Of a stretch of 64,000 nt of DNA, positions 1-64,000 are shown in pieces. The notes beneath the pieces were generated by a model that saw only the letters and a program-made list of their open reading frames with translations, had not been told where the DNA came from and did no database searches. The position numbers were made by a program, and so were the translations under genes. Each line of letters starts with the position of its first letter. Within the stretch, counting starts at the first letter, position 1. The stretch lies in assembly GCF_016107285.1 (NCBI RefSeq), contig NZ_RCVQ01000006.1, forward strand, positions 1-64,000. Reading direction: 5' to 3'. The DNA comes from Roseomonas sp. KE0001. GTDB lineage: Bacteria; Pseudomonadota; Alphaproteobacteria; Acetobacterales; Acetobacteraceae.

Positions 1-119
1 GGACGCTCCTCAGGTTCCGGGAGGATGGTTCTCGGCCCCGAGGCTACCGGCCAGGGCGGGGCTGCGGAAGGGGGCCGCGGCCGGAACGGAAAAAGCGAAA
101 AAAACCGCGCGGACCGCTC

Positions 120-147
120 TTGCGCGCCCCGGGGGGCACGGTTATAT
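120..147 (+). promoter_or_regulatory. Predicted promoter of the tRNA-Ala gene
   Basis: A -35-like TTGCGC (120-125) is followed after 16 bases by a -10-like TTATAT (142-147), the only AT-rich hexamer in a GC-rich stretch. It ends 16 bases before the first tRNA base. The GC-rich discriminator that follows is typical of stable-RNA promoters. Upstream of it (1-119) nothing else is recognisable. Confidence 0.5.
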
Positions 148-163
148 CGCGCCACCTCACCGG

Positions 164-239
<76 letters not shown>

Positions 240-246
240 CGGTTTC

Positions 247-279
247 AAGGGCCTGGCTTCGCAAGAAGCCGGGCCCTTT
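247..279 (+). terminator. Rho-independent terminator after tRNA-Ala
   Basis: A 14-base stem (247-260 with 265-278, one G-T pair) closed by a GCAA tetraloop begins 7 bases after the tRNA. It is followed by TTTCGTTTT. It is well placed to end the tRNA transcript and separate it from the small secreted protein gene downstream. Confidence 0.75.
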
Positions 280-402
280 CGTTTTGGGCCACGTGCCGGC
301 AGCCTCTCCGCGCTCGGCGGCCCATGCCGCGCGGCGAATAATTCCTCTTTTGGAGAAAAACTGCTCTCGTTAAGCTACCCTGGGTTTTGTGGAGCGCCTG
401 CC

Positions 403-612
403 GTGAAGATCGTCCTCGCCGCCCTGGCGGCCGCCGCCGTGCTGCTGCCGACCCTGTCCGAGGCGGCGCCCCGCAAGGCCGCGGTCGAGCCCTCGCCGGC
501 GCGGCTCGCCCAGCAGGAGCGGATGCGCGGCTGCAACGCCACCGCGCGGGAGCAGTCGCTGCGCGGCCAGGGGCGCAAGGACTTCATGCGGACCTGCCTC
601 TCCCACCGTTGA
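403..612 (+). CDS. Small secreted PsiF-repeat protein
   Basis: The 69-residue product starts at a GTG with GGAG eight bases upstream. Residues 1 to about 22 form a signal peptide (VKIVLAALAAAAVLL core, ending SEAAP), so export to the periplasm is expected. The mature part carries one PsiF-type repeat: MRGCNATA, then a basic GRKDFMRTCLS ending, with the two cysteines of the family. PsiF proteins were described as phosphate-starvation-inducible in E. coli; their molecular role is unknown. No Pho box was recognised here. The reading frame stays open upstream through the tRNA, but the signal peptide fixes the start. Confidence 0.7.
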   Translation: MKIVLAALAAAAVLLPTLSEAAPRKAAVEPSPARLAQQERMRGCNATAREQSLRGQGRKDFMRTCLSHR

Positions 613-691
613 GCGCGTCCGCGCCCGGCCGCTTGCCTCCCCCCTCCGCGCGGGCCTATCCGGTCGGTCTCTTCCGACAGCAGGATCGGCC

Positions 692-2479
692 ATGTCCCAG
701 GACCCGCTTCCCGCCCTGAACGACGCGGCGCTGAACGACGCGGCGCTGCGGGACCGCGCCGTGCGCGCCGCGCAGGGGCTCGCGCCCTTCGATCAGCTGC
801 TGACCGGCGCGCGGATCGCCGACATGGCGACCGGCGAGCTGCGCGCGGCGGATCTCGGCCTGGTCGGGCCGCTGATCGCCAGCGTCCACGCCCCCGGCAC
901 GCGCGCCGATGCCGCGATGGTCGAGGCGCTGCCGGGCCGGATCCTCGCGCCGGGGCTGATCGACACGCACATGCATGTCGAAAGCTCGATGGTGACGCCG
1001 CGCCGCTATGCCGAGACGGTGCTGCCCCAGGGCACCACGACGATCTGCTGGGACCCGCACGAGCTGGCCAATGTCGCGGGGCTGGAGGGGCTGCGCTGGG
1101 CCATCGCCGCGCTGCGCGGGCTGCCGCTCCGCGCCCTGCTGCTCGCCCCCTCCTGCGTGCCCTCGGCGCCGGGGCTGGAGCGCGCGGGGGCCAGCTTCGG
1201 GCCGGATGAGATGGCGGAGATGCTGTCCTGGCCCGAGGTCGCCGGCGTCGCCGAGGTGATGGACATGCGCGGCGTGCTGGAGCGGGCGCCGCGCATGCGC
1301 GGCATCCTGGCGGCGGGGCTGGAGAGCGGCAAGCTGGTCTGCGGCCATGCGCGCGGCCTCTCAGCGGGCGCGCTGCAGGGCTTTGCCGCCGCCGGCGTCA
1401 CCTCCGACCACGAGATCACCTCCGGTGCCGATCTGCTGGAGAAGCTGCGCGCCGGCCTGGCCATCGAGCTGCGCGGCAGCCACGACTACATCCTGCCCGA
1501 GGCGGTCGCGGCGCTCGGCAGCCTGCCGCGCTATCCGCAGACCCTGACGCTCTGCACCGACGATGTCTTCCCGGACGACCTGGTGGCGCGCGGCGGCATG
1601 ATCGACCTGATCCGGCGGCTGGTACGCCATGGCATGCCCGCGCTGGAGGCGCTGCGGGCGGCGACGCTGAACGCCGCGCAGCGCCTCGGCCGCGCCGATC
1701 TCGGCCTGCTCGCTCCCGGCCGCCGCGCCGACCTGATCGTGCTCTCCGACCTGGAGGGGATGATGGTGGAGCGGGTCTATGGCTCCGGCACCCTGCTGGC
1801 CGAGGGCGGCCGGCTGGCGGCGCCGCTGCCGGGCGGCGAACCGCCGGGCCTGCGCGACACCATGAGGCTCGCCCCGCTGGCCGCCGGCGATTTCCGCATC
1901 GCCGCCCCCGGCCCGACCGCGCGGCTGCGCAGCGTGGCCCAGCCGCGCTTCACCCGCTGGGGCGAGATCGCGGTGCCGGTGCGCGACGGCGCCGCCGTGC
2001 TGCCGCCCGAGGTCACGATGCTCGCCGTCATCCACCGCCACGGGCTCGCCCCGGCCCGGCCCTCGCTCGGCGTGCTGGAAGGCTGGGGGTCCTGGCGCGG
2101 CGCGCTGGCCACCACGGTCGCGCATGACAGCCACAATCTCTGCGTCTTCGGCCATGATCCGGACGACATGGCGGCGGCGGCGAACGCGCTGATCGCCGCC
2201 GGCGGCGGCATGGCGGTGGCCGCTGGCGGCGCGGTGCGGGCGGTGCTGCCGCTGCCCGTCTGCGGCCTGCTCTCCGACGCGCCGGCGGCGGAGGTGGCGG
2301 CACGGTTCGCCGCGCTCCGCGCCGCCGCCGACGGCATCGCCGAATGGCAGCCGCCCTACCGCGTCTTCAAGGCCGTGGTCGGCGCGACGCTGGCCTGCAA
2401 CGCCGGGCCGCATGTGACGGATCTCGGCATCGCCGATGGCGGCACCGGGGCGGTGTTCACCTCGGCGCTGATCGCCTGA
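692..2479 (+). CDS. ade: Adenine deaminase
   Basis: Hydrolyses adenine to hypoxanthine and ammonia in purine salvage; cytoplasmic metal-dependent amidohydrolase. At 595 residues it matches the family length. The amidohydrolase metal site DTHMHVESSM is near residue 95, followed by the family stretch WDPHELANV. The C-terminal adenine-deaminase domain includes HDSHNLCVFG near residue 480. The N-terminus holds an exact 15-base tandem duplication (719-733 and 734-748, encoding NDAAL twice), probably a harmless slippage expansion. It converges with the GST gene five bases downstream; the two stop codons lie in a short hairpin. Confidence 0.93.
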   Translation: MSQDPLPALNDAALNDAALRDRAVRAAQGLAPFDQLLTGARIADMATGELRAADLGLVGPLIASVHAPGTRADAAMVEALPGRILAPGLIDTHMHVESSMVTPRRYAETVLPQGTTTICWDPHELANVAGLEGLRWAIAALRGLPLRALLLAPSCVPSAPGLERAGASFGPDEMAEMLSWPEVAGVAEVMDMRGVLERAPRMRGILAAGLESGKLVCGHARGLSAGALQGFAAAGVTSDHEITSGADLLEKLRAGLAIELRGSHDYILPEAVAALGSLPRYPQTLTLCTDDVFPDDLVARGGMIDLIRRLVRHGMPALEALRAATLNAAQRLGRADLGLLAPGRRADLIVLSDLEGMMVERVYGSGTLLAEGGRLAAPLPGGEPPGLRDTMRLAPLAAGDFRIAAPGPTARLRSVAQPRFTRWGEIAVPVRDGAAVLPPEVTMLAVIHRHGLAPARPSLGVLEGWGSWRGALATTVAHDSHNLCVFGHDPDDMAAAANALIAAGGGMAVAAGGAVRAVLPLPVCGLLSDAPAAEVAARFAALRAAADGIAEWQPPYRVFKAVVGATLACNAGPHVTDLGIADGGTGAVFTSALIA

Positions 2480-2484
2480 ACCGC

Positions 2485-3117
2485 TCAGGCCGCGCCGCCG
2501 GGCGGCAGCAGCGCGTCGTCCGTCTCCCGCGCGCGGATCGCCGCCGGTCGCGCCTCGATCCGCGCGACATAACGCTCCAGCGCCGGCCGCTTCTCCAGCA
2601 CGCCGAAGGCCATGCCCCAGGACAGTTCCGAGCCGAGATAGACATCGGCGGCCGAGAAGCGCTCGCCCAGCAGGTAGTCGCCCTGGCCCACCGCCGCCTC
2701 CAGCACCGCCATCACCCGGTCCTTGCTGCCGTAGCCGACCATGGCCTCCTTGTCGGGCGGCACGGTGACGCCGAGGGCGGTGTCGCTGACCACCGCCTCC
2801 ACCGGCCCGGCGCCGAAGAAGAGCCAGCGGTAATAGGCGCCGCGCAACGGGTCCCGCGGCGCCGGGGCAAGGCCGGCGGCGGGAAAGGCATCGGCCAGGT
2901 AGGCGCAGATCGCCGCCGCCTCGGTCACCACCGCCGCGCCATGGCGCAGGGCCGGCACCTTGCCCATGGGATTGACCGCCAGATAGGCCGGCGCCCTCAT
3001 CGGCGGCCCATAGGCCAGGATCTCGGTCCGGTAGGGCTGCCCGATCTCCTCCAGCATCCAGCGCACGATCCGCCCGCGCGACATGGGGTTGGTGTAGAAG
3101 ACGAGGTCGTCACTCAT
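2485..3117 (-). CDS. Glutathione S-transferase family protein
   Basis: Cytoplasmic 210-residue protein with a thioredoxin-like N-terminal domain. A possible glutathione-binding serine lies in NPMSRGR near residue 11, and the cis-proline region is NPMGKVPAL near residue 53. An all-helical C-terminal GST domain follows. The start MSDDLVFY was chosen over in-frame upstream codons because the domain begins there and GAGGA lies just upstream. It sits 49 bases downstream of the DUF899 gene on the same strand. The pair is therefore probably co-transcribed and controlled by the divergent MarR regulator, suggesting a role in electrophile or oxidant detoxification. Its substrate cannot be read from sequence. 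Confidence 0.85.
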   Translation of the reverse strand: MSDDLVFYTNPMSRGRIVRWMLEEIGQPYRTEILAYGPPMRAPAYLAVNPMGKVPALRHGAAVVTEAAAICAYLADAFPAAGLAPAPRDPLRGAYYRWLFFGAGPVEAVVSDTALGVTVPPDKEAMVGYGSKDRVMAVLEAAVGQGDYLLGERFSAADVYLGSELSWGMAFGVLEKRPALERYVARIEARPAAIRARETDDALLPPGGAA

Positions 3118-3166
3118 GCGGGAGTCCTCACGAAAGGATGCGGCAGGAAGGCGATGCCGCGCCGGA

Positions 3167-3925
3167 TCAGCCGGCGCAGCAGGAGCGCGCCCCGTGCTCG
3201 TCGGCGTATTCGTCATGGCGCCGCACCCAGTCCATCGTGCCGCTTTCGTTGCGGCCGAGCGGCAGCCGGTCCATCAGCATGAAGGTGCCCATCATCTCCT
3301 CCACCCCGCGGGCATAGGTGGAATAGGTGTGGAACACCGCCCCGTCGGCGGTGCGGCCGAAGGCACTCATCCCATGCAGTTCCTCGAAGGCGTCGGCGGC
3401 ATCGAGGCGGGCATAGTTGTAGTCCACGCTGCCTTCCGCCAGGGCCTCGGGCGGGAAGGAGACGTGGAAGTCCCGGTTGAAGTCGCTGCCGAAGGAGGAG
3501 ACCCAGGGGAAGCGCCAGCCCATGCGGCGGCGATAGGCCTCGATCTCCGGCAGCGGCGCGCGGGAGACGGCGACCAGGGTGACATCATGGTGGTTCAGAT
3601 GCGGCAGCATGCCGTCGAAATGATCGGCGAGGAAGGAGCAGCCGGTGCAGCCCGCCTCCCAGCCCGGCGCCAGCATGAAGTGATAGAGGGCGAGCTGGCC
3701 GCGGCCCTCGAAGAGATCGCCGAGGCCGCGCGGCCCATGCGGCGTCGCGAAGCGGTAGGGCTTGTCCACCGGGGTCCAGGGCAGGGCGCGCCGCGCGGCG
3801 TTCAGCCGGTCGCGCGCCCGGGTATGGGCCTTCTCCTCGAGCAGAAGGGCCCGGCGGGCGGCGAGCCATTCCTGACGCGGCACCACCCGGTGCCCGGTCT
3901 GAACCTCGGTCTCCGTCTGGGACAT
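3167..3925 (-). CDS. DUF899 family thioredoxin-fold protein
   Basis: This 252-residue cytoplasmic protein matches the DUF899 family. The N-terminal helix region around WLAARRALL is followed by a thioredoxin-like core. That core contains LYHFMLAPGW and a GCTGCSF pair of cysteines (CxxC-type) near residue 98, where thioredoxins have their active site. The C-terminus carries the family ending with YSTYARG and a Tyr/Trp-rich tail. The function of DUF899 is unknown; the CxxC suggests redox chemistry. It starts 84 bases from the divergent marR gene, with a perfect palindrome in between that could repress both. Confidence 0.8.
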   Translation of the reverse strand: MSQTETEVQTGHRVVPRQEWLAARRALLLEEKAHTRARDRLNAARRALPWTPVDKPYRFATPHGPRGLGDLFEGRGQLALYHFMLAPGWEAGCTGCSFLADHFDGMLPHLNHHDVTLVAVSRAPLPEIEAYRRRMGWRFPWVSSFGSDFNRDFHVSFPPEALAEGSVDYNYARLDAADAFEELHGMSAFGRTADGAVFHTYSTYARGVEEMMGTFMLMDRLPLGRNESGTMDWVRRHDEYADEHGARSCCAG

Positions 3926-3984
3926 GGTGGAACCTCCGAAGTGGCGGCCATGGCACGGCGGCGCCGTGAGGGCCTTGACTTTTG

Positions 3985-3998
3985 TGTTGATATCAACA
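3985..3998. promoter_or_regulatory. Predicted MarR operator between DUF899 and marR
   Basis: A perfect 14-base palindrome, TGTTGATATCAACA, lies in an AT-rich island of the 84-base divergent intergenic region, 12 bases before the marR GTG start. Its size and symmetry fit a MarR-family dimer site. Its position suggests autoregulation of marR and repression of the DUF899-GST pair. Confidence 0.65.
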
Positions 3999-4009
3999 TT
4001 TAAAGCGGC

Positions 4010-4456
4010 GTGTCAAAGCCTTCCGAACTCCCCTTCGCGACCACACTGCTGGTGCGCGACACCTGCCTCTGCCTGCATGCCCAGCGCGCCGCCCGCGCCC
4101 TCGCCCGCCGTTTCGACGAGGCGCTGCGCCCTCTCGGCCTGACCAATGGCCAGTTCTCCCTGCTGATGTCGCTGAACCGCCCGGAGCCGCCGCCGATGCG
4201 GCCGGTGGCGGAGCTGCTCGGCATGGATCGCACCACCCTGACCGCCAGCCTGAAACCGCTGGAACGGCGCGGCCTGGTGCGGGTGGAGCCCGATCCGGAG
4301 GACCGGCGCAGCCGCCGCCTGCACCTGACACCGGCCGGCCGCGCCGTCCTGGCCGAGGCCTTCCCGGTGTGGCGGGACACCCACACGGCGGCCGAGGCCG
4401 GCCTCGGCGAGGGCGAGGCCGACCGGCTCCGCGCCAACCTGGCGCGGCTCGGCTGA
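4010..4456 (+). CDS. MarR family transcriptional regulator
   Basis: A 148-residue winged-helix DNA-binding protein. The recognition region (PVAELLGMDRTTLTASL, about residues 65-82) and the wing (VRVEPDPEDRRSRRLHLT) match MarR regulators, and the length is usual. The GTG start at 4010 lies just after the palindrome at 3985-3998. Most MarR proteins repress a divergent neighbour and themselves and are released by phenolic or oxidising ligands. Here the likely target is the DUF899-GST pair. The N-terminal CLCLH stretch has two cysteines that could sense oxidation, but that is conjecture. Confidence 0.88.
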   Translation: MSKPSELPFATTLLVRDTCLCLHAQRAARALARRFDEALRPLGLTNGQFSLLMSLNRPEPPPMRPVAELLGMDRTTLTASLKPLERRGLVRVEPDPEDRRSRRLHLTPAGRAVLAEAFPVWRDTHTAAEAGLGEGEADRLRANLARLG

Positions 4457-4470
4457 ACCGCCCCCTTGCC

Positions 4471-5223
4471 TCAGATCACCATGCCGCCATCGACATGCAG
4501 GCACTGGCCGGTGACGTAGGAGGCCGCCGGCGAGGCCAGGAAGGCGATGGCCGCCGCCACCTCGGCCGGCTGGCCCAGGCGGCGCAGCGGGATATGGTCG
4601 CGCACCGCCGCCTCGCGCCCTTCGGCGTTCAGGGCCGCATGGGTGCCCGGATCCTTGGCGATATGGCCGGGCACCACGGCGTTCACCGTCACCGCGGGGG
4701 CCCATTCCACCGCCAGGCTCCGCACCAGCGCCTCCACCCCCGCCTTGGCCGCGGCGGAGGCGGGGAAGAGCGTGCCGCCGGGGTGGAAGTGGTGCGCGAC
4801 GAAGGAGGAGACGGCGACCAGCCGCGGATCCTGGCCCGCCGCCAGCAGCGGCCCCGCCGCACGGGCCAGCCGCAGCAGGGCCCAGAGGATGGTGTCCTGG
4901 CTGCGCGCGAAGGCCGCGTCGGTCAGGTCGCGCAGCGCCGTGCGGTCGGCGAAGCCGGCATTGGAGACCAGCACGTCCAGCCCGCCCAGGCGGGCGGCCG
5001 CCTCGGCCACCAGCCGCTCGGGCGCCCCGGCCTCGGCCAGGTCGGCCAGCAGCACGCCGGCCTCGGCGCCCGCCGACCGCGCCTCGGCGGCGACACGCTC
5101 CGCCCCCTCGCGGTTGCCCCGCGCGTGCAGCACGAGCGCCACGCCGGGCGCGGCCAGCAGCCGTGCCGTCGCCGCGCCGATGCCGCTCGCCGCGCCGGTG
5201 ATCAGGATCTTCCGTTCGGCCAT
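4471..5223 (-). CDS. SDR family oxidoreductase lacking the usual catalytic tyrosine
   Basis: A 250-residue Rossmann-fold short-chain dehydrogenase/reductase. The nucleotide-binding motif TGAASGIG is at residues 9-16, followed by VSNAG near residue 87, the catalytic-type serine in AVSSFV, and a C-terminal SYVTGQCLHVDGG signature. The YxxxK catalytic pair is altered: four residues before the lysine (SAAAK) there is serine instead of tyrosine, with phenylalanine three residues earlier. The enzyme may be inactive, or may use another residue. The start follows from the TGxxxGxG position. It is divergent from the 2-hydroxyacid dehydrogenase. The substrate is unknown. Confidence 0.85.
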   Translation of the reverse strand: MAERKILITGAASGIGAATARLLAAPGVALVLHARGNREGAERVAAEARSAGAEAGVLLADLAEAGAPERLVAEAAARLGGLDVLVSNAGFADRTALRDLTDAAFARSQDTILWALLRLARAAGPLLAAGQDPRLVAVSSFVAHHFHPGGTLFPASAAAKAGVEALVRSLAVEWAPAVTVNAVVPGHIAKDPGTHAALNAEGREAAVRDHIPLRRLGQPAEVAAAIAFLASPAASYVTGQCLHVDGGMVI

Positions 5224-5338
5224 GCGCCGCTTCCCCTCTCTTGCCCGGCCGGCAGGATAGGGGGAGGTGCCTTGCGGCCCCAAGGGGCTCCCCGCATCCT
5301 GGGCGCATGGCAAAGCCCAAGAAGGAGGAATCGCCGGC

Positions 5339-6346
5339 ATGCTGACCGTCCTGGAGCCCGAAGGCCTCTATCCCGACACCCTTCTCGAGGAGGAGATCCT
5401 CGGCCCCGGCGTGCGGGTGGTCCGCGGCGGCGGCCCCGGCGGCGTGGAGGAACTGCCCGACGCGCTCTGCGCCGAGGCGGACGGACTGTTCATCTTCCGT
5501 CACTGGCTGCCGGGCAGCCAGCTGCACCGCTTCCCGAAGCTCAAGGTGGTGGTGCGGATGGGCGTCGGCTACGACCGGCTCGACCGTCCGGCCCTGGCGG
5601 AGCGGGGCATCGCCGTCTGCAACGTGCCCGACTACGGCACCACCGAGGTGGCCGACCACGCCGTCGCCCTGGCGCTGACGCTGCGGCGCGGCATCGCCCT
5701 GCACCACGACCTGCAGCGCGGCACGCCGCCCGCCGCGTGGCGCTACCTCGACAGCCCGCTGATCCAGCGGGCCAGCGAGCAGGATTTCGGCATCATCGGG
5801 CTCGGCCGCATCGGCACCGCCGTGGCGCTGCGCGCCAAGGCCTTCGGCTTCCGCGTGCGCTTCTACGACCCCTATCTGCCGAACGGGGTGGACCGGGCGC
5901 TGGGCATCCAGCGGGCGCGCAGCCTGGAGGCGCTGCTGGAGGAGACCGACACGCTCTCGCTGCACGCGCCACTGACCCGCACCACCGCCGGCCTGCTGGA
6001 CGAATCGGCGCTGCGCCGCCTGCGCCCCGGCGCGGTGGTGGTGAACACGGCGCGCGGCCCCATGCTGGACCTGGACGGGCTGGAGGCCTGCCTGCGCGAT
6101 GGCCATCTGGCCGGGGCGGGCCTCGACGTGCTGCCGCAGGAGCCGCCGGTGGCGCCGGAGCACCCGCTGCTGGCGGCCTATCGGGCGCGCGAGCCCTGGC
6201 TGGCCGGGCGGCTGATCGTCACGCCGCACAGCGCCTTCCACACGCCGCACGCTTTCCAGGACATCCGGGTGAAGAGCGCGGAGACGATGCGGGACGTGCT
6301 GGTGGAGGGCCTTGCCAGCAACGTGATCCCGCCCGGCGCCGACTGA
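5339..6346 (+). CDS. D-2-hydroxyacid dehydrogenase (CtBP-like)
   Basis: A 335-residue NAD-dependent dehydrogenase of the D-isomer 2-hydroxyacid family. The dinucleotide motif GLGRIG lies near residue 153. The catalytic arginine is in NTARG, the glutamate in DVLPQEPP and the histidine in TPHSAFHT, so the Arg-Glu-His triad is complete. The ATG has a strong AAGGAGGA ten bases upstream, which sets the start over upstream in-frame codons. CtBP/glyoxylate-reductase-type members reduce 2-oxoacids; the exact substrate is not evident. The divergent SDR gene may share the 115-base intergenic promoter region. Confidence 0.88.
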   Translation: MLTVLEPEGLYPDTLLEEEILGPGVRVVRGGGPGGVEELPDALCAEADGLFIFRHWLPGSQLHRFPKLKVVVRMGVGYDRLDRPALAERGIAVCNVPDYGTTEVADHAVALALTLRRGIALHHDLQRGTPPAAWRYLDSPLIQRASEQDFGIIGLGRIGTAVALRAKAFGFRVRFYDPYLPNGVDRALGIQRARSLEALLEETDTLSLHAPLTRTTAGLLDESALRRLRPGAVVVNTARGPMLDLDGLEACLRDGHLAGAGLDVLPQEPPVAPEHPLLAAYRAREPWLAGRLIVTPHSAFHTPHAFQDIRVKSAETMRDVLVEGLASNVIPPGAD

Positions 6347-6364
6347 ATCGAAGGAGGTCTGCAC

Positions 6365-6402
6365 GCAAAGGTTGCGCTAAGGGTATGCAAAGGTTCTAGA
6401 AC
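6365..6402. promoter_or_regulatory. Direct repeat pair GCAAAGGTT plus palindrome GTTCTAGAAC
   Basis: GCAAAGGTT occurs at 6365-6373 and again at 6387-6395, exactly 22 bases (about two helical turns) apart. The second copy overlaps the perfect palindrome GTTCTAGAAC (6393-6402). The arrangement suggests a transcription-factor binding array upstream of the polyketide/capsule genes. No regulator gene is adjacent, so the factor is unknown. Confidence 0.4.
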
Positions 6403-6525
6403 GCGATTCAGCGATAGATATACCACTCGAATAAATGTTCTTGTTTCCTTACACCCTCAAAGGTGTATATCACGGTTTAGTGAACCACTCCGGTTCGCGG
6501 ATGCAGCATAACCCTTAACGCAAAC
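6370..6525. repeat. Imperfect long inverted repeat in the leader of the PKS cluster
   Basis: The arm at 6370-6388 and the arm at 6506-6525 are reverse complements apart from two mismatches and one single-base gap. They enclose about 117 bases of AT-richer DNA. The arms share the core TTGCG-YTAAGGG. They could be a paired operator, a looped regulatory element, or the ends of a small decayed mobile sequence. No target-site duplication or coding capacity was found between them. Confidence 0.45.
6441..6471 (+). promoter_or_regulatory. Candidate promoter with dyad operator for the PKS/capsule cluster
   Basis: A perfect dyad TACACC-N6-GGTGTA (6450-6467) lies between TTGTTT (6441-6446) and TATATC (6466-6471), which are 19 bases apart. 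A long spacer carrying the operator is the arrangement used by MerR-type activators, but no such regulator is encoded nearby. The predicted start would give a leader of roughly 100 bases before the glycosyltransferase. This is a motif-level prediction. Confidence 0.35.
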
Positions 6526-6579
6526 TTGCCATGCGGACACAACCGCTAGGCATCATACCCTCCCCAAAGGGAACCCTTG

Positions 6580-7938
6580 ATGCTTGCTGACCCTGCCGCC
6601 CACAGCCTGCATGTCGTGCTGGACGTCTCCAGGCTGCTGGGCTGCGGCCGCAAGCGCACCCCTTCGGGAATCGATCGGGTCGAGCTGGCCTATGCCCGCC
6701 ACTGGCTCGGCCTGCCGCCCGGCGCCTGCACCTTCGTCGGCCAGGAACTGCAGGGCGGCTTCGCGGAACTGCCCCGGACCCTCGTCGCCGACCTCGTGGC
6801 GGCGCTCACCGAGGCCTGGGACAGCGGCCTCTCCAACAGCCCCGCGCTGCGCCGCGCCGCCCGCATCGGCACCCTGGCGCGCGGCCGGCTGCTGCTCGGC
6901 TTCGGCCGCGCCGACCTCGCCCGCCTCCTCGGCAGCGGCCGGCGGCTCGCCTTCCTGCTGGTCTCGCACCAGGCGCTCGACCGCGCCGGCCCGATCGAGT
7001 CGCTGCGCCAGGGCGGCTGCGCCTTCGTGCCGCTGATCCACGACCTGATCCCGGTCTCGCACCCCGAATACGCCCGGCCCGGCCAGGCGGAGAAGCACCT
7101 GCGGCGCATCGGCGTCACCGCCAGCCTGGCCGATGGCGTGATCGTCAACTCCGCCGCCACGGCCGAGGCGCTGGCCCCCCACCTGGCCGGGCGGCCCCTG
7201 CCGCCGCCGGTGCTCATCGCGCCGCTCGGCATCGACACGCCGCGCCATGCCGGGCCCGCCTCCGGCGCGGACCCCTACTTCGTCGTCCTCGGCACCATCG
7301 AGCCGCGCAAGAACCACCTCCTGCTGCTGCACCTGTGGCGCGAGCTGGCGCGCCTCGGCAGCGCCACGCCGCGCCTGCTGATCATCGGCAAGCGTGGCTG
7401 GGAGAACGAGAACGTCGTCGACATCCTGGAGCGCTGCACGGCGCTGAACGGCATCGTGCAGGAGATCGGCCAGCTCCCGGACCGCAAGGTCTCCGAGCTG
7501 CTGCTGGGGGCCCGCGCGCTGCTCTTCCCCTCCTTCGCCGAGGGCTATGGCCTGCCGCTGGCCGAGGCCCTGGCCGCCGGCGTGCCCAGCATCTGCTCCG
7601 ACCTGCCGGCGCTGCGCGAGGTCGGCGCCGAGGTGCCGGACTATCTCGACCCGCTGGACGGCAGCGCCTGGCGCCGGGCCGTCCTCGACTACGCGCGGCC
7701 GGACAGCCCCGCCCGCGCCGCCCAGCTCGCCCGCCTGCAGGGCTGGCGGGCGCCCGAGTGGCAGGACCACTTCGCCATGGTGGAGCGCCTGCTGGAGACC
7801 GTGACCGAACACCGCCTGGGCGCGCCGCAGGGCCGCCGCGCCGGCCGGCGCCTCCCCGCGCTGCGTCCCGCCGTCGCCCGCCCCGCCTGGTCCGCCACGC
7901 GGCCCGGGATGGTGGCCCGCGACGAGGCGGTGCCGTGA
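6580..7938 (+). CDS. Glycosyltransferase family 4-type protein
   Basis: A 452-residue GT-B glycosyltransferase. The C-terminal half holds the GT4 signatures GTIEPRKNH (near residue 233), LLIIGKRGWEN, and the nucleotide-sugar motif FPSFAEGYGLPLAEALAAG near residue 318. The N-terminal acceptor domain starts with HVVLDVSRLLG and contains TPSGIDRVE. No signal peptide or membrane segment is seen, so it probably acts at the cytoplasmic face of the inner membrane. It is first in the cluster, 28 bases before the polyketide synthase, so it may glycosylate the lipid made downstream or build the attached polysaccharide. Donor and acceptor are unknown. The ATG at 6580 was preferred to the adjoining TTG. 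Confidence 0.85.
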   Translation: MLADPAAHSLHVVLDVSRLLGCGRKRTPSGIDRVELAYARHWLGLPPGACTFVGQELQGGFAELPRTLVADLVAALTEAWDSGLSNSPALRRAARIGTLARGRLLLGFGRADLARLLGSGRRLAFLLVSHQALDRAGPIESLRQGGCAFVPLIHDLIPVSHPEYARPGQAEKHLRRIGVTASLADGVIVNSAATAEALAPHLAGRPLPPPVLIAPLGIDTPRHAGPASGADPYFVVLGTIEPRKNHLLLLHLWRELARLGSATPRLLIIGKRGWENENVVDILERCTALNGIVQEIGQLPDRKVSELLLGARALLFPSFAEGYGLPLAEALAAGVPSICSDLPALREVGAEVPDYLDPLDGSAWRRAVLDYARPDSPARAAQLARLQGWRAPEWQDHFAMVERLLETVTEHRLGAPQGRRAGRRLPALRPAVARPAWSATRPGMVARDEAVP

Positions 7939-7966
7939 GCCTCCGCCGCCGCGCGGAACCCTCCTC

Positions 7967-15403
<7,437 letters not shown>

Positions 15404-15469
15404 GGTCTCTCTCCCGCAGGGGCGGCACCCCGTGGCGGAGGCGTCCATGAGGACCAGGGAAGCACGCGC

Positions 15470-16804
15470 ATGACCGTCGGACTGTCCGCCACCGCCCGCA
15501 TGGCGCTGCTCGCCCGCCTCTCGCGCCGCCGCGACAGCGCCGCCCCGCGCGCCGATGCCGGCAGCGCGCGCGACTTCACGACGCTCCCCGGCATGCGCGA
15601 CTTCGCCCTGCTGAAGACCGCCATCGAATCGCTCGACCTGCGCCAGCCCTTCTTCCGCGCGCATGACGGGCTGGCCGGGGCGCACAGCCGCATCGGCGGG
15701 CGCGAAGTGGTGAACTTCGCCAGCTACAACTATCTCGGCCTGAACGACGATCCGCGCGTGCAGGCGGCGGCGAAGGCGGCGATCGAGCGCTACGGCGTCT
15801 CGCCCTCCGGCTCGCGCATCACCTCGGGCGAGCGCGACCTGCATCTCGCGCTGGAAGCGGCGCTGGCCGAATGGCACGGCGCCGAGGCGGCGCTGACCTT
15901 CGTCTCCGGCCATGCCACCAACGTCACCACCATCGGCCACCTGATGGGCCCGCGCGACATCGTGGTGCATGACGCCGCCATCCACAATTCCTGCACCGAG
16001 GGCATCCGCCTCTCGGGCGCGCGCCGCATCCCCTTCGCGCACAACGACATGGCAGCGGCCGAGCGCGAGATGGCGGCGGCGCGGCGCGGCGCCCAGGGGG
16101 CCTCGACCCGCGCCCTGTTGCTGGTCGAGGGCCATTACAGCATGGATGGCGACGCGCCGGATCTGGCGCGCTGCGTCGGCATCGCCCGCAGGCACGACGC
16201 CTGGCTGATGGTGGACGAGGCGCACAGTCTCGGCGTGCTCGGCGCCACCGGGCGCGGCGTGGCCGAGGCGCAGGGTGTCGACCCGGCCGGCGTCGATCTC
16301 TGGATGGGCACGCTGTCCAAGACCCTGTCGGCCTGCGGCGGCTATATCGCCGCGCGGGCCGACGTGATCGACTGGCTGCGCCACACCGCGCCGGGCTCGG
16401 TCTATTCCGTCGGGCTGGCGCCGCCGCTGGCCGCCGCCGCGCTGGAAGCGCTGCGCATCCTGCGCGCCGAGCCGGAGCGCGTGGCGCGGCTGCAGGCCAA
16501 CGGCCGGGCGCTCCGCGAGCGCATCCGGGCGCGCGGCTTCGACACCGGAGCGGGCCAGGGCGGGGCCATCCTGCCGGTGGTCCTCGGCTCCTCGGTGCGC
16601 ACGGTGAAGGTGGCGGCGGCGCTGCTGGAGCGCGGCGTCGCGGTGCAGACGGTGATCTTCCCGGCCGTGCCGGAGCAGTCGGCACGGCTGCGCTTCTTCC
16701 TCTCCGCCGACCACAGCGAGGCCGATCTCGACCACGCCGCCACCGCGCTGGCCGAGGCCGCCGCCGGCATCGGCCGGGTGGAATCCCTGCCGGGCCTGGC
16801 ATGA
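15470..16804 (+). CDS. Alpha-oxoamine synthase / BioF-KBL family (RkpG-like)
   Basis: A 444-residue PLP-dependent enzyme of the family that condenses an amino acid with an acyl thioester, losing CO2. Relatives make 8-amino-7-oxononanoate, 2-amino-3-ketobutyrate and the sphingolipid base. Diagnostic features: FASYNYLGL near residue 84, GSRITSG, MVDEAHSLGVLG (cofactor aspartate and histidine) and the PLP lysine Lys284 in TLSKTLSACGGY. A 60-residue N-terminal extension precedes the core. It lies 66 bases after the polyketide synthase and probably off-loads its ACP-bound chain as an amino ketone. A biotin role is unlikely, as no other bio genes are present. The rhizobial counterpart would be RkpG. 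Confidence 0.88.
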   Translation: MTVGLSATARMALLARLSRRRDSAAPRADAGSARDFTTLPGMRDFALLKTAIESLDLRQPFFRAHDGLAGAHSRIGGREVVNFASYNYLGLNDDPRVQAAAKAAIERYGVSPSGSRITSGERDLHLALEAALAEWHGAEAALTFVSGHATNVTTIGHLMGPRDIVVHDAAIHNSCTEGIRLSGARRIPFAHNDMAAAEREMAAARRGAQGASTRALLLVEGHYSMDGDAPDLARCVGIARRHDAWLMVDEAHSLGVLGATGRGVAEAQGVDPAGVDLWMGTLSKTLSACGGYIAARADVIDWLRHTAPGSVYSVGLAPPLAAAALEALRILRAEPERVARLQANGRALRERIRARGFDTGAGQGGAILPVVLGSSVRTVKVAAALLERGVAVQTVIFPAVPEQSARLRFFLSADHSEADLDHAATALAEAAAGIGRVESLPGLA

Positions 16805-18015
16805 CCCGGCAGGGCGGCGCCTTCCCGGCCGGGCCGGTCGGCCTCAGCGCCGCCGGGACGGAGATCCGCCGCGTCACCACCCCGGCCGAGGCCGAGCTCT
16901 TCATCCGCCTGCCGGCGCTGCTGGGCGGCGCCGCCGCCGGCTGGTCGGTGCCGCTCTTCGCCGACACAAGGCGCATCTTCGACGCTGGCTTCAACACCGC
17001 GCTCGCCGAATGGACGGTGCCGCGCTGGCTGGCCTGGCGCGACGGCCGCCCGGTGGGCCGCATCGCCGCCGCCTGGCCGCGCGACGGCGCCGCGACGGCG
17101 GGCCTCGGCAGCTTCGGCTTCCTGGCGCTGGAGCGCGACCCGGCGGTGCTGGCCGCGTTGCTCGACACGGCCGCCGGCTGGCTGGCGGAGCGGGGCGCGA
17201 CGCGCCTGCGGGGCCCCTTCTCCTTCACGATCAACCACGAGATCGGCCTGCTGGTCGAGGGTGGCGCGCTGCCCATGCCGCGCATGCCGCGCAATCCCGC
17301 CTGGCTGCCGCCGATGCTCGACGCGCTCGGCCTGGCCCGGGAGAAGGACGTGCTGGCCTGCACCCTCGACACCGCCACCGAGTCGCACCGCGCGGCCTCC
17401 GCTCCGCGCCTCGCCGCCTGGTCCGGGCGCGGCGAGCTGCGCATCCGGCCGCTGCGGCGCCGGGGCCTCGGGCGCGAGGTCGCGCTGATCCGCGACATGT
17501 TCAACGACGCCTGGGCGGAGAACTGGGGCGCGCTGCCGGTCTCCGCCGCCGAGGCCGGCACCATGAAGCGGCTGCTGCGCCCCATGCTGCTGGCCGGCGG
17601 CGGCTATTTCGCCGAATGGCGCGGCGAGCCGATCGGGCTCGCCATGCTGCTGCCGAATGTCGAGGCCGCCACCGCGCGGCTCGATGGCCGGCTGCTGCCG
17701 CTGGGCTGGGCGCGGATGCTGCGCGCCCTGATCGATGGCCAGGGCAGCGCACGGCTGCCGATGTTCGGCATCCGCCGCGCCTGGCGTGGCACCGAGGCCG
17801 GGCGCATGGCCGCCGGCGCACTGCTGGCGGCCGCGATCGGCCATGCCGAGCGCCGCGGCTGGCGGCGGGTCGAGATCTCCTGGATCCTGGAGGACCATCG
17901 CGGCATGCTGCGGCTGATGGACAGCCTCCCCGCGCCCGTCACGGGCCGATGGCGGATCTGGGGCGCTCCACTGCCCCTGGCTGCCAATCGGGCCGTCATT
18001 GCATCCACAGATTGA
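16801..18015 (+). CDS. Unknown protein with GNAT-like fold in the PKS/capsule cluster
   Basis: A 404-residue cytoplasmic protein without membrane segments. Its start overlaps the end of the alpha-oxoamine synthase gene by four bases (ATGA), indicating translational coupling. The motif FNDAWAENWG near residue 233 and the later GGYFAEWRGEPIGLAM and GWRRVEISWILEDH stretches resemble a family of long acetyltransferase-like proteins. Such proteins are sometimes labelled N-acetyltransferase or, wrongly, dATP pyrophosphohydrolase. The N-terminal third (WLAWRDGRPVGRIAA) also looks GNAT-like, so a tandem GNAT architecture is plausible. Its position suggests it N-acylates or otherwise modifies the amino ketone made by the two preceding enzymes. 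No experimental function is known to me. Confidence 0.7.
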   Translation: MTRQGGAFPAGPVGLSAAGTEIRRVTTPAEAELFIRLPALLGGAAAGWSVPLFADTRRIFDAGFNTALAEWTVPRWLAWRDGRPVGRIAAAWPRDGAATAGLGSFGFLALERDPAVLAALLDTAAGWLAERGATRLRGPFSFTINHEIGLLVEGGALPMPRMPRNPAWLPPMLDALGLAREKDVLACTLDTATESHRAASAPRLAAWSGRGELRIRPLRRRGLGREVALIRDMFNDAWAENWGALPVSAAEAGTMKRLLRPMLLAGGGYFAEWRGEPIGLAMLLPNVEAATARLDGRLLPLGWARMLRALIDGQGSARLPMFGIRRAWRGTEAGRMAAGALLAAAIGHAERRGWRRVEISWILEDHRGMLRLMDSLPAPVTGRWRIWGAPLPLAANRAVIASTD

Positions 18016-18050
18016 CAGGGTTCGCGCCACCCGCTTTCAAGGGTGCAACG

Positions 18051-19382
18051 ATGTCGGCCGCGGCCCCTCCTCCTCCACCCAAGCGCTTCCTGTTCCTGCA
18101 GGGGCCGATCTCGCCCTTCTTCGATGAGGTCGGCGCCGGGCTGCGGGCGCTGGGCCATCAGGTCCATCGCATCAACCTCAATCTCGGCGACCGCTTCTTC
18201 TGGCGCGGCCCCGGCGCCGTCGATTTCCGCGGCCGTGCCGCCGAATGGCCGGACTTCATCGCCGCCTTCCTGGACCGGCACGGCATCACCGACATGGTGC
18301 TGATCGGCGAGCAGCGGCCCTACAACAAGGTCGCCATCGCCGCCGCCGAGGCGCGCGGCATCCGCGTGGCGGTGACCGATTTCGGCTATATCCGCCCCGA
18401 CTGGATCGTCCTGGAGCGCGACGGCATGAACGCCGCCAGCCGCTTCACCCGCGACCCGGAGGCCATCGTGCGCGAGGGCGCGAAGCTGCCGCCGCCCGAC
18501 CTCGCCGTGCGCCATCATGACGACTTCCGCAGCCAGGCGGCCTGGGACATGCTCTACCATCTGGCCAGCCTGATGCCCTGGCCCTTCCCGCATTACGACA
18601 GCCACCAGCTGCACCACCCGATCCCGGTCTATCTCGGCGTCGCCTGGCGGCTGCTGCGGCGCGGCGCCAGCAACCGGCGGGCGGACGCCATCCTGAAGCG
18701 CCTGACCGGGCGCGGGCCGCTCTTCCTGATGGCGATGCAGATGGAGACCGACTTCTCCATCCGCGCCTATTCCCGGTATCGCGACCTCGACACCGTGCTG
18801 CACGAGGTGGCCGCCAGCTTCGCGGCCCATGCGCCGGCGGACGCGCACCTGCTGGTGAAGGTGCATCCGCTTGATCCGGGCATGAAGAACTGGAAGCGGC
18901 GCAGCGCCCGCATCGCCCGGCAATACGGATTGCAGGAGCGGATGCATTATCTCGGCGGCGGCAACCTCGGCGCCATCGTGGAGCAGGTGCAGGGCGTGGT
19001 GACGGTGAACAGCACGGTGGGCCTGCGCGCCATCATCGACCACACGCCGACCTTCGCGCTTGGCGAGGCGATCTACCGCATCCCCGGCCTGGTCTTCTCC
19101 GGCCCGCTCGACCGCTTCTGGACCGAGGCGAAGCCGCCCGAGATCCCGCTGCGCGAGGGCTTCCTGCGCTGCATCGCGCACAGCCTGCACATCCGCGGCG
19201 TCTACTACAACCGGCCCGGCCTGGATGTCGCCGTGCGCGGAGCGGTGCACCGGCTGCACCACGGGCGGCTCAACCAGCCGGTGCCGGAGCTGATGGCGCC
19301 GGACGAGGATCCCGGCACGGCCGCGCCGGGCTGGTACATCCGGCCGGAGCGGCAGCAGGCCTATCCTCCCCAGCCGGCCTGA
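18051..19382 (+). CDS. KpsS-like capsular polysaccharide biosynthesis protein (RkpJ-like)
   Basis: A 443-residue cytoplasmic protein of the capsule synthesis family that includes KpsS/LipB and the C-terminal half of KpsC. It starts LFLQGPISPFFDEVG, as KpsS proteins do (a GP-x-PFF-x-x-L/V-G pattern). It continues with NLGDRFFWRG, LLVKVHPLDPG near residue 268, and the closing signature VVTVNSTVGLRAI near residue 318. In group 2 capsules, KpsS and KpsC add the Kdo linker to the lipid end of the polymer. Here it is preceded by lipid-building enzymes rather than ABC exporter genes. The ATG at 18051 has AAGGG upstream; the reading frame is open further upstream without meaning. Confidence 0.85.
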   Translation: MSAAAPPPPPKRFLFLQGPISPFFDEVGAGLRALGHQVHRINLNLGDRFFWRGPGAVDFRGRAAEWPDFIAAFLDRHGITDMVLIGEQRPYNKVAIAAAEARGIRVAVTDFGYIRPDWIVLERDGMNAASRFTRDPEAIVREGAKLPPPDLAVRHHDDFRSQAAWDMLYHLASLMPWPFPHYDSHQLHHPIPVYLGVAWRLLRRGASNRRADAILKRLTGRGPLFLMAMQMETDFSIRAYSRYRDLDTVLHEVAASFAAHAPADAHLLVKVHPLDPGMKNWKRRSARIARQYGLQERMHYLGGGNLGAIVEQVQGVVTVNSTVGLRAIIDHTPTFALGEAIYRIPGLVFSGPLDRFWTEAKPPEIPLREGFLRCIAHSLHIRGVYYNRPGLDVAVRGAVHRLHHGRLNQPVPELMAPDEDPGTAAPGWYIRPERQQAYPPQPA

Positions 19383-19463
19383 GGTCGCGCCGCCGCGCGG
19401 GCCGGTCCCGAAACCGGGCGCGGCTTCCGGCGTTGCACGGCGGGGCAGCGGGAGCTTGGGGAT

Positions 19464-20441
19464 TTGCGCGACACCTCCGGCATGACAGGTCTCTGGCGTG
19501 CCGGCGGAGGCCTGCTGCTGCTGCCTGGCTGCTCCGGCATCCAGTCCGCGCTGGACCCGGCGGGTTTCGAGGCGGCCGAGCTGGCGCGCCTGTTCTGGGT
19601 CATGCTGGCCGCCGGCACCATCATCTGGCTGCTGATGCTGGCGCTCTCGCTGCATGCCGCCCGGCGCCGCGCCCGGCCCTGGAGCCCGCGCGCCGCGGGG
19701 CGCCTGATCCTCTGGGGCGGCGCGGTGGTGCCGACGCTGCTGCTCGCCGTGCTGCTGGTGTACGGCCTGGTGCTGATGCCGGCGCTGCGCGCCCCCGGCG
19801 GGCCGCTCCTCGTCGAGGTCGAGGCCGAGCAGTTCTGGTGGCGCGTCCGCTATCACCCGCCCGGCGGCGCCCCGGTGGTCAGCGCCAACGCGCTGCGCCT
19901 GCCGCGCGGCGAGCGGGTCGAGCTGCGCCTCTCCGCGCGCGACGTCATCCATTCCTTCTGGATACCGAACCTGGCCGGTAAGATGGACATGATCCCCGGC
20001 CGCACCAACCGCCTGGTGCTGGAGCCGCGGAAGGCGGGGCTCTACCGCGGGGCCTGCGCCGAGTTCTGCGGCGCCTCGCACGCGCTGATGGCCTTCGAGG
20101 TCGAGGTGATGGAGCCCGCGGACTTCGCCGCCTTCCTGGCGCGCGAGGCGGCGCCGGCCACCGCCGCGGGGCCGGGCCGCGAGGCCTTCCTGAAGCATGG
20201 CTGCGGCGCCTGCCACAGCGTGCGCGGCACCTCGGCGCGTGGCGTGATCGGGCCGGACCTGACGCATCTCGGCGGCCGGCGCGGCCTCGGCGCCGGCATC
20301 CTGGAGAACACCGCCGCGCAGCGCGCCGCCTTCATCGCGCGGGTCGGCCAGATCAAGCCGGCCGCGCGCATGCCGGACTACGCCATGCTGCCGCGCGGCG
20401 AGCTCGAGGCCATCGCCGGCTGGCTCGGAGACCTGCGATGA
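19464..20441 (+). CDS. coxB: Cytochrome c oxidase subunit II fused to cytochrome c
   Basis: A 325-residue membrane-anchored subunit that takes electrons from cytochrome c. The N-terminus ends in a lipobox-like LLLLPGCSG, so it may be a lipoprotein. Two transmembrane helices follow (around residues 45-65 and 85-107). The CuA centre is complete: CAEFCGASH plus a following Met. An appended cytochrome c domain carries CGACHS near residue 250 and a distal Met near DYAM. The TTG at 19464 has GGAG nine bases upstream; the ATG at 19482 is the alternative. The gene overlaps the subunit I gene by four bases. A heme-c-carrying subunit II is the caa3/CoxM layout. Confidence 0.9.
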   Translation: MRDTSGMTGLWRAGGGLLLLPGCSGIQSALDPAGFEAAELARLFWVMLAAGTIIWLLMLALSLHAARRRARPWSPRAAGRLILWGGAVVPTLLLAVLLVYGLVLMPALRAPGGPLLVEVEAEQFWWRVRYHPPGGAPVVSANALRLPRGERVELRLSARDVIHSFWIPNLAGKMDMIPGRTNRLVLEPRKAGLYRGACAEFCGASHALMAFEVEVMEPADFAAFLAREAAPATAAGPGREAFLKHGCGACHSVRGTSARGVIGPDLTHLGGRRGLGAGILENTAAQRAAFIARVGQIKPAARMPDYAMLPRGELEAIAGWLGDLR

Positions 20442-22963
20442 GCACGGCGCCGGACGAGGCCCGCCGCGCGGCGCAGGAGGCGCGGCTGGAGCAGGCCTGG
20501 GAGACGCCCCGGGGCCTGCGCTACTGGTCGGCGGTGAACAACACCGAGGTGGGGCGCTGGTACACCGCCACCGCCTTCCTGTTCTTCCTCTTCGCCGGCG
20601 CGCTGGCGCTGCTGGTGCGGGCGCAGCTCGCCGTGCCGGACAACGACCTGATCCCGGCCGGGCTCTACAACCAGGCCTTCACGCTGCACGGCACGGCGAT
20701 GATGTTCCTGTTCGCCGTGCCGATCTTCGAGGCTGTGGCGATCCTCATCCTGCCCACCATGCTGGCGGCGCGCGACCTGCCCTTCCCCTGCCTCTCCGCC
20801 TATGGCTACTGGTGCTTCCTGATCGGCGGGATCTTCGTCTGCGGCTCGATCCTCTTCAACGCCGCCCCCGATGCCGGCTGGTTCATGTACCCGCCGCTGA
20901 CCACCGACCCCGCGCTCACCGGCATCGGCGCCGATATCTGGCTGCTGGGCCTCTCCTTCATCGAGGTCGCCTCGATCGCCGCCGCCGTCGAGCTCATCGT
21001 CGGCGTGCTGAAGTGCCGGCCGCCGGGGATGCGCATCAACACCATGCCGCTCTATTGCTGGTACGTGCTGATCGTCGGCGGCATGATCCTCTTCGCCTTC
21101 CCGCCGCTGATCGCGGGCGACATCCTGTTCGAGCTGGAGCGGCTGGCCGGCTGGCCCTTCTTCGACGTCAGCCGCGGCGGCGACCCGGTGCTGTGGCAGC
21201 ACCTGTTCTGGATCTTCGGCCACCCCGAGGTCTACATCGTCTTCCTGCCCTCGATCGCGCTGCTGGCGATGATCGTGCCGACCTTCGCGCAGCGGCCGAT
21301 CATCGGCTATTCCTGGATCGTGCTCGCCGCCGTCGGCACCGGCTTCCTGAGCTTCGGCCTGTGGGTCCACCACATGTTCACCGTGGGCCTGCCGGCGATC
21401 TCGCTCGGCTTCTTCTCCGCCGCCTCCGAGGCGGTGGCGATCCCCACGGGCGTTCAGATCTTCGTCTTCCTCGCCACCATGCTGGCGGGGCGGATGACGC
21501 GCTCGGTGCCGATGCTCTTCGCTGCCGGCGCGCTCGCCATCTTCATCATCGGCGGGCTGACCGGCGTGATGGTGGCCATCGCCCCCTTCGACTGGCAGGC
21601 GCACGACAGCTACTTCGTCGTCGCGCACCTGCACTACGTGCTGATCGGCGGCATGGTGCTGCCGCTGATCGCCGGCGCCTACTACTACTTCCCGCTGGTG
21701 ATGGCGCGGAAGCTCTCCGACCGGCTGGGCCGCTGGGTGTTCTGGCTGATGTTCCTGGGCTTCAACATCGCCTTCCTGCCGATGCACGTCACCGGGCTGC
21801 GCGGCATGCCGCGCCGCGTCTTCACCTATCCCGCCGGCATCGGCTGGGACACGCTGAACCTGGTCTCCTCGATCGGCGCCGCGATCTTCGCCGCCGGCGT
21901 GCTGCTCTTCACCTGGGACGCCGTCTGGGGCTATCGCCGCCGCCCGCCGGCGCCGCGCAACCCGTGGAACGCCGGCACGCTGGAATGGCTGAACCCGCTG
22001 CCCGGGCCGGAATACGGCGTGCGCAGCGTGCCCGCCATCCGCTCGCGCTACCCGCTCTGGGACGATCCGGACCTGCCGCGCCGTGTCGACCAGGGCCTGG
22101 AGTTCCTGCCCGACGCGGAGGAGGGCCGGCGCGAGACGCTCGTCACCTCCGTGCTCGACGCGCGGCCGATCCAGTGCCTGCGCGTGCCCGGCAACAGCTT
22201 CCTGCCGATGATCGCGGCGGCGCTGACCGGCGCGGTCTTCATCCTGACCACCTTCCACCTCTACCGGGCGGGGCTGGTCCTCGGCCTTGCCGCCATGGCC
22301 GCCATCATCCTCTGGCTCTGGCGCGGCACGGCGGTGATCCCGGAGAAGCGCGAGAAGGACATCGGGCAGGGCGTCGCGCTGCCGCTCTATGCCTCGGGCA
22401 TCCGCTCGGTCGGCTGGTGGGCGATGTTCATCACCATGACCGGCGACATGACCGCCTTCGCCAGCCTGGTCTTCAGCTACTTCTACTTCTGGACCATCCA
22501 TCCGGTCTTCCCGCCGCCCGGGCCCGACGGCCTGCCGCTCGGGCCCGGCCTGCTCTGGCCCGGCCTCGCCGCGCTCGCCACCGCCGGCGCCTGGGGGCTG
22601 ATGCTGGCGGCGCGGCGCTGGAGCGGGCAGGGCGGCATCGCGGCGCCCCGCGCGGCACTGGCCGGCGCGGCGCTGCTGGCGGCGGCGGGCGCCCTGGCCA
22701 TGCTGGCCGGCCCCTGGGCGGAAGGGCTGGACCCGACCAGCCACGCCTATCCCGCCGCCGTCTGGGTGCTGCTGATCTGGGCGGCGCTGCACCTCGCGCT
22801 CGGCATCGTCATGAGCCTCTACGCCCTGGCCCGCAGCCTGGCCGGCCGGCTGACCCCCGAGCACGACATCGACCTGCACAATGTCGTCCTCTACTGGCAT
22901 TTCGCGGCGCTGACCGGCTTCGTCACCCTGGCGACCGTCGCCCTCTTCCCGCTGGTCGGATGA
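20438..22963 (+). CDS. ctaD: Cytochrome c oxidase subunit I-III fusion
   Basis: An 841-residue inner-membrane heme-copper oxidase. The first ~540 residues are subunit I, with TLHGTAMMF (low-spin heme ligand), FGHPEVYIV (CuB His262 with the cross-linking Tyr266), the CuB histidine pair VHHMFTVG and HDSYFVVAHLHYV (heme ligands). After a soluble linker, residues ~640-841 form subunit III helices ending near HNVVLYWHF. The chemistry site is complete, but proton-path residues differ. The K-channel lysine position is Gln340 (PTGVQIF), and the D-channel asparagine position is Ser120 (after Asp113); the gating Glu264 is present. Fused I-III chains occur in alternative alphaproteobacterial oxidases. 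No heme A synthesis genes are nearby. Confidence 0.93.
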   Translation: MSTAPDEARRAAQEARLEQAWETPRGLRYWSAVNNTEVGRWYTATAFLFFLFAGALALLVRAQLAVPDNDLIPAGLYNQAFTLHGTAMMFLFAVPIFEAVAILILPTMLAARDLPFPCLSAYGYWCFLIGGIFVCGSILFNAAPDAGWFMYPPLTTDPALTGIGADIWLLGLSFIEVASIAAAVELIVGVLKCRPPGMRINTMPLYCWYVLIVGGMILFAFPPLIAGDILFELERLAGWPFFDVSRGGDPVLWQHLFWIFGHPEVYIVFLPSIALLAMIVPTFAQRPIIGYSWIVLAAVGTGFLSFGLWVHHMFTVGLPAISLGFFSAASEAVAIPTGVQIFVFLATMLAGRMTRSVPMLFAAGALAIFIIGGLTGVMVAIAPFDWQAHDSYFVVAHLHYVLIGGMVLPLIAGAYYYFPLVMARKLSDRLGRWVFWLMFLGFNIAFLPMHVTGLRGMPRRVFTYPAGIGWDTLNLVSSIGAAIFAAGVLLFTWDAVWGYRRRPPAPRNPWNAGTLEWLNPLPGPEYGVRSVPAIRSRYPLWDDPDLPRRVDQGLEFLPDAEEGRRETLVTSVLDARPIQCLRVPGNSFLPMIAAALTGAVFILTTFHLYRAGLVLGLAAMAAIILWLWRGTAVIPEKREKDIGQGVALPLYASGIRSVGWWAMFITMTGDMTAFASLVFSYFYFWTIHPVFPPPGPDGLPLGPGLLWPGLAALATAGAWGLMLAARRWSGQGGIAAPRAALAGAALLAAAGALAMLAGPWAEGLDPTSHAYPAAVWVLLIWAALHLALGIVMSLYALARSLAGRLTPEHDIDLHNVVLYWHFAALTGFVTLATVALFPLVG

Positions 22964-22973
22964 GGCGGGCGGC

Positions 22974-23351
22974 ATGCTGATCCACAACCGCCGCCATGCC
23001 GATCTCTGGACCCTGCTGGCGCCGCCCGCCATCTGGGCGCTGCACTTCCTGCTCTGCTACGTGCTGGGCTCCGTGGCCTGCGCCAAGGCGGGCGATCCCT
23101 TCGCCGCCATCCCGCTGCCGCGCCTCGGCGTCGGACTCGCCACGCTGCTGGCCCTGGCGCTGATCCTGGTGGCCGGGCGTCAGGCACGGCGCCACTGGGG
23201 CTTCGGCACGGCGGATCCGCCGCACGATGATCCGACCGACGATGACCGGCAGCGCTTCCTCGGCTTCGCGACGCTGCTGCTCTGCGCGCTCAGCTTCGTG
23301 GCCGTGCTCTTCGTCGCACTGCCGGCGCTGACCATCGCGGATTGCCGCTGA
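22974..23351 (+). CDS. Small membrane protein of the oxidase cluster
   Basis: A 125-residue protein of unknown function with three likely transmembrane helices: LLAPPAIWALHFLLCYVLG, VGLATLLALALILVAG and a C-terminal ATLLLCALSFVAVLFVALP. An acidic loop (DDPTDDDRQRF) lies before the last helix. It starts ten bases after the subunit I-III gene, and its stop shares one base with the ctaG start (TGATG), so it is translated in the same operon. The position suggests an accessory or assembly role, possibly replacing a subunit IV. No catalytic motif is seen. Confidence 0.65.
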   Translation: MLIHNRRHADLWTLLAPPAIWALHFLLCYVLGSVACAKAGDPFAAIPLPRLGVGLATLLALALILVAGRQARRHWGFGTADPPHDDPTDDDRQRFLGFATLLLCALSFVAVLFVALPALTIADCR

Positions 23352-24025
23352 TGCGCGGCCTCGCCCTGCCCCTCGGCCTCGGCGTGCTGGCGCTGGGCGT
23401 CCTGGCATTGGCCTGGGGCGGGCCGCTGCGCTGGGCGCTCGGCGCCTCCTTCACCGGCCACATGGCGATGCACATGGCGGTGGTGGCGGTGGCGGCACCG
23501 CTGCTGGCGCTGGGCCTGGCGGCACGCTGCCCGTCCGGCGGGGCGCTGGACCGGCTGTCGGGTACCCCGGTCCTGGCCTCGGCCATCGAGTTCGTCGTCA
23601 TCTGGGGCTGGCACGCGCCCGGGCCGCACCGGGCGGCGCGCGAGAGCCTCGGACTGATGGCGCTGGAGCAGGCGAGCTTCCTCGCCGCCGCGACCCTGGT
23701 CTGGCTGAGCTGTCTGGGCGCCGGGGCGGCGGAGAGCCGGCCGCGCCAGGCCGCCGGCATCCTGGGCCTGCTGCTGACCTCGATGCACATGACGCTGCTC
23801 GGCGCGCTGATCGGCCTCGCCCCGCGCCCGCTCTACCGCCACGAGGCGTATCCGGGCCATGCGGCCCATGCCCCCGGCGAGGGCATCCCGGGCCTGACGG
23901 CGCTGGAGGACCAGGCCCTGGGCGGCGTGGTGATGCTGCTGGCCGGCGGCGGCGCCTATCTGGCCGGCGGCCTCTGGCTGGCGGCGCGGCTGCTGCGCGA
24001 TCCCGCCCCGGAGGAAACGCGATGA
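23351..24025 (+). CDS. ctaG: CtaG-type cytochrome c oxidase assembly factor
   Basis: A 224-residue polytopic membrane protein of the caa3-oxidase CtaG family (not the Cox11-type CtaG). It shows about six hydrophobic helices and conserved histidine positions, including FTGHMAMHM near the N-terminus, IWGWHAPG in the middle and TSMHMTLLG further on. Members are needed to assemble caa3 oxidases, probably at the copper sites. The ATG overlapping the preceding stop was chosen over an upstream TTG. It overlaps the next gene by four bases. Confidence 0.85.
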   Translation: MRGLALPLGLGVLALGVLALAWGGPLRWALGASFTGHMAMHMAVVAVAAPLLALGLAARCPSGGALDRLSGTPVLASAIEFVVIWGWHAPGPHRAARESLGLMALEQASFLAAATLVWLSCLGAGAAESRPRQAAGILGLLLTSMHMTLLGALIGLAPRPLYRHEAYPGHAAHAPGEGIPGLTALEDQALGGVVMLLAGGGAYLAGGLWLAARLLRDPAPEETR

Positions 24026-25152
24026 CCCTGCGCCTGACCTGGAAGCGCGTGCTGCTCGGCCTCGCCGCCCTGCTGCTCGGCGGGATGCTGGTCGGCTGGT
24101 CCGGCGTCATCAACATCGGCGCCAGCGGCGGGCACTGGGCGGTGACGGAGTGGTTCCTGCACTGGGTGATGCGGAACTCGGTCCGCACCCACGCCCTCGG
24201 CATCGCGGCACCGCCGCTGGACGATCCCGCCCTGCTGCACCGGGGTGCCGGGCACTACGCCACCGGCTGCGCCCCCTGCCACGGCGCGCCGGGCGAGCGG
24301 CAGAACCCCATCGTCCAGGCCAGTCTGCCGCCGCCGCCGGATTTCGGCCGGGCGCTCGACGCCTGGACGCCGGAGCAGCTGTTCCGCATCGTCCAGCACG
24401 GCGTGCGCTACAGCGGCATGCCGGCCTGGGTGGAGCCCGGGCGGCATGACGAGATCTGGGCCATGGTCGCCTTTCTCCGGGCGCTGCCGCGGATGGAGGC
24501 CGAGCGCTACCGCGATCTGGCCTTCGGCGCGGCCGCGGGGCGGCAGCCGGGCTCCGGCGTCGCCGGCGGCGAGAGCCTGGCCGCGCCCCTGCAGGACATG
24601 CTGGCCGATTGCGCCCGCTGCCACGGTGTCGACGGGCGGGGGCGGGAGAACGAGGCCTTCCCGATCCTCGCCGGGCAGAGCGAGGCCTATCTCCACGACA
24701 CGCTGCGCGCCTTCTCCGAGGGCCGCCGCCGCAGCGGCATGATGCAGCCTCCGGCGGCACGCGCGGACGAGGCGGCGCTGCGCGCCCTGGCGGCGCATTT
24801 CGCCGCCCAGGCACCTGCCGTTCCAGCAACGGCCGCCCCGTCGCGGGAGGCCGCGCCGGGCCTGCTGGCCGAGGGCGGGCGGATCGCGCGGGAAGGGCTG
24901 CCGGCGGAGGGTGTCCCGGCCTGCCTGTCCTGCCACGGCGCCGCCGCCCTGGCCCGCAACCCGGCCTGGCCGCGCCTGGATGGCCAGCACGCCGCCTATC
25001 TGGAGAACCAGCTCCGCCTCTGGCGGGAGGCGGCGCCGCGGGGTGGCGGCCCCCACGGCCCGGTGATGGAGACGATCGGCCGCCGCCTTCCGGCGGAGGC
25101 GGCCCGCGCCGTCTCCGCCTGGTTCGCCGCGCGGGCACCCGGCTCGCCCTGA
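24022..25152 (+). CDS. Membrane-anchored tri-heme cytochrome c
   Basis: A 376-residue c-type cytochrome with an N-terminal transmembrane anchor (VLLGLAALLLGGMLVGW, about residues 11-27) and a periplasmic body. It carries three heme-binding CxxCH motifs: CAPCH near residue 92, CARCH near 200 and CLSCH near 304. Each is followed at some distance by a possible Met ligand, for example SGMPAW and SGMMQPP. It ends the oxidase operon, overlapping ctaG by four bases (ATGA). It is probably an electron donor to the subunit II cytochrome domain, passing electrons from a quinol- or substrate-oxidising enzyme. The partner is not identifiable here. Confidence 0.9.
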   Translation: MTLRLTWKRVLLGLAALLLGGMLVGWSGVINIGASGGHWAVTEWFLHWVMRNSVRTHALGIAAPPLDDPALLHRGAGHYATGCAPCHGAPGERQNPIVQASLPPPPDFGRALDAWTPEQLFRIVQHGVRYSGMPAWVEPGRHDEIWAMVAFLRALPRMEAERYRDLAFGAAAGRQPGSGVAGGESLAAPLQDMLADCARCHGVDGRGRENEAFPILAGQSEAYLHDTLRAFSEGRRRSGMMQPPAARADEAALRALAAHFAAQAPAVPATAAPSREAAPGLLAEGGRIAREGLPAEGVPACLSCHGAAALARNPAWPRLDGQHAAYLENQLRLWREAAPRGGGPHGPVMETIGRRLPAEAARAVSAWFAARAPGSP

Positions 25153-25229
25153 AATCGCGGCGGCGCTGAAGGTTTGGTAATCTTCAGATGGGAGGCTGGA
25201 GGCAGGAAGACCGGAAAGGCCCGATCCGC

Positions 25230-26918
25230 ATGCCCCTGCTTCAACGCCTCTCGATCAAGGCGAAGCTGACCTGCAGCTTCGGCCTGATGCTCCTGCTCCT
25301 GGCCGCGATGGGCGGCATGTCCCTGCATGGCCTGTCCCGGATGGACGAGGTCAGCAGCCGGATCGCCGACAGCCGCCTGCCCGCCCTGCGCGAGGCCGGG
25401 GGGTTGCGCGCGGCGCTGAACGAGGCGCGCGTCTCGGTGCTCTACCTGCTCCTGGTCAAGGACGCGCCGGCCCTGGAGGAGCAGGCCCGGCGGGTGGAGC
25501 GGCAGGCCACCGGCTTCGACACCGCGATACGGGATTTCCGGCGCCATATCACCACCCCGGCCGGGCAGCAGATGGTCGACGAGCTGGCGCGGCACTGGGC
25601 GGCCTACAAGTCCGGCGCCGCCCGCGTGGCCGAGCTGGTGCGCGCGGGCCGCCTGGCCGAGGCCGAGGCGCTCAACCAGCAGGCCGTGCGCCAGGCGGCG
25701 GAGGGCGCCGCCGGCGTGATCGACTGGCTGATCGAGACCGCGGGCCAGCAGGCGGACGCCGCCCGCCGGCAGGGCGCCGAGACCACCGCCACCCTGGGCT
25801 CGCTGACCCTCGGCGTCCTGACGCTCGCCGTGGTGCTGGCCGTCGGCCTCGGCGTGCTGATGGTCCGGGGCATCGGCCAGGGCATCGCCGCCATCCTGCG
25901 GCCGATGGAGGCGCTGGCCGCGGGCCGGCTGGAGGCCGAGGTTCCGGATCTTGGCCGCGGCACCGAGCTGGGCGCCATCGCCACCGCCGTGCGGAGCTTC
26001 AAGGAGAGCCTGATCGAGGCCGACCGCCTGCGGGCCGCGCAGGAGGCCGACCGGCGGGGCAAGGAGCAGCGCGCCCTGGCGCTGGCCGAGCTGGTGCGCG
26101 GCTTCGAGGCCCGTGTCGGCGAGATGGTCGGCATCCTGTCCTCCGCCTCGACCGAGCTGGAGGCCACCGCGCGCGACATGAGCGGCACGGCCGAGCAGAC
26201 CAACGGCCAGGCCAGCCAGGTCGCCACCGCCGCCGGCGAGGCGAGCGGCGGCGTGCAGACCGTGGCGGCGGCGACGGAGCAGCTGACCAGTGCCATCCAG
26301 GAGATCAGCCGGCAGGTCGCCCAGGCCACCGGCGTGGCCCGGCAGGCGGTGGAGAACGCGCAGCGCACCGACACGACGGTCTCCACCCTGGCCGAGGGCG
26401 CCGGCCGCATCGGCGACGTGGTCGGGCTGATCAGCGACATCGCCGGGCAGACCAACCTGCTGGCGCTGAACGCGACGATCGAGGCGGCGCGGGCGGGCGA
26501 GGCCGGCAAGGGCTTCGCGGTGGTGGCGAGCGAGGTGAAGTCGCTGGCCGCGCAGACCGCGAAGGCGACCGAGGAGATCGGCGGCCAGATCGGCCAGATC
26601 CAGCAGGCGACCCAGGAGGCGGTCGGCGAGATCCGCCGCATCGTCAGCACCATCAACGAGATGAGCCAGATCACCGTGGCCATCGCCGCGGCGGTGGAGG
26701 AGCAGAGCGCCGCCACCAGCGAGATCGCCCGCACGGTGCAGCAGACCGCGCAGGCGACGACGGCGGTCGGGCAGTCGATCGGCCTGGTGAGCCAGGGCGC
26801 CAGCAACACCGGGGCCGCCGCCTCGCAGGTGCTGGCGGCCGCCTCCGAGCTCTCGCGGCAGTCCGAGCGGCTGAACGGCGAGGTGCGCGACTTCACCACG
26901 CGGGTGCGCGCCGCCTGA
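25230..26918 (+). CDS. Methyl-accepting chemotaxis protein
   Basis: A 562-residue chemoreceptor. An N-terminal transmembrane helix (residues ~10-30) is followed by a four-helix-bundle periplasmic sensing region to ~190. A second helix ([21 protein letters not shown]) precedes the HAMP domain and the cytoplasmic signalling coiled coil. The hairpin tip [20 protein letters not shown] is canonical for CheA/CheW contact. The C-terminus has no CheR-tethering pentapeptide. The ATG at 25230 has a GGAAAGG upstream and gives a standard receptor start; an ATG 42 bases earlier lacks a ribosome-binding site. The ligand is unknown. The CheZ gene at 62374-63075 is a possible pathway partner. Confidence 0.92.
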
Positions 26919-26930
26919 GCGGCGGCGCGC
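26906..26930. terminator. Hairpin at the chemoreceptor/pepN convergent junction
   Basis: A perfect 10-base stem (GCGCGCCGCC with GGCGGCGCGC) has a five-base loop containing the chemoreceptor stop codon. It ends ten bases from the convergent pepN stop. It lacks a T-run, so termination is plausible in either direction but not assured. Confidence 0.4.
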
Positions 26931-26939
26931 CCGGACGCC

Positions 26940-29564
26940 TCAGGCCAGGGCCTTCGAGACCTTCTCGTAAGTGCCCTTGCTGAGGCCGGGCCGGGCCAGG
27001 ATGCGCTCCAGCTCCTGCCGCATCATCGCCCCGCGCGCGGCGTCCTGGCGCTTCCACTGGCCGAGCGGCCCGACCATGCGGGCCGCGACCTGGGTGTTCA
27101 CCGCGTCGAGCCGCGCGACCATTCCCCCCAGGAAGCGGTAGCCCTCGCCGGAGGCATGGTGGAACCAGGCCGGATTGCCGCTGGCGAAGGCGCCGATCAG
27201 CGCGCGCACCCGGTTCGGGTTGCGCAGGTCGAAATCGGCATGCCGCGACAGGGCCTCGACCTGCGCCAGCAGGTCCGGGCGGTCGGCGGTGGCCTGGATC
27301 GCGAACCACTTGTCCAGCACCAGCTCGTCGTGCCGCCAGCGGGCGTGGAAATCCTCCAGCGCGGCCTCGCGAGCCGGGCCTTCCGCATCGGCCAGGACGC
27401 GCAGCGCCGCCAGCACGTCGGTCATGTTCTGCCGCGCCGCGTACTGCGCCTCGGCCCGCGCCAGCCCATCGCCGCCCTCGGCGGCGGCGAGATAGGACAG
27501 CGCGGCATTGCGCAGCGCCCGCCGCCCGATGGCGGCACCATCCGTCCGGTAGGGGCCGGAATCGGCCAGCCGGTCGTGCAGCGCGGCGAGGCGGGCGGCG
27601 AAGCGCGTGCCCAGCGCGCGGCGCAGGAAGCGGCGCACCGCGTGCACGGCCTCCGGATCGGCCACCGGCATCTGGTCGGCGACGAAATCCTCGGAGGGCA
27701 GCACCAGGGCCTCGGCGGCGAAGGCACGGTCCTCCTCCGCCCGGTCAAGCAGCGCGGCGGTGATGCCGGCCAGCCCCTCCGGCAGGACGAGCGGGCGCTG
27801 GGCGCGGACGTCGCCCACGAGGCGCAGCATCTCGGTCGTGGCGTATTGCTGGCCGGACTCCCAGCGGACGAAGGGGTCGCTGTCCTTCGCCGCCAGGAAG
27901 GCCAGGCTCTCCAGCGGCAGGCCGGACAGTTTCACCGGCGCCGAGAAGCCGCGCAGCAGCGAAGGCACGGGCTGTTCCCGCAGCCCCTCGAAGACGAAAT
28001 CCCGCTCCGCCTCCTCCAGCAGCAGCACGCGCGGCGCGGCCGCCGGCCGCCCATCGGGGCCGATCAACCCCATGGCCACCGGGATCGGCACCGGCAGCTT
28101 CTCCGGCTGGCCCGGCGTCGGCGGCGTCGATTGCGCCAGCGTCAGGGTGTAGCGGCCCGCGGCGGCGTCGAAGGCCTCGCGCACCGCCACCTCCGGCGTG
28201 CCGGCCTGGGCGTACCAGCGGGTGAAGGCGGAAAGGTCGGTGCCGGAAGCCTCCTGCATGGCGGCGACGAAATCCTCGATCGTCACCGCCTGGTTGTCGT
28301 GCCGGGCGATGTAGAGGTCCATCCCCTTGCGGAAGTTCGCCTCACCGATCAGGGCCCGCATCATCCGCACCACCTCGGCGCCCTTCTGGTAGACCGTGGC
28401 GGTGTAGAAGTTGTTGATCTCGACGTAGGAATCCGGCCGCACGGGATGCGCCATCGGCCCCGCATCCTCTGGGAACTGGGCGGCGCGCAGGCGGCGGACA
28501 TCGGCGATGCGCCGGACCGCGGCGCTGCCTTGGTCGGCGCTGAAATGCTGGTCGCGGAAGACCGTCAGCCCTTCCTTCAGCGAAAGCTGGAACCAGTCGC
28601 GGCAGGTGACGCGGTTGCCGGTCCAGTTGTGGAAGTATTCATGCGCGACAACGGTCTCGATGCCCTCGTAATCCGCATCCGTCGCCGTCTCCGGCCGGGC
28701 CAGGATGTACTTGGTGTTGAAGATGTTGAGCCCCTTGTTCTCCATCGCCCCCATGTTGAAGTCCGAGACGGCGGCGATGTTGAACACGTCGAGGTCATAT
28801 TCGAGGCCATAGGCCTCCTCGTCCCACCGCATCGAGCGTTTCAGCGCATCCATGGCGTGGTCGCAGGCGTCCTCGTCGCCGCGCCGCACCCAGATGGCGA
28901 GCGCGACCTCGCGGCCCGAGCGGGTGGTGAAACGGTCGCGCAGCGCCACCAGGTCGCCCGCCACCACGGCGAAGAGGTAGGAGGGCTTCGGATGCGGGTC
29001 GGTCCAGCGCGCCCAGTGCCGGCCCTCCGGCAGATCGCCCGCGCCGTCCGGGTTGCCGTTGGAGAGCAGCACGGGACAGCCAGCCCTGTCGGCCTCCAGC
29101 GTCACCGTGTAGCGCGCCATCACGTCCGGCCGGTCGGGGAAGTAGGTGATGCGGCGGAAGCCCTCCGCCTCGCACTGCGTGAAGTAGTTGCCGCCCGAGC
29201 GGTACAGGCCCGACAGCTCGCTGTTGGCCTCCGGGTCGATCTCCACCTCGGTCTCCAGGGTGAAGACATCGGGCACGCCGAGCACGGCCAGCCCGCCGCC
29301 CGGTTCGGCCCGCATCCGCGCGGGCGGCAGCACCTCGCCGTCCAGCCGCGCCGCGACAAGCCGCAGCGCCTCGCCGTCCAGCAGCAGATCCGCCGCCGCC
29401 GGCGCCGCCGGATTGCGCCGCAGCGCCAGCCGGGCGCGCACCCGCGTCGCCGCCGGGTGCAGGGCGAAGTGCAGATCGACCTCGTCGACCAGGAAGGCCG
29501 GCGGGCGATAATCCTCGCGGCGGATGGTCGGCGGGGGCGTGGTGGCGGATGGTTCGGCGGTCAT
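26940..29564 (-). CDS. pepN: Aminopeptidase N (M1 family)
   Basis: Zinc aminopeptidase that removes N-terminal residues from peptides in the cytoplasm. The 874-residue length matches the proteobacterial PepN group. The substrate-anchoring GAMENKG motif is near residue 270, and the zinc motif HEYFHNW with its downstream NRVTCRDWFQLSLKEGLT glutamate is near residue 306. The C-terminal helical domain of PepN follows to the end (KGTYEKVSKALA). The start MTAEPSATTP was chosen because the conserved catalytic-domain N-terminus (REDYRPPAF) begins 15 residues later; the frame is open far upstream without conservation. It is divergent from the HAD gene. Confidence 0.95.
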   Translation of the reverse strand: MTAEPSATTPPPTIRREDYRPPAFLVDEVDLHFALHPAATRVRARLALRRNPAAPAAADLLLDGEALRLVAARLDGEVLPPARMRAEPGGGLAVLGVPDVFTLETEVEIDPEANSELSGLYRSGGNYFTQCEAEGFRRITYFPDRPDVMARYTVTLEADRAGCPVLLSNGNPDGAGDLPEGRHWARWTDPHPKPSYLFAVVAGDLVALRDRFTTRSGREVALAIWVRRGDEDACDHAMDALKRSMRWDEEAYGLEYDLDVFNIAAVSDFNMGAMENKGLNIFNTKYILARPETATDADYEGIETVVAHEYFHNWTGNRVTCRDWFQLSLKEGLTVFRDQHFSADQGSAAVRRIADVRRLRAAQFPEDAGPMAHPVRPDSYVEINNFYTATVYQKGAEVVRMMRALIGEANFRKGMDLYIARHDNQAVTIEDFVAAMQEASGTDLSAFTRWYAQAGTPEVAVREAFDAAAGRYTLTLAQSTPPTPGQPEKLPVPIPVAMGLIGPDGRPAAAPRVLLLEEAERDFVFEGLREQPVPSLLRGFSAPVKLSGLPLESLAFLAAKDSDPFVRWESGQQYATTEMLRLVGDVRAQRPLVLPEGLAGITAALLDRAEEDRAFAAEALVLPSEDFVADQMPVADPEAVHAVRRFLRRALGTRFAARLAALHDRLADSGPYRTDGAAIGRRALRNAALSYLAAAEGGDGLARAEAQYAARQNMTDVLAALRVLADAEGPAREAALEDFHARWRHDELVLDKWFAIQATADRPDLLAQVEALSRHADFDLRNPNRVRALIGAFASGNPAWFHHASGEGYRFLGGMVARLDAVNTQVAARMVGPLGQWKRQDAARGAMMRQELERILARPGLSKGTYEKVSKALA

Positions 29565-29617
29565 GGCATCGCCCTCGGTCTGCGCGGCATTCGGGCCGGC
29601 AGTATGGACCCTGGGCG

Positions 29618-29665
29618 CCCCTTGACCATCCCCTTGACCGTCCCCTGGGCCACCCCCCCGACCGG
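29618..29665. repeat. 12-base tandem repeat upstream of pepN and the HAD gene
   Basis: CCCCTTGACCAT is followed directly by CCCCTTGACCGT and two more degenerate 12-base units (29642-29653 and 29654-29665). It lies in the 186-base divergent intergenic region. The repeated TTGACC resembles a -35 element, so the array may offer alternative promoter contacts for the HAD gene or simply be a slippage-prone tract. Confidence 0.55.
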
Positions 29666-29750
29666 GCGGCGGGCGGAGGCGGATTCCGCGCTTCCCCGCC
29701 GGGGCCCGGACATGCCACGCTGACCCCACCCGGCCGCCGGAGACGACGCG

Positions 29751-30482
29751 ATGCGCCTGCAGGATTTCCGCGTACTGACCTTCGATTGCTACGGCACGCT
29801 CATCGACTGGGAAAGCGGCGTCCATGCCGGCCTGCGGCCCCTGCTGCGGCGTGGCGGGCTGGAACTGGACCGCGACACGGTTCTCGAGGCCTTCGTCCGG
29901 CATGAATCCACCCTGCAGGCGGAATCCCCCGGCATGCTCTATTCCGGCCTGCTGGCGAATGTGCACCGCCAGCTGGCCGATGAATGGGGCATCGAGCCGG
30001 ACGAGGCGGAACATCTGCGCTTCGGCGCCTCCGTGCCGGACTGGCCGGCCTTCCCCGACGCCGCCGGGGCGCTGGCCTACCTGAAGCGGCACTACCGGCT
30101 GGCCATCCTGTCCAATGTGGACCGCGCGAGCTTCGCCGGCAGCGCCCAGCGGTTCGGGACCGCCTTCGACATCGTCTGTACCGCCCAGGATATCGGCAGC
30201 TACAAGCCCAGCCTGCGCAATTTCGAACACCTGCTGGCGCGGCTGGCCGCCCTCGGCCATGGCCAGGGGGAGGTCCTGCATGTCGCGCAGAGCCTGTTCC
30301 ACGACCATGCGCCGGCCAAGCGGATGGGCCTCGCCTCCGCCTGGATCGACCGGCGGCGCCATCCGGAAGGCTGGGGCGCCGCGTCGCCGCCCTCGTCCGG
30401 CGCCGGCTACGACTTCCGCTTCGCCTCGCTGGCCGGGCTGGCGGCGGCGCACCAGGCGGAGAAGGCGCGGCTCGGGGAATAG
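29751..30482 (+). CDS. HAD superfamily hydrolase, haloacid dehalogenase type II-like
   Basis: A 243-residue HAD enzyme. The nucleophile motif is FDCYGTLIDWESG (Asp15), with motif II at LAILSNVDR (about residue 120), the lysine of motif III in SYKPSLRNF and the final acidic region around HDHAPAKRMG. This order and the YGTL wording match type II (L-2-haloacid dehalogenase-like) members, many of which are phosphatases or have unknown substrates. The hydantoinase A gene follows about 110 bases downstream. There is no signal peptide, so it is cytoplasmic. Confidence 0.82.
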   Translation: MRLQDFRVLTFDCYGTLIDWESGVHAGLRPLLRRGGLELDRDTVLEAFVRHESTLQAESPGMLYSGLLANVHRQLADEWGIEPDEAEHLRFGASVPDWPAFPDAAGALAYLKRHYRLAILSNVDRASFAGSAQRFGTAFDIVCTAQDIGSYKPSLRNFEHLLARLAALGHGQGEVLHVAQSLFHDHAPAKRMGLASAWIDRRRHPEGWGAASPPSSGAGYDFRFASLAGLAAAHQAEKARLGE

Positions 30483-30592
30483 GGCGGCGCCCGATCCGTC
30501 GGCGTCGCGGAGCCGGGCCGCCCTGGCATGACGCTTGCTGGCCTCCGGCGCGCGGCCCGCCGCCGCATGGCATGAGGGAGGCTGGGATCGTC

Positions 30593-32650
30593 ATGAATCT
30601 GATCGGCGTCGATGTGGGCGGAACCTTCACGGATCTGGTGCTGGCCGAGACCGCCAGCGGCCGCGCCGTGATCCACAAGGTCTCCAGCACCCCGGCCGAT
30701 CCCTCCCTCGGCGTCACGCGCGGCGTGGTCGAGCTGTGCGGCAAGGCCGGCCTCGCGCCGGGGGCGGTCGATCAGGTGCTGCACGGCACCACCATCGCCA
30801 CCAACGCCGTGCTGGAGCACCGCGGCGCGCTGACGGGGATGATCACCACGCGCGGCTACCGCGACGTTCTGCACATCGGCCGGCACCAGCGGCCGGAGCA
30901 CTATTCCATCCAGCAGCAGATCCCCTGGCAGGCGCGGCCGCTGGTGCGCCGCCGCCACCGCCATGTCGTGACCGAGCGGCTGGTGCCGCCGCGTGGCGAG
31001 GTGTTGGTGCCGCTGGACGAGGACGAGGTGCGCGCCGCCGCCCGGGAACTCCGGGCCGCGGGGGTCGAGGCCATCGCCATCTGCTTCCTCTTCTCCTACC
31101 TCAACCCGGCGCATGAGCTGCGGGCGCGGGACATCGTCCGGGAGGAGTATCCGGAGGCCTTCGTCACCACCTCGGCCGAGGTGGCGCCGCAGTTCCGCGA
31201 GTTCGAGCGCTTCACCACCGCCGCCATGAACGCTTTCGTCGGGCCGAAGGTGCGCGACTATGTCTCCCGCCTGGCCGCCCGGCTGCGCGAGGCCGGCGTC
31301 GGCGGCGACCTGCAGGTGATGGGCTCGACGGGCGGCGTCGCCTCGGTCGCCATGGTGGCGGAGCAGCCGGTGCTGACCATGCTCTCCGGCCCCGCCGCCG
31401 GGGTGCTGGGCGGCGCCTGGGCCGGCCGGCTCTCCGGCCGGGACGACCTCATCACCTTCGACATCGGCGGCACCTCGGCCGACATCGCCATCGTCAGTCG
31501 GGGCCGCTTCGGCGAGGCCTCGGCGCGCGACACCTGGATCGCCGGCTTCCCGCTGCTGGTGCCGATGATCGACATCCACACCATCGGCGCCGGTGGCGGC
31601 TCCATCGCCCGGCAGGATGCCGGCGGCGCCTTCCGGGTGGGGCCGCAATCGGCCGGCGCGCAGCCGGGCCCCGCCGGCTACGGGCGCGGCGGCACCGAGG
31701 CGACGGTGACGGACGCCAACATCGTCCTCGGCCGGCTCGACCCGGAGAACTTCCTCGGCGGCGGCATGACGCTCGATGCCGCCGCGGCGCGTGACGCGGT
31801 CGGCCGCTTCGCGCAGCGGATGGGCCTCGGTCTGGAGGCGGCGGCGCTCGGCATCCTCACGGTCGTCAACGCCAACATGGCGAACGCCATCCGCAGCCGC
31901 ACGGTGCAGAAGGGCATCGACCCGCGCGACTACGCCCTGGTCGCCTTCGGCGGCGCCGGGCCGCTGCACGGGGCCGAGGTGGCGCGCCTGCTGGAGGGGC
32001 GCGCCGTGCTGGTGCCGCCGCATCCGGGCATCACCTCGGCCATGGGGCTGCTGACCACCGACCTCTCGGTCGATGCCGTGCGCACCTGCTTCCAGCTGTC
32101 GGACGCGATGGACCTGCCGCGCATCGCCGCCGACTTCACCGCCATGGAGGCGCAGATCGCCGCGCGCTTCGCCGCCGACGGCCTGCCCGCCGCCGCGGCG
32201 CGCTTCAGCCGCGCCGCCGACCTGCGCTACGCCGGCCAGGGCTACGAGCTGCGCGTCGCCTGGCCGGCGGAGGAGGCGGATGCGGCGGCCCTGCTCGCGC
32301 GCTTCCACGCCCAGCACAAGGCGGAATACGGCCACGCCTTCCCCGAGCGGGTGGTCGAGATCGTCAACCTGCGCGTCACCGGCGCCATCCCGCGGCCCCA
32401 TCTCGGCGCGCCGCCGCCACGGGTGGGCGGATCGCTCACGGAGGCGCTGGTCCGGCGCGGCCCGGTGGTCTTCGGCAGCGCCGAGGCGCCGGAGGTGCAC
32501 GACACGCCCTATCTGCGGCGCGAGCTGCTGCCGGTGGGCGCGGCGATCCCCGGCCCGGCCATCGTGCTGCAGACCGACAGCACCACGGTGGTGCCGCCCG
32601 GCTGCCGCCTGACCGCCGAGGCCGGCGGCAACCTGCTGATCGAACTCTGA
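30593..32650 (+). CDS. hyuA: Hydantoinase/oxoprolinase family subunit A
   Basis: A 685-residue ATP-dependent subunit of the hydantoinase A / 5-oxoprolinase / acetone carboxylase family, an ATP-driven opener of cyclic amides or carboxylase. It begins LIGVDVGGTFTDLVL, the actin-like phosphate-binding loop, and continues with LHGTTIATNAVLEHRG. A second ATPase region is FDIGGTSADIAIV near residue 290, followed by IGAGGGSIA. The start at 30593 has GGGAGG upstream; an in-frame ATG seven codons earlier is the alternative. Subunit B follows after 16 bases. The substrate cannot be told from sequence. Confidence 0.9.
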   Translation: MNLIGVDVGGTFTDLVLAETASGRAVIHKVSSTPADPSLGVTRGVVELCGKAGLAPGAVDQVLHGTTIATNAVLEHRGALTGMITTRGYRDVLHIGRHQRPEHYSIQQQIPWQARPLVRRRHRHVVTERLVPPRGEVLVPLDEDEVRAAARELRAAGVEAIAICFLFSYLNPAHELRARDIVREEYPEAFVTTSAEVAPQFREFERFTTAAMNAFVGPKVRDYVSRLAARLREAGVGGDLQVMGSTGGVASVAMVAEQPVLTMLSGPAAGVLGGAWAGRLSGRDDLITFDIGGTSADIAIVSRGRFGEASARDTWIAGFPLLVPMIDIHTIGAGGGSIARQDAGGAFRVGPQSAGAQPGPAGYGRGGTEATVTDANIVLGRLDPENFLGGGMTLDAAAARDAVGRFAQRMGLGLEAAALGILTVVNANMANAIRSRTVQKGIDPRDYALVAFGGAGPLHGAEVARLLEGRAVLVPPHPGITSAMGLLTTDLSVDAVRTCFQLSDAMDLPRIAADFTAMEAQIAARFAADGLPAAAARFSRAADLRYAGQGYELRVAWPAEEADAAALLARFHAQHKAEYGHAFPERVVEIVNLRVTGAIPRPHLGAPPPRVGGSLTEALVRRGPVVFGSAEAPEVHDTPYLRRELLPVGAAIPGPAIVLQTDSTTVVPPGCRLTAEAGGNLLIEL

Positions 32651-32666
32651 GCCCGGAGACGGAGCC

Positions 32667-34442
32667 ATGCGCGACACCACCCCGGATGCCGTCAACCCGG
32701 TCACCGTCAGCGTGCTGCAGGGCGCGCTGGAGACCATCGCCGTCGAGGTCGGCTACAAGCTGATGCGGATGGCCTATTCCTCGATCATTCGCGAGTCCGA
32801 GGATTTCGGCGCCGCGTTGACCGACGAGACCGGGCAGGGCCTGGCGGAATCGGCGCAATCCACGCCGCTGCAATCCGGCCCCATCCCCGGCTACGTCAAG
32901 GCGGTGCTGGCGACGCTCGCCGCGCGGGGCGAGCCGGTCCGGCCCGGTGACGTCATCATGCACAACGACCCCTACGGCGGCGCCAGCCACGGGCCGGACG
33001 TCGCCTTCCTGGTGCCGGTGTTTCACGTGGATCAGGCGGGGGAGCACCTCGTCGGCTTCTCCGTCACCACGGCGCATCATCTCGACATCGGCGCGCTGAC
33101 GCCCGGCTCCTGCGGCATCGTCGACGCCATCGACGCCTATGCCGAGGGGCTGCGCTTCCGGGCGATCAAGGTCCATGATCGCGGCGTCCGCAACGAGGCG
33201 GTCTGGCAGATGCTGCGCGACAACCTGCGCGCGCCGGAGCTGGTGGTGGGCGACATGGAGGCGCAGGTGGCGGCCAGCCGCATCGGCGCCGAGCGGATGG
33301 CGGCGCTGGTCGCGCAGCATGGCCTGGCCGGCTTCCGCGCCACCTGCGCCGCCATGCTGGACCAGGCCGAGCGGCTGATGCGCCGCGCCATCGCCGCCCT
33401 GCCCGAGGGGAGCTGGCGCGCCGAGACGCGGATCGACGGCTACCTGGACGACCCGGCGCGGCGCGACCTGCCGATCGTCGCCACCGTCACCAAGGTCGGC
33501 GACGGGCTGGTGGTGGACCTCGAGGGCACCGCGCCGCAGATCCCGGACCGGCCGATCAACATGCCCTTCCATGGCACGGTGGATGTCGCCGTCTGGCTCA
33601 CCGTCCGCTCGGTGCTGCTGGACACCGCCATCCTCGGCCATGTCCCGGTGAACGAGGGGCTGACGCGGCCGATCGAGATCCGCGCGCCGCGGGGCTGCCT
33701 CGCCAACCCGACCTTCCCGGCGCCCACCATCGCCCGCTTCTGCCCGGGCAACCAGCTGGCCGACACGGTGATGAAGGCGCTGGCCCAGGCGGTGCCGGGA
33801 CAGGTCTCGGCCGGCATCGGCAACCTCAAGGTCATCGCCTTCTCCGGTCTGCGCGAGGAGGGGCACTGGGTGCACATGGAGATCTTCGAGGGCGCCTATG
33901 GCGGGCGGCCCGGGCAGGACGGCATGGACGCGGTGGACACGCTCTACGCCAACACCCGCAACAACCCGATCGAGGACATCGAGAGCCACCTGCCGCTGCG
34001 CGTGACCCGCTACGAGCTGCGCGAGGACGAGGCCGGCGCCGGCGAGTGGCGCGGCGGCCTCGGCTCGGTGCGCGAGATTCGCTTCCTGACCGATGCCGGC
34101 ACCTCGGTCGAGGGCGAGGGCCACGCGCACCGGCCCTGGGGCTTCCTCGGCGGCGGCGCGGGCGCCACCGCCCGGCTCAGCCTGCTCGGCGCGGCGGGCG
34201 GCACGGCGGCGCTGCCCTCCAAGGTGCCGCACCGGGCGGTGAAGGCGGGCGACACCTTCCTCTGCGAGGGTCCGGCCGGCGGCGGCTATGGCGACCCCTT
34301 CCGGCGCGACCCGGCGCGGGTGCTGGAGGATGTGCTGGACGGGCTGATCTCCCCCGCCACCGCCCGGCGCGACTACGGCGTGGCGATCGCCGGGGAGGGC
34401 ATCGACGAGGCCGCGACCCGCGCGCTCCGCACGGGCCGATAG
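32667..34442 (+). CDS. hyuB: Hydantoinase/oxoprolinase family subunit B
   Basis: A 591-residue partner of the preceding ATPase. Signatures: VTVSVLQGALETIAVEVGYKL at the start, MRMAYSSIIRESEDF, HNDPYGGASHGPD near residue 95, and the C-terminal GGFYGGR-like block EGAYGGRPGQDGMD followed by GPAGGGYGDPF. It forms a heterocomplex with subunit A in the cytoplasm. The two genes are adjacent and undoubtedly co-transcribed. Possible activities are N-methylhydantoinase, 5-oxoprolinase or a related ring-opening hydrolase. The downstream regulator and oxygenases suggest a catabolic use. Confidence 0.9.
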   Translation: MRDTTPDAVNPVTVSVLQGALETIAVEVGYKLMRMAYSSIIRESEDFGAALTDETGQGLAESAQSTPLQSGPIPGYVKAVLATLAARGEPVRPGDVIMHNDPYGGASHGPDVAFLVPVFHVDQAGEHLVGFSVTTAHHLDIGALTPGSCGIVDAIDAYAEGLRFRAIKVHDRGVRNEAVWQMLRDNLRAPELVVGDMEAQVAASRIGAERMAALVAQHGLAGFRATCAAMLDQAERLMRRAIAALPEGSWRAETRIDGYLDDPARRDLPIVATVTKVGDGLVVDLEGTAPQIPDRPINMPFHGTVDVAVWLTVRSVLLDTAILGHVPVNEGLTRPIEIRAPRGCLANPTFPAPTIARFCPGNQLADTVMKALAQAVPGQVSAGIGNLKVIAFSGLREEGHWVHMEIFEGAYGGRPGQDGMDAVDTLYANTRNNPIEDIESHLPLRVTRYELREDEAGAGEWRGGLGSVREIRFLTDAGTSVEGEGHAHRPWGFLGGGAGATARLSLLGAAGGTAALPSKVPHRAVKAGDTFLCEGPAGGGYGDPFRRDPARVLEDVLDGLISPATARRDYGVAIAGEGIDEAATRALRTGR

Positions 34443-34564
34443 CCCCCCGAGAGATGACCAAGGAGGGGGTGACCAGGGGGAGGCGCCGGCCATTCCGCCC
34501 TGGCAGCCCCCCCCCGATTCCCCCCCTCTGGCCACCATCCGGCCGCCTGCCTATGCTCCGCGCC

Positions 34565-35131
34565 ATGCCCGCCGATGCCGCATCCCTCCTCGCCCAGCGG
34601 CTGAAGGCCGAGCGCGAGGCCCGCGGCTGGTCGCTCGCCGAGCTGGCCGAGCGCTCCGGTGTCTCCAAGGCGATGATCAGCAAGATCGAACGGGACGAGG
34701 TCAGCCCCACCGCCGCCCTGCTCGGCCGGCTGTCCGGCGCCTTCGGCCTCAGCCTGTCGCAGTTGCTGGCGCGTGTGGAGCACGGCGCCGGCCAGCTCCT
34801 GCCCGCCGCCGCCCAGCCGCTCTGGAGCGATCCGGAAACCGGCTTCACCCGCCGCGCGGTGACGCCGGCCGGTGGCCCGCCGACACCGCTGGAGCTGGTG
34901 GAGGGCGTGCTGCCGCCAGGCCGTTCGGTGGACTACCCCGCCGCCGCCTTCGCCTTCATCCAGGACCAGCAGATCCTGCTGCTGGAAGGGCGGCTGGACT
35001 TCACGCAGGGCGCCTCGCGGCACGAGATGCATCCGGGCGACTGTCTCCGTCTCGGCCCGCCCGCGCCCTGCCGCTTCCACAATCCCGGCACGGCGGCGTG
35101 CCGCTACCTGGTGGCGCTGCTGCGGCGGTGA
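34565..35131 (+). CDS. XRE-family regulator with C-terminal cupin
   Basis: A 188-residue transcription factor. The N-terminal helix-turn-helix (LKAEREARGWSLAELAERSG, then VSKAMISKIER) occupies residues ~10-65. A cupin sensor domain follows at ~100-188, with MHPGDCLRLG and FHNPG strands. XRE-cupin regulators often control the neighbouring catabolic operon in response to a small effector. Here the hyuAB pair ends 122 bases upstream, and a small monooxygenase-fold gene follows. The start at 34565 fits the family; an ATG at 34553 is possible. The preceding gap contains a C-rich run but no clear promoter. Confidence 0.85.
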   Translation: MPADAASLLAQRLKAEREARGWSLAELAERSGVSKAMISKIERDEVSPTAALLGRLSGAFGLSLSQLLARVEHGAGQLLPAAAQPLWSDPETGFTRRAVTPAGGPPTPLELVEGVLPPGRSVDYPAAAFAFIQDQQILLLEGRLDFTQGASRHEMHPGDCLRLGPPAPCRFHNPGTAACRYLVALLRR

Positions 35132-35228
35132 GGGGCGGCCGCCGGCCGGTTGGCAGGCCGCCCTCCGCCCCCTAGCATCCCGGCTGTCCGGGGCCGGCGA
35201 CAGGCCCCGCCAAGGGAGCGTCCATCGC

Positions 35229-35531
35229 ATGATCCATGTCATCGCCATCATCACCGCCAAGCCGGGCCAGCGCGAGGCCGTGCTGCGGGAGTTCCGCGCC
35301 AATATGCCGGCGGTGCTGGCCGAGGAGGGCTGCATCGAATACGGCCCGGCCATCGACGCCGAGCGCACGCCCGCCGCCTTCGGGCCGGACAGCTTCGTCG
35401 TCGTCGAGAAATGGGCCAGCCCGGAGGCGCTGAAGGCGCATGCCGCCTCGCCGCACATGCAGGCCTATGGCGAGCGCACGAAGGAGATGGTGGCGAGCCG
35501 GGCGATCCATATCCTGACCCCCGCATCCTGA
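35229..35531 (+). CDS. Antibiotic biosynthesis monooxygenase-domain (YgiN-like) protein
   Basis: A 100-residue dimeric alpha-beta barrel protein (ABM domain). It opens MIHVIAIITAKPGQREAVL and has the family CIEYGPAID and FVVVEKWASPEALKAH segments, ending with the IHILTP strand. Relatives are quinol monooxygenases or heme-degrading enzymes, but many have no assigned substrate. GGGAG lies about nine bases before the ATG. Its place beside the XRE-cupin regulator and the FMN monooxygenase gene suggests co-involvement in oxidising an organic substrate. Confidence 0.85.
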   Translation: MIHVIAIITAKPGQREAVLREFRANMPAVLAEEGCIEYGPAIDAERTPAAFGPDSFVVVEKWASPEALKAHAASPHMQAYGERTKEMVASRAIHILTPAS

Positions 35532-35584
35532 CGCCCGCATCCTGGCCCTGGCCGCCTGAGCCACGGCGCGCCCCGGGCCGGCCT

Positions 35585-36931
35585 TCACGCCAGGCGGAGG
35601 CCGGCCGCCGGATGCGGGGGCGCCAGCAGCGGCCCGGCGCCGAACAGCTTCTCGCGATAGGTGCCGGGCGCGTAGCCGGTCTTGTAGGCGCCCCGCTCCT
35701 GCAGGATCGGCACCACCAGGCGGACGAATCGCTCCAGCCCTTCCGGCATGACCGTGCGGGAGAGGTTGAAGCCGTCGACATCGGCCTCGGCGACCCAGGC
35801 CAGCAGCGCCTCCGCCACCTGCGTGGCGGACCCGACGATCGGCGGCTGCCGGCTGCCCAGGACGAACTGGTCGATCAGCCTCCGCTTGGTCAGCACCGCG
35901 CCCGCCGCCTGCCGCATCGCGGTGACATTGGACTGGATCGCCTGGCTGCCGCCGGCCTCGATCGGCTCGTCCATGCCGTAGCGGTCGAAGTCGATGCCCA
36001 GCGAGGCGGCGGCATGGGCGAGCGCCCCCTCGACGCTGGCGTGGCGGCGATACTCCTCCAGCAGGTCGCGCGCCTCGGCCTCGGTCGCCCCCACGATCAC
36101 CGTGGCGCCGACCAGCACCTGGATGGGCCGTGGCGCGGCCCGGGCGCGCAGATCGGCCACCAGCGCCGCCACCTGCGGCTTCGGCCCGCCATTGAGGAAG
36201 ACGCATTCGGCATGCCGCGCGGCGAAGGCGCGGCCCCGGTCCGAGGCGCCGGCCTGATAGAGCAGCGGCGTGCGCTGCGGCGAGGGCTCGCAGAGATGGA
36301 TGGCGTCGAGCTGGTACTGCGGCCCGGCATGCCGCACCCGCCGGACCCGGGCGGGATCGGCATAGAGCCCGGCGGCCCGGTCCGCCCGCACGGCGTCCCC
36401 GGCCCAGCTGCCTTCCCAGAGGCGGTAGACCACCTCCATATACTCTTCAGCCAGGTCGTAGCGGTCGTCATGCGCCATCTGCCGCGCCAGGCCCATGGCG
36501 CGCGCCGCGCTGTCGAGATAGCCGGTGACGATGTTCCAGCCGACGCGCCCGCGCGTCAGGTGGTCCAGCGTGGACATCCGCCGGGCGAAGAGGAAGGGCG
36601 GCTCATAGGCCAGGTTGCAGGTGATGCCGAAGCCGAGATGCGTGGTCGCCGCCGCCATGGCCGGGACCAGCATCGCCGGGTCAAGCAGCGGCACCTGCAC
36701 CGCCCCCCGCAGCGCGGCCTCCGGCCCGCCGCCCAGCACATCGTAGATGCCGAGCACATCGGCCAGGAAGAGGCCGTCGAACAGCCCGGCCTCCAGCGTC
36801 CGGGCCAGATCTACCCAGTGCTCCAGGCGGTTGTAGCCCAGGCTGTTGTCGCGCGGATGCGTCCAGAGCCCCTGCTGAATATGCCCGAGGCAGGCCATGT
36901 CGAAGGCGTTCAGGCGGATCTGGCGGGACAT
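35585..36931 (-). CDS. FMN-dependent LLM-class monooxygenase (NtaA/SnaA/DszA type)
   Basis: A 448-residue TIM-barrel flavin monooxygenase of the nitrilotriacetate monooxygenase component A family. Characteristic blocks are LNAFDMACLGHIQQGLWTHP at the N-terminus, FDGLFLADVLGIYD, GRVGWNIVTGYLDSAARAMG near residue 140 and LLYQAGASDRGRAFAARHAE near 225. Such enzymes need a separate flavin reductase, which is not encoded in this window. Substrates in the family include NTA, EDTA and sulfur heterocycles; this one is unassigned. The start MSRQIRLN follows a GGAG. The AT patch at 36961-36970 (TATTAT on the minus strand) could be its -10 element. Confidence 0.88.
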   Translation of the reverse strand: MSRQIRLNAFDMACLGHIQQGLWTHPRDNSLGYNRLEHWVDLARTLEAGLFDGLFLADVLGIYDVLGGGPEAALRGAVQVPLLDPAMLVPAMAAATTHLGFGITCNLAYEPPFLFARRMSTLDHLTRGRVGWNIVTGYLDSAARAMGLARQMAHDDRYDLAEEYMEVVYRLWEGSWAGDAVRADRAAGLYADPARVRRVRHAGPQYQLDAIHLCEPSPQRTPLLYQAGASDRGRAFAARHAECVFLNGGPKPQVAALVADLRARAAPRPIQVLVGATVIVGATEAEARDLLEEYRRHASVEGALAHAAASLGIDFDRYGMDEPIEAGGSQAIQSNVTAMRQAAGAVLTKRRLIDQFVLGSRQPPIVGSATQVAEALLAWVAEADVDGFNLSRTVMPEGLERFVRLVVPILQERGAYKTGYAPGTYREKLFGAGPLLAPPHPAAGLRLA

Positions 36932-36995
36932 GACGGCGCTCCGGTGGGGTGCGCCGTCCACTATAATATCCTCTTCGTCTCGGATGGAAGCCGCC

Positions 36996-37664
36996 TCAGG
37001 CCTGGCGCTCGCCGAAGATCGCCGTGCCTACCCGGACATGTGTCGCACCGTGGCGGATCGCGGTCTCGAAATCGCCGCTCATCCCCATCGAAAGGGTGCG
37101 AAGGCCGAGTCGCGCGGCGCTTTCCGCCAGCGCCGCGAAATGCGGCGCCGGGTCCTCCGCGGCCGGGGGGATGCACATCAGCCCTTCGATGGCGAGGCCA
37201 TGCGCCTCCCGGCATTCGGCGAGGAAGTCCGCCAGCCGGTCCGGATCGATCCCGGCCTTCTGCGGCTCCCGGCCGATATTGACCTGCGCCAGCAGGGCGG
37301 GCCGCCGCCCCTCGCGCCGCATGGCCTCGGCCAGGGCGGCGGCGAGCCGCGGCCGGTCGAGGCTCTCGATGACATCGGCCACCCGCACGGCGTCGCGCGC
37401 CTTGTTGGTCTGCAGGGCGCCGATCAGATGCAGGCGCAGCGCCGGATGGGCCGGGCGCAGGTCCGGGAACTTGCCCATCGCCTCCTGCACCCGGTTCTCC
37501 CCGAAGGTCGTCTGGCCGGCGGCCAGGGCGGCGGCCACCGAGTCGGCCGGATGGAACTTGGAGACGGCGACGAGCGTGACGCCGGCGGCATCGCGCCCGG
37601 CGCTTGCGCAGGCGGCGGCGATGCGGTCCTGGATGTGCTTCAGGTTGTCGGAGATGGAGGCCAT
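36996..37664 (-). CDS. yggS: YggS/PLPBP family pyridoxal-phosphate homeostasis protein
   Basis: A 222-residue PLP-binding alanine-racemase-fold protein without known catalysis; it buffers free PLP and affects amino-acid and keto-acid balance. The PLP lysine is in VAVSKFHP near residue 36, followed by TFGENRVQEA, LHLIGALQTNK near residue 80, the SMGMSGDFETAI phosphate loop near residue 195, and VRVGTAIFGER at the end. Length and motifs are typical. Its ATG lies only three bases from the ATG of the divergent ThiE-like gene, so each promoter must lie inside the other coding region or in shared bases. Confidence 0.95.
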   Translation of the reverse strand: MASISDNLKHIQDRIAAACASAGRDAAGVTLVAVSKFHPADSVAAALAAGQTTFGENRVQEAMGKFPDLRPAHPALRLHLIGALQTNKARDAVRVADVIESLDRPRLAAALAEAMRREGRRPALLAQVNIGREPQKAGIDPDRLADFLAECREAHGLAIEGLMCIPPAAEDPAPHFAALAESAARLGLRTLSMGMSGDFETAIRHGATHVRVGTAIFGERQA

Positions 37665-37667
37665 GGC

Positions 37668-38336
37668 ATGTGGACGGTAGAGGGCGCGGCATCCCGGCTC
37701 AAGCCGGGCCGCAGCTGGCGGGGCGCGGCGCTGCCCCGCCTCTGGCTGTTCAGCGATCCGGTGCGCCTGCCCGACCCCAGGGCCGCCGCCGCCGGCCTGC
37801 CCCGCGGCGGCGGGGTGGTGGCCCGCGGCCTGCCCCCGGCCCTGCTCGGAGAGATGGCGCGACTCGGGCGGCGGCGGAGGCTCGTCCTGCTCCTCGGCGC
37901 CGCGCCGCGCCCGGCCCTGGCCTGGCGGGCCGGGCTGCACTGGCCGGACCGGCCTGCCACCTCCGCCCTGCTGCCCTTCCTGCTGGCGCGCCGCGCGGGG
38001 CGGCCCGGGGCCTTCCTCTCGGTGGCGGCGCATGGCCCGGCCGGCCTGCGCCGGGCGCGGCGACTCGGGGCGGACCTTGTCTTCCTCTCGCCGATCTTCC
38101 CGACGCCCAGCCATCCCGGCGCCCCCGCCCTCGGCCCCTGGCGCTGGAGCGCACTGGCGCGCCGCGCCGGGCGGCCGGTCGCGGCGCTGGGTGGCGTGAC
38201 CGCCGCCACCGCCCGCCAGGTGCCGCCGCCGGCCTGTGGCCTGGCCGCCATCACCGCCCTGTTGCCTCCGCGCCACAGTGTCTCAAGGAAGTCGCGCAGC
38301 GCTTTCACGGAGCATTGCCGCGCCTCGGCTGGCTGA
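37668..38336 (+). CDS. Diverged thiamine phosphate synthase (ThiE/TenI)-like protein
   Basis: A 222-residue protein whose C-terminal half recalls ThiE/TenI barrels. FLSPIFPTPSHPG near residue 145 corresponds to the GPIFPTxTK phosphate loop with lysine replaced, followed by PVAALGGVTAATA. The N-terminal substrate block (the usual QLRxK) is not recognisable; the matching strand reads VVARG. It is therefore probably not a standard thiamine phosphate synthase. The proximity to the divergent PLP-homeostasis gene suggests a vitamin-related link, but this is weak. No thi genes or TPP riboswitch were seen nearby. Confidence 0.6.
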   Translation: MWTVEGAASRLKPGRSWRGAALPRLWLFSDPVRLPDPRAAAAGLPRGGGVVARGLPPALLGEMARLGRRRRLVLLLGAAPRPALAWRAGLHWPDRPATSALLPFLLARRAGRPGAFLSVAAHGPAGLRRARRLGADLVFLSPIFPTPSHPGAPALGPWRWSALARRAGRPVAALGGVTAATARQVPPPACGLAAITALLPPRHSVSRKSRSAFTEHCRASAG

Positions 38337-38452
38337 ACCATAGTCCGCCCCAGGCCTGAAACCCGCTTCATTCGGGGCGAGGGACCCTGCCGAGGGGGGC
38401 AGGCGGGCCGCGGGACCAGCCGGCACATTCCGGCGCGTGAGGAGGACTAGGG

Positions 38453-39685
38453 ATGCGCAAGATTCTGTTGGCGACCACTGCGGTTGCCGCGGCCGCCGTG
38501 TTTGGGCCGGCCCCGGTTGCGGCTCAGGAAGCCCCGACGGTTCGGGTTGGCGGCTATTTCCGCTTCAACTACAGCTTCACCGACCAGGATCTGTCGAGCG
38601 GCGTCAACAACGGCGTCTCCACCGGCAAGTCCGACTTCGCCTCCGACACCGAGGTCCACGTGATCGTCGCCGGCAAGGCCGCCAACGGCCTGACCTACGG
38701 CGCGACCGTCGAGCTTCAGGTCGACATGTCCAACAACTCGAACTCGGCGTCGGACAACCTCGCCGCCCAGTCCAAGACGGGCGTCGACACCGACGAGATG
38801 TACATGTGGGTGGCCACGCCGCAGCTCGGCCAGCTCCGCATGGGTGACGAGGACGGCGTCCTCGGCGGCCTGATGAACTCCGGCCACATCACCAACTTCG
38901 GCACCGGCGGCATGGACGGCGACTGGTTCGACAGCGTGATCGGCGCCCCGCGCGCGACCACGATGCACCCCGGTGACATCGGCGACAACACCAAGATCAT
39001 CTACATGTCGCCGCAGTTCTTCGGCTTCGACTTCGGCGGCAGCTTTGCCTTCAACACCGGCGAGGGCGAGGACGTCGGCTGCGCCGGCACCCTGCCGAAC
39101 GCCAGCTGCGACCGCTTCACCTCGGGCCCCGGCGCGCTGCGCCGCCGCAACGAGTACCAGGTGGCGGCCCGCTACCGCGGTTCCTTCTCCGGCGTCGGCA
39201 TGTCCATCACGGGCGGCTACATCGGCTCCGAGGTCGCCAAGAACACCACCGGCCTCTCCGGTGACAACATCAGCGTGGGCGTCGTCGGCGCGCAGTTCAC
39301 CGCCTACGGCCTGCTGGTCGGCGGCTGGTACAACTGGGGCTCCTCGAACGGTGGCTGGAACCCGCTGGCCAAGGGCCAGGTCGACGGCCGCGACATGACC
39401 TCCTGGTTCGCCGGCGCCTCCTATACCTTCAGCGGCCTGACCATCGGCGCGAACACCTACGATCTGCGCACCGCGGGCAGCCAGTCCGTGGCCGCCGGCC
39501 GCGTCGATCGCGGCTGGTCGGTCGGCGCCTCCTACGCCCTGGCCCCGGGCCTGGCGCTGGTCGCCGAGTACAACCAGGTCCGCCGCAAGGAGAACGGCTT
39601 CAACTTCGCCACCGGCGCCGCCGGCACCGACAACAACGCCGTCGATGCCAACATCGTCATCGTGGGCACCCGCATCGCCTTCTGA
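38453..39685 (+). CDS. Outer-membrane porin (Gram-negative general porin type)
   Basis: A 410-residue beta-barrel protein. A signal peptide (MRKILLATTAVAAAAVFG) with cleavage likely after VAAQ is followed by the porin opening VRVGGYFRFNYSF. Amphipathic alternating strands rich in Gly, Tyr and Asn follow throughout, and the chain ends with IVGTRIAF, the terminal phenylalanine recognised by the Bam machinery. A strong GAGGAGGA precedes the ATG by about six bases, and a good terminator follows. Codon use is the strongly biased type of an abundant protein. Solute selectivity cannot be inferred. Confidence 0.9.
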   Translation: MRKILLATTAVAAAAVFGPAPVAAQEAPTVRVGGYFRFNYSFTDQDLSSGVNNGVSTGKSDFASDTEVHVIVAGKAANGLTYGATVELQVDMSNNSNSASDNLAAQSKTGVDTDEMYMWVATPQLGQLRMGDEDGVLGGLMNSGHITNFGTGGMDGDWFDSVIGAPRATTMHPGDIGDNTKIIYMSPQFFGFDFGGSFAFNTGEGEDVGCAGTLPNASCDRFTSGPGALRRRNEYQVAARYRGSFSGVGMSITGGYIGSEVAKNTTGLSGDNISVGVVGAQFTAYGLLVGGWYNWGSSNGGWNPLAKGQVDGRDMTSWFAGASYTFSGLTIGANTYDLRTAGSQSVAAGRVDRGWSVGASYALAPGLALVAEYNQVRRKENGFNFATGAAGTDNNAVDANIVIVGTRIAF

Positions 39686-39707
39686 TCCTTCGGGATCGGG
39701 CATGCCG

Positions 39708-39734
39708 GGGCGGCGGGGAAACCCGCCGCCCTTT
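39708..39734 (+). terminator. Rho-independent terminator after the porin gene
   Basis: A perfect 10-base stem (GGGCGGCGGG at 39708-39717 with CCCGCCGCCC at 39722-39731) has a four-base loop and is followed by TTTCC and further T-rich sequence. It starts 22 bases after the porin stop. Confidence 0.8.
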
Positions 39735-39811
39735 CCTGTTTTCGCCTCCGATCGCGCCGCTTCCGTTTTTGCGCTTGATCGCGCGCCCGGGCCGCCTATC
39801 GTGCCGCCGCC

Positions 39812-40330
39812 ATGCGCAAGCTTTTCGCCTTAGGGCTGATCCTCCCCCTCCTCGCGGCCTGCAGCCAGGGCCGCCAGGTGCAGAACGACGAATACGGCGA
39901 CGACAGCAAGCGGTCCCGCGTGCAGGGACGGCTCGGCGGATCGGACGGCATCCTGGTCTTCGGCACCGACCGCTCGCAGCCCGCCGGCGGCAGCCAGGAG
40001 GGCGGCGCCCTCGGCGTGAACGCCTATCTCTGGCGCGCCTCGCTGGATACGCTGTCCTTCCTGCCGCTGTCCTCCGCCGATCCCTTCGGCGGCGTCATCA
40101 TCACCGACTGGTACTCGCCCCCCGCGACGCCGGGCGAGCGCTTCCGCGCCACCGCCTATGTTCTCGGCCGCCAGCTGCGCTCCGACGGCGTCCGCGTCTC
40201 GATCTTCCGCCAGGAACAGCGCAACGGCGCCTGGGTGGACGCGCCGGTGGCGCAGAGCACCAATGTGGACATGGAGAACCAGATCCTCGCCCGGGCGCGC
40301 GAGCTGCGCAGCCAGACGGCCTCCCGCTGA
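39812..40330 (+). CDS. DUF3576 lipoprotein
   Basis: A 172-residue predicted lipoprotein with signal [20 protein letters not shown]; the lipobox LAAC puts the acylated cysteine at residue 17. The body matches the DUF3576 family: [20 protein letters not shown] and [13 protein letters not shown] are its most conserved parts, and the C-terminus is a short helix. Function is unknown. In many alphaproteobacteria it sits immediately before leuS and lptE, as here, suggesting a link to outer-membrane assembly. The spacing to leuS is 157 bases. Confidence 0.88.
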
Positions 40331-40487
40331 GGCCTGGCCGCATCCTGGCGCCGGGCGCGAAAGGCCCCGGCGCCAGGACGCGGGAGATCATTTCCCGCCC
40401 TTCCCTTTCCTTGGCGGCGACGAGGCCGTATCCCTCTCCCCCAGCCACCGTCCGCTTCCTTCCTTCGCCGCCGATCGCCCTGGTGCC

Positions 40488-43091
40488 ATGACCGACGCCG
40501 CCACGCCTGCCCGCTACGACTTCGCCCGCGCCGAGCCGCGCTGGCAGCAAGAATGGGAGGCCCGCGCCTGCTTCGCGGTGCCGGACGTGCCCGATGCCGG
40601 GCGCGCGAAGTACTACGTGCTGGAGATGTTCCCCTACCCCTCCGGCAAGATCCATATGGGGCATGTGCGGAACTACACGCTGGGCGACGTGGTGGCGCGC
40701 TACAAGCGGGCGCGCGGCCATCAGGTGCTGCACCCGATGGGCTGGGACGCCTTCGGGCTGCCGGCGGAGAACGCGGCGCGCGAGCGCGGCGTGCATCCCG
40801 CCGCCTGGACCTACCAGAACATCGCCACCATGCGGGCCGAGCTGAAGCGCATGGGCCTGTCCATCGAGTGGGACCGCGAATTCGCCACCTGCGACCCGAG
40901 CTATTACGGCCAGCAGCAGAAGCTCTTCCTGGAGCTGCTGAAGGCCGGCCTCGCCGAGCGGAAGGAAAGCTGGGTCAACTGGGACCCGGTGGACAACACC
41001 GTGCTCGCCAACGAGCAGGTGATCGACGGGCGCGGCTGGCGCTCGGGCGCCCCGGTGGAGAAGAAGAAGCTCTCCCAGTGGTTCCTCTCCATCACCAGGT
41101 TCGCCCCCGAGCTGCTGGCCGGCCTGGACGGGCTGGACCGCTGGCCGGAGCGGGTGAAGCTGATGCAGTCCAACTGGATCGGCCGCTCCGAGGGCGCGCG
41201 GGTGCGCTTCGCGTTGGAGGCTCCCGTGGAGGCCCCCGTGGAGTCGCCCGTGGGCGGGCTGGACGAGGTCGAGGTCTTCACCACCCGGCCGGACACGCTG
41301 TTCGGCATGAGCTTCCTGGCCGTCGCCGCCGAGCACCCGCTCGCCGCCGCTGCCGCCGCGCGCGATCCGGCCATCGCCCGCTTCATCGCCGAGGTGCGCG
41401 CCCTCGGCACCTCCGAGGCCGCCATCGAGCAGGCCGAGAAGCGGGGCATCGACACCGGCTTCCGCGTCCGCCACCCGTTCAACGGCCAGAGCTACCCGGT
41501 CTGGATCGCCAATTTCGTGCTGATGGAATACGGCACGGGCGCCATCTTCGGCTGCCCCTCGAGCGACCAGCGCGACCTCGACTTCGCCCGCAAGTACGAC
41601 CTGCCGGTGGTGCCGGTGGTGCTGCCGCCCGGCGAGGACGCCGCCGGCTTCGCCATCGGCGGCACCGCCTATGTCGAGGACGGGACGCTGATCAATTCCG
41701 GCTTCCTGGATGGCAAGTCCACCGCCGAGGGCAGGCGCGCCGCCATCGACGCGCTGGAGGCGCAGGGCGCCGGCCAGGGCGTGGTGAACTGGCGCCTGCG
41801 CGATTGGGGCGTCTCGCGCCAGCGCTACTGGGGCTGCCCGATCCCGGTGATCCATTGCGAGGCCTGCGGCGTCGTTCCCGTCCCGCAGGACCAGCTTCCG
41901 GTGACCCTGCCGGAGGATGTGGACTTCACCCTGCCCGGCAATCCGCTCGACAACCATCCGCGCTGGAAGCATGTCGCCTGCCCCGCCTGCGGCGCCGCGG
42001 CCCGGCGCGAGACCGACACCTTCGATACCTTCGTCGACAGCTCCTGGTACTTCGCCCGCTTCACCGCGCCGAAGGCGGAGACGCCGCTGGTGCCGGAGGC
42101 GGCGAATGGCTGGCTGCCGGTGGACCAGTATATCGGCGGCATCGAGCACGCGATCCTGCACCTGCTCTATTCCCGCTTCTTCACCCGCGCCCTGAACCAG
42201 GCCGGGCACCTCGCCATCTCCGAGCCCTTCGCCGGCCTCTTCACGCAGGGCATGGTCCAGCACGCCTCCTACAAGGCGCAGGACGGCCGCTGGCTGGCGC
42301 CGGACGAGGTGGAGGTCGCCGCCGATGGCAGCGCCACGGACAAGGCCACCGGCCTCGCCGTGACCGTCTCGCGCAACGACAAGATGTCGAAGTCGAAGCG
42401 CAACACCATCGACCCCGGCGCCATCATCGACAATTACGGCGCCGACACGGCGCGCTGGTTCATCCTCTCCGACAACCCGCCCGACCGGGACATGGAATGG
42501 ACCGAGGCCGGCGTCTCCGGCGCCTCGCGCTTCACCCAGCGCCTGTGGCGGCTGGTGCAGGGCGCGGCGCCCAGCCTGCCTCCGCCGGGGCAGGAGCCCG
42601 GCCCCGGGGCCGCGCGCGACCTCCGCCGCGCCACGCACCGCACCATCGCCGCCGTGACCGAGGCGCTGGAAAGCTTCTCCTTCAACGTGGCCGTCGCCCG
42701 CATCCATGAATTCGCCAATGCCATCGAGGCCGCGGCGTCGGAGGATGGCGCCGCCCGGCGCGAGGCGCTGGAGGCGCTGGCCCGTCTGATCAGCCCGATG
42801 ATGCCGCATCTGGCGGAGGAGCTGTGGTCCGTGCTGCGCCCCGGCACCGGCCTGGTGGCGGAGCTGCCCTGGCTCGAATCGGACGCCGAGCTCGCCCGGG
42901 CGGACAGCGTGACCCTCGCCGTTCAGGTGCTGGGCAAGCTGCGCGCCACCATCGCCGTGCCGGTGGGCGCCGACGAGGCCAGCGTCTTCGCCGCCGCGGA
43001 GGCGGACGAGAATGTCCAGCGCGCCATTGCCGGGCGCCCCATCAGGAAGCGCATCCATGTCCCGGGCCGCATCGTCAACTTCGTCGTCTGA
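40488..43091 (+). CDS. leuS: Leucyl-tRNA synthetase
   Basis: Charges tRNA-Leu with leucine in the cytoplasm; class I synthetase of 867 residues (usual ~860). The HIGH motif appears as HMGH in [16 protein letters not shown] near residue 52. The CP1 editing domain contains TTRPDTLFG near residue 265 and GTGAIFGCP. The KMSKS loop is KMSKSKRNT near residue 632, and the anticodon and C-terminal domains are intact. An oddity is a three-fold 12-base tandem repeat (41214-41249) encoding (L/V)E(A/S)P three times in a loop just before the editing domain. It is followed five bases later by lptE. Confidence 0.97.
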
Positions 43092-43095
43092 GGCC

Positions 43096-43656
43096 ATGGG
43101 CCTGACCGCCTCTCCGCGGCCGTCCAGGCGGCGCCTGATGGCGTTGGCGGCGGGCGGGGCGGTCACCCTGGCGGGCTGCGGCTTCCAGCCGCTCTACGGC
43201 CCCCAGGGCGCCACCAGCGCCGCCGGCGTGGCGGAGCCCGAGGTGCGCGAGGTGCTGGCCAACACCGAGGTCGCGCTGATCCCCGAGCGCACCGGCCAGT
43301 TGCTGCGCCGCGCCCTGCTGGAACGCCTGGGCGGCGCGGGCACGGGCCACGGCGCCTATGAGCTGCGGGTGCAGCCGCAGCTCGGCATCGACTTCGAGGG
43401 CTTCCGGCGGGACGGCTCTCCCTCCCGCGTACGCAACACCATGACGGCGAGCTGGGCGCTGGTCTCCACCGGCACGCCGCCGGCGACGGTGCTGCAGGGG
43501 ACCGAGCGCGCCTTCGACGCCTACAACATCCCGGACAACCAGTTCTTCGCCGGCGACTTCTCGCGCGACGCGACCTTCCAGCGGCTGATCGAGCAGGTGG
43601 CGGACGACATCATGGTGCGCCTGGCCGCCGGATTGCGGAACCGGCGCAGCACCTGA
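43096..43656 (+). CDS. lptE: LPS-assembly lipoprotein LptE
   Basis: A 186-residue outer-membrane lipoprotein that plugs the LptD barrel and helps insert lipopolysaccharide. An arginine-rich start is followed by a hydrophobic stretch and the lipobox LAGCGFQPLYG; the cysteine is at about residue 29 and the GFxPLYG wording is typical. The remaining sequence gives the alpha/beta fold with conserved TASWALV and FAGDFSRDATFQRLIEQVADDI. It lies between leuS and holA in the order widely conserved in proteobacteria, with spacings of 4 and 12 bases. Confidence 0.93.
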   Translation: MGLTASPRPSRRRLMALAAGGAVTLAGCGFQPLYGPQGATSAAGVAEPEVREVLANTEVALIPERTGQLLRRALLERLGGAGTGHGAYELRVQPQLGIDFEGFRRDGSPSRVRNTMTASWALVSTGTPPATVLQGTERAFDAYNIPDNQFFAGDFSRDATFQRLIEQVADDIMVRLAAGLRNRRST

Positions 43657-43668
43657 GGAGGGCGGCGG

Positions 43669-44709
43669 GTGGCGAAGCTCGACCCGCGCCGCCTGCCGGG
43701 CTTCCTGGCGGCGCCGGACCCGGCCTGCCGCGTCGTGCTGCTGCATGGCGAGGATGCCGGCCTGGTGCGCGAGCGCGCCGAGGCGCTGGTCGCGGCGGTG
43801 ATCGGCCGGGACGATCCCTTCCGGCTCGCTGAGCTGCCGCGCGAGGCGGCCGCGCGGCCGGGTGTCCTGGCCGGCGAGATGGCCGCCCTGGCCCTGACCG
43901 GCGGGCGCCGGGTGGTTCGCGTGCGGGATGCCGTGGATGGCCTGGCGGGCGCGGTGAAGGAGGCCCTGGCCGGGCCGGGCGAGGCGCTTCTGGTGCTGGA
44001 GGCGGGGGAGCTGCCGGCCCGCGCCAAGCTGCGTGCCCTGCTGGAGCCCGCGCAGGGGGCGGCGGTGATTCCATGCTATCGCGAGCGCGGCGCCGAGCTG
44101 GCCGGCAGCATCGCCCGGCTGCTGCGGGAGGCCGGCGTCACCGCCGAGCCCGCGGCGCTGGACTGGCTGGCGGCACGGCTGGGCGAGGACCGCATGCTCC
44201 TGCGCCGGGAGGTCGAGAAGCTGGCGCTCTATGCCGGCCCCGGCGGGCAGCTGAACGAGGAGGATGTGCTGGCCTGCGCCGGCGAGGGATCGACGCTGGA
44301 TCTGGACGAGGCGCTGATCGCCGCCACCGCGGGCGACATCCCGGCCGCCGACCGCGCGCTGGATGCCGCCTTCTCGGAAGGCGCCAGCCCGGTCATGGTG
44401 CTGCGCGCGGCGCTGCGGCATGTGCAGCGCCTGCATCTGGCCGCTCTCGCCATGTCTGCCGGACAGCCCGCTGGGCAGGCCATGGACGCCCTGCGGCCGC
44501 CGGTCTTCTTCCGGCTCAAGCCGGGTTTCGAGCGGGCGCTGCGGCTCTGGCCGCCGCATCAGCTGGCGGCGGCGGGGGATGCCCTGCTGGAGGCGGAGAA
44601 GCTCAGCAAGTCCGGCTCCGCCGCCCGCCCCATCCCCGATCGTGTCGTGGCGCAGACGGCGGTGCTGACCCTGGCCCGGCAGGCGCTGGCCCGGCAAAGG
44701 CGCGGCTGA
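43669..44709 (+). CDS. holA: DNA polymerase III subunit delta
   Basis: A 346-residue clamp-loader subunit that opens the beta sliding clamp during replication. It has the usual AAA+-like three-domain length. Recognisable parts are VVLLHGEDAGLVRERAEAL at the N-terminus, GRRVVRVRD, and the C-terminal collar with AALRHVQRLHLAAL and RPPVFFRLKPGF. The start is a GTG preceded by GAGGAGGGCGG. It is the last gene of the plus-strand leuS operon. Its stop and that of the convergent parB lie 12 bases apart and sit in a 7-base hairpin. Confidence 0.92.
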   Translation: MAKLDPRRLPGFLAAPDPACRVVLLHGEDAGLVRERAEALVAAVIGRDDPFRLAELPREAAARPGVLAGEMAALALTGGRRVVRVRDAVDGLAGAVKEALAGPGEALLVLEAGELPARAKLRALLEPAQGAAVIPCYRERGAELAGSIARLLREAGVTAEPAALDWLAARLGEDRMLLRREVEKLALYAGPGGQLNEEDVLACAGEGSTLDLDEALIAATAGDIPAADRALDAAFSEGASPVMVLRAALRHVQRLHLAALAMSAGQPAGQAMDALRPPVFFRLKPGFERALRLWPPHQLAAAGDALLEAEKLSKSGSAARPIPDRVVAQTAVLTLARQALARQRRG

Positions 44710-44721
44710 GACCCGAACCGC

Positions 44722-45582
44722 TCAGCCCGGGTTGAGCAGGCGGATCAGGCCGTCCAGCTGGTCGAGGTCGCGGTAGTTGATGGTGATCCGCCCGCCCTTG
44801 CGGCCATGCTGGATCGCCACCTTGAGGCCCAGCCGCGCCGTCAGGTCGTGCTCCAGGGCCCGGGTCTCGGCCTGGGGGCTGACGGGGGCCGGAGCGGGCC
44901 TCGACCGCTCGGAAGCCGCCGCCAGCGCCTCGGTCTGCCGGACATTGAGGCCCCGGGTGATGACCAGCTCGGCGAGCTTCACCGGATCGGGCGCCGTCAG
45001 CAGGGCGCGGGCATGGCCGGCGGAGAGGCTGCCCCGCGCCAGCATCTCGCGGACCTTCTGCGGCAGAGCCAGCAGGCGCAGGGTATTGGCGACATGGCTG
45101 CGGCTCTTGCCGACCGCCTGGCCCAGCGCATCCTGCGTCAGGCCGAATTCCTCCGTGAGCCGCCGGTAGCCCTGGGCCTCCTCCAGGGCGTTCAGGTCCT
45201 CGCGCTGCAGGTTCTCCACCAGGGCCGCGGCCAGCGCCGCGCGGTCGTCCAGCTCGTGCACATAGACCGGAACCTCGTGCCGCTGCGCCAACTGCGCCGC
45301 GCGCCAGCGGCGCTCGCCGCCGATGATCTGGTAGCGCCCCGCCTGGCCGGGCTTGGGTCGGACCAGGATGGGCTGCAACACCCCATGTTCCCGGATGGAG
45401 GCGGCCAGTTCCGCCAGGCCCGACTGGTCGATCGGGCCACGCGGCTGGAAGGGGCCGGGCTCCAGGGCCTCGATCGGCAGGGTGCGCGGCAGGGAAGGTG
45501 CCGCAACCTCCGGACCGGGAGCGGCCTCTCCGAGAAGGGCGGAGAGGCCCATGCCGAGACGAGCGGGCTTGCGGGCGGTCAT
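44722..45582 (-). CDS. parB: Chromosome-partitioning protein ParB
   Basis: A 286-residue DNA-binding CTPase clamp. The CTP-binding segment includes GERRWRAAQL near residue 90 and ALVENLQREDLNALEEA. The helix-turn-helix that reads parS is TQDALGQAVGKSRSHVANTLRLL near residue 150, and a C-terminal dimerisation domain ends at IRLLNPG. It loads at the GTTTCACGTGAAAC-type sites found at 46946, 47007 and 50246 and spreads to organise the origin region. It overlaps parA by four bases at the end of the mnmE-parB gene series. Confidence 0.97.
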   Translation of the reverse strand: MTARKPARLGMGLSALLGEAAPGPEVAAPSLPRTLPIEALEPGPFQPRGPIDQSGLAELAASIREHGVLQPILVRPKPGQAGRYQIIGGERRWRAAQLAQRHEVPVYVHELDDRAALAAALVENLQREDLNALEEAQGYRRLTEEFGLTQDALGQAVGKSRSHVANTLRLLALPQKVREMLARGSLSAGHARALLTAPDPVKLAELVITRGLNVRQTEALAAASERSRPAPAPVSPQAETRALEHDLTARLGLKVAIQHGRKGGRITINYRDLDQLDGLIRLLNPG

Positions 45583-46388
45583 GCGGCTTTGTCCCCACGC
45601 GAACGGTCACGGCGCAGCATCTCGGCGGCCAGCTTGATATAGGCCTGGGCGCCGGCGGATTTCGGGTCGTAGAGCAGGACCGGCAGGCCGTGCGAGGGCG
45701 CCTCGCTGACCCGGATGTTGCGGGGGATCACCGTCTCGAAGACCTTGTCGCGGAAGAAGGCGCGGACGTCGCTCGCCACCAGCTCCGAAAGGTTGTTCCG
45801 GCGGTCGAACATGGTCAGCACGATGCCGTCGAGAGTAAGGCCTGGGTTGAGGCCCCGCCGGACCAGCTCGATGGTGCGGGTGATCTGCGACACGCCTTCC
45901 AGCGCGAAGAACTCCGCCTGGAGCGGGATCAGCACCGCATCCACCGCGACCAGCGCGTTGACCGTCAGCAAGCCCAGGGAAGGCGGGCAGTCGATCAGGA
46001 TGAGGTCGAAATCCTTCAGCGTCTCCGCCGCCGCCTCCAGCGCCAGCCGCAGCCGGTGCTCGCGATGCTCCATGCCGACCAGCTCGACCTCCGCCCCGGC
46101 CAGATCGGTATCGGCAGGGAGCACGAAGAGATCGGGCACGCGGGTGGGCCGCATCAGCTCGGCCAGGGGCTTGAGGCCCACCAGCAGGGCATAGCTCCCG
46201 GCGCCCCGTTCGGCGCGCGGCAGGCCCAGGCCGGTCGAGGCATTGCCCTGCGGGTCGAGGTCGATGACCAGGACCTTCTTCTTGGTCGCCAGGGCGGTGG
46301 CCAGATTGATGGCAGTGGTGGTCTTGCCCACCCCACCCTTCTGGTTGGCGAGCGCGATACGGCGCAGAGGGGGCTTAGGCGCCGGCAC
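45579..46388 (-). CDS. parA: Chromosome-partitioning ATPase ParA
   Basis: A 269-residue Walker-type ATPase that moves ParB-parS complexes. The deviant Walker A motif is ANQKGGVGKTTTAINL (residues ~14-29). Walker B is DFDLILIDCPPSLG near residue 135, and the switch region VLIPLQAEFFALEGV follows. A short N-terminal extension (PAPKPPLRR) precedes it. The start appears to be a GTG inside the 3' end of rsmG (14-base overlap). Gene order rsmG-parA-parB and the parS site inside rsmG are typical of alphaproteobacterial origin-proximal DNA. Confidence 0.97.
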   Translation of the reverse strand: MPAPKPPLRRIALANQKGGVGKTTTAINLATALATKKKVLVIDLDPQGNASTGLGLPRAERGAGSYALLVGLKPLAELMRPTRVPDLFVLPADTDLAGAEVELVGMEHREHRLRLALEAAAETLKDFDLILIDCPPSLGLLTVNALVAVDAVLIPLQAEFFALEGVSQITRTIELVRRGLNPGLTLDGIVLTMFDRRNNLSELVASDVRAFFRDKVFETVIPRNIRVSEAPSHGLPVLLYDPKSAGAQAYIKLAAEMLRRDRSRGDKAA

Positions 46389-47013
46389 GATGGATTCCAG
46401 ACATGCGGAGAATGGTGGCCTTCGGATCGGTGTTGCTCATGAACCGCTCGACGGAGAATGTCCAGCCCGCCGCCTCGGCATCCGACAGCTCCTGATCGAC
46501 CTGCCGTCCTTTCGGAAACAGGGCGACGCCCTCGGGCGCCAGGAGCGCGGCGGCCCAGGGCAGCAGCCGCTCCAGCGGCGCCAGGGCGCGGGCCGTCAAT
46601 ACGCCGACGGGCGGCAGGTCCAGGGTTTCGATCCGCACGGCATGCACCGTGACATGCGGAAGCCCCAACTCGGCGACGGCGGCCTGCAGGAAGGCCGCCT
46701 TGCGCCGGTCGGACTCCACCAGATGCACGGGCCTCGTCACCGCCGCCGCCAGCACCAGACCCGGAAAGCCGCCGCCCGAACCGAGATCGGCGAGCGGCGT
46801 CAGGCCTTCCGGCAGGAGCGGCAGGAGTTGCAGGGAATCCTCGATATGACGCTGACGGATTTCCTCCGGCGCCTGCCGGGCCACGAGGTTGATCCGCGCG
46901 TTCCACCGCAGCAGCAGCGCCAGCAGCGCGTCCAGGCGCTCCCGCGTTTCACGTGAAACCTGCGCCGCTCCGGGCAGAGGCCTCGCAAGGTCGTCAGCGG
47001 AGGACCGTTTCAC
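46375..47013 (-). CDS. rsmG: 16S rRNA (guanine-527-N7) methyltransferase
   Basis: A 212-residue SAM-dependent methyltransferase (formerly GidB) acting on the small ribosomal subunit. The SAM motif is [15 protein letters not shown] near residue 72, with [13 protein letters not shown] following. The start is a GTG that overlaps the mnmG stop (ACGTGA) and is embedded in a parS-type palindrome. A second, perfect parS encodes VSRET near residue 19. Thus the N-terminal coding region doubles as a ParB-binding site. Confidence 0.95.
46946..46959. other. parS site 1 (perfect), within rsmG
   Basis: GTTTCACGTGAAAC is the exact palindromic ParB-binding core known from many bacteria. It lies inside rsmG, encoding Val-Ser-Arg-Glu-Thr, about 560 bases upstream of parA. 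ParB is expected to nucleate here. Confidence 0.93.
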
Positions 47014-47020
47014 GTGGAAC
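47007..47020. other. parS site 2, at the mnmG/rsmG junction
   Basis: GTTTCACGTGGAAC differs from the perfect palindrome by one base. It contains both the mnmG stop codon and the rsmG GTG start codon and lies 61 bases (start to start) from site 1. The same one-base variant appears at site 3 in the opposite orientation. Confidence 0.85.
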
Positions 47021-48875
47021 GCTCCCGCCGCAGATGTGCCGCCAGTGCGGCCAGTGCCGCGGGGGTAACGCCCGGAACCCGGCCCGCGCTCCCCAGAGTC
47101 GCCGGTTGCGCGGCCCCCAGCCGTTGCCGCATCTCGTTGGACAGGCCAGGGATGCGCCCGAAGTCGATGGCGCGTGGGATGGCGACCGCCTCTTCCCGCA
47201 CCAGCAACCGCAGTTCCGCCTCCTGGCGCTGGAGATAGGGCGCGTAGAGCGCCTCCGCCTCCAACTGGGTTCCCACCCCTTCGGGAAGCTCCATGAGCCA
47301 GGGAAAGGCCTGGCGGATCATGGCGGGCTCGATCCCGGGAAGGGCCAGAAGATCCATCACGCTGCGCCAGCGGCCATCCTGATTCACCTCGAGGCCCTGG
47401 CGCCGCAGGGCGGCTGGAGAACCCCCTTCCAGGCGGGCCCGTTCCAAGGCCTCCGCCACGGCCTTGGCAAAAGCCCGGAAGCGGCCGGCCCGTTCGGGGC
47501 CGACGACGCCCCAGGCGATCCCCTTCTCCGTCAGGCGCAGGCCCGCATTGTCGGCCCGCAGCGTCAGCCGATGCTCCGCACGGGCCGTCAGCATGCGATA
47601 GGGCTCGCTGACGCCCTGCAGCACCAGATCGTCCGCCATGACGCCGAGATAAGATTCGGTACGTTGAAGCAACAATTCTTCCGCGCCCCCGCCGGCCTGA
47701 TGCGCGGCGTTGAGACCGGCCAGGAGCCCCTGGGCGGCCGCCTCCTCGTACCCGGTCGTGCCATTGATCTGCCCGGCCAGGAACAGGCCGGGCACGTCCC
47801 GGACCTCGAGGCTGGGTCGCAGGGCCCGCGGATCGACATGGTCATATTCGATGGCATAGCCCGGGCGCAGGATGACGGCCCGCTCGAGACCCGGGATGGT
47901 GGCCAGGAAGGCGCGCTGGACATCCTCCGGCAGGCTGGTGGAAATGCCGTTCGGATAGATGGTGTGGTCGTCCAGGCCCTCCGGTTCGAGGAAGATCTGG
48001 TGCCGCTCCCGCTCGGCGAAGCGCACGATCTTGTCCTCGATCGACGGGCAGTAGCGGGGGCCCACGCCCTGGATCTGGCCGGAATGGACCGGGGCCCGGT
48101 GCAGGTTGGCGCGGATCAGCGCGTGGCCCTCGGGTGTCGTCGTGGTGACGGCGCAATCGACCTGCGGATTGTCGATCCGTCCCGTCATCCAGGACAGGGG
48201 TTCCGGCACGGCGTCCCCGGGCTGCTTCTCCAACCCCGACCAATCGATGCTACGGCCGTCCAGCCGGGGCGGCGTTCCGGTCTTCAGCCGCCGCATCGGC
48301 AGATGCAGGGCCTCCAGGGCCAGGGCCAGGCCAAGGGAGGGCGCGTCGCCGACCCTCCCGGCCGGCTGCCGCCGCGTCCCGATATGGATCTCCCCACGCA
48401 GGAAGGTGCCGGCGGTGATCACCAGGGCGCCGCAGGCGATGCGCTCGCCGGCCTCCGTCACCACGGCGGCGATCCGCCCCGATGCATCCCTCTCGATCCC
48501 TTCCGCCGCGCCGGCGCGGATGGTCAGGCCCGCCTGCGCCTCAAGCAGCGCGCGGATGGCCTGGCGGTAGAGACGGCGGTCCGCCTGGGCCCGCGGCCCT
48601 CGCACGGCTGGGCCCTTGCTGCGGTTGAGCAGCTTGAAATGGATGCCGGCGGCATCCGCGGCGCGGCCGATCAGGCCATCCAGAGCATCCACCTCCCGCA
48701 CCAGATGCCCCTTCCCCACGCCGCCGACGGCCGGGTTGCAGGACATCTCGCCCAGGGTCTCCAGCCGATGGGTCAGCAGCAGGGTGCGCGCGCCATATCG
48801 GGCCGCCGCCGCCGCCGCCTCGGTGCCGGCGTGACCGCCGCCCACCACCACCACGTCGAAATCCGTCTTGCGCAT
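47010..48875 (-). CDS. mnmG: tRNA uridine-5-carboxymethylaminomethyl modification enzyme MnmG
   Basis: A 621-residue FAD- and NADH-binding protein (formerly GidA) that with MnmE modifies wobble uridine 34 of several tRNAs. The FAD motif [15 protein letters not shown] opens the chain. Family blocks include [41 protein letters not shown] and [16 protein letters not shown], and the C-terminal helical domain ends [12 protein letters not shown]. It follows mnmE by 25 bases and overlaps rsmG by four, so the three are probably co-transcribed with parAB. Confidence 0.98.
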
Positions 48876-48900
48876 AGGCCGGGGTATAGACCGGCTTGCC

Positions 48901-50214
48901 CTACTTTCCGATGCAGAAATCCCCGAACACCACGTCGAGCACCGCCTCCACCCCCACCCGGCCCGTCAGCCGGCCAAGGGCCCGCAGCGCCGCCCTCAGG
49001 GCCTCGGCGGTCAGTTCCGGCATGGGCGCGGCGGCCGCTTGGTCCAGCCAGGACACCGCCTCGTCCAGCGCGGCGCGATGGCGCGGCCGTGTCAGGCTGG
49101 CTTCATCGGTCAGGCCGGCCCGCTCGGCAGCCAGCTGGTCGAGCCGCCGCCGGAACTCCTCCAGCCCGGTGCCGTCCCGCACCGAGATGGCCAGGGGCTG
49201 CCGGCCGCCGGGCAGCTTGGCGGGGGGCGCGAGATCGACCTTGCTGGCCACGACCAGCGTTGCCTCATCGAGCAGGGCGAGGGTCGCGGCATCGGGTGGC
49301 TGGTCGGCGGCGAAGAGCGCGATGCGGAGATCCGCCTCGTCGGCGCGACGACGGGCGCGGCGGACCCCTTCGGCCTCGATCTCGTCCGGCGTCTCGCGCA
49401 GGCCCGCCGTATCCGCCAGCCAGACCGGCACGCCGCCCAGCTCCAGCCGCACCTCGACGATGTCGCGTGTCGTGCCGGCGCGGGCGGAGACGATGGCCGC
49501 CTCCCGCCCTGCCAGGGCGTTCAGCAGGGAGGACTTCCCGGCATTCGGGGCCCCCAGGATGACGGCCCAGAGGCCCTCCCGCAGCCGCTCTCCCCGCCCG
49601 CCCTCGGCCAAATGCCCTTGCATCTCCGCGGCCAGGACCATGGCGGAGGAGCGCACCTCGGCCTCGAGATCATTCGGCAGGCCATCCTCGGCGAATTCGA
49701 TCGCGGCCTCCTGATGGGCCAGAAGCCGCGTTAGCCGCGCGCTCCAGCCCTCGTAGCGCCGGGCCAGGGCACCGCCGGCCTGGCGCAGGGCCTGCCGCCG
49801 CTGAGCCGCCGTCTCGGCCGCGATCAGGTCGGCGATGCCTTCGGCGGCGGTGAGGTCCATGCGACCGCTGAGGAAGGCCCGGCGGGTGAACTCCCCGGCT
49901 TCGGCCGGGCGAAGGCCGAGGCCGAGCAGGGCCTCGCTCACCCCCTCCAGCACCGCGCGGCCGCCATGCAGATGCAGCTCGGCCACGTCCTCACCCGTAT
50001 AGCTCGCGGGGCCGGGGAACCAGAGCACCAGCGCCTGATCCAACAGCTCCCCGCCCTCCGGATGGCGCAGGTGGCGCAGGCTGGCCTGCCTCGGCGCCGG
50101 AAGCCCACCCGCCAGGCGGCGCAGCGCGGGCCCGCTGCCGGCTCCGGAGAGACGGAGCACCGAGATGGCGGCGCGGCTGCCGCCAGAGGCCAAAGCGAAG
50201 ATGGTGTCTGTCAT
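48901..50214 (-). CDS. mnmE: tRNA modification GTPase MnmE
   Basis: A 437-residue GTPase partner of MnmG. The N-terminal tetrahydrofolate-binding domain contains [19 protein letters not shown]. The inserted G domain carries [14 protein letters not shown] (P-loop, near residue 220), the switch region [12 protein letters not shown] and DTAGLRET. The chain ends with the invariant FGDFCIGK motif, whose cysteine is needed for modification. The start [11 protein letters not shown] was preferred to codons upstream. The third parS lies 32 bases before it, so ParB spreading could influence its promoter. Confidence 0.98.
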
Positions 50215-50245
50215 CCCGACACCCTGTGCGGCGGCCATGAAGGAC

Positions 50246-50259
50246 GTTCCACGTGAAAC
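50246..50259. other. parS site 3, upstream of mnmE
   Basis: GTTCCACGTGAAAC matches the ParB core with one mismatch and is the exact reverse complement of site 2. It lies in the 56-base gap between the ferredoxin stop and the mnmE start, about 3.2 kb from site 2. Confidence 0.82.
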
Positions 50260-50270
50260 AGGAGGCGCCG

Positions 50271-50624
50271 CTAGGACTTGGCGACCACGTCGTGCTCGGT
50301 CAGCATCAACCGGCGCACGCGGCCGCCCTCTTGCAGATGCGTCTGCAGGATCTCGTCGATATCCTCCCGCGTCTGCGCGCGATACCAGATCCCTTCGGGA
50401 TAGATCACCATCACCGGACCGAACTCGCAGCGGTCCAGGCAGCCGGCCTGATTGACCCGGATCGCGGGAATGCCAAGCTCCTTGGCGCGGGCCTTCATAT
50501 AGTCCTTCAGCTTCTCGCTGCCGCCGGCGGCGCAGGAGCCGCGCCGGTGGCCGTCAGGGCGGCGGTTGCAGCAGACGAAGACATGCGCCTGGAAATAGGG
50601 CGGCGGATCGGCGGGTTGTGTCAC
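50271..50624 (-). CDS. Thioredoxin-fold (2Fe-2S) ferredoxin
   Basis: A 117-residue electron carrier of the thioredoxin-like 2Fe-2S type. Cysteines for the cluster are visible in FVCCNRRPDGHRRGSC near the start and in QAGCLDRCEFGP near residue 65. The VMVIYPEGIWY strand is characteristic of this group. Partner enzymes are unknown. It reads in the same direction as mnmE, 56 bases upstream, and is divergent from the ogt gene. It may share transcription with mnmE, but the parS site lies between them. Confidence 0.88.
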   Translation of the reverse strand: MTQPADPPPYFQAHVFVCCNRRPDGHRRGSCAAGGSEKLKDYMKARAKELGIPAIRVNQAGCLDRCEFGPVMVIYPEGIWYRAQTREDIDEILQTHLQEGGRVRRLMLTEHDVVAKS

Positions 50625-50784
50625 GATATTCTTCCGGAAAGGGGCAGATCCCGAGAGGCGAAGGCTGGCCGTCCCTCGCCGTTCAGGCAGGGCGTGGCCG
50701 AGGGGTCAGATGTGGCACCCCCCTTCCCGCGCCGCAATGTCATGGCTCTTGACGCTGGCGACGGAGCGTGTCGAATCCTCGCAG

Positions 50785-51255
50785 ATGCCCCAGCTTTCCT
50801 TCCTGACCCCCCTTGGCCCGTTGACCCTGTCCGAGGAGGAGGGGGCGATCGTGGCGCTCGACTGGGGCCGCGGCCGCGACCAGCACGAGACCGATCTGCT
50901 GCGGACCGCGCGCGATCAGCTCCAGGCCTATTTCGACGGCGAGCGCAACCGGTTCGACCTGCCGCTGGCCCCGTTCGGAACCGCCTTTCAGCAGCGGGTC
51001 TGGGCCGCCCTGCAGGCGATCCCGCCGGGCGAGACCCGCAGCTACGGCGAGCTGGCCCACGAGCTCGGCTCCGTCGCCCGCGCGGTGGGCCAGGCTAATG
51101 GGCGGAACCCGATCCCGATCATCATCCCCTGTCACCGCGTCGTCGGTGGCGGCGGCGCCCTCGGTGGCTATTCGGGGGGCGAAGGCGTCACCACGAAGCG
51201 CTATCTTCTCGATCTCGAACGCCGCAGCCTCCGGCAGCAAGGAACCCTTCTATGA
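50785..51255 (+). CDS. ogt: Methylated-DNA--protein-cysteine methyltransferase
   Basis: A 156-residue suicide repair protein that takes the alkyl group from O6-alkylguanine in DNA. The active-site motif IIIPCHRVVGGGGALGGYSGG is intact, with Cys near residue 116. The helix-turn-helix/arginine-finger region LGSVARAVGQANGRNP precedes it. The start MPQLSFLTPLG fits the family; in-frame ATGs up to 75 bases upstream have no better ribosome-binding site. No Ada-type regulatory domain is fused. It overlaps the quinone oxidoreductase gene by four bases. Confidence 0.92.
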   Translation: MPQLSFLTPLGPLTLSEEEGAIVALDWGRGRDQHETDLLRTARDQLQAYFDGERNRFDLPLAPFGTAFQQRVWAALQAIPPGETRSYGELAHELGSVARAVGQANGRNPIPIIIPCHRVVGGGGALGGYSGGEGVTTKRYLLDLERRSLRQQGTLL

Positions 51256-52229
51256 TCCACGCCATCCGCATCCACGAACATGGCGGCCCGGAGAAGATGA
51301 TCTGGGAAGAGGTGCCGCTGCCGGCGCCGAAGCCGGATGAGGCGCTGGTGCGGCACAGCGCCATCGGGCTGAACTATATCGACGTGTATTTCCGCACCGG
51401 CCTCTACAAGCTGCCCTCCCTGCCCGCGACCCTGGGCATGGAGGCCGCCGGCGTCGTGGAGGCCGTGGGCAGCGAGGTGACGGAGGTCGCGGTGGGCGAC
51501 CGCGTCGCCTATGCCATGGCCCCGATCGGCGCCTATGCCCAGGCCCGCACGGTGAAGGCCGACCGGCTGGTGAAGCTCCCGGACGGCATCGACGACCGCA
51601 CCGCCGCGGGCATGATGCTGCAGGGGATGACGGCCCAGTACCTGCTGCGCCGGACCTTCCCGGTGAAGGCGGGCCAGACCATCCTGGTGCATGCCGCCGC
51701 CGGCGGTGTGGGGCTGATCATGTGCCAGTGGGCGAAGCAGCTCGGCTGCACCGTGATCGGCACCGTCTCCACCGAGGAGAAGGCCGCCCTGGCCCTGGCG
51801 CATGGCGCCGACCATGTCCTGCTCTCCGGCCGGGACGACCTGCCGTCGCGGGTCAAGGAGATCACCCAGGGCGCCATGCTGCCGGTGGTCTATGACAGCG
51901 TCGGCAAGGACACCTTCGCCGCCTCGCTCGACTGCCTGGCGCCGCTCGGCATGATGGTCTCCTACGGCAATGCTTCCGGGGCGGTGCCGCCGGTCGATAT
52001 CGGCATCCTGGCCGCGAAGGGGTCGCTCTTCCTGACCCGCCCGACGCTGGCCACCTACACCGCCCGGCACGACGACCTGGTGGCGACCGCCAACGACCTG
52101 TTCTCGGTCGTGCTGTCCGGCGCGGTGAAGATCGAGGTCAACCAGACCTATGCACTGAAGGATGCCGCCGAGGCCCACCGGGCGCTGGAGGCCCGCAGGA
52201 CCACCGGCAGCACCATCTTCCTGCCCTGA
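51252..52229 (+). CDS. qor: NADPH:quinone oxidoreductase (zinc-free MDR family)
   Basis: A 325-residue medium-chain reductase that reduces quinones with NADPH. It lacks the zinc ligands of alcohol dehydrogenases. The chain begins with MIHAIRIHEHGGPEKM, has GLNYIDVYFRTGLYKLP near residue 40 and the nucleotide motif VHAAAGGVGLIMCQWAKQLG near residue 150, and ends with a TTGSTIFLP finish; all are typical of QOR1-type enzymes. Translation is coupled to ogt (ATGA overlap), grouping two protective functions. It converges on the GNAT gene. Confidence 0.92.
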   Translation: MIHAIRIHEHGGPEKMIWEEVPLPAPKPDEALVRHSAIGLNYIDVYFRTGLYKLPSLPATLGMEAAGVVEAVGSEVTEVAVGDRVAYAMAPIGAYAQARTVKADRLVKLPDGIDDRTAAGMMLQGMTAQYLLRRTFPVKAGQTILVHAAAGGVGLIMCQWAKQLGCTVIGTVSTEEKAALALAHGADHVLLSGRDDLPSRVKEITQGAMLPVVYDSVGKDTFAASLDCLAPLGMMVSYGNASGAVPPVDIGILAAKGSLFLTRPTLATYTARHDDLVATANDLFSVVLSGAVKIEVNQTYALKDAAEAHRALEARRTTGSTIFLP

Positions 52230-52263
52230 GCCTCCCTGCCTCCGGGGCGATCGACTCCGGCCG

Positions 52264-53010
52264 CTATCCGGCGCGCAGGAAGTAGCGGTAGCGATAGACC
52301 TCGCGGAAGCCCAAGGCTTCATAGAGGTTCATGGCGGCCGCATTGGTGGCGGAGACCTGGAGCCAGCCGGTCGCGGCGCCCTGGCTCTGTCCCCAGTCGG
52401 CGGCGGCGGCCAGGAGTCGTCGGCCGAGGCCACGGCGGCGGAAGGCCGGATCCGTGGCGATGTCGAAGAAGCCCAGCAGCGGACCATCCGCCGCCACCTG
52501 CCCGCTGGCCGCCGGCCGTCCCTCGATGCGGAGCAGCAGCCAGGCCGCCGGCACCATCATCATCGCGGCGGCCTCCTGCTTCTCCGCGCGGCGCTGCGGC
52601 GTCTGGTACTCGGCGGTGGCGAGGATGGCGAGCCAGTCCGGGTCCGGCGCGGGCAGGATCTCGAGCGCGGCATCGGGCGCCGCGAAGCCCTCCAGCGGGC
52701 CCGCCATGACCGCCGTCTCGCTCTCCGGCCGGTAGCCCCGCCGCAGCAGCGCCGCTTCCAGGCCGGGTGGATCGAGCGGCGTCGACCGGAAGCGGGCCGG
52801 CAGGCCAAGCCGGGCATAGGCCGCCTCGATGCGCGGCAGGCGGGCCTCCAGGGCCGGGTCGGGCGCGGGGTCGAGCGCGCTCACCGCATTGGCGCGGCCG
52901 GTGCCGCCCAGGAAGCCACGCAGCAGGAAGGGGCCGTCGAAGGCCGTGCGCGCCGCCGGCACCGCCGTGTGCGAGGCCCGCTCCAGGGTGGCGATCCATT
53001 CCAGGTCCAT
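52264..53010 (-). CDS. GNAT family N-acetyltransferase
   Basis: A 248-residue protein with a C-terminal GNAT domain. The acetyl-CoA motif is FRRRGLGRRLLAAAADWG (R-x-x-G-x-G/A type) near residue 185, followed by LQVSATNAAAMNLYEALGFREVYRYRYF. The N-terminal half is related in pattern to a degenerate GNAT, so a two-lobed protein is likely. Substrate is unknown. It lies downstream of nothing obvious on its strand, with rho reading away from the same side. It converges with the quinone oxidoreductase gene 34 bases away. Confidence 0.82.
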   Translation of the reverse strand: MDLEWIATLERASHTAVPAARTAFDGPFLLRGFLGGTGRANAVSALDPAPDPALEARLPRIEAAYARLGLPARFRSTPLDPPGLEAALLRRGYRPESETAVMAGPLEGFAAPDAALEILPAPDPDWLAILATAEYQTPQRRAEKQEAAAMMMVPAAWLLLRIEGRPAASGQVAADGPLLGFFDIATDPAFRRRGLGRRLLAAAADWGQSQGAATGWLQVSATNAAAMNLYEALGFREVYRYRYFLRAG

Positions 53011-53101
53011 GGAAGCTCTCCATCGCGCGGCCGGCCCAGCTTACGCCGCCGGTCAGGGAGGAAAAGCCCCGCGCGAGGGTGAGCAGGCCGCGCCCATACA
53101 G

Positions 53102-53130
53102 AAAGGGCGGCCTCCTTCCGGGGGCCGCCC
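53102..53130 (-). terminator. Rho-independent terminator after rho
   Basis: Read on the minus strand, GGGCGGCC and GGCCGCCC (53123-53130 with 53105-53112) form an 8-base stem that can be extended with C-G pairs in the loop, followed by TTTC. It lies nine bases after the rho stop. Confidence 0.7.
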
Positions 53131-53138
53131 TGTTGCTG

Positions 53139-54413
53139 TCAGGTGTTCATCGCGTCGAAGAAGTCCTGGTTGGTCTTGCTGTATTTCAGCTTGTCCAACA
53201 GGAACTCCATCGAGTCCTGCGTGCCCATCGGGTTCAGGATGCGGCGCAGCACCCACATCTTGGTCAGGGTCGCGCGGTCGATCAGCACCTCCTCGCGGCG
53301 GGTGCCGGACTTGGTGATGTCGATCGCCGGGAAGACGCGCTTGTCCGAGAGCTTGCGGTCGAGGATCAGCTCGGAGTTGCCGGTGCCCTTGAACTCCTCG
53401 AAGATCACCTCGTCCATGCGGCTGCCGGTGTCGATCAGGGCGGTCGCGATGATGGTGAGGCTGCCGCCTTCCTCGATGTTGCGGGCGGCGCCGAAGAAGC
53501 GCTTCGGCCGCTGCAGGGCGTTGGCGTCCACGCCGCCGGTCAGCACCTTGCCGGAGGACGGCACGACCGAGTTGTAGGCGCGGCCGAGGCGGGTGATGGA
53601 GTCGAGCAGGATGACGACATCCCGCTTGTGCTCGACCAGGCGCTTCGCCTTCTCCAGCACCATCTCGGTGACCTGGACGTGGCGGGTCGCCGGCTCGTCG
53701 AAGGTGGAGGCCACGACCTCGCCGCGCACGGTGCGGGCCATGTCGGTGACTTCCTCCGGCCGCTCGTCGATCAGCAGCACCAGCAGGAAGACCTCGGGGT
53801 GGTTGGCCGAGATCGACTTGGCGATGTTCTGCAGCATCACGGTCTTGCCGGTGCGCGGCGGCGCCACCACCAGGGCGCGCTGCCCCATGCCGATCGGCGC
53901 CACCAGGTCGATGACGCGGGGCGTGTAGTCCTTCTGCTGCCCCTTGGCGACGCTCTCGAAGTTGGGGTTCTCCATCTTCAGCTGGCGCGTCGGATAGAGC
54001 GGCGTCAGGTTGTCGAAGTTGATGCGGTGCCGCAGCGCCTCGGGCGGCTCGAAATTGACGGTGTTGACCTTGAGCAGCGCGAAGTAGCGCTCGCCGTCCT
54101 TGGGCGCCCGGATCTGCCCCTCCACCGTGTCGCCCGTGCGCAGGCCGAAGCGGCGCACCTGGGCGGGGGAGACGTAGATGTCGTCGGGGCCGGGCAGGTA
54201 GTTCGACTGCGGGCTGCGCAGGAAGCCGAAGCCATCCGGCAGGATCTCCAGCGTCCCGTCGCCATGGATCGCCTGGTCGTTCTCCGCCAGCTGCTTCAGG
54301 ATCGCGAACATCATATCCTGCTTGCGCAGGATGGAGGCGTTCTCGATCTGCAGGGATTCGGCGAAGGCCAGCAGGTCCGAGGGACTCTTGGCCTTGAGTT
54401 CAGAAAGATGCAT
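53139..54413 (-). CDS. rho: Transcription termination factor Rho
   Basis: A 424-residue hexameric RNA helicase. The N-terminal Rho domain and cold-shock-like RNA-binding fold include [23 protein letters not shown] near residue 60. The ATPase core has Walker A in [11 protein letters not shown] near residue 185, Walker B in [13 protein letters not shown] and the secondary RNA-binding Q/R loops ([16 protein letters not shown]). The family's usual APPKAGKT is APPRTGKT here. It has its own predicted promoter and leader (54414-54624) and ends the hemH-HAD-hemJ-rho minus-strand series. Confidence 0.98.
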
Positions 54414-54595
54414 GGGTCGGACGCATTCCGTTCCGGCGGGAGCAGCGGGACACTTCCGAAGGGCGGCGGCAAGGCCTGCCTGCGAGCCGGTGCCGCGTGT
54501 GGCGCGGCCGGCATGTCCCGAATAAGGAGGAGGGAGTCACGGCGTCAGATCGGGCCGGTGGCCTGATATGGCGCCATTGACGGGAAGCGTGGGGA

Positions 54596-54624
54596 GGCTA
54601 AGGGCGCCAGGGGCTTCGCGTCAA
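54596..54624 (-). promoter_or_regulatory. Predicted rho promoter
   Basis: On the minus strand TTGACG (54619-54624) and TTAGCC (54596-54601) are separated by 17 bases. The -35 is a strong match and the -10 a weak one. The start would give a leader of about 175 bases before the rho ATG, consistent with the long autoregulated leaders known for rho genes. Confidence 0.5.
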
Positions 54625-54625
54625 T

Positions 54626-54647
54626 GGGGGAAATGGCGGTTTCCCCC
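54626..54647. terminator. Hairpin between hemJ and rho
   Basis: GGGGGAAA-N6-TTTCCCCC forms a perfect 8-base stem 36 bases after the hemJ stop and two bases upstream of the rho -35. There is no T-run, but the placement suggests it limits readthrough from hemJ into rho. Confidence 0.4.
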
Positions 54648-54682
54648 TCGCTTTCAAGGTTTTCCGCAGGATTTTTGCGCCC

Positions 54683-55135
54683 TCAGAACGGCTTCACGAT
54701 GACCATGACGACGATCAGGATCAGCAGCACCGTCGGCACCTCGTTCACCGCCCGCCAGTAGCGCTCGCTGTGCCGCCGCCGATCGGCGGCGAAGTCCTTG
54801 CGGGCGTAGCCCAGGTGGTGGTGGAACAGCGTCATGCCGAGCAGGCCGGCGAGCTTGCCGTGCCACCAGCCCGCGCCCCAGTCCACCACGCCCGGCGTCA
54901 GCACCAGGGTCAGGCCGAAGATCCAGGCGGCGATCATGGCGGGGTTCATGATGCCGCGCAGCAGCCGCCGCTCCATCACCTGGAACAACGCGCTCTGCTC
55001 CGAGCCCGGCGCCGCGGCGGTGTGGTAGACATAGAGGCGCGGCAGGTAGAACAGCCCCGCCATCCAGGCGAAGACCGAGATCAGGTGCAGGGCCTTGGTC
55101 CAGGGATACCATTCCGCCAGGATGCCGAGATCCAT
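54683..55135 (-). CDS. hemJ: Protoporphyrinogen oxidase HemJ
   Basis: A 150-residue inner-membrane heme-biosynthesis enzyme that oxidises protoporphyrinogen IX. It has four hydrophobic helices and the family signature YPWTKALHLISVFAWMAGLFYLPRLYVYH (the conserved histidine is about residue 17). MTLFHHHLGYARKDFA and a final EVPTVLLILIVVMVIVKPF helix follow. It is followed by rho and preceded by a HAD gene and hemH, an order common in alphaproteobacteria. Confidence 0.95.
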   Translation of the reverse strand: MDLGILAEWYPWTKALHLISVFAWMAGLFYLPRLYVYHTAAAPGSEQSALFQVMERRLLRGIMNPAMIAAWIFGLTLVLTPGVVDWGAGWWHGKLAGLLGMTLFHHHLGYARKDFAADRRRHSERYWRAVNEVPTVLLILIVVMVIVKPF

Positions 55136-55153
55136 CCGCTCGACCCTCCCCGC

Positions 55154-55804
55154 TCAGCCGAGGCCCAGCAGTCCGGGCAGATCCGCCATCCGGGCGAAGG
55201 GCTCCGCCCCCTCGGCCGCCAGCGGCCCCGGCGGCAGCTCGCCGGCATGCGCCAGGACGCGGCATCCGGCGGCCCGGCCGGCGCGGATGCCCGGGATGCT
55301 GTCCTCCACCACCACGCAGTCGCGCGGATCGGCGCCGCAGGCCCGCGCGGCCGCCTGATAGATGTCGGGGTGGGGCTTCGGCCGGGCCACATCCTCGAAG
55401 GAGAAGACCCGGCCGCCGAAGACGCCGGCGATGCCGAGCCGGTCCAGCTTGGCCGCCAGCTCGGCGCGGGAGGAATTCGAGGCGCAGGCCACCGGCCAGG
55501 CGGCGGCGATGCGCGCCAGCGCCTCCAGCGCGCCGGGAACCGGGACGACATCGCGCGCCATGCGCTCCGTCAGGAGGTGGGACATCCGTGCCGGCCAGTC
55601 CGCCGGCAGGGGGCCGAACTCCGCCTCGATGACCGGCTTCATGTCCGGCACCGCGCGGCCAAGGAAGATCGCCCGGCACCGCGCCGGATCGACCCGCCAG
55701 CCGCGCCCGGCGAGATCCTCCGCCACCACCAGCGCGGCCAGCGCCTCGCTGTCGGCCAGGACACCGTCGCAGTCGAAGAGGATGGCGGCGGGACGAGGGG
55801 TCAT
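55154..55804 (-). CDS. HAD family phosphatase (phosphoglycolate/beta-phosphoglucomutase-like)
   Basis: A 216-residue HAD hydrolase with motif I FDCDGVLADSEAL (Asp10 and Asp12), motif II in VACASNSSRAEL (serine near residue 109), a motif III region around FEDVARPKPHPDIY with its lysine, and motif IV VVEDSIPGIRAG. The DxDGVLxDSE wording places it among phosphoglycolate phosphatase/beta-phosphoglucomutase relatives. Its start codon directly abuts the hemH stop, so the two are translationally linked. Substrate is not assigned. Confidence 0.88.
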   Translation of the reverse strand: MTPRPAAILFDCDGVLADSEALAALVVAEDLAGRGWRVDPARCRAIFLGRAVPDMKPVIEAEFGPLPADWPARMSHLLTERMARDVVPVPGALEALARIAAAWPVACASNSSRAELAAKLDRLGIAGVFGGRVFSFEDVARPKPHPDIYQAAARACGADPRDCVVVEDSIPGIRAGRAAGCRVLAHAGELPPGPLAAEGAEPFARMADLPGLLGLG

Positions 55805-56899
55805 TCAGGCGGTCTCCAGGGTGGCGCGGGCGCGGGCATGCGGGCAGTCGCCGTGGACCTTGGGGCATTGCCGGGCGCCGGCGAAGGAGCAGAGCGCGCG
55901 CTGGCCGTCGCGCACCCGCCGCACCAGCCCGGCCAGGGCGGCGATGAAGCCGGGGTCGCTGTTCTGCGCCGGGACGCGGAAATAGCCCGGCAGCCCCAGC
56001 TTGTGGGCCAGTTCCCGGTACTCCACGTCAAGCTCGACCAGGGTCTCGGAATGCTCGGAGACGAAGGCGATCGGGCTGACCAGCACCGCGGCCCCGTCCC
56101 GCGCCGCCGCCTCCAGCGCCTGCTCCAGCGAGGGGCCGATCCATTTCTGCGGCGTGACCCGGGACTGGTAGCAGATGCCGTGCTCCAGGGGGGGCGCCCC
56201 CGCGGGCCGCTCCAGCGCCGCCGTCACCGCGGCCACCGTCCGCTCCACCTGCCACTGATAGGGGTCACCGTGCCGGACGATGCTCTCCGGCAGGCCATGG
56301 GCGGAGAACAGCAGGCGCAGCCGCGCCCCCGCCGGCAGGGCCGCCCGCGCCGCCGCCTCGGCCTCGCGGATCAGGGCCGCGGTGGCGGCGGCGAAGGCCG
56401 GGTCGGAGTGCCAGCAGCAGAGGGTCCGGCCGGGCAGCTCCAGCCCGACCCGCTCGCAGGCCGCCCGCCAGTCGTCGAGGGAGGAACCGGTGGTGGTGGT
56501 GGAATACTGCGGATAGAGCGGCAGCAGCACCGCCTCCTCCGCGCCCCAGGCCTTCACCTGCCGCGCCGCCTCCTCGGCGAAGGGGTGCCAGTAGCGCATG
56601 GCGACGAAGCAGCGCGCCTCGATCTCGGGCGCCAGCGCGGCCGCCAGCGCCTCGCCCTGGGCCTCGGTCAGCTCCCGCAAGGGCGAACGGCCGCCCAGGA
56701 TGGCGTAGTTCTCGCTGGCCGCCCGGGTGCGCCGCGCGGCGATCAGGCGGCCGAGCCAGGGGCGGATGAAGGCCGGCACGCGCAGGATGGCGGGATCGGT
56801 GAAGAGGTTCTCCAGGAAGGGCCGAACCGCCGCCGGGCCGTCCGGGCCGCCGAGGTTGAAGAGGATGACGGCGACGCGCGGGCGGGAGGGTGCGGACAT
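55805..56899 (-). CDS. hemH: Ferrochelatase
   Basis: A 364-residue enzyme inserting iron into protoporphyrin IX, the last step of heme b synthesis. Signatures: VILFNLGGPDGPAAV, LLPLYPQYSTTTTGS near residue 135, LFSAHGLPESIV near residue 205, ICYQSRVTPQKWIGPS and VSPIAFVSEHSETLVELD with the catalytic His/Glu. The C-terminus carries three cysteines (CSF, QCPKVHGDCPH), which could bind an iron-sulfur cluster as in some ferrochelatases. It heads the hemH-HAD-hemJ series, which supplies the heme needed by the oxidase and cytochrome genes. Confidence 0.96.
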   Translation of the reverse strand: MSAPSRPRVAVILFNLGGPDGPAAVRPFLENLFTDPAILRVPAFIRPWLGRLIAARRTRAASENYAILGGRSPLRELTEAQGEALAAALAPEIEARCFVAMRYWHPFAEEAARQVKAWGAEEAVLLPLYPQYSTTTTGSSLDDWRAACERVGLELPGRTLCCWHSDPAFAAATAALIREAEAAARAALPAGARLRLLFSAHGLPESIVRHGDPYQWQVERTVAAVTAALERPAGAPPLEHGICYQSRVTPQKWIGPSLEQALEAAARDGAAVLVSPIAFVSEHSETLVELDVEYRELAHKLGLPGYFRVPAQNSDPGFIAALAGLVRRVRDGQRALCSFAGARQCPKVHGDCPHARARATLETA

Positions 56900-57045
56900 G
56901 CTTGGCAGATGCCACGGAAACCGCCCGGGTCAAGGGGCGGCCCAAGGGGTGGCGGGCATTCCCGCCCCCCGGAGGCGCGGCGCGGCTTGTGACGGAGGCC
57001 CGGCTTCCTTAGGTGAAGGCATGAACGACCCTTGTGGGCACCGCC

Positions 57046-57633
57046 ATGACTGAAAAGAATGATTCCGTGATGAACGACCAGACCCCGCCGGCGGAAACGC
57101 CGGCCGACGCCACCCAGCCCACCCCCGAGCAGCCCGCCGACGCCATGGCCCGGATCGCCGAGCTGGAGAGCGAGCTGGCGCAGACCAAGGACCGCTGGCT
57201 GCGCTCCGAGGCGGAGATGCAGAACCTCCGCGCCCGCACCAAGCGCGAGGTGGAGGATGCCCGCGCCTATGCGGTGCAGCGCTTCGCCCGCGACGTGGTG
57301 GAGGCGGCCGAGAACCTGCGCCGCGGCCTGGATTCCCTGCCCCCCCCGGCCGAGGGCGAGCCGGAGTTGCTGGCCAAGCTGCGCGGCGGCTTCGAGGGGG
57401 TCGAGCGCGCCTTCATCGGCATCCTCGAGCGCAACGGGGTGACCAAGCAGGACGCCGCCGGCAAGCCCTTCGATCCCGAGATGCACCAGGCGATGGCGCA
57501 GCAGCCGCCGCCGCCCGGCGTGGCCCCCGGCACCGTGCTGCAGGCCTGGACGCCGGCCTGGCTGCTGAACGGGCGCCTGCTCAAGCCCGCCATGGTGGTG
57601 GTGGCCGGCGAGGGCGTGTCCGAAACCGCCTGA
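57046..57633 (+). CDS. grpE: Nucleotide-exchange factor GrpE
   Basis: A 195-residue cofactor that releases ADP from DnaK. A charged, proline-rich N-terminal tail leads into a long coiled coil (residues ~30-90, including RIAELESELAQTKDRWLRSEAEMQN). The four-helix bundle and beta-wing domain follow, with GVTKQDAAGKPFDPEMHQAMAQ and AWLLNGRLLKPAMVVV at the end. The ATG at 57046 is preferred over an upstream GTG. It is the first gene of a grpE-GNAT-dnaK-dnaJ series. A CTTG with CCTTAGG 17 bases later just upstream weakly recalls a heat-shock promoter. Confidence 0.96.
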   Translation: MTEKNDSVMNDQTPPAETPADATQPTPEQPADAMARIAELESELAQTKDRWLRSEAEMQNLRARTKREVEDARAYAVQRFARDVVEAAENLRRGLDSLPPPAEGEPELLAKLRGGFEGVERAFIGILERNGVTKQDAAGKPFDPEMHQAMAQQPPPPGVAPGTVLQAWTPAWLLNGRLLKPAMVVVAGEGVSETA

Positions 57634-57649
57634 TGACCCCAACTGCCTG

Positions 57650-58216
57650 ATGACCCGGGTTCGCCCCGTCGCGCCGCAGGACCGGGCGGCGCTCCTGGCC
57701 CTCAACAACCGCCATGTGCCGGCGGTGAACGCGCTGGAGCCGGCGGCGCTGTCCCGTCTGCTGGAGGCCGCGCTGCTGGCGCTGGCGGCGGGGCCGGTCG
57801 GAGCGCCCACGGGCCTGCTGATCCTGCTCGGCCCGGCGGGGCCGGCGGAGGGACCCAACCACGCTTGGGTCCGCGAGCACCATCCCGAGGCGGCCTATAT
57901 CGACCGCGTGATGGTCTCCGCCACCGCCCGGGGCCAGGGTCTCGGCCGGCGGTTCTACGCCGCGGCGGCCGGGGCGGCGGCACAGGCGGGATTCGCGGCG
58001 CTGGGCTGCGAGGTCAATCTCGACCCGCCCAATCCGGAGAGCCTCGCCTTCCACCACTGCCTCGGCTTCCGCCCCGTGGGCGAGGCCACCGATCCGCGCA
58101 ACGGCAAGCGGGTGGTCTATCTCCTGGCTCCCGCGGACCCCGCCTCGGACGGGACATTGGACGGCACATTTCTTGCGCGCTGCGGCAATGCCCCTTGTCC
58201 GGTGGCGCCGGGCTGA
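57650..58216 (+). CDS. GNAT family N-acetyltransferase between grpE and dnaK
   Basis: A 188-residue single-domain acetyltransferase. The N-terminus is VRPVAPQDRAALLALNNRHVPAV. The acetyl-CoA loop is VSATARGQGLGRRFYAAAAG near residue 90, and the end of the fold is FHHCLGFRPVGE. The substrate is unknown. It starts within a 17-base tandem duplication of the grpE stop region (TGATGACC), where a five-codon mini-frame ends across its ATG; translational coupling to grpE is likely. The dnaK heat-shock promoter appears to lie in its 3' end. Confidence 0.85.
   Translation: MTRVRPVAPQDRAALLALNNRHVPAVNALEPAALSRLLEAALLALAAGPVGAPTGLLILLGPAGPAEGPNHAWVREHHPEAAYIDRVMVSATARGQGLGRRFYAAAAGAAAQAGFAALGCEVNLDPPNPESLAFHHCLGFRPVGEATDPRNGKRVVYLLAPADPASDGTLDGTFLARCGNAPCPVAPG
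58172..58198 (+). promoter_or_regulatory. Predicted sigma-32-type heat-shock promoter of dnaK
   Basis: CTTGCGC (58172-58178) and CCCCTTGT (58191-58198) match the heat-shock consensus CTTGAAA / CCCCATNT with a spacer of 12 bases. It lies inside the end of the GNAT gene, about 140 bases before the dnaK ATG. Confidence 0.55.
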
Positions 58217-58233
58217 ATACATCGCACTCACAA

Positions 58234-58262
58234 CCGCCCGGTTCGGGCGGCAACCCCTTTTT
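58234..58262 (+). terminator. Hairpin with T-run in the dnaK leader
   Basis: A perfect 7-base stem (CCGCCCG with CGGGCGG, three-base loop) is followed six bases later by TTTTT. It may end transcripts from grpE-GNAT or act as a leader structure of dnaK mRNA, since the predicted dnaK promoter lies upstream of it. Confidence 0.5.
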
Positions 58263-58339
58263 CCTCGCCTGAAGAGCATATGGGGATGGGCGCGGCGCCA
58301 AGCCTGGGCCGCCCCCATCCGCCGCAAAGGAGACCTCGG

Positions 58340-60262
<1,923 letters not shown>

Positions 60263-60290
60263 CCGGCCTCCCGCCGCGCTGACCCGACAG

Positions 60291-60314
60291 GCGCCCGGCC
60301 CAACAGCCGGGCGC
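60291..60314 (+). terminator. Intergenic hairpin between dnaK and dnaJ
   Basis: GCGCCCGGC (60291-60299) and GCCGGGCGC (60306-60314) form a perfect 9-base stem with a six-base loop. No T-run follows. It may attenuate transcription or stabilise the dnaK part of the transcript, helping to lower DnaJ relative to DnaK. Confidence 0.5.
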
Positions 60315-60348
60315 ATCCTCGTTCCGGAGCTTGGGGGACAGGCCAAGG

Positions 60349-61512
60349 ATGGCCAAGAAGGACTATTACGACACCCTGGGCGCGTCCCGGGATGCCAGCG
60401 ACGAGGACCTGAAGAAGGCCTATCGCAAGCTGGCCATGAAGTATCACCCGGACCGCAATCCGGGCGACAGGAAGGCCGAGGCCGCGTTCAAGGACGTGAA
60501 CGAGGCCTATGAGGTCCTGAAGGACCCGGAGAAGCGCGCCGCCTATGACCGCTACGGCCACGCCGCCTTCGAGGGCGGCATGGGCGGCGGGGCCGGCGGG
60601 CCCTTCGGCGGCGGCGGCGGACCTTTCGGCGCCGGCGGCTTCGAGGACATCTTCGCCGAGATGTTCGGCCAGTTCGGCGCCCGGTCCGGGCGAGGCGCCG
60701 GCGCGACCGGCCGTGGCGCCGATCTGCGCACCCAGGCGGACATCACGCTGGAGGAGGCCTTCGCGGGGGCCAAGAAGACCATCCGCGTCACCACCAGCGT
60801 GCAGTGCGAGGCCTGTGATGGCAGCGGCGCCGAGGGCAAGGGCGGCGGCGGCGGCCAGCAGACCTGCCCGACCTGCGGCGGCGCCGGCAAGGTGCGCGCC
60901 CAGCAGGGCTTCTTCCTGATCGAGCGGAGCTGCCCGACCTGCGGCGGCACCGGACGCATCATCAAGAACCCCTGCAAGGTCTGCCAGGGCGCGGGCCGCG
61001 TGCAGCGCGAGCGCAGCCTGAACGTCACCATCCCGCCCGGCGTGGAGGATGGCACCCGCATCCGCCTCTCCGGCGAGGGAGAGGCCGGACTCCGGGGCGC
61101 GCCGGCAGGCGATCTCTATGTCGATGTCGCGGTGCGGCCGCACCCGCTGTTCCAGCGGGATGGCGCCAGCATCTTCGTCCGCGTGCCGCTGCGCATGACG
61201 CAGGCGGCGCTGGGCGGGGCCGTGGAGGTGCCGACCATCGATGGCGGCCGCACGCGCGTCACCATTCCCTCCGGCACCCAGACGGGCGACCAGTTCCGCC
61301 TCCGCGGCAAGGGCTTCTCCGTGCTGCGCTCGGCGGCGCGGGGCGACATGTACGTGCAGGTGGCTGTGGAGACGCCGCAGAACCTCACCCCCCGCCAGCG
61401 CGAGCTGCTGGAGCAGTTCGAGGGCGAGACCGGGGAGGACGGCAACAGCAGCCCGGAAAGCGAGGGCTTCTTCGCCAAGGTGAAGGAGTTCTGGGAGGGG
61501 CTCGGCCGCTAG
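60349..61512 (+). CDS. dnaJ: Chaperone DnaJ (Hsp40)
   Basis: A 387-residue co-chaperone that delivers substrates to DnaK and stimulates its ATPase. The J domain (residues 1-70) has the HPD motif in [11 protein letters not shown] Gly/Phe-rich region follows at ~75-125. Four CxxCxGxG zinc repeats then appear: [24 protein letters not shown] and CKVCQGAG. The C-terminal peptide-binding barrels are complete. The start MAKKDYYD has GGGGGACAGG-like sequence upstream. A very strong terminator follows, closing the chaperone series. Confidence 0.98.
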
Positions 61513-61553
61513 GCCGCCCCAGGCTTCCCTTTCGCGCGCCGGCGCGGCAGAGA

Positions 61554-61590
61554 AAGGCCCGGGAGAGGCATCCTCTCCCGGGCCTTCCGT
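61554..61590 (+). terminator. Strong hairpin terminator after dnaJ
   Basis: A perfect 15-base stem (AAGGCCCGGGAGAGG at 61554-61568 with its complement at 61572-61586) and a three-base loop lie 41 bases after dnaJ, followed by pyrimidine-rich sequence. It separates dnaJ from dapB. Confidence 0.8.
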
Positions 61591-61626
61591 CCTTCGGCTT
61601 CCTTCGTCCTGCTGGGATCGCGCCAC

Positions 61627-62367
61627 ATGACCCTCCGCATCGGCATCGCCGGCCTGTCCGGCCGCATGGGCAAGCTGCTTTCCGAGGAGGTGGCCGCCGC
61701 CGGCGCCACCCTGGCGGGCGGCATCGGCCGCGATGGCGACGCCGCGGCCCTCTTCGCGGCCAGCGATGTGGTGATCGACTTCACCATCGCCGCCGCCGCC
61801 GAGCGGCATGCCGCCCTGGCGGCCGCGCAGGGCAGGCCGCTGATCCTGGGCTCCTCCGGCCTCTCGGCGGCGCAGGAGGCGGCGGTGGCGGCCGCGGCGG
61901 AGCGGGTGCCGGTGGTCTATGCGGCGAACTTCGCCCCGGGCGCCAATGTCCTCTTCGCCCTGGCCGAGCGCATGGGCGCCGCCCTGCCGCCGGCGCAGTA
62001 CGATGCCGAGATCGTCGAGATGCACCACCGGCAGAAGGTGGACGCCCCCTCGGGCACCGCCATCGAGATGGGCCGGGCGGTGGCCCGCGGCCGCGGCGCG
62101 ACGCTGGAGGAGGTCGGCATGGAGAGCGGGCGGGATGGCCACACCGGGCCGCGCGCCACCGGCCCGATCGGCTTCTCCGCCCTGCGCGGGGGGCAGGTGG
62201 TGGGCGAGCACACCCTGCTTTTCGCCGGGGCCAGCGAGCACATCGCCCTCACCCACCGCTCCTTCGACCGCCGCGTCTATGCCACCGGCGCGGTGCAGGC
62301 GGCGCACTGGGTGGTGCGGCAGCCGCCCGGCCTCTACGGCATGCGGCAGGTGCTGGGAATGGGCTGA
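61627..62367 (+). CDS. dapB: 4-hydroxy-tetrahydrodipicolinate reductase
   Basis: A 246-residue NAD(P)H-dependent enzyme of lysine and meso-diaminopimelate (peptidoglycan) synthesis. The N-terminal nucleotide motif is IGIAGLSGRMGKLL. VIDFTIAAAAERHA follows, then the substrate block EIVEMHHRQKVDAPSGTAIEMG near residue 130 with its catalytic histidine and lysine. AHWVVRQPPGLYGMRQVLG closes the fold. It is about 20 residues shorter than the E. coli enzyme, in a variable N-terminal part. It converges with cheZ; the stops lie in an 18-base perfect palindrome (62362-62379). Confidence 0.95.
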   Translation: MTLRIGIAGLSGRMGKLLSEEVAAAGATLAGGIGRDGDAAALFAASDVVIDFTIAAAAERHAALAAAQGRPLILGSSGLSAAQEAAVAAAAERVPVVYAANFAPGANVLFALAERMGAALPPAQYDAEIVEMHHRQKVDAPSGTAIEMGRAVARGRGATLEEVGMESGRDGHTGPRATGPIGFSALRGGQVVGEHTLLFAGASEHIALTHRSFDRRVYATGAVQAAHWVVRQPPGLYGMRQVLGMG

Positions 62368-62373
62368 GCCGGC

Positions 62374-63075
62374 TCAGCCGTTCAGCAGGGCGTCGATATC
62401 CTCCTGGCTGAGCACGGCCGCCTTCTCGGGCGCGGCGCCGTTCAGCAGGGCATCGATGGCCTCCTGGCCCAGATCCGGGGTCAGGGCCGCCTCGGTGCTG
62501 ACCGTCCGGTACGGCGTGCCGATTCGCATCGGCCGGGGCAGGGCCTCGCCGCCCGCCTGCGTCACGCCGGGGACGATCTGTTCCAGCATGGTCTCCACCT
62601 GCTGCAGATGCTGGATGGCGCGGCGGATGCGCTGGCCGGTGATGTCCTGGAAGCTGCAGGCCTCGAAGATCGAGTTCACTCGGGCCGAGAGCGCCTCGAT
62701 CGAGGCCTGGTCCTTCTGGCCGCCGGCGATCCAGGCCTGGATCGCCTCCGTCGCCTCCATGATGGTGTTGGCGGCCGCCTCGGTGGCCTGCACCACCGCT
62801 TCCAGTTCCAGCCCGCTGTTGCGCGTGCTGGCGACCGGGATGGCGACCAGCTGGGCGATCTGCTCATGCACCTGGCTCAGCTGCCGGGACAGCTTCTCCT
62901 CCGCCATGTCCGCCATGTCGGAGGTGGCGCTGAGCTCGGCGCTGAGCTCGGCGATGCGGCGGTCGACGAAGCCGCGCAGATCCTTCAGCAGGGGGGCCAC
63001 CTCGGCCTGAACGGCGGCGCGGAGCGCGGCTTCGGATCCGGCGCCGGCATCGGGAAGGCGGGCCTCTGCGGTCAT
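62374..63075 (-). CDS. cheZ: CheZ-family CheY-phosphate phosphatase
   Basis: A 233-residue helical protein that ends chemotaxis signals by dephosphorylating CheY. A long four-helix hairpin is predicted for residues ~15-165. The catalytic pair lies in FQDITGQRI, Asp144 and Gln148, matching Asp143/Gln147 of the E. coli enzyme. The C-terminus is unusual: [12 protein letters not shown] (202-213) and [12 protein letters not shown] (222-233) repeat at 20 residues, mirroring the CheY-binding N-terminal peptide of the flagellar switch protein FliM. No other che or fli genes are in the window. Confidence 0.88.
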
Positions 63076-63302
63076 GGTCGGCTCCAGGCGGGACAGGTCG
63101 GCGCGAGCCTAGGGCGGGACCGGTGAAGGCTTCCTTGCCATGCGCGCCGCATGGCCGCCCTGCGCCCGGCGCCCTCGCCTCGCCTTCTCTTCGCTTGACC
63201 CCCTGTGCCGCGCTTGCGAAACAGCCCCCCGCCCGGAACCCCCGGGGGACTGCCAGGCCGGGGCGAACCGGTCGCCGCCGCGACAAGAGGACGAATGAGG
63301 CC

Positions 63303-64000
63303 ATGCGCGACAAGGGCGAATATCTGTTCACCTCGGAATCCGTCTCCGAGGGCCATCCCGACAAGGTGGCCGACCGCATCAGCGACACCGTGCTGGACGC
63401 CTTCCTGGAGGCCGATCCCTATGCCCGCGTTGCCTGCGAGACGCTGGTCACCACCAACCGCATCATCCTGGCCGGCGAGACCCGCGGCCCGGCGAGCGTG
63501 ACGCCCGAGCTGCTGATGCATCTGGCGCGCATGGCGGTGCACGACATCGGCTACGACCAGGAAGGCTTCTCCTGGAAGAACGCCGAGATCGCCTGCCATC
63601 TGCATGCCCAGTCGGCGCATATCGCCCAGGGCGTGGACGCCGCCGGCAACAAGGACGAGGGCGCCGGCGACCAGGGCATCATGTTCGGCTATGCCTGCAC
63701 CGAGACGCCCGACCTCATGCCGGCGCCGCTCTACTACGCCCATCTGGTCCTGCGCCGCATCAGCGAGCTGCGCCGCAACAAGGACAAGCTGGTGGCCGGC
63801 CTGCTGCCCGACGCCAAGTCCCAGGTGACGCTGCGCTACGTGGACGGCAAGCCGGTCGGCGTCTCCTCCGTCGTCGTCTCCACCCAGCACGAGGAGGGGA
63901 TGACGCAGGAGCAGGTGCGCGAGCTGGTGCGCCCGATCGTGGTCAGCAGCCTGCCCGACGGCTGGAGCGTGCCCGAGGACGAGTTCTACGTGAACCCGAC
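63303..64000 (+). CDS. metK: S-adenosylmethionine synthetase (partial, cut by window end)
   Basis: The first 232 codons of methionine adenosyltransferase, which makes SAM from methionine and ATP. It begins [22 protein letters not shown] (ATP/methionine-binding histidine in GHPDK). Later come [10 protein letters not shown], the [10 protein letters not shown] segment and [12 protein letters not shown], a core signature of the family. The chain continues past 64000 (normal length ~390). The ATG has AGAGGA upstream. The 227 bases upstream (63076-63302) contain a TTGACC hexamer at 63195 without a convincing -10 and a CCCCGG/CCGGGG hairpin. No SAM riboswitch was recognised. Confidence 0.97.

Follow-up and report, generated by a model that had tools for sequence, protein, structure and literature searches.

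Capsule loci of the rkp/wcb type, pairs of a polyketide synthase (PKS) and an alpha-oxoamine synthase (AONS) that lead to sphinganines, bacterial ceramide synthases (CerS) and capsules exported by ABC transporters are all known. In such capsule systems, KpsS and KpsC are associated with Kdo chemistry. The Sinorhizobium meliloti locus used here for comparison (L088) presumably corresponds to rkp-1, and the rkp names of its proteins were assigned by gene order. According to the accessible part of a report on Pseudomonas fluorescens (PMC12134224), the PKS PfSgaA and the AONS PfSgaB produce C24-C28 sphinganines, PfSgaB has an almost exclusive preference for L-serine, and an SDR is proposed to reduce the ketone; 6,101 homologous PKS-AONS pairs were counted there, mostly in Burkholderia. 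In Caulobacter, CerS-type genes are needed for dihydroceramide, as stated in the accessible portions of PMC9386255 and PMC11324152. For the product of an rkp-1-type PKS and AONS, no lipid structure was found in the literature covered, the primary rkp-1 papers lying outside it.

The window, that is, the whole 64,000-nucleotide stretch of DNA analysed, holds five complete genes in a row on the plus strand (6577-19382). An earlier note on this DNA had listed them as a GT4 glycosyltransferase, a reducing PKS ending in an ACP and devoid of a thioesterase, an AONS, a GNAT-like protein and a KpsS-type protein, all on one strand, and Pfam searches and coordinates confirm this. The GT4-type glycosyltransferase (6577..7938; TTG at 6577, ATG at 6580; PF00534, 59.7 bits) shares 49.6% identity with a glycosyltransferase of the Acidisoma capsule-type locus and opens the cluster in those relatives whose loci were read at length. 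It is followed by a single-module reducing type I PKS (7967..15403), in which Pfam domains and motif positions delimit KS (8021-9271), AT (9623-10591), DH (10721-11545), ER (13319-14212), KR (14273-14809) and ACP (15107-15301), with no Pfam match to a thioesterase. Next come the RkpG/SPT-like AONS (15470..16804; PF00155, 176.9 bits), a tandem-GNAT protein that homology and predicted fold mark as a probable N-acyltransferase of the CerS family (16801..18015), and a KpsS/RkpJ-like protein, probably a Kdo transferase (18051..19382; PF05159, 228.7 bits). The spacings are 28, 66, -4 and 35 bp in cluster order, the frames of the AONS and the GNAT-like protein overlapping by 4 bp, and the codon composition is gene-like. 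A scan of the cluster returned no promoter-like site and one terminator-like site within the AONS gene, which is not above chance, and the direct repeats within it were merely short, partial, GC-rich matches. A 2-hydroxyacid dehydrogenase gene lies just 5' of the cluster and a cytochrome oxidase cluster 3' of it; these were not counted as parts because most relatives have different neighbours at these places.

The resemblance to rkp-1 that the earlier note had pointed out was borne out by protein comparisons. Over residues 19-1399 the PKS shares 36% identity with its S. meliloti counterpart RkpA; the AONS is 47% identical to RkpG and the KpsS-like protein 44% identical to RkpJ. Identity of the AONS to E. 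coli SPT is 35%, and its K284 is invariant across 12 aligned proteins. In a quick tree of 27 rows, which carries a long-branch warning on the 5-aminolevulinate synthase row, it belongs to a clade made up of 20 PKS-linked AONS, the S. meliloti protein among them, with four canonical SPTs standing apart. Apart from this AONS, the window's own genome gave a single match, identified as a 5-aminolevulinate synthase by 505 bits against a cut-off of 338.55, and a search of this genome for other SPT- or CerS-like matches found none.

The GNAT-like protein aligns with YghO of E. coli BL21 over residues 21-387 of its 404 (31% identity, E 2.7e-54), which on sequence grounds makes it a member of the ceramide-synthase (YghO/CerS) family. 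A fold search with its structure model returned a tandem GNAT fold, the best matches including glucosamine N-acetyltransferases. The gene is grouped with those for the PKS, AONS and KpsS, and the canonical ceramide gene SPT is not among its neighbours. Of its distant relatives whose loci were read, most lie close to genes for SPT, fatty acid hydroxylase, acyl-AMP ligase or LptF/G. The earlier description as GNAT-like can be sharpened to a ceramide-synthase relative, one whose place is taken by a formyltransferase in part of the related genomes, as described below.

The earlier note had also remarked that KpsC and an exporter are lacking. This is correct for the cluster itself and incorrect for the genome, where one stretch of contig C12 encodes a glycosyltransferase, a nitroreductase-family protein, a 663-residue frame, KpsE-, KpsT-, KpsM- and KpsC-like proteins and an SDR. 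The KpsE-like protein scores 249.5 bits to TIGR01010 and the KpsM-like protein 141.9 bits to NF050053, the KpsT-like protein is an ABC ATPase, and the KpsC-like protein matches solved KpsC (6mgd) by sequence with an E of 3.4e-58. The KpsS-like protein of the cluster scores 196.2 bits to the NCBIfam KpsS model, whose cut-off is 600, and all the Kps-like proteins of this genome (KpsS, C, M, T and E) lie under their NCBIfam cut-offs; a sequence search of solved structures with the KpsS-like protein gave no match. Among the five cluster genes, Pfam showed no RkpH-like SDR; the SDR on C12, which adjoins KpsC, is the top of 47 genome matches to the S. meliloti SDR (33%). The genome also has a kdsB (CMP-Kdo synthetase; 170.7 bits, cut-off 155.2), which LPS needs too. 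Since the export genes sit about 180 kb into C12 and the lipid cluster is on contig C43, the two halves are well apart in the genome.

In relatives the two halves can be joined. In G104, G003, G102 and G106, a run of glycosyltransferase, PKS, AONS and either GNAT-like protein or formyltransferase continues via KpsS, SDR and KpsC into KpsM, KpsT and KpsE, with the variations that no SDR was matched in G102 and that KpsS of G104 adjoins KpsC; the 663-residue protein comes next in three of these four contiguous stretches. KpsC follows KpsS after about 4 kb in a fifth genome (G015), and in G028 and G005 the halves share one contig at distances of about 12 and 25 kb. These loci do not tie homologous clusters to unrelated pathways, a possibility that the earlier note had raised. 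In the remaining relatives the halves are far apart, on different draft-assembly contigs, or KpsC was not found, and no export genes were seen in 20-kb stretches at the lipid loci of G021 and G063. A search with the Acidisoma LTA-synthase-family protein (RkpI slot), run without a positive control, gave no match in the window's own genome and matches at the loci of G104 and G059.

To count these associations, we used those 27 genomes whose AONS matches at full length with at least 58% identity, a set picked after the match list had been seen and leaving 9 of the 36 AONS genomes outside. A KpsC-like protein is present in 25 of the 27, compared with 19 of the 93 others in a draw of 120 genomes, kinship being ignored; the table of KpsC matches (at least 50% identity) was picked by hand. 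KpsS adjoins the AONS in 20/27 genomes and KpsC, but not the AONS, in six, and was not seen in G089. Its position beside KpsC was readable in 24 of the genomes; in G003 and G102 one KpsS counts at both places because the halves adjoin, and in G047 the contig carrying the AONS stops close to the gene. Of 24 KpsC loci read with short flanks, 12 showed an SDR and 17 an ABC gene.

Between AONS and KpsS, a formyltransferase homologue takes the place of the GNAT-like protein in Pseudoroseomonas aestuarii, P. deserti, Rhodovarius lipocyclicus, Crenalkalicoccus roseus and a Paracraurococcus MAG. The proteins of P. aestuarii and R. lipocyclicus match PF00551 with 74.9 and 72.6 bits, and the former, encoded at L097:11385-12233, has the sequence NVHPSLLP, which we take to be a formyltransferase motif, together with a following aspartate. 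P. vastitatis is an example of a species with the GNAT. The window-type GNAT is present in 12 of the 27 genomes and the formyltransferase in 15; none has both and none has neither. The gene adjoins the AONS in 25 of them: the GNAT in 11 of 12 (elsewhere in G011) and the formyltransferase in 14 of 15 (on another contig in G089). G076 had been left out of the set for its partial AONS match (61% identity over 308 residues); it carries a formyltransferase some 5 kb away and neither a window-type GNAT nor a KpsC match, and with it the counts become 12 and 16 of 28, and 25 of 28 for KpsC. A wider draw of 397 genomes, overlapping the first of 120, had the GNAT in 25 and the formyltransferase in 80, with no genome having both against 5.0 expected if kinship is ignored. 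Both states occur within each of four genera of that draw; in the window's own genus (n=14), four genomes have the GNAT and nine the formyltransferase, and at the cut-offs used G601 has neither. One genome of this genus (G537) has a formyltransferase identical to that of P. aestuarii, which makes the organism of the window probably a Pseudoroseomonas.

On a tree of the AONS (50 rows, 47 of them different, with open forks at 12 of 44 inner branches), the 36 rows of the family require at least eight changes of state. In the draw of 120, the AONS is present in 18 of the 19 genomes with the formyltransferase. Outside the family we examined 70 PKS-AONS loci: a formyltransferase adjoins the AONS in Marinobacterium rhizophilum, Thiothrix eikelboomii and a Cocleimonas, and on the opposite strand in Methylobacterium variabile, and a YghO-like protein adjoins it in Hansschlegelia quercus. 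The rest of these 70 loci had neither gene beside the AONS, at least five of them because the contig ends. The alternation suggests that both enzymes are best seen as serving one need, the capping of an amine. The AONS product would be the amine at hand, which points most simply to the amine of a sphingoid base as the capped site.

The best reading of the observed gene content, homologies, synteny, co-occurrence, GNAT fold and GNAT/formyltransferase alternation is that a PKS-made sphingoid base, N-acylated or N-formylated, anchors an ABC-exported and probably Kdo-linked capsule. The cluster would probably be one half, the lipid-building one, of a capsule pathway that depends on an ABC transporter, and C12 would carry the other. 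The five chemical steps that we infer would run as follows. By analogy with PfSgaA and PfSgaB, the PKS would build a long acyl chain on its own ACP, and the AONS would condense it with an amino acid, probably L-serine, yielding a 3-keto sphingoid base and releasing the chain; we propose that the PKS lacks a thioesterase because of this release. The SDR beside KpsC on C12 may reduce the ketone, as its gene position suggests, and the CerS-family tandem-GNAT protein, judged by its family and slot, may N-acylate the amine to a dihydroceramide-like lipid. As their families suggest, the KpsS- and KpsC-like proteins would then add Kdo, which GT4 would extend, and KpsMTE would export the polymer. More tentatively, at somewhat less than an even chance, the capsule would be anchored on a PKS-made, ceramide-like lipid with an interchangeable N cap, a fatty acyl group from a CerS relative in some species or a formyl group from an unrelated formyltransferase in their sisters, switched at least eight times within one bacterial family.

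The amine being capped need not belong to the lipid. N-acetyl and N-formyl variation is common on sugars, and the GNAT-like protein (the formyltransferase in relatives) might modify an amino sugar of the capsule, leaving as anchor an unacylated sphinganine as in PfSgaAB. The fold matches to glucosamine N-acetyltransferases fit this idea, as do the similar scores of the formyltransferase with models of ArnA (97.7 bits) and of methionyl-tRNA formyltransferase (93.7 bits). We nevertheless think it unlikely, given that the GNAT-like gene lies directly behind the AONS gene with an overlap, that most of its distant relatives whose loci were read keep the company of SPT and other such genes, and that the accessible part of PMC9386255 ties its family to ceramide synthesis.

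The exporter bears on another reading, in which the cluster's product is a free membrane lipid, a (glyco)ceramide, made independently of any capsule. The earlier note had offered a free glycolipid as an alternative, and the argument from a missing exporter was demoted by the export genes on C12, which leave it as the less likely half of that proposal. The cluster itself does hold no exporter, it may be the sole sphingolipid route of a genome with no other SPT- or CerS-like match, and PfSgaAB gives free sphinganines and phosphoglycerol sphingolipids in the accessible part of PMC12134224. Contiguity with KpsC, KpsM, KpsT and KpsE in four genomes, the co-occurrence with KpsC and the finding of KpsS with either half make a capsule-independent lipid improbable. 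PKS and AONS pairs also occur in secondary metabolism; a secondary-metabolite cluster unrelated to surface polymers is very hard to reconcile with the KpsS-type protein, the capsule synteny and the grouping of the AONS with those of rkp-type loci. Identity with the sponge swf operon was rejected, this operon being described without AONS or KpsS in the accessible part of PMC3908369.

The reading of a capsule anchored on an N-capped sphingoid base retains part of the earlier interpretation. That an acylated, sphingoid-like amino ketone serves as the lipid end of a capsule is supported indirectly, by homology, the GNAT/formyltransferase slot, synteny, the position of KpsS and what is accessible of PMC12134224; the interpretation as a whole is partly supported. 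As far as our searches go, what is new is that a PKS capsule-lipid operon includes a CerS-family gene, that this gene alternates with one for a formyltransferase, and that the lipid and export halves are split. In the literature searched, mostly outside subscription journals, no title linked PKS-derived sphingoids, CerS or formyltransferase to a capsule anchor, and a search for formyltransferase with ceramide or sphinganine and capsule found no paper on N-formyl sphingoid lipids. Joining rkp/wcb capsule genes, PKS-derived sphinganines and bacterial ceramide synthases yields a concrete and testable anchor, and the alternation predicts N-formyl sphingoid lipids. A capsule pathway can appear incomplete where its halves lie apart, and the enzyme capping the lipid nitrogen seems to be exchanged for an unrelated one among close relatives.

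The locus shares parts with several known systems. With swf it shares a single-module reducing PKS; swf also encodes a reductase/sulphotransferase and, in many cases, a radical SAM protein (accessible part of PMC3908369), and Pfam found no SwfB-type reductase/sulphotransferase domain in the five window proteins. With PfSgaAB of P. fluorescens MYb115 it shares, according to the accessible part of PMC12134224, an iterative type I PKS with an adjacent AONS and an SDR in the pathway; the main text of that report never has 'acyltransferase', 'capsul', 'rkp' or 'wcb'. The AONS of Pseudomonas relatives (L090 and L166), compared in place of SgaB, falls in the clade of the window AONS. The homology to CerS/Aca proteins (Caulobacter CC_1154, E. 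coli YghO) covers most of the GNAT-like protein, but the known genes, as seen in E. coli, are found with SPT, ACP, acyl-AMP ligase and epimerase, whereas the window gene is found with PKS, AONS and KpsS. The likeness to rkp-1 and Burkholderia wcb extends from the three S. meliloti identities given above to the adjacency of PKS and AONS and the presence of capsule export genes in the genome. Unlike these loci, the window cluster has no SDR and no LTA-synthase-family gene among its five genes, adds a CerS-family protein and GT4, and has its export half on another contig. The E. coli group 2 capsule, finally, has its counterparts in the KpsS-like protein of the window and the KpsC-, KpsM-, KpsT- and KpsE-like proteins of C12; its anchor is of the phosphatidylglycerol type, whereas a dedicated lipid seems to be made in the organism of the window.

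Formyltransferase homologues lie immediately 3' of the PKS-linked alpha-oxoamine synthase (AONS) at five loci, L097:11385-12233 (Pseudoroseomonas aestuarii), L101:11203-11988, L109:11188-11820, L110:11346-12122 and L142:11206-11880, whose hosts represent several bacterial families. Where the two genes adjoin, an N-formyl sphingoid lipid is a possible product. In genome G011 (contig shared with Acetobacteraceae bacterium H6797), the window-type GNAT and the GT-PKS-AONS genes are separated by about 920 kb (C1 45308-46606 and C1 967203-968330), and no formyltransferase was found there at the search cut-off used. On Caballeronia insecticola plasmid p2 (L089:4276-14188), the PKS and AONS flank a gene annotated as UDP-3-O-acyl N-acetylglycosamine deacetylase.

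CerS-family proteins also occur in capsule-type loci from which, in the 29 kb examined, a PKS is absent. Those of an Acidisoma plasmid (L092:11777-25929) and genome G010 (L049:4822-13708) contain an AONS, a CerS-family protein, an SDR and PF05159 proteins, the former additionally an ABC exporter and a sterol-desaturase-family protein. Possibly, ordinary acyl chains supply a ceramide-anchored capsule in these cases. A ceramide-like cluster is also carried by an actinobacterium, on a plasmid of Streptomyces sp. NBC_01001, with consecutive genes for an AONS, a CerS-family protein, an epimerase and a condensation-domain protein (L093:10781-15307).

In the window's own genome, a 663-residue frame on contig C12 (L176:4035-6026) has no match in Pfam or NCBIfam; its homologues lie close to KpsE at four loci (L269, L271, L272, L275). 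Within the window, the part of the PKS that separates DH from ER contains the sequence VLEVG (residues 1397-1401, positions 12155-12169), which resembles a SAM-binding motif and, with no Pfam match in this region, is perhaps the relic of a methyltransferase domain. The sole tRNA gene detected in the 64 kb is tRNA-Ala (GGC), at 164-239.

On plasmid pL21564-1 of Pseudomonas sp. TMW 2.1634, a single locus (L090:5335-27131) combines PKS, AONS, dioxygenase, a capsule protein, GNAT, LTA synthase family protein, SDR, two further capsule proteins, KpsF and kdsB. The SDR follows the AONS with four genes in between, the same spacing that the PfSgaB and PfSgaC locus tags suggest for P. fluorescens MYb115. 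This fit raises the possibility that the sphinganine cluster described for MYb115 is a capsule locus too, with the LTA-synthase-like protein perhaps adding the phosphoglycerol of the lipid.
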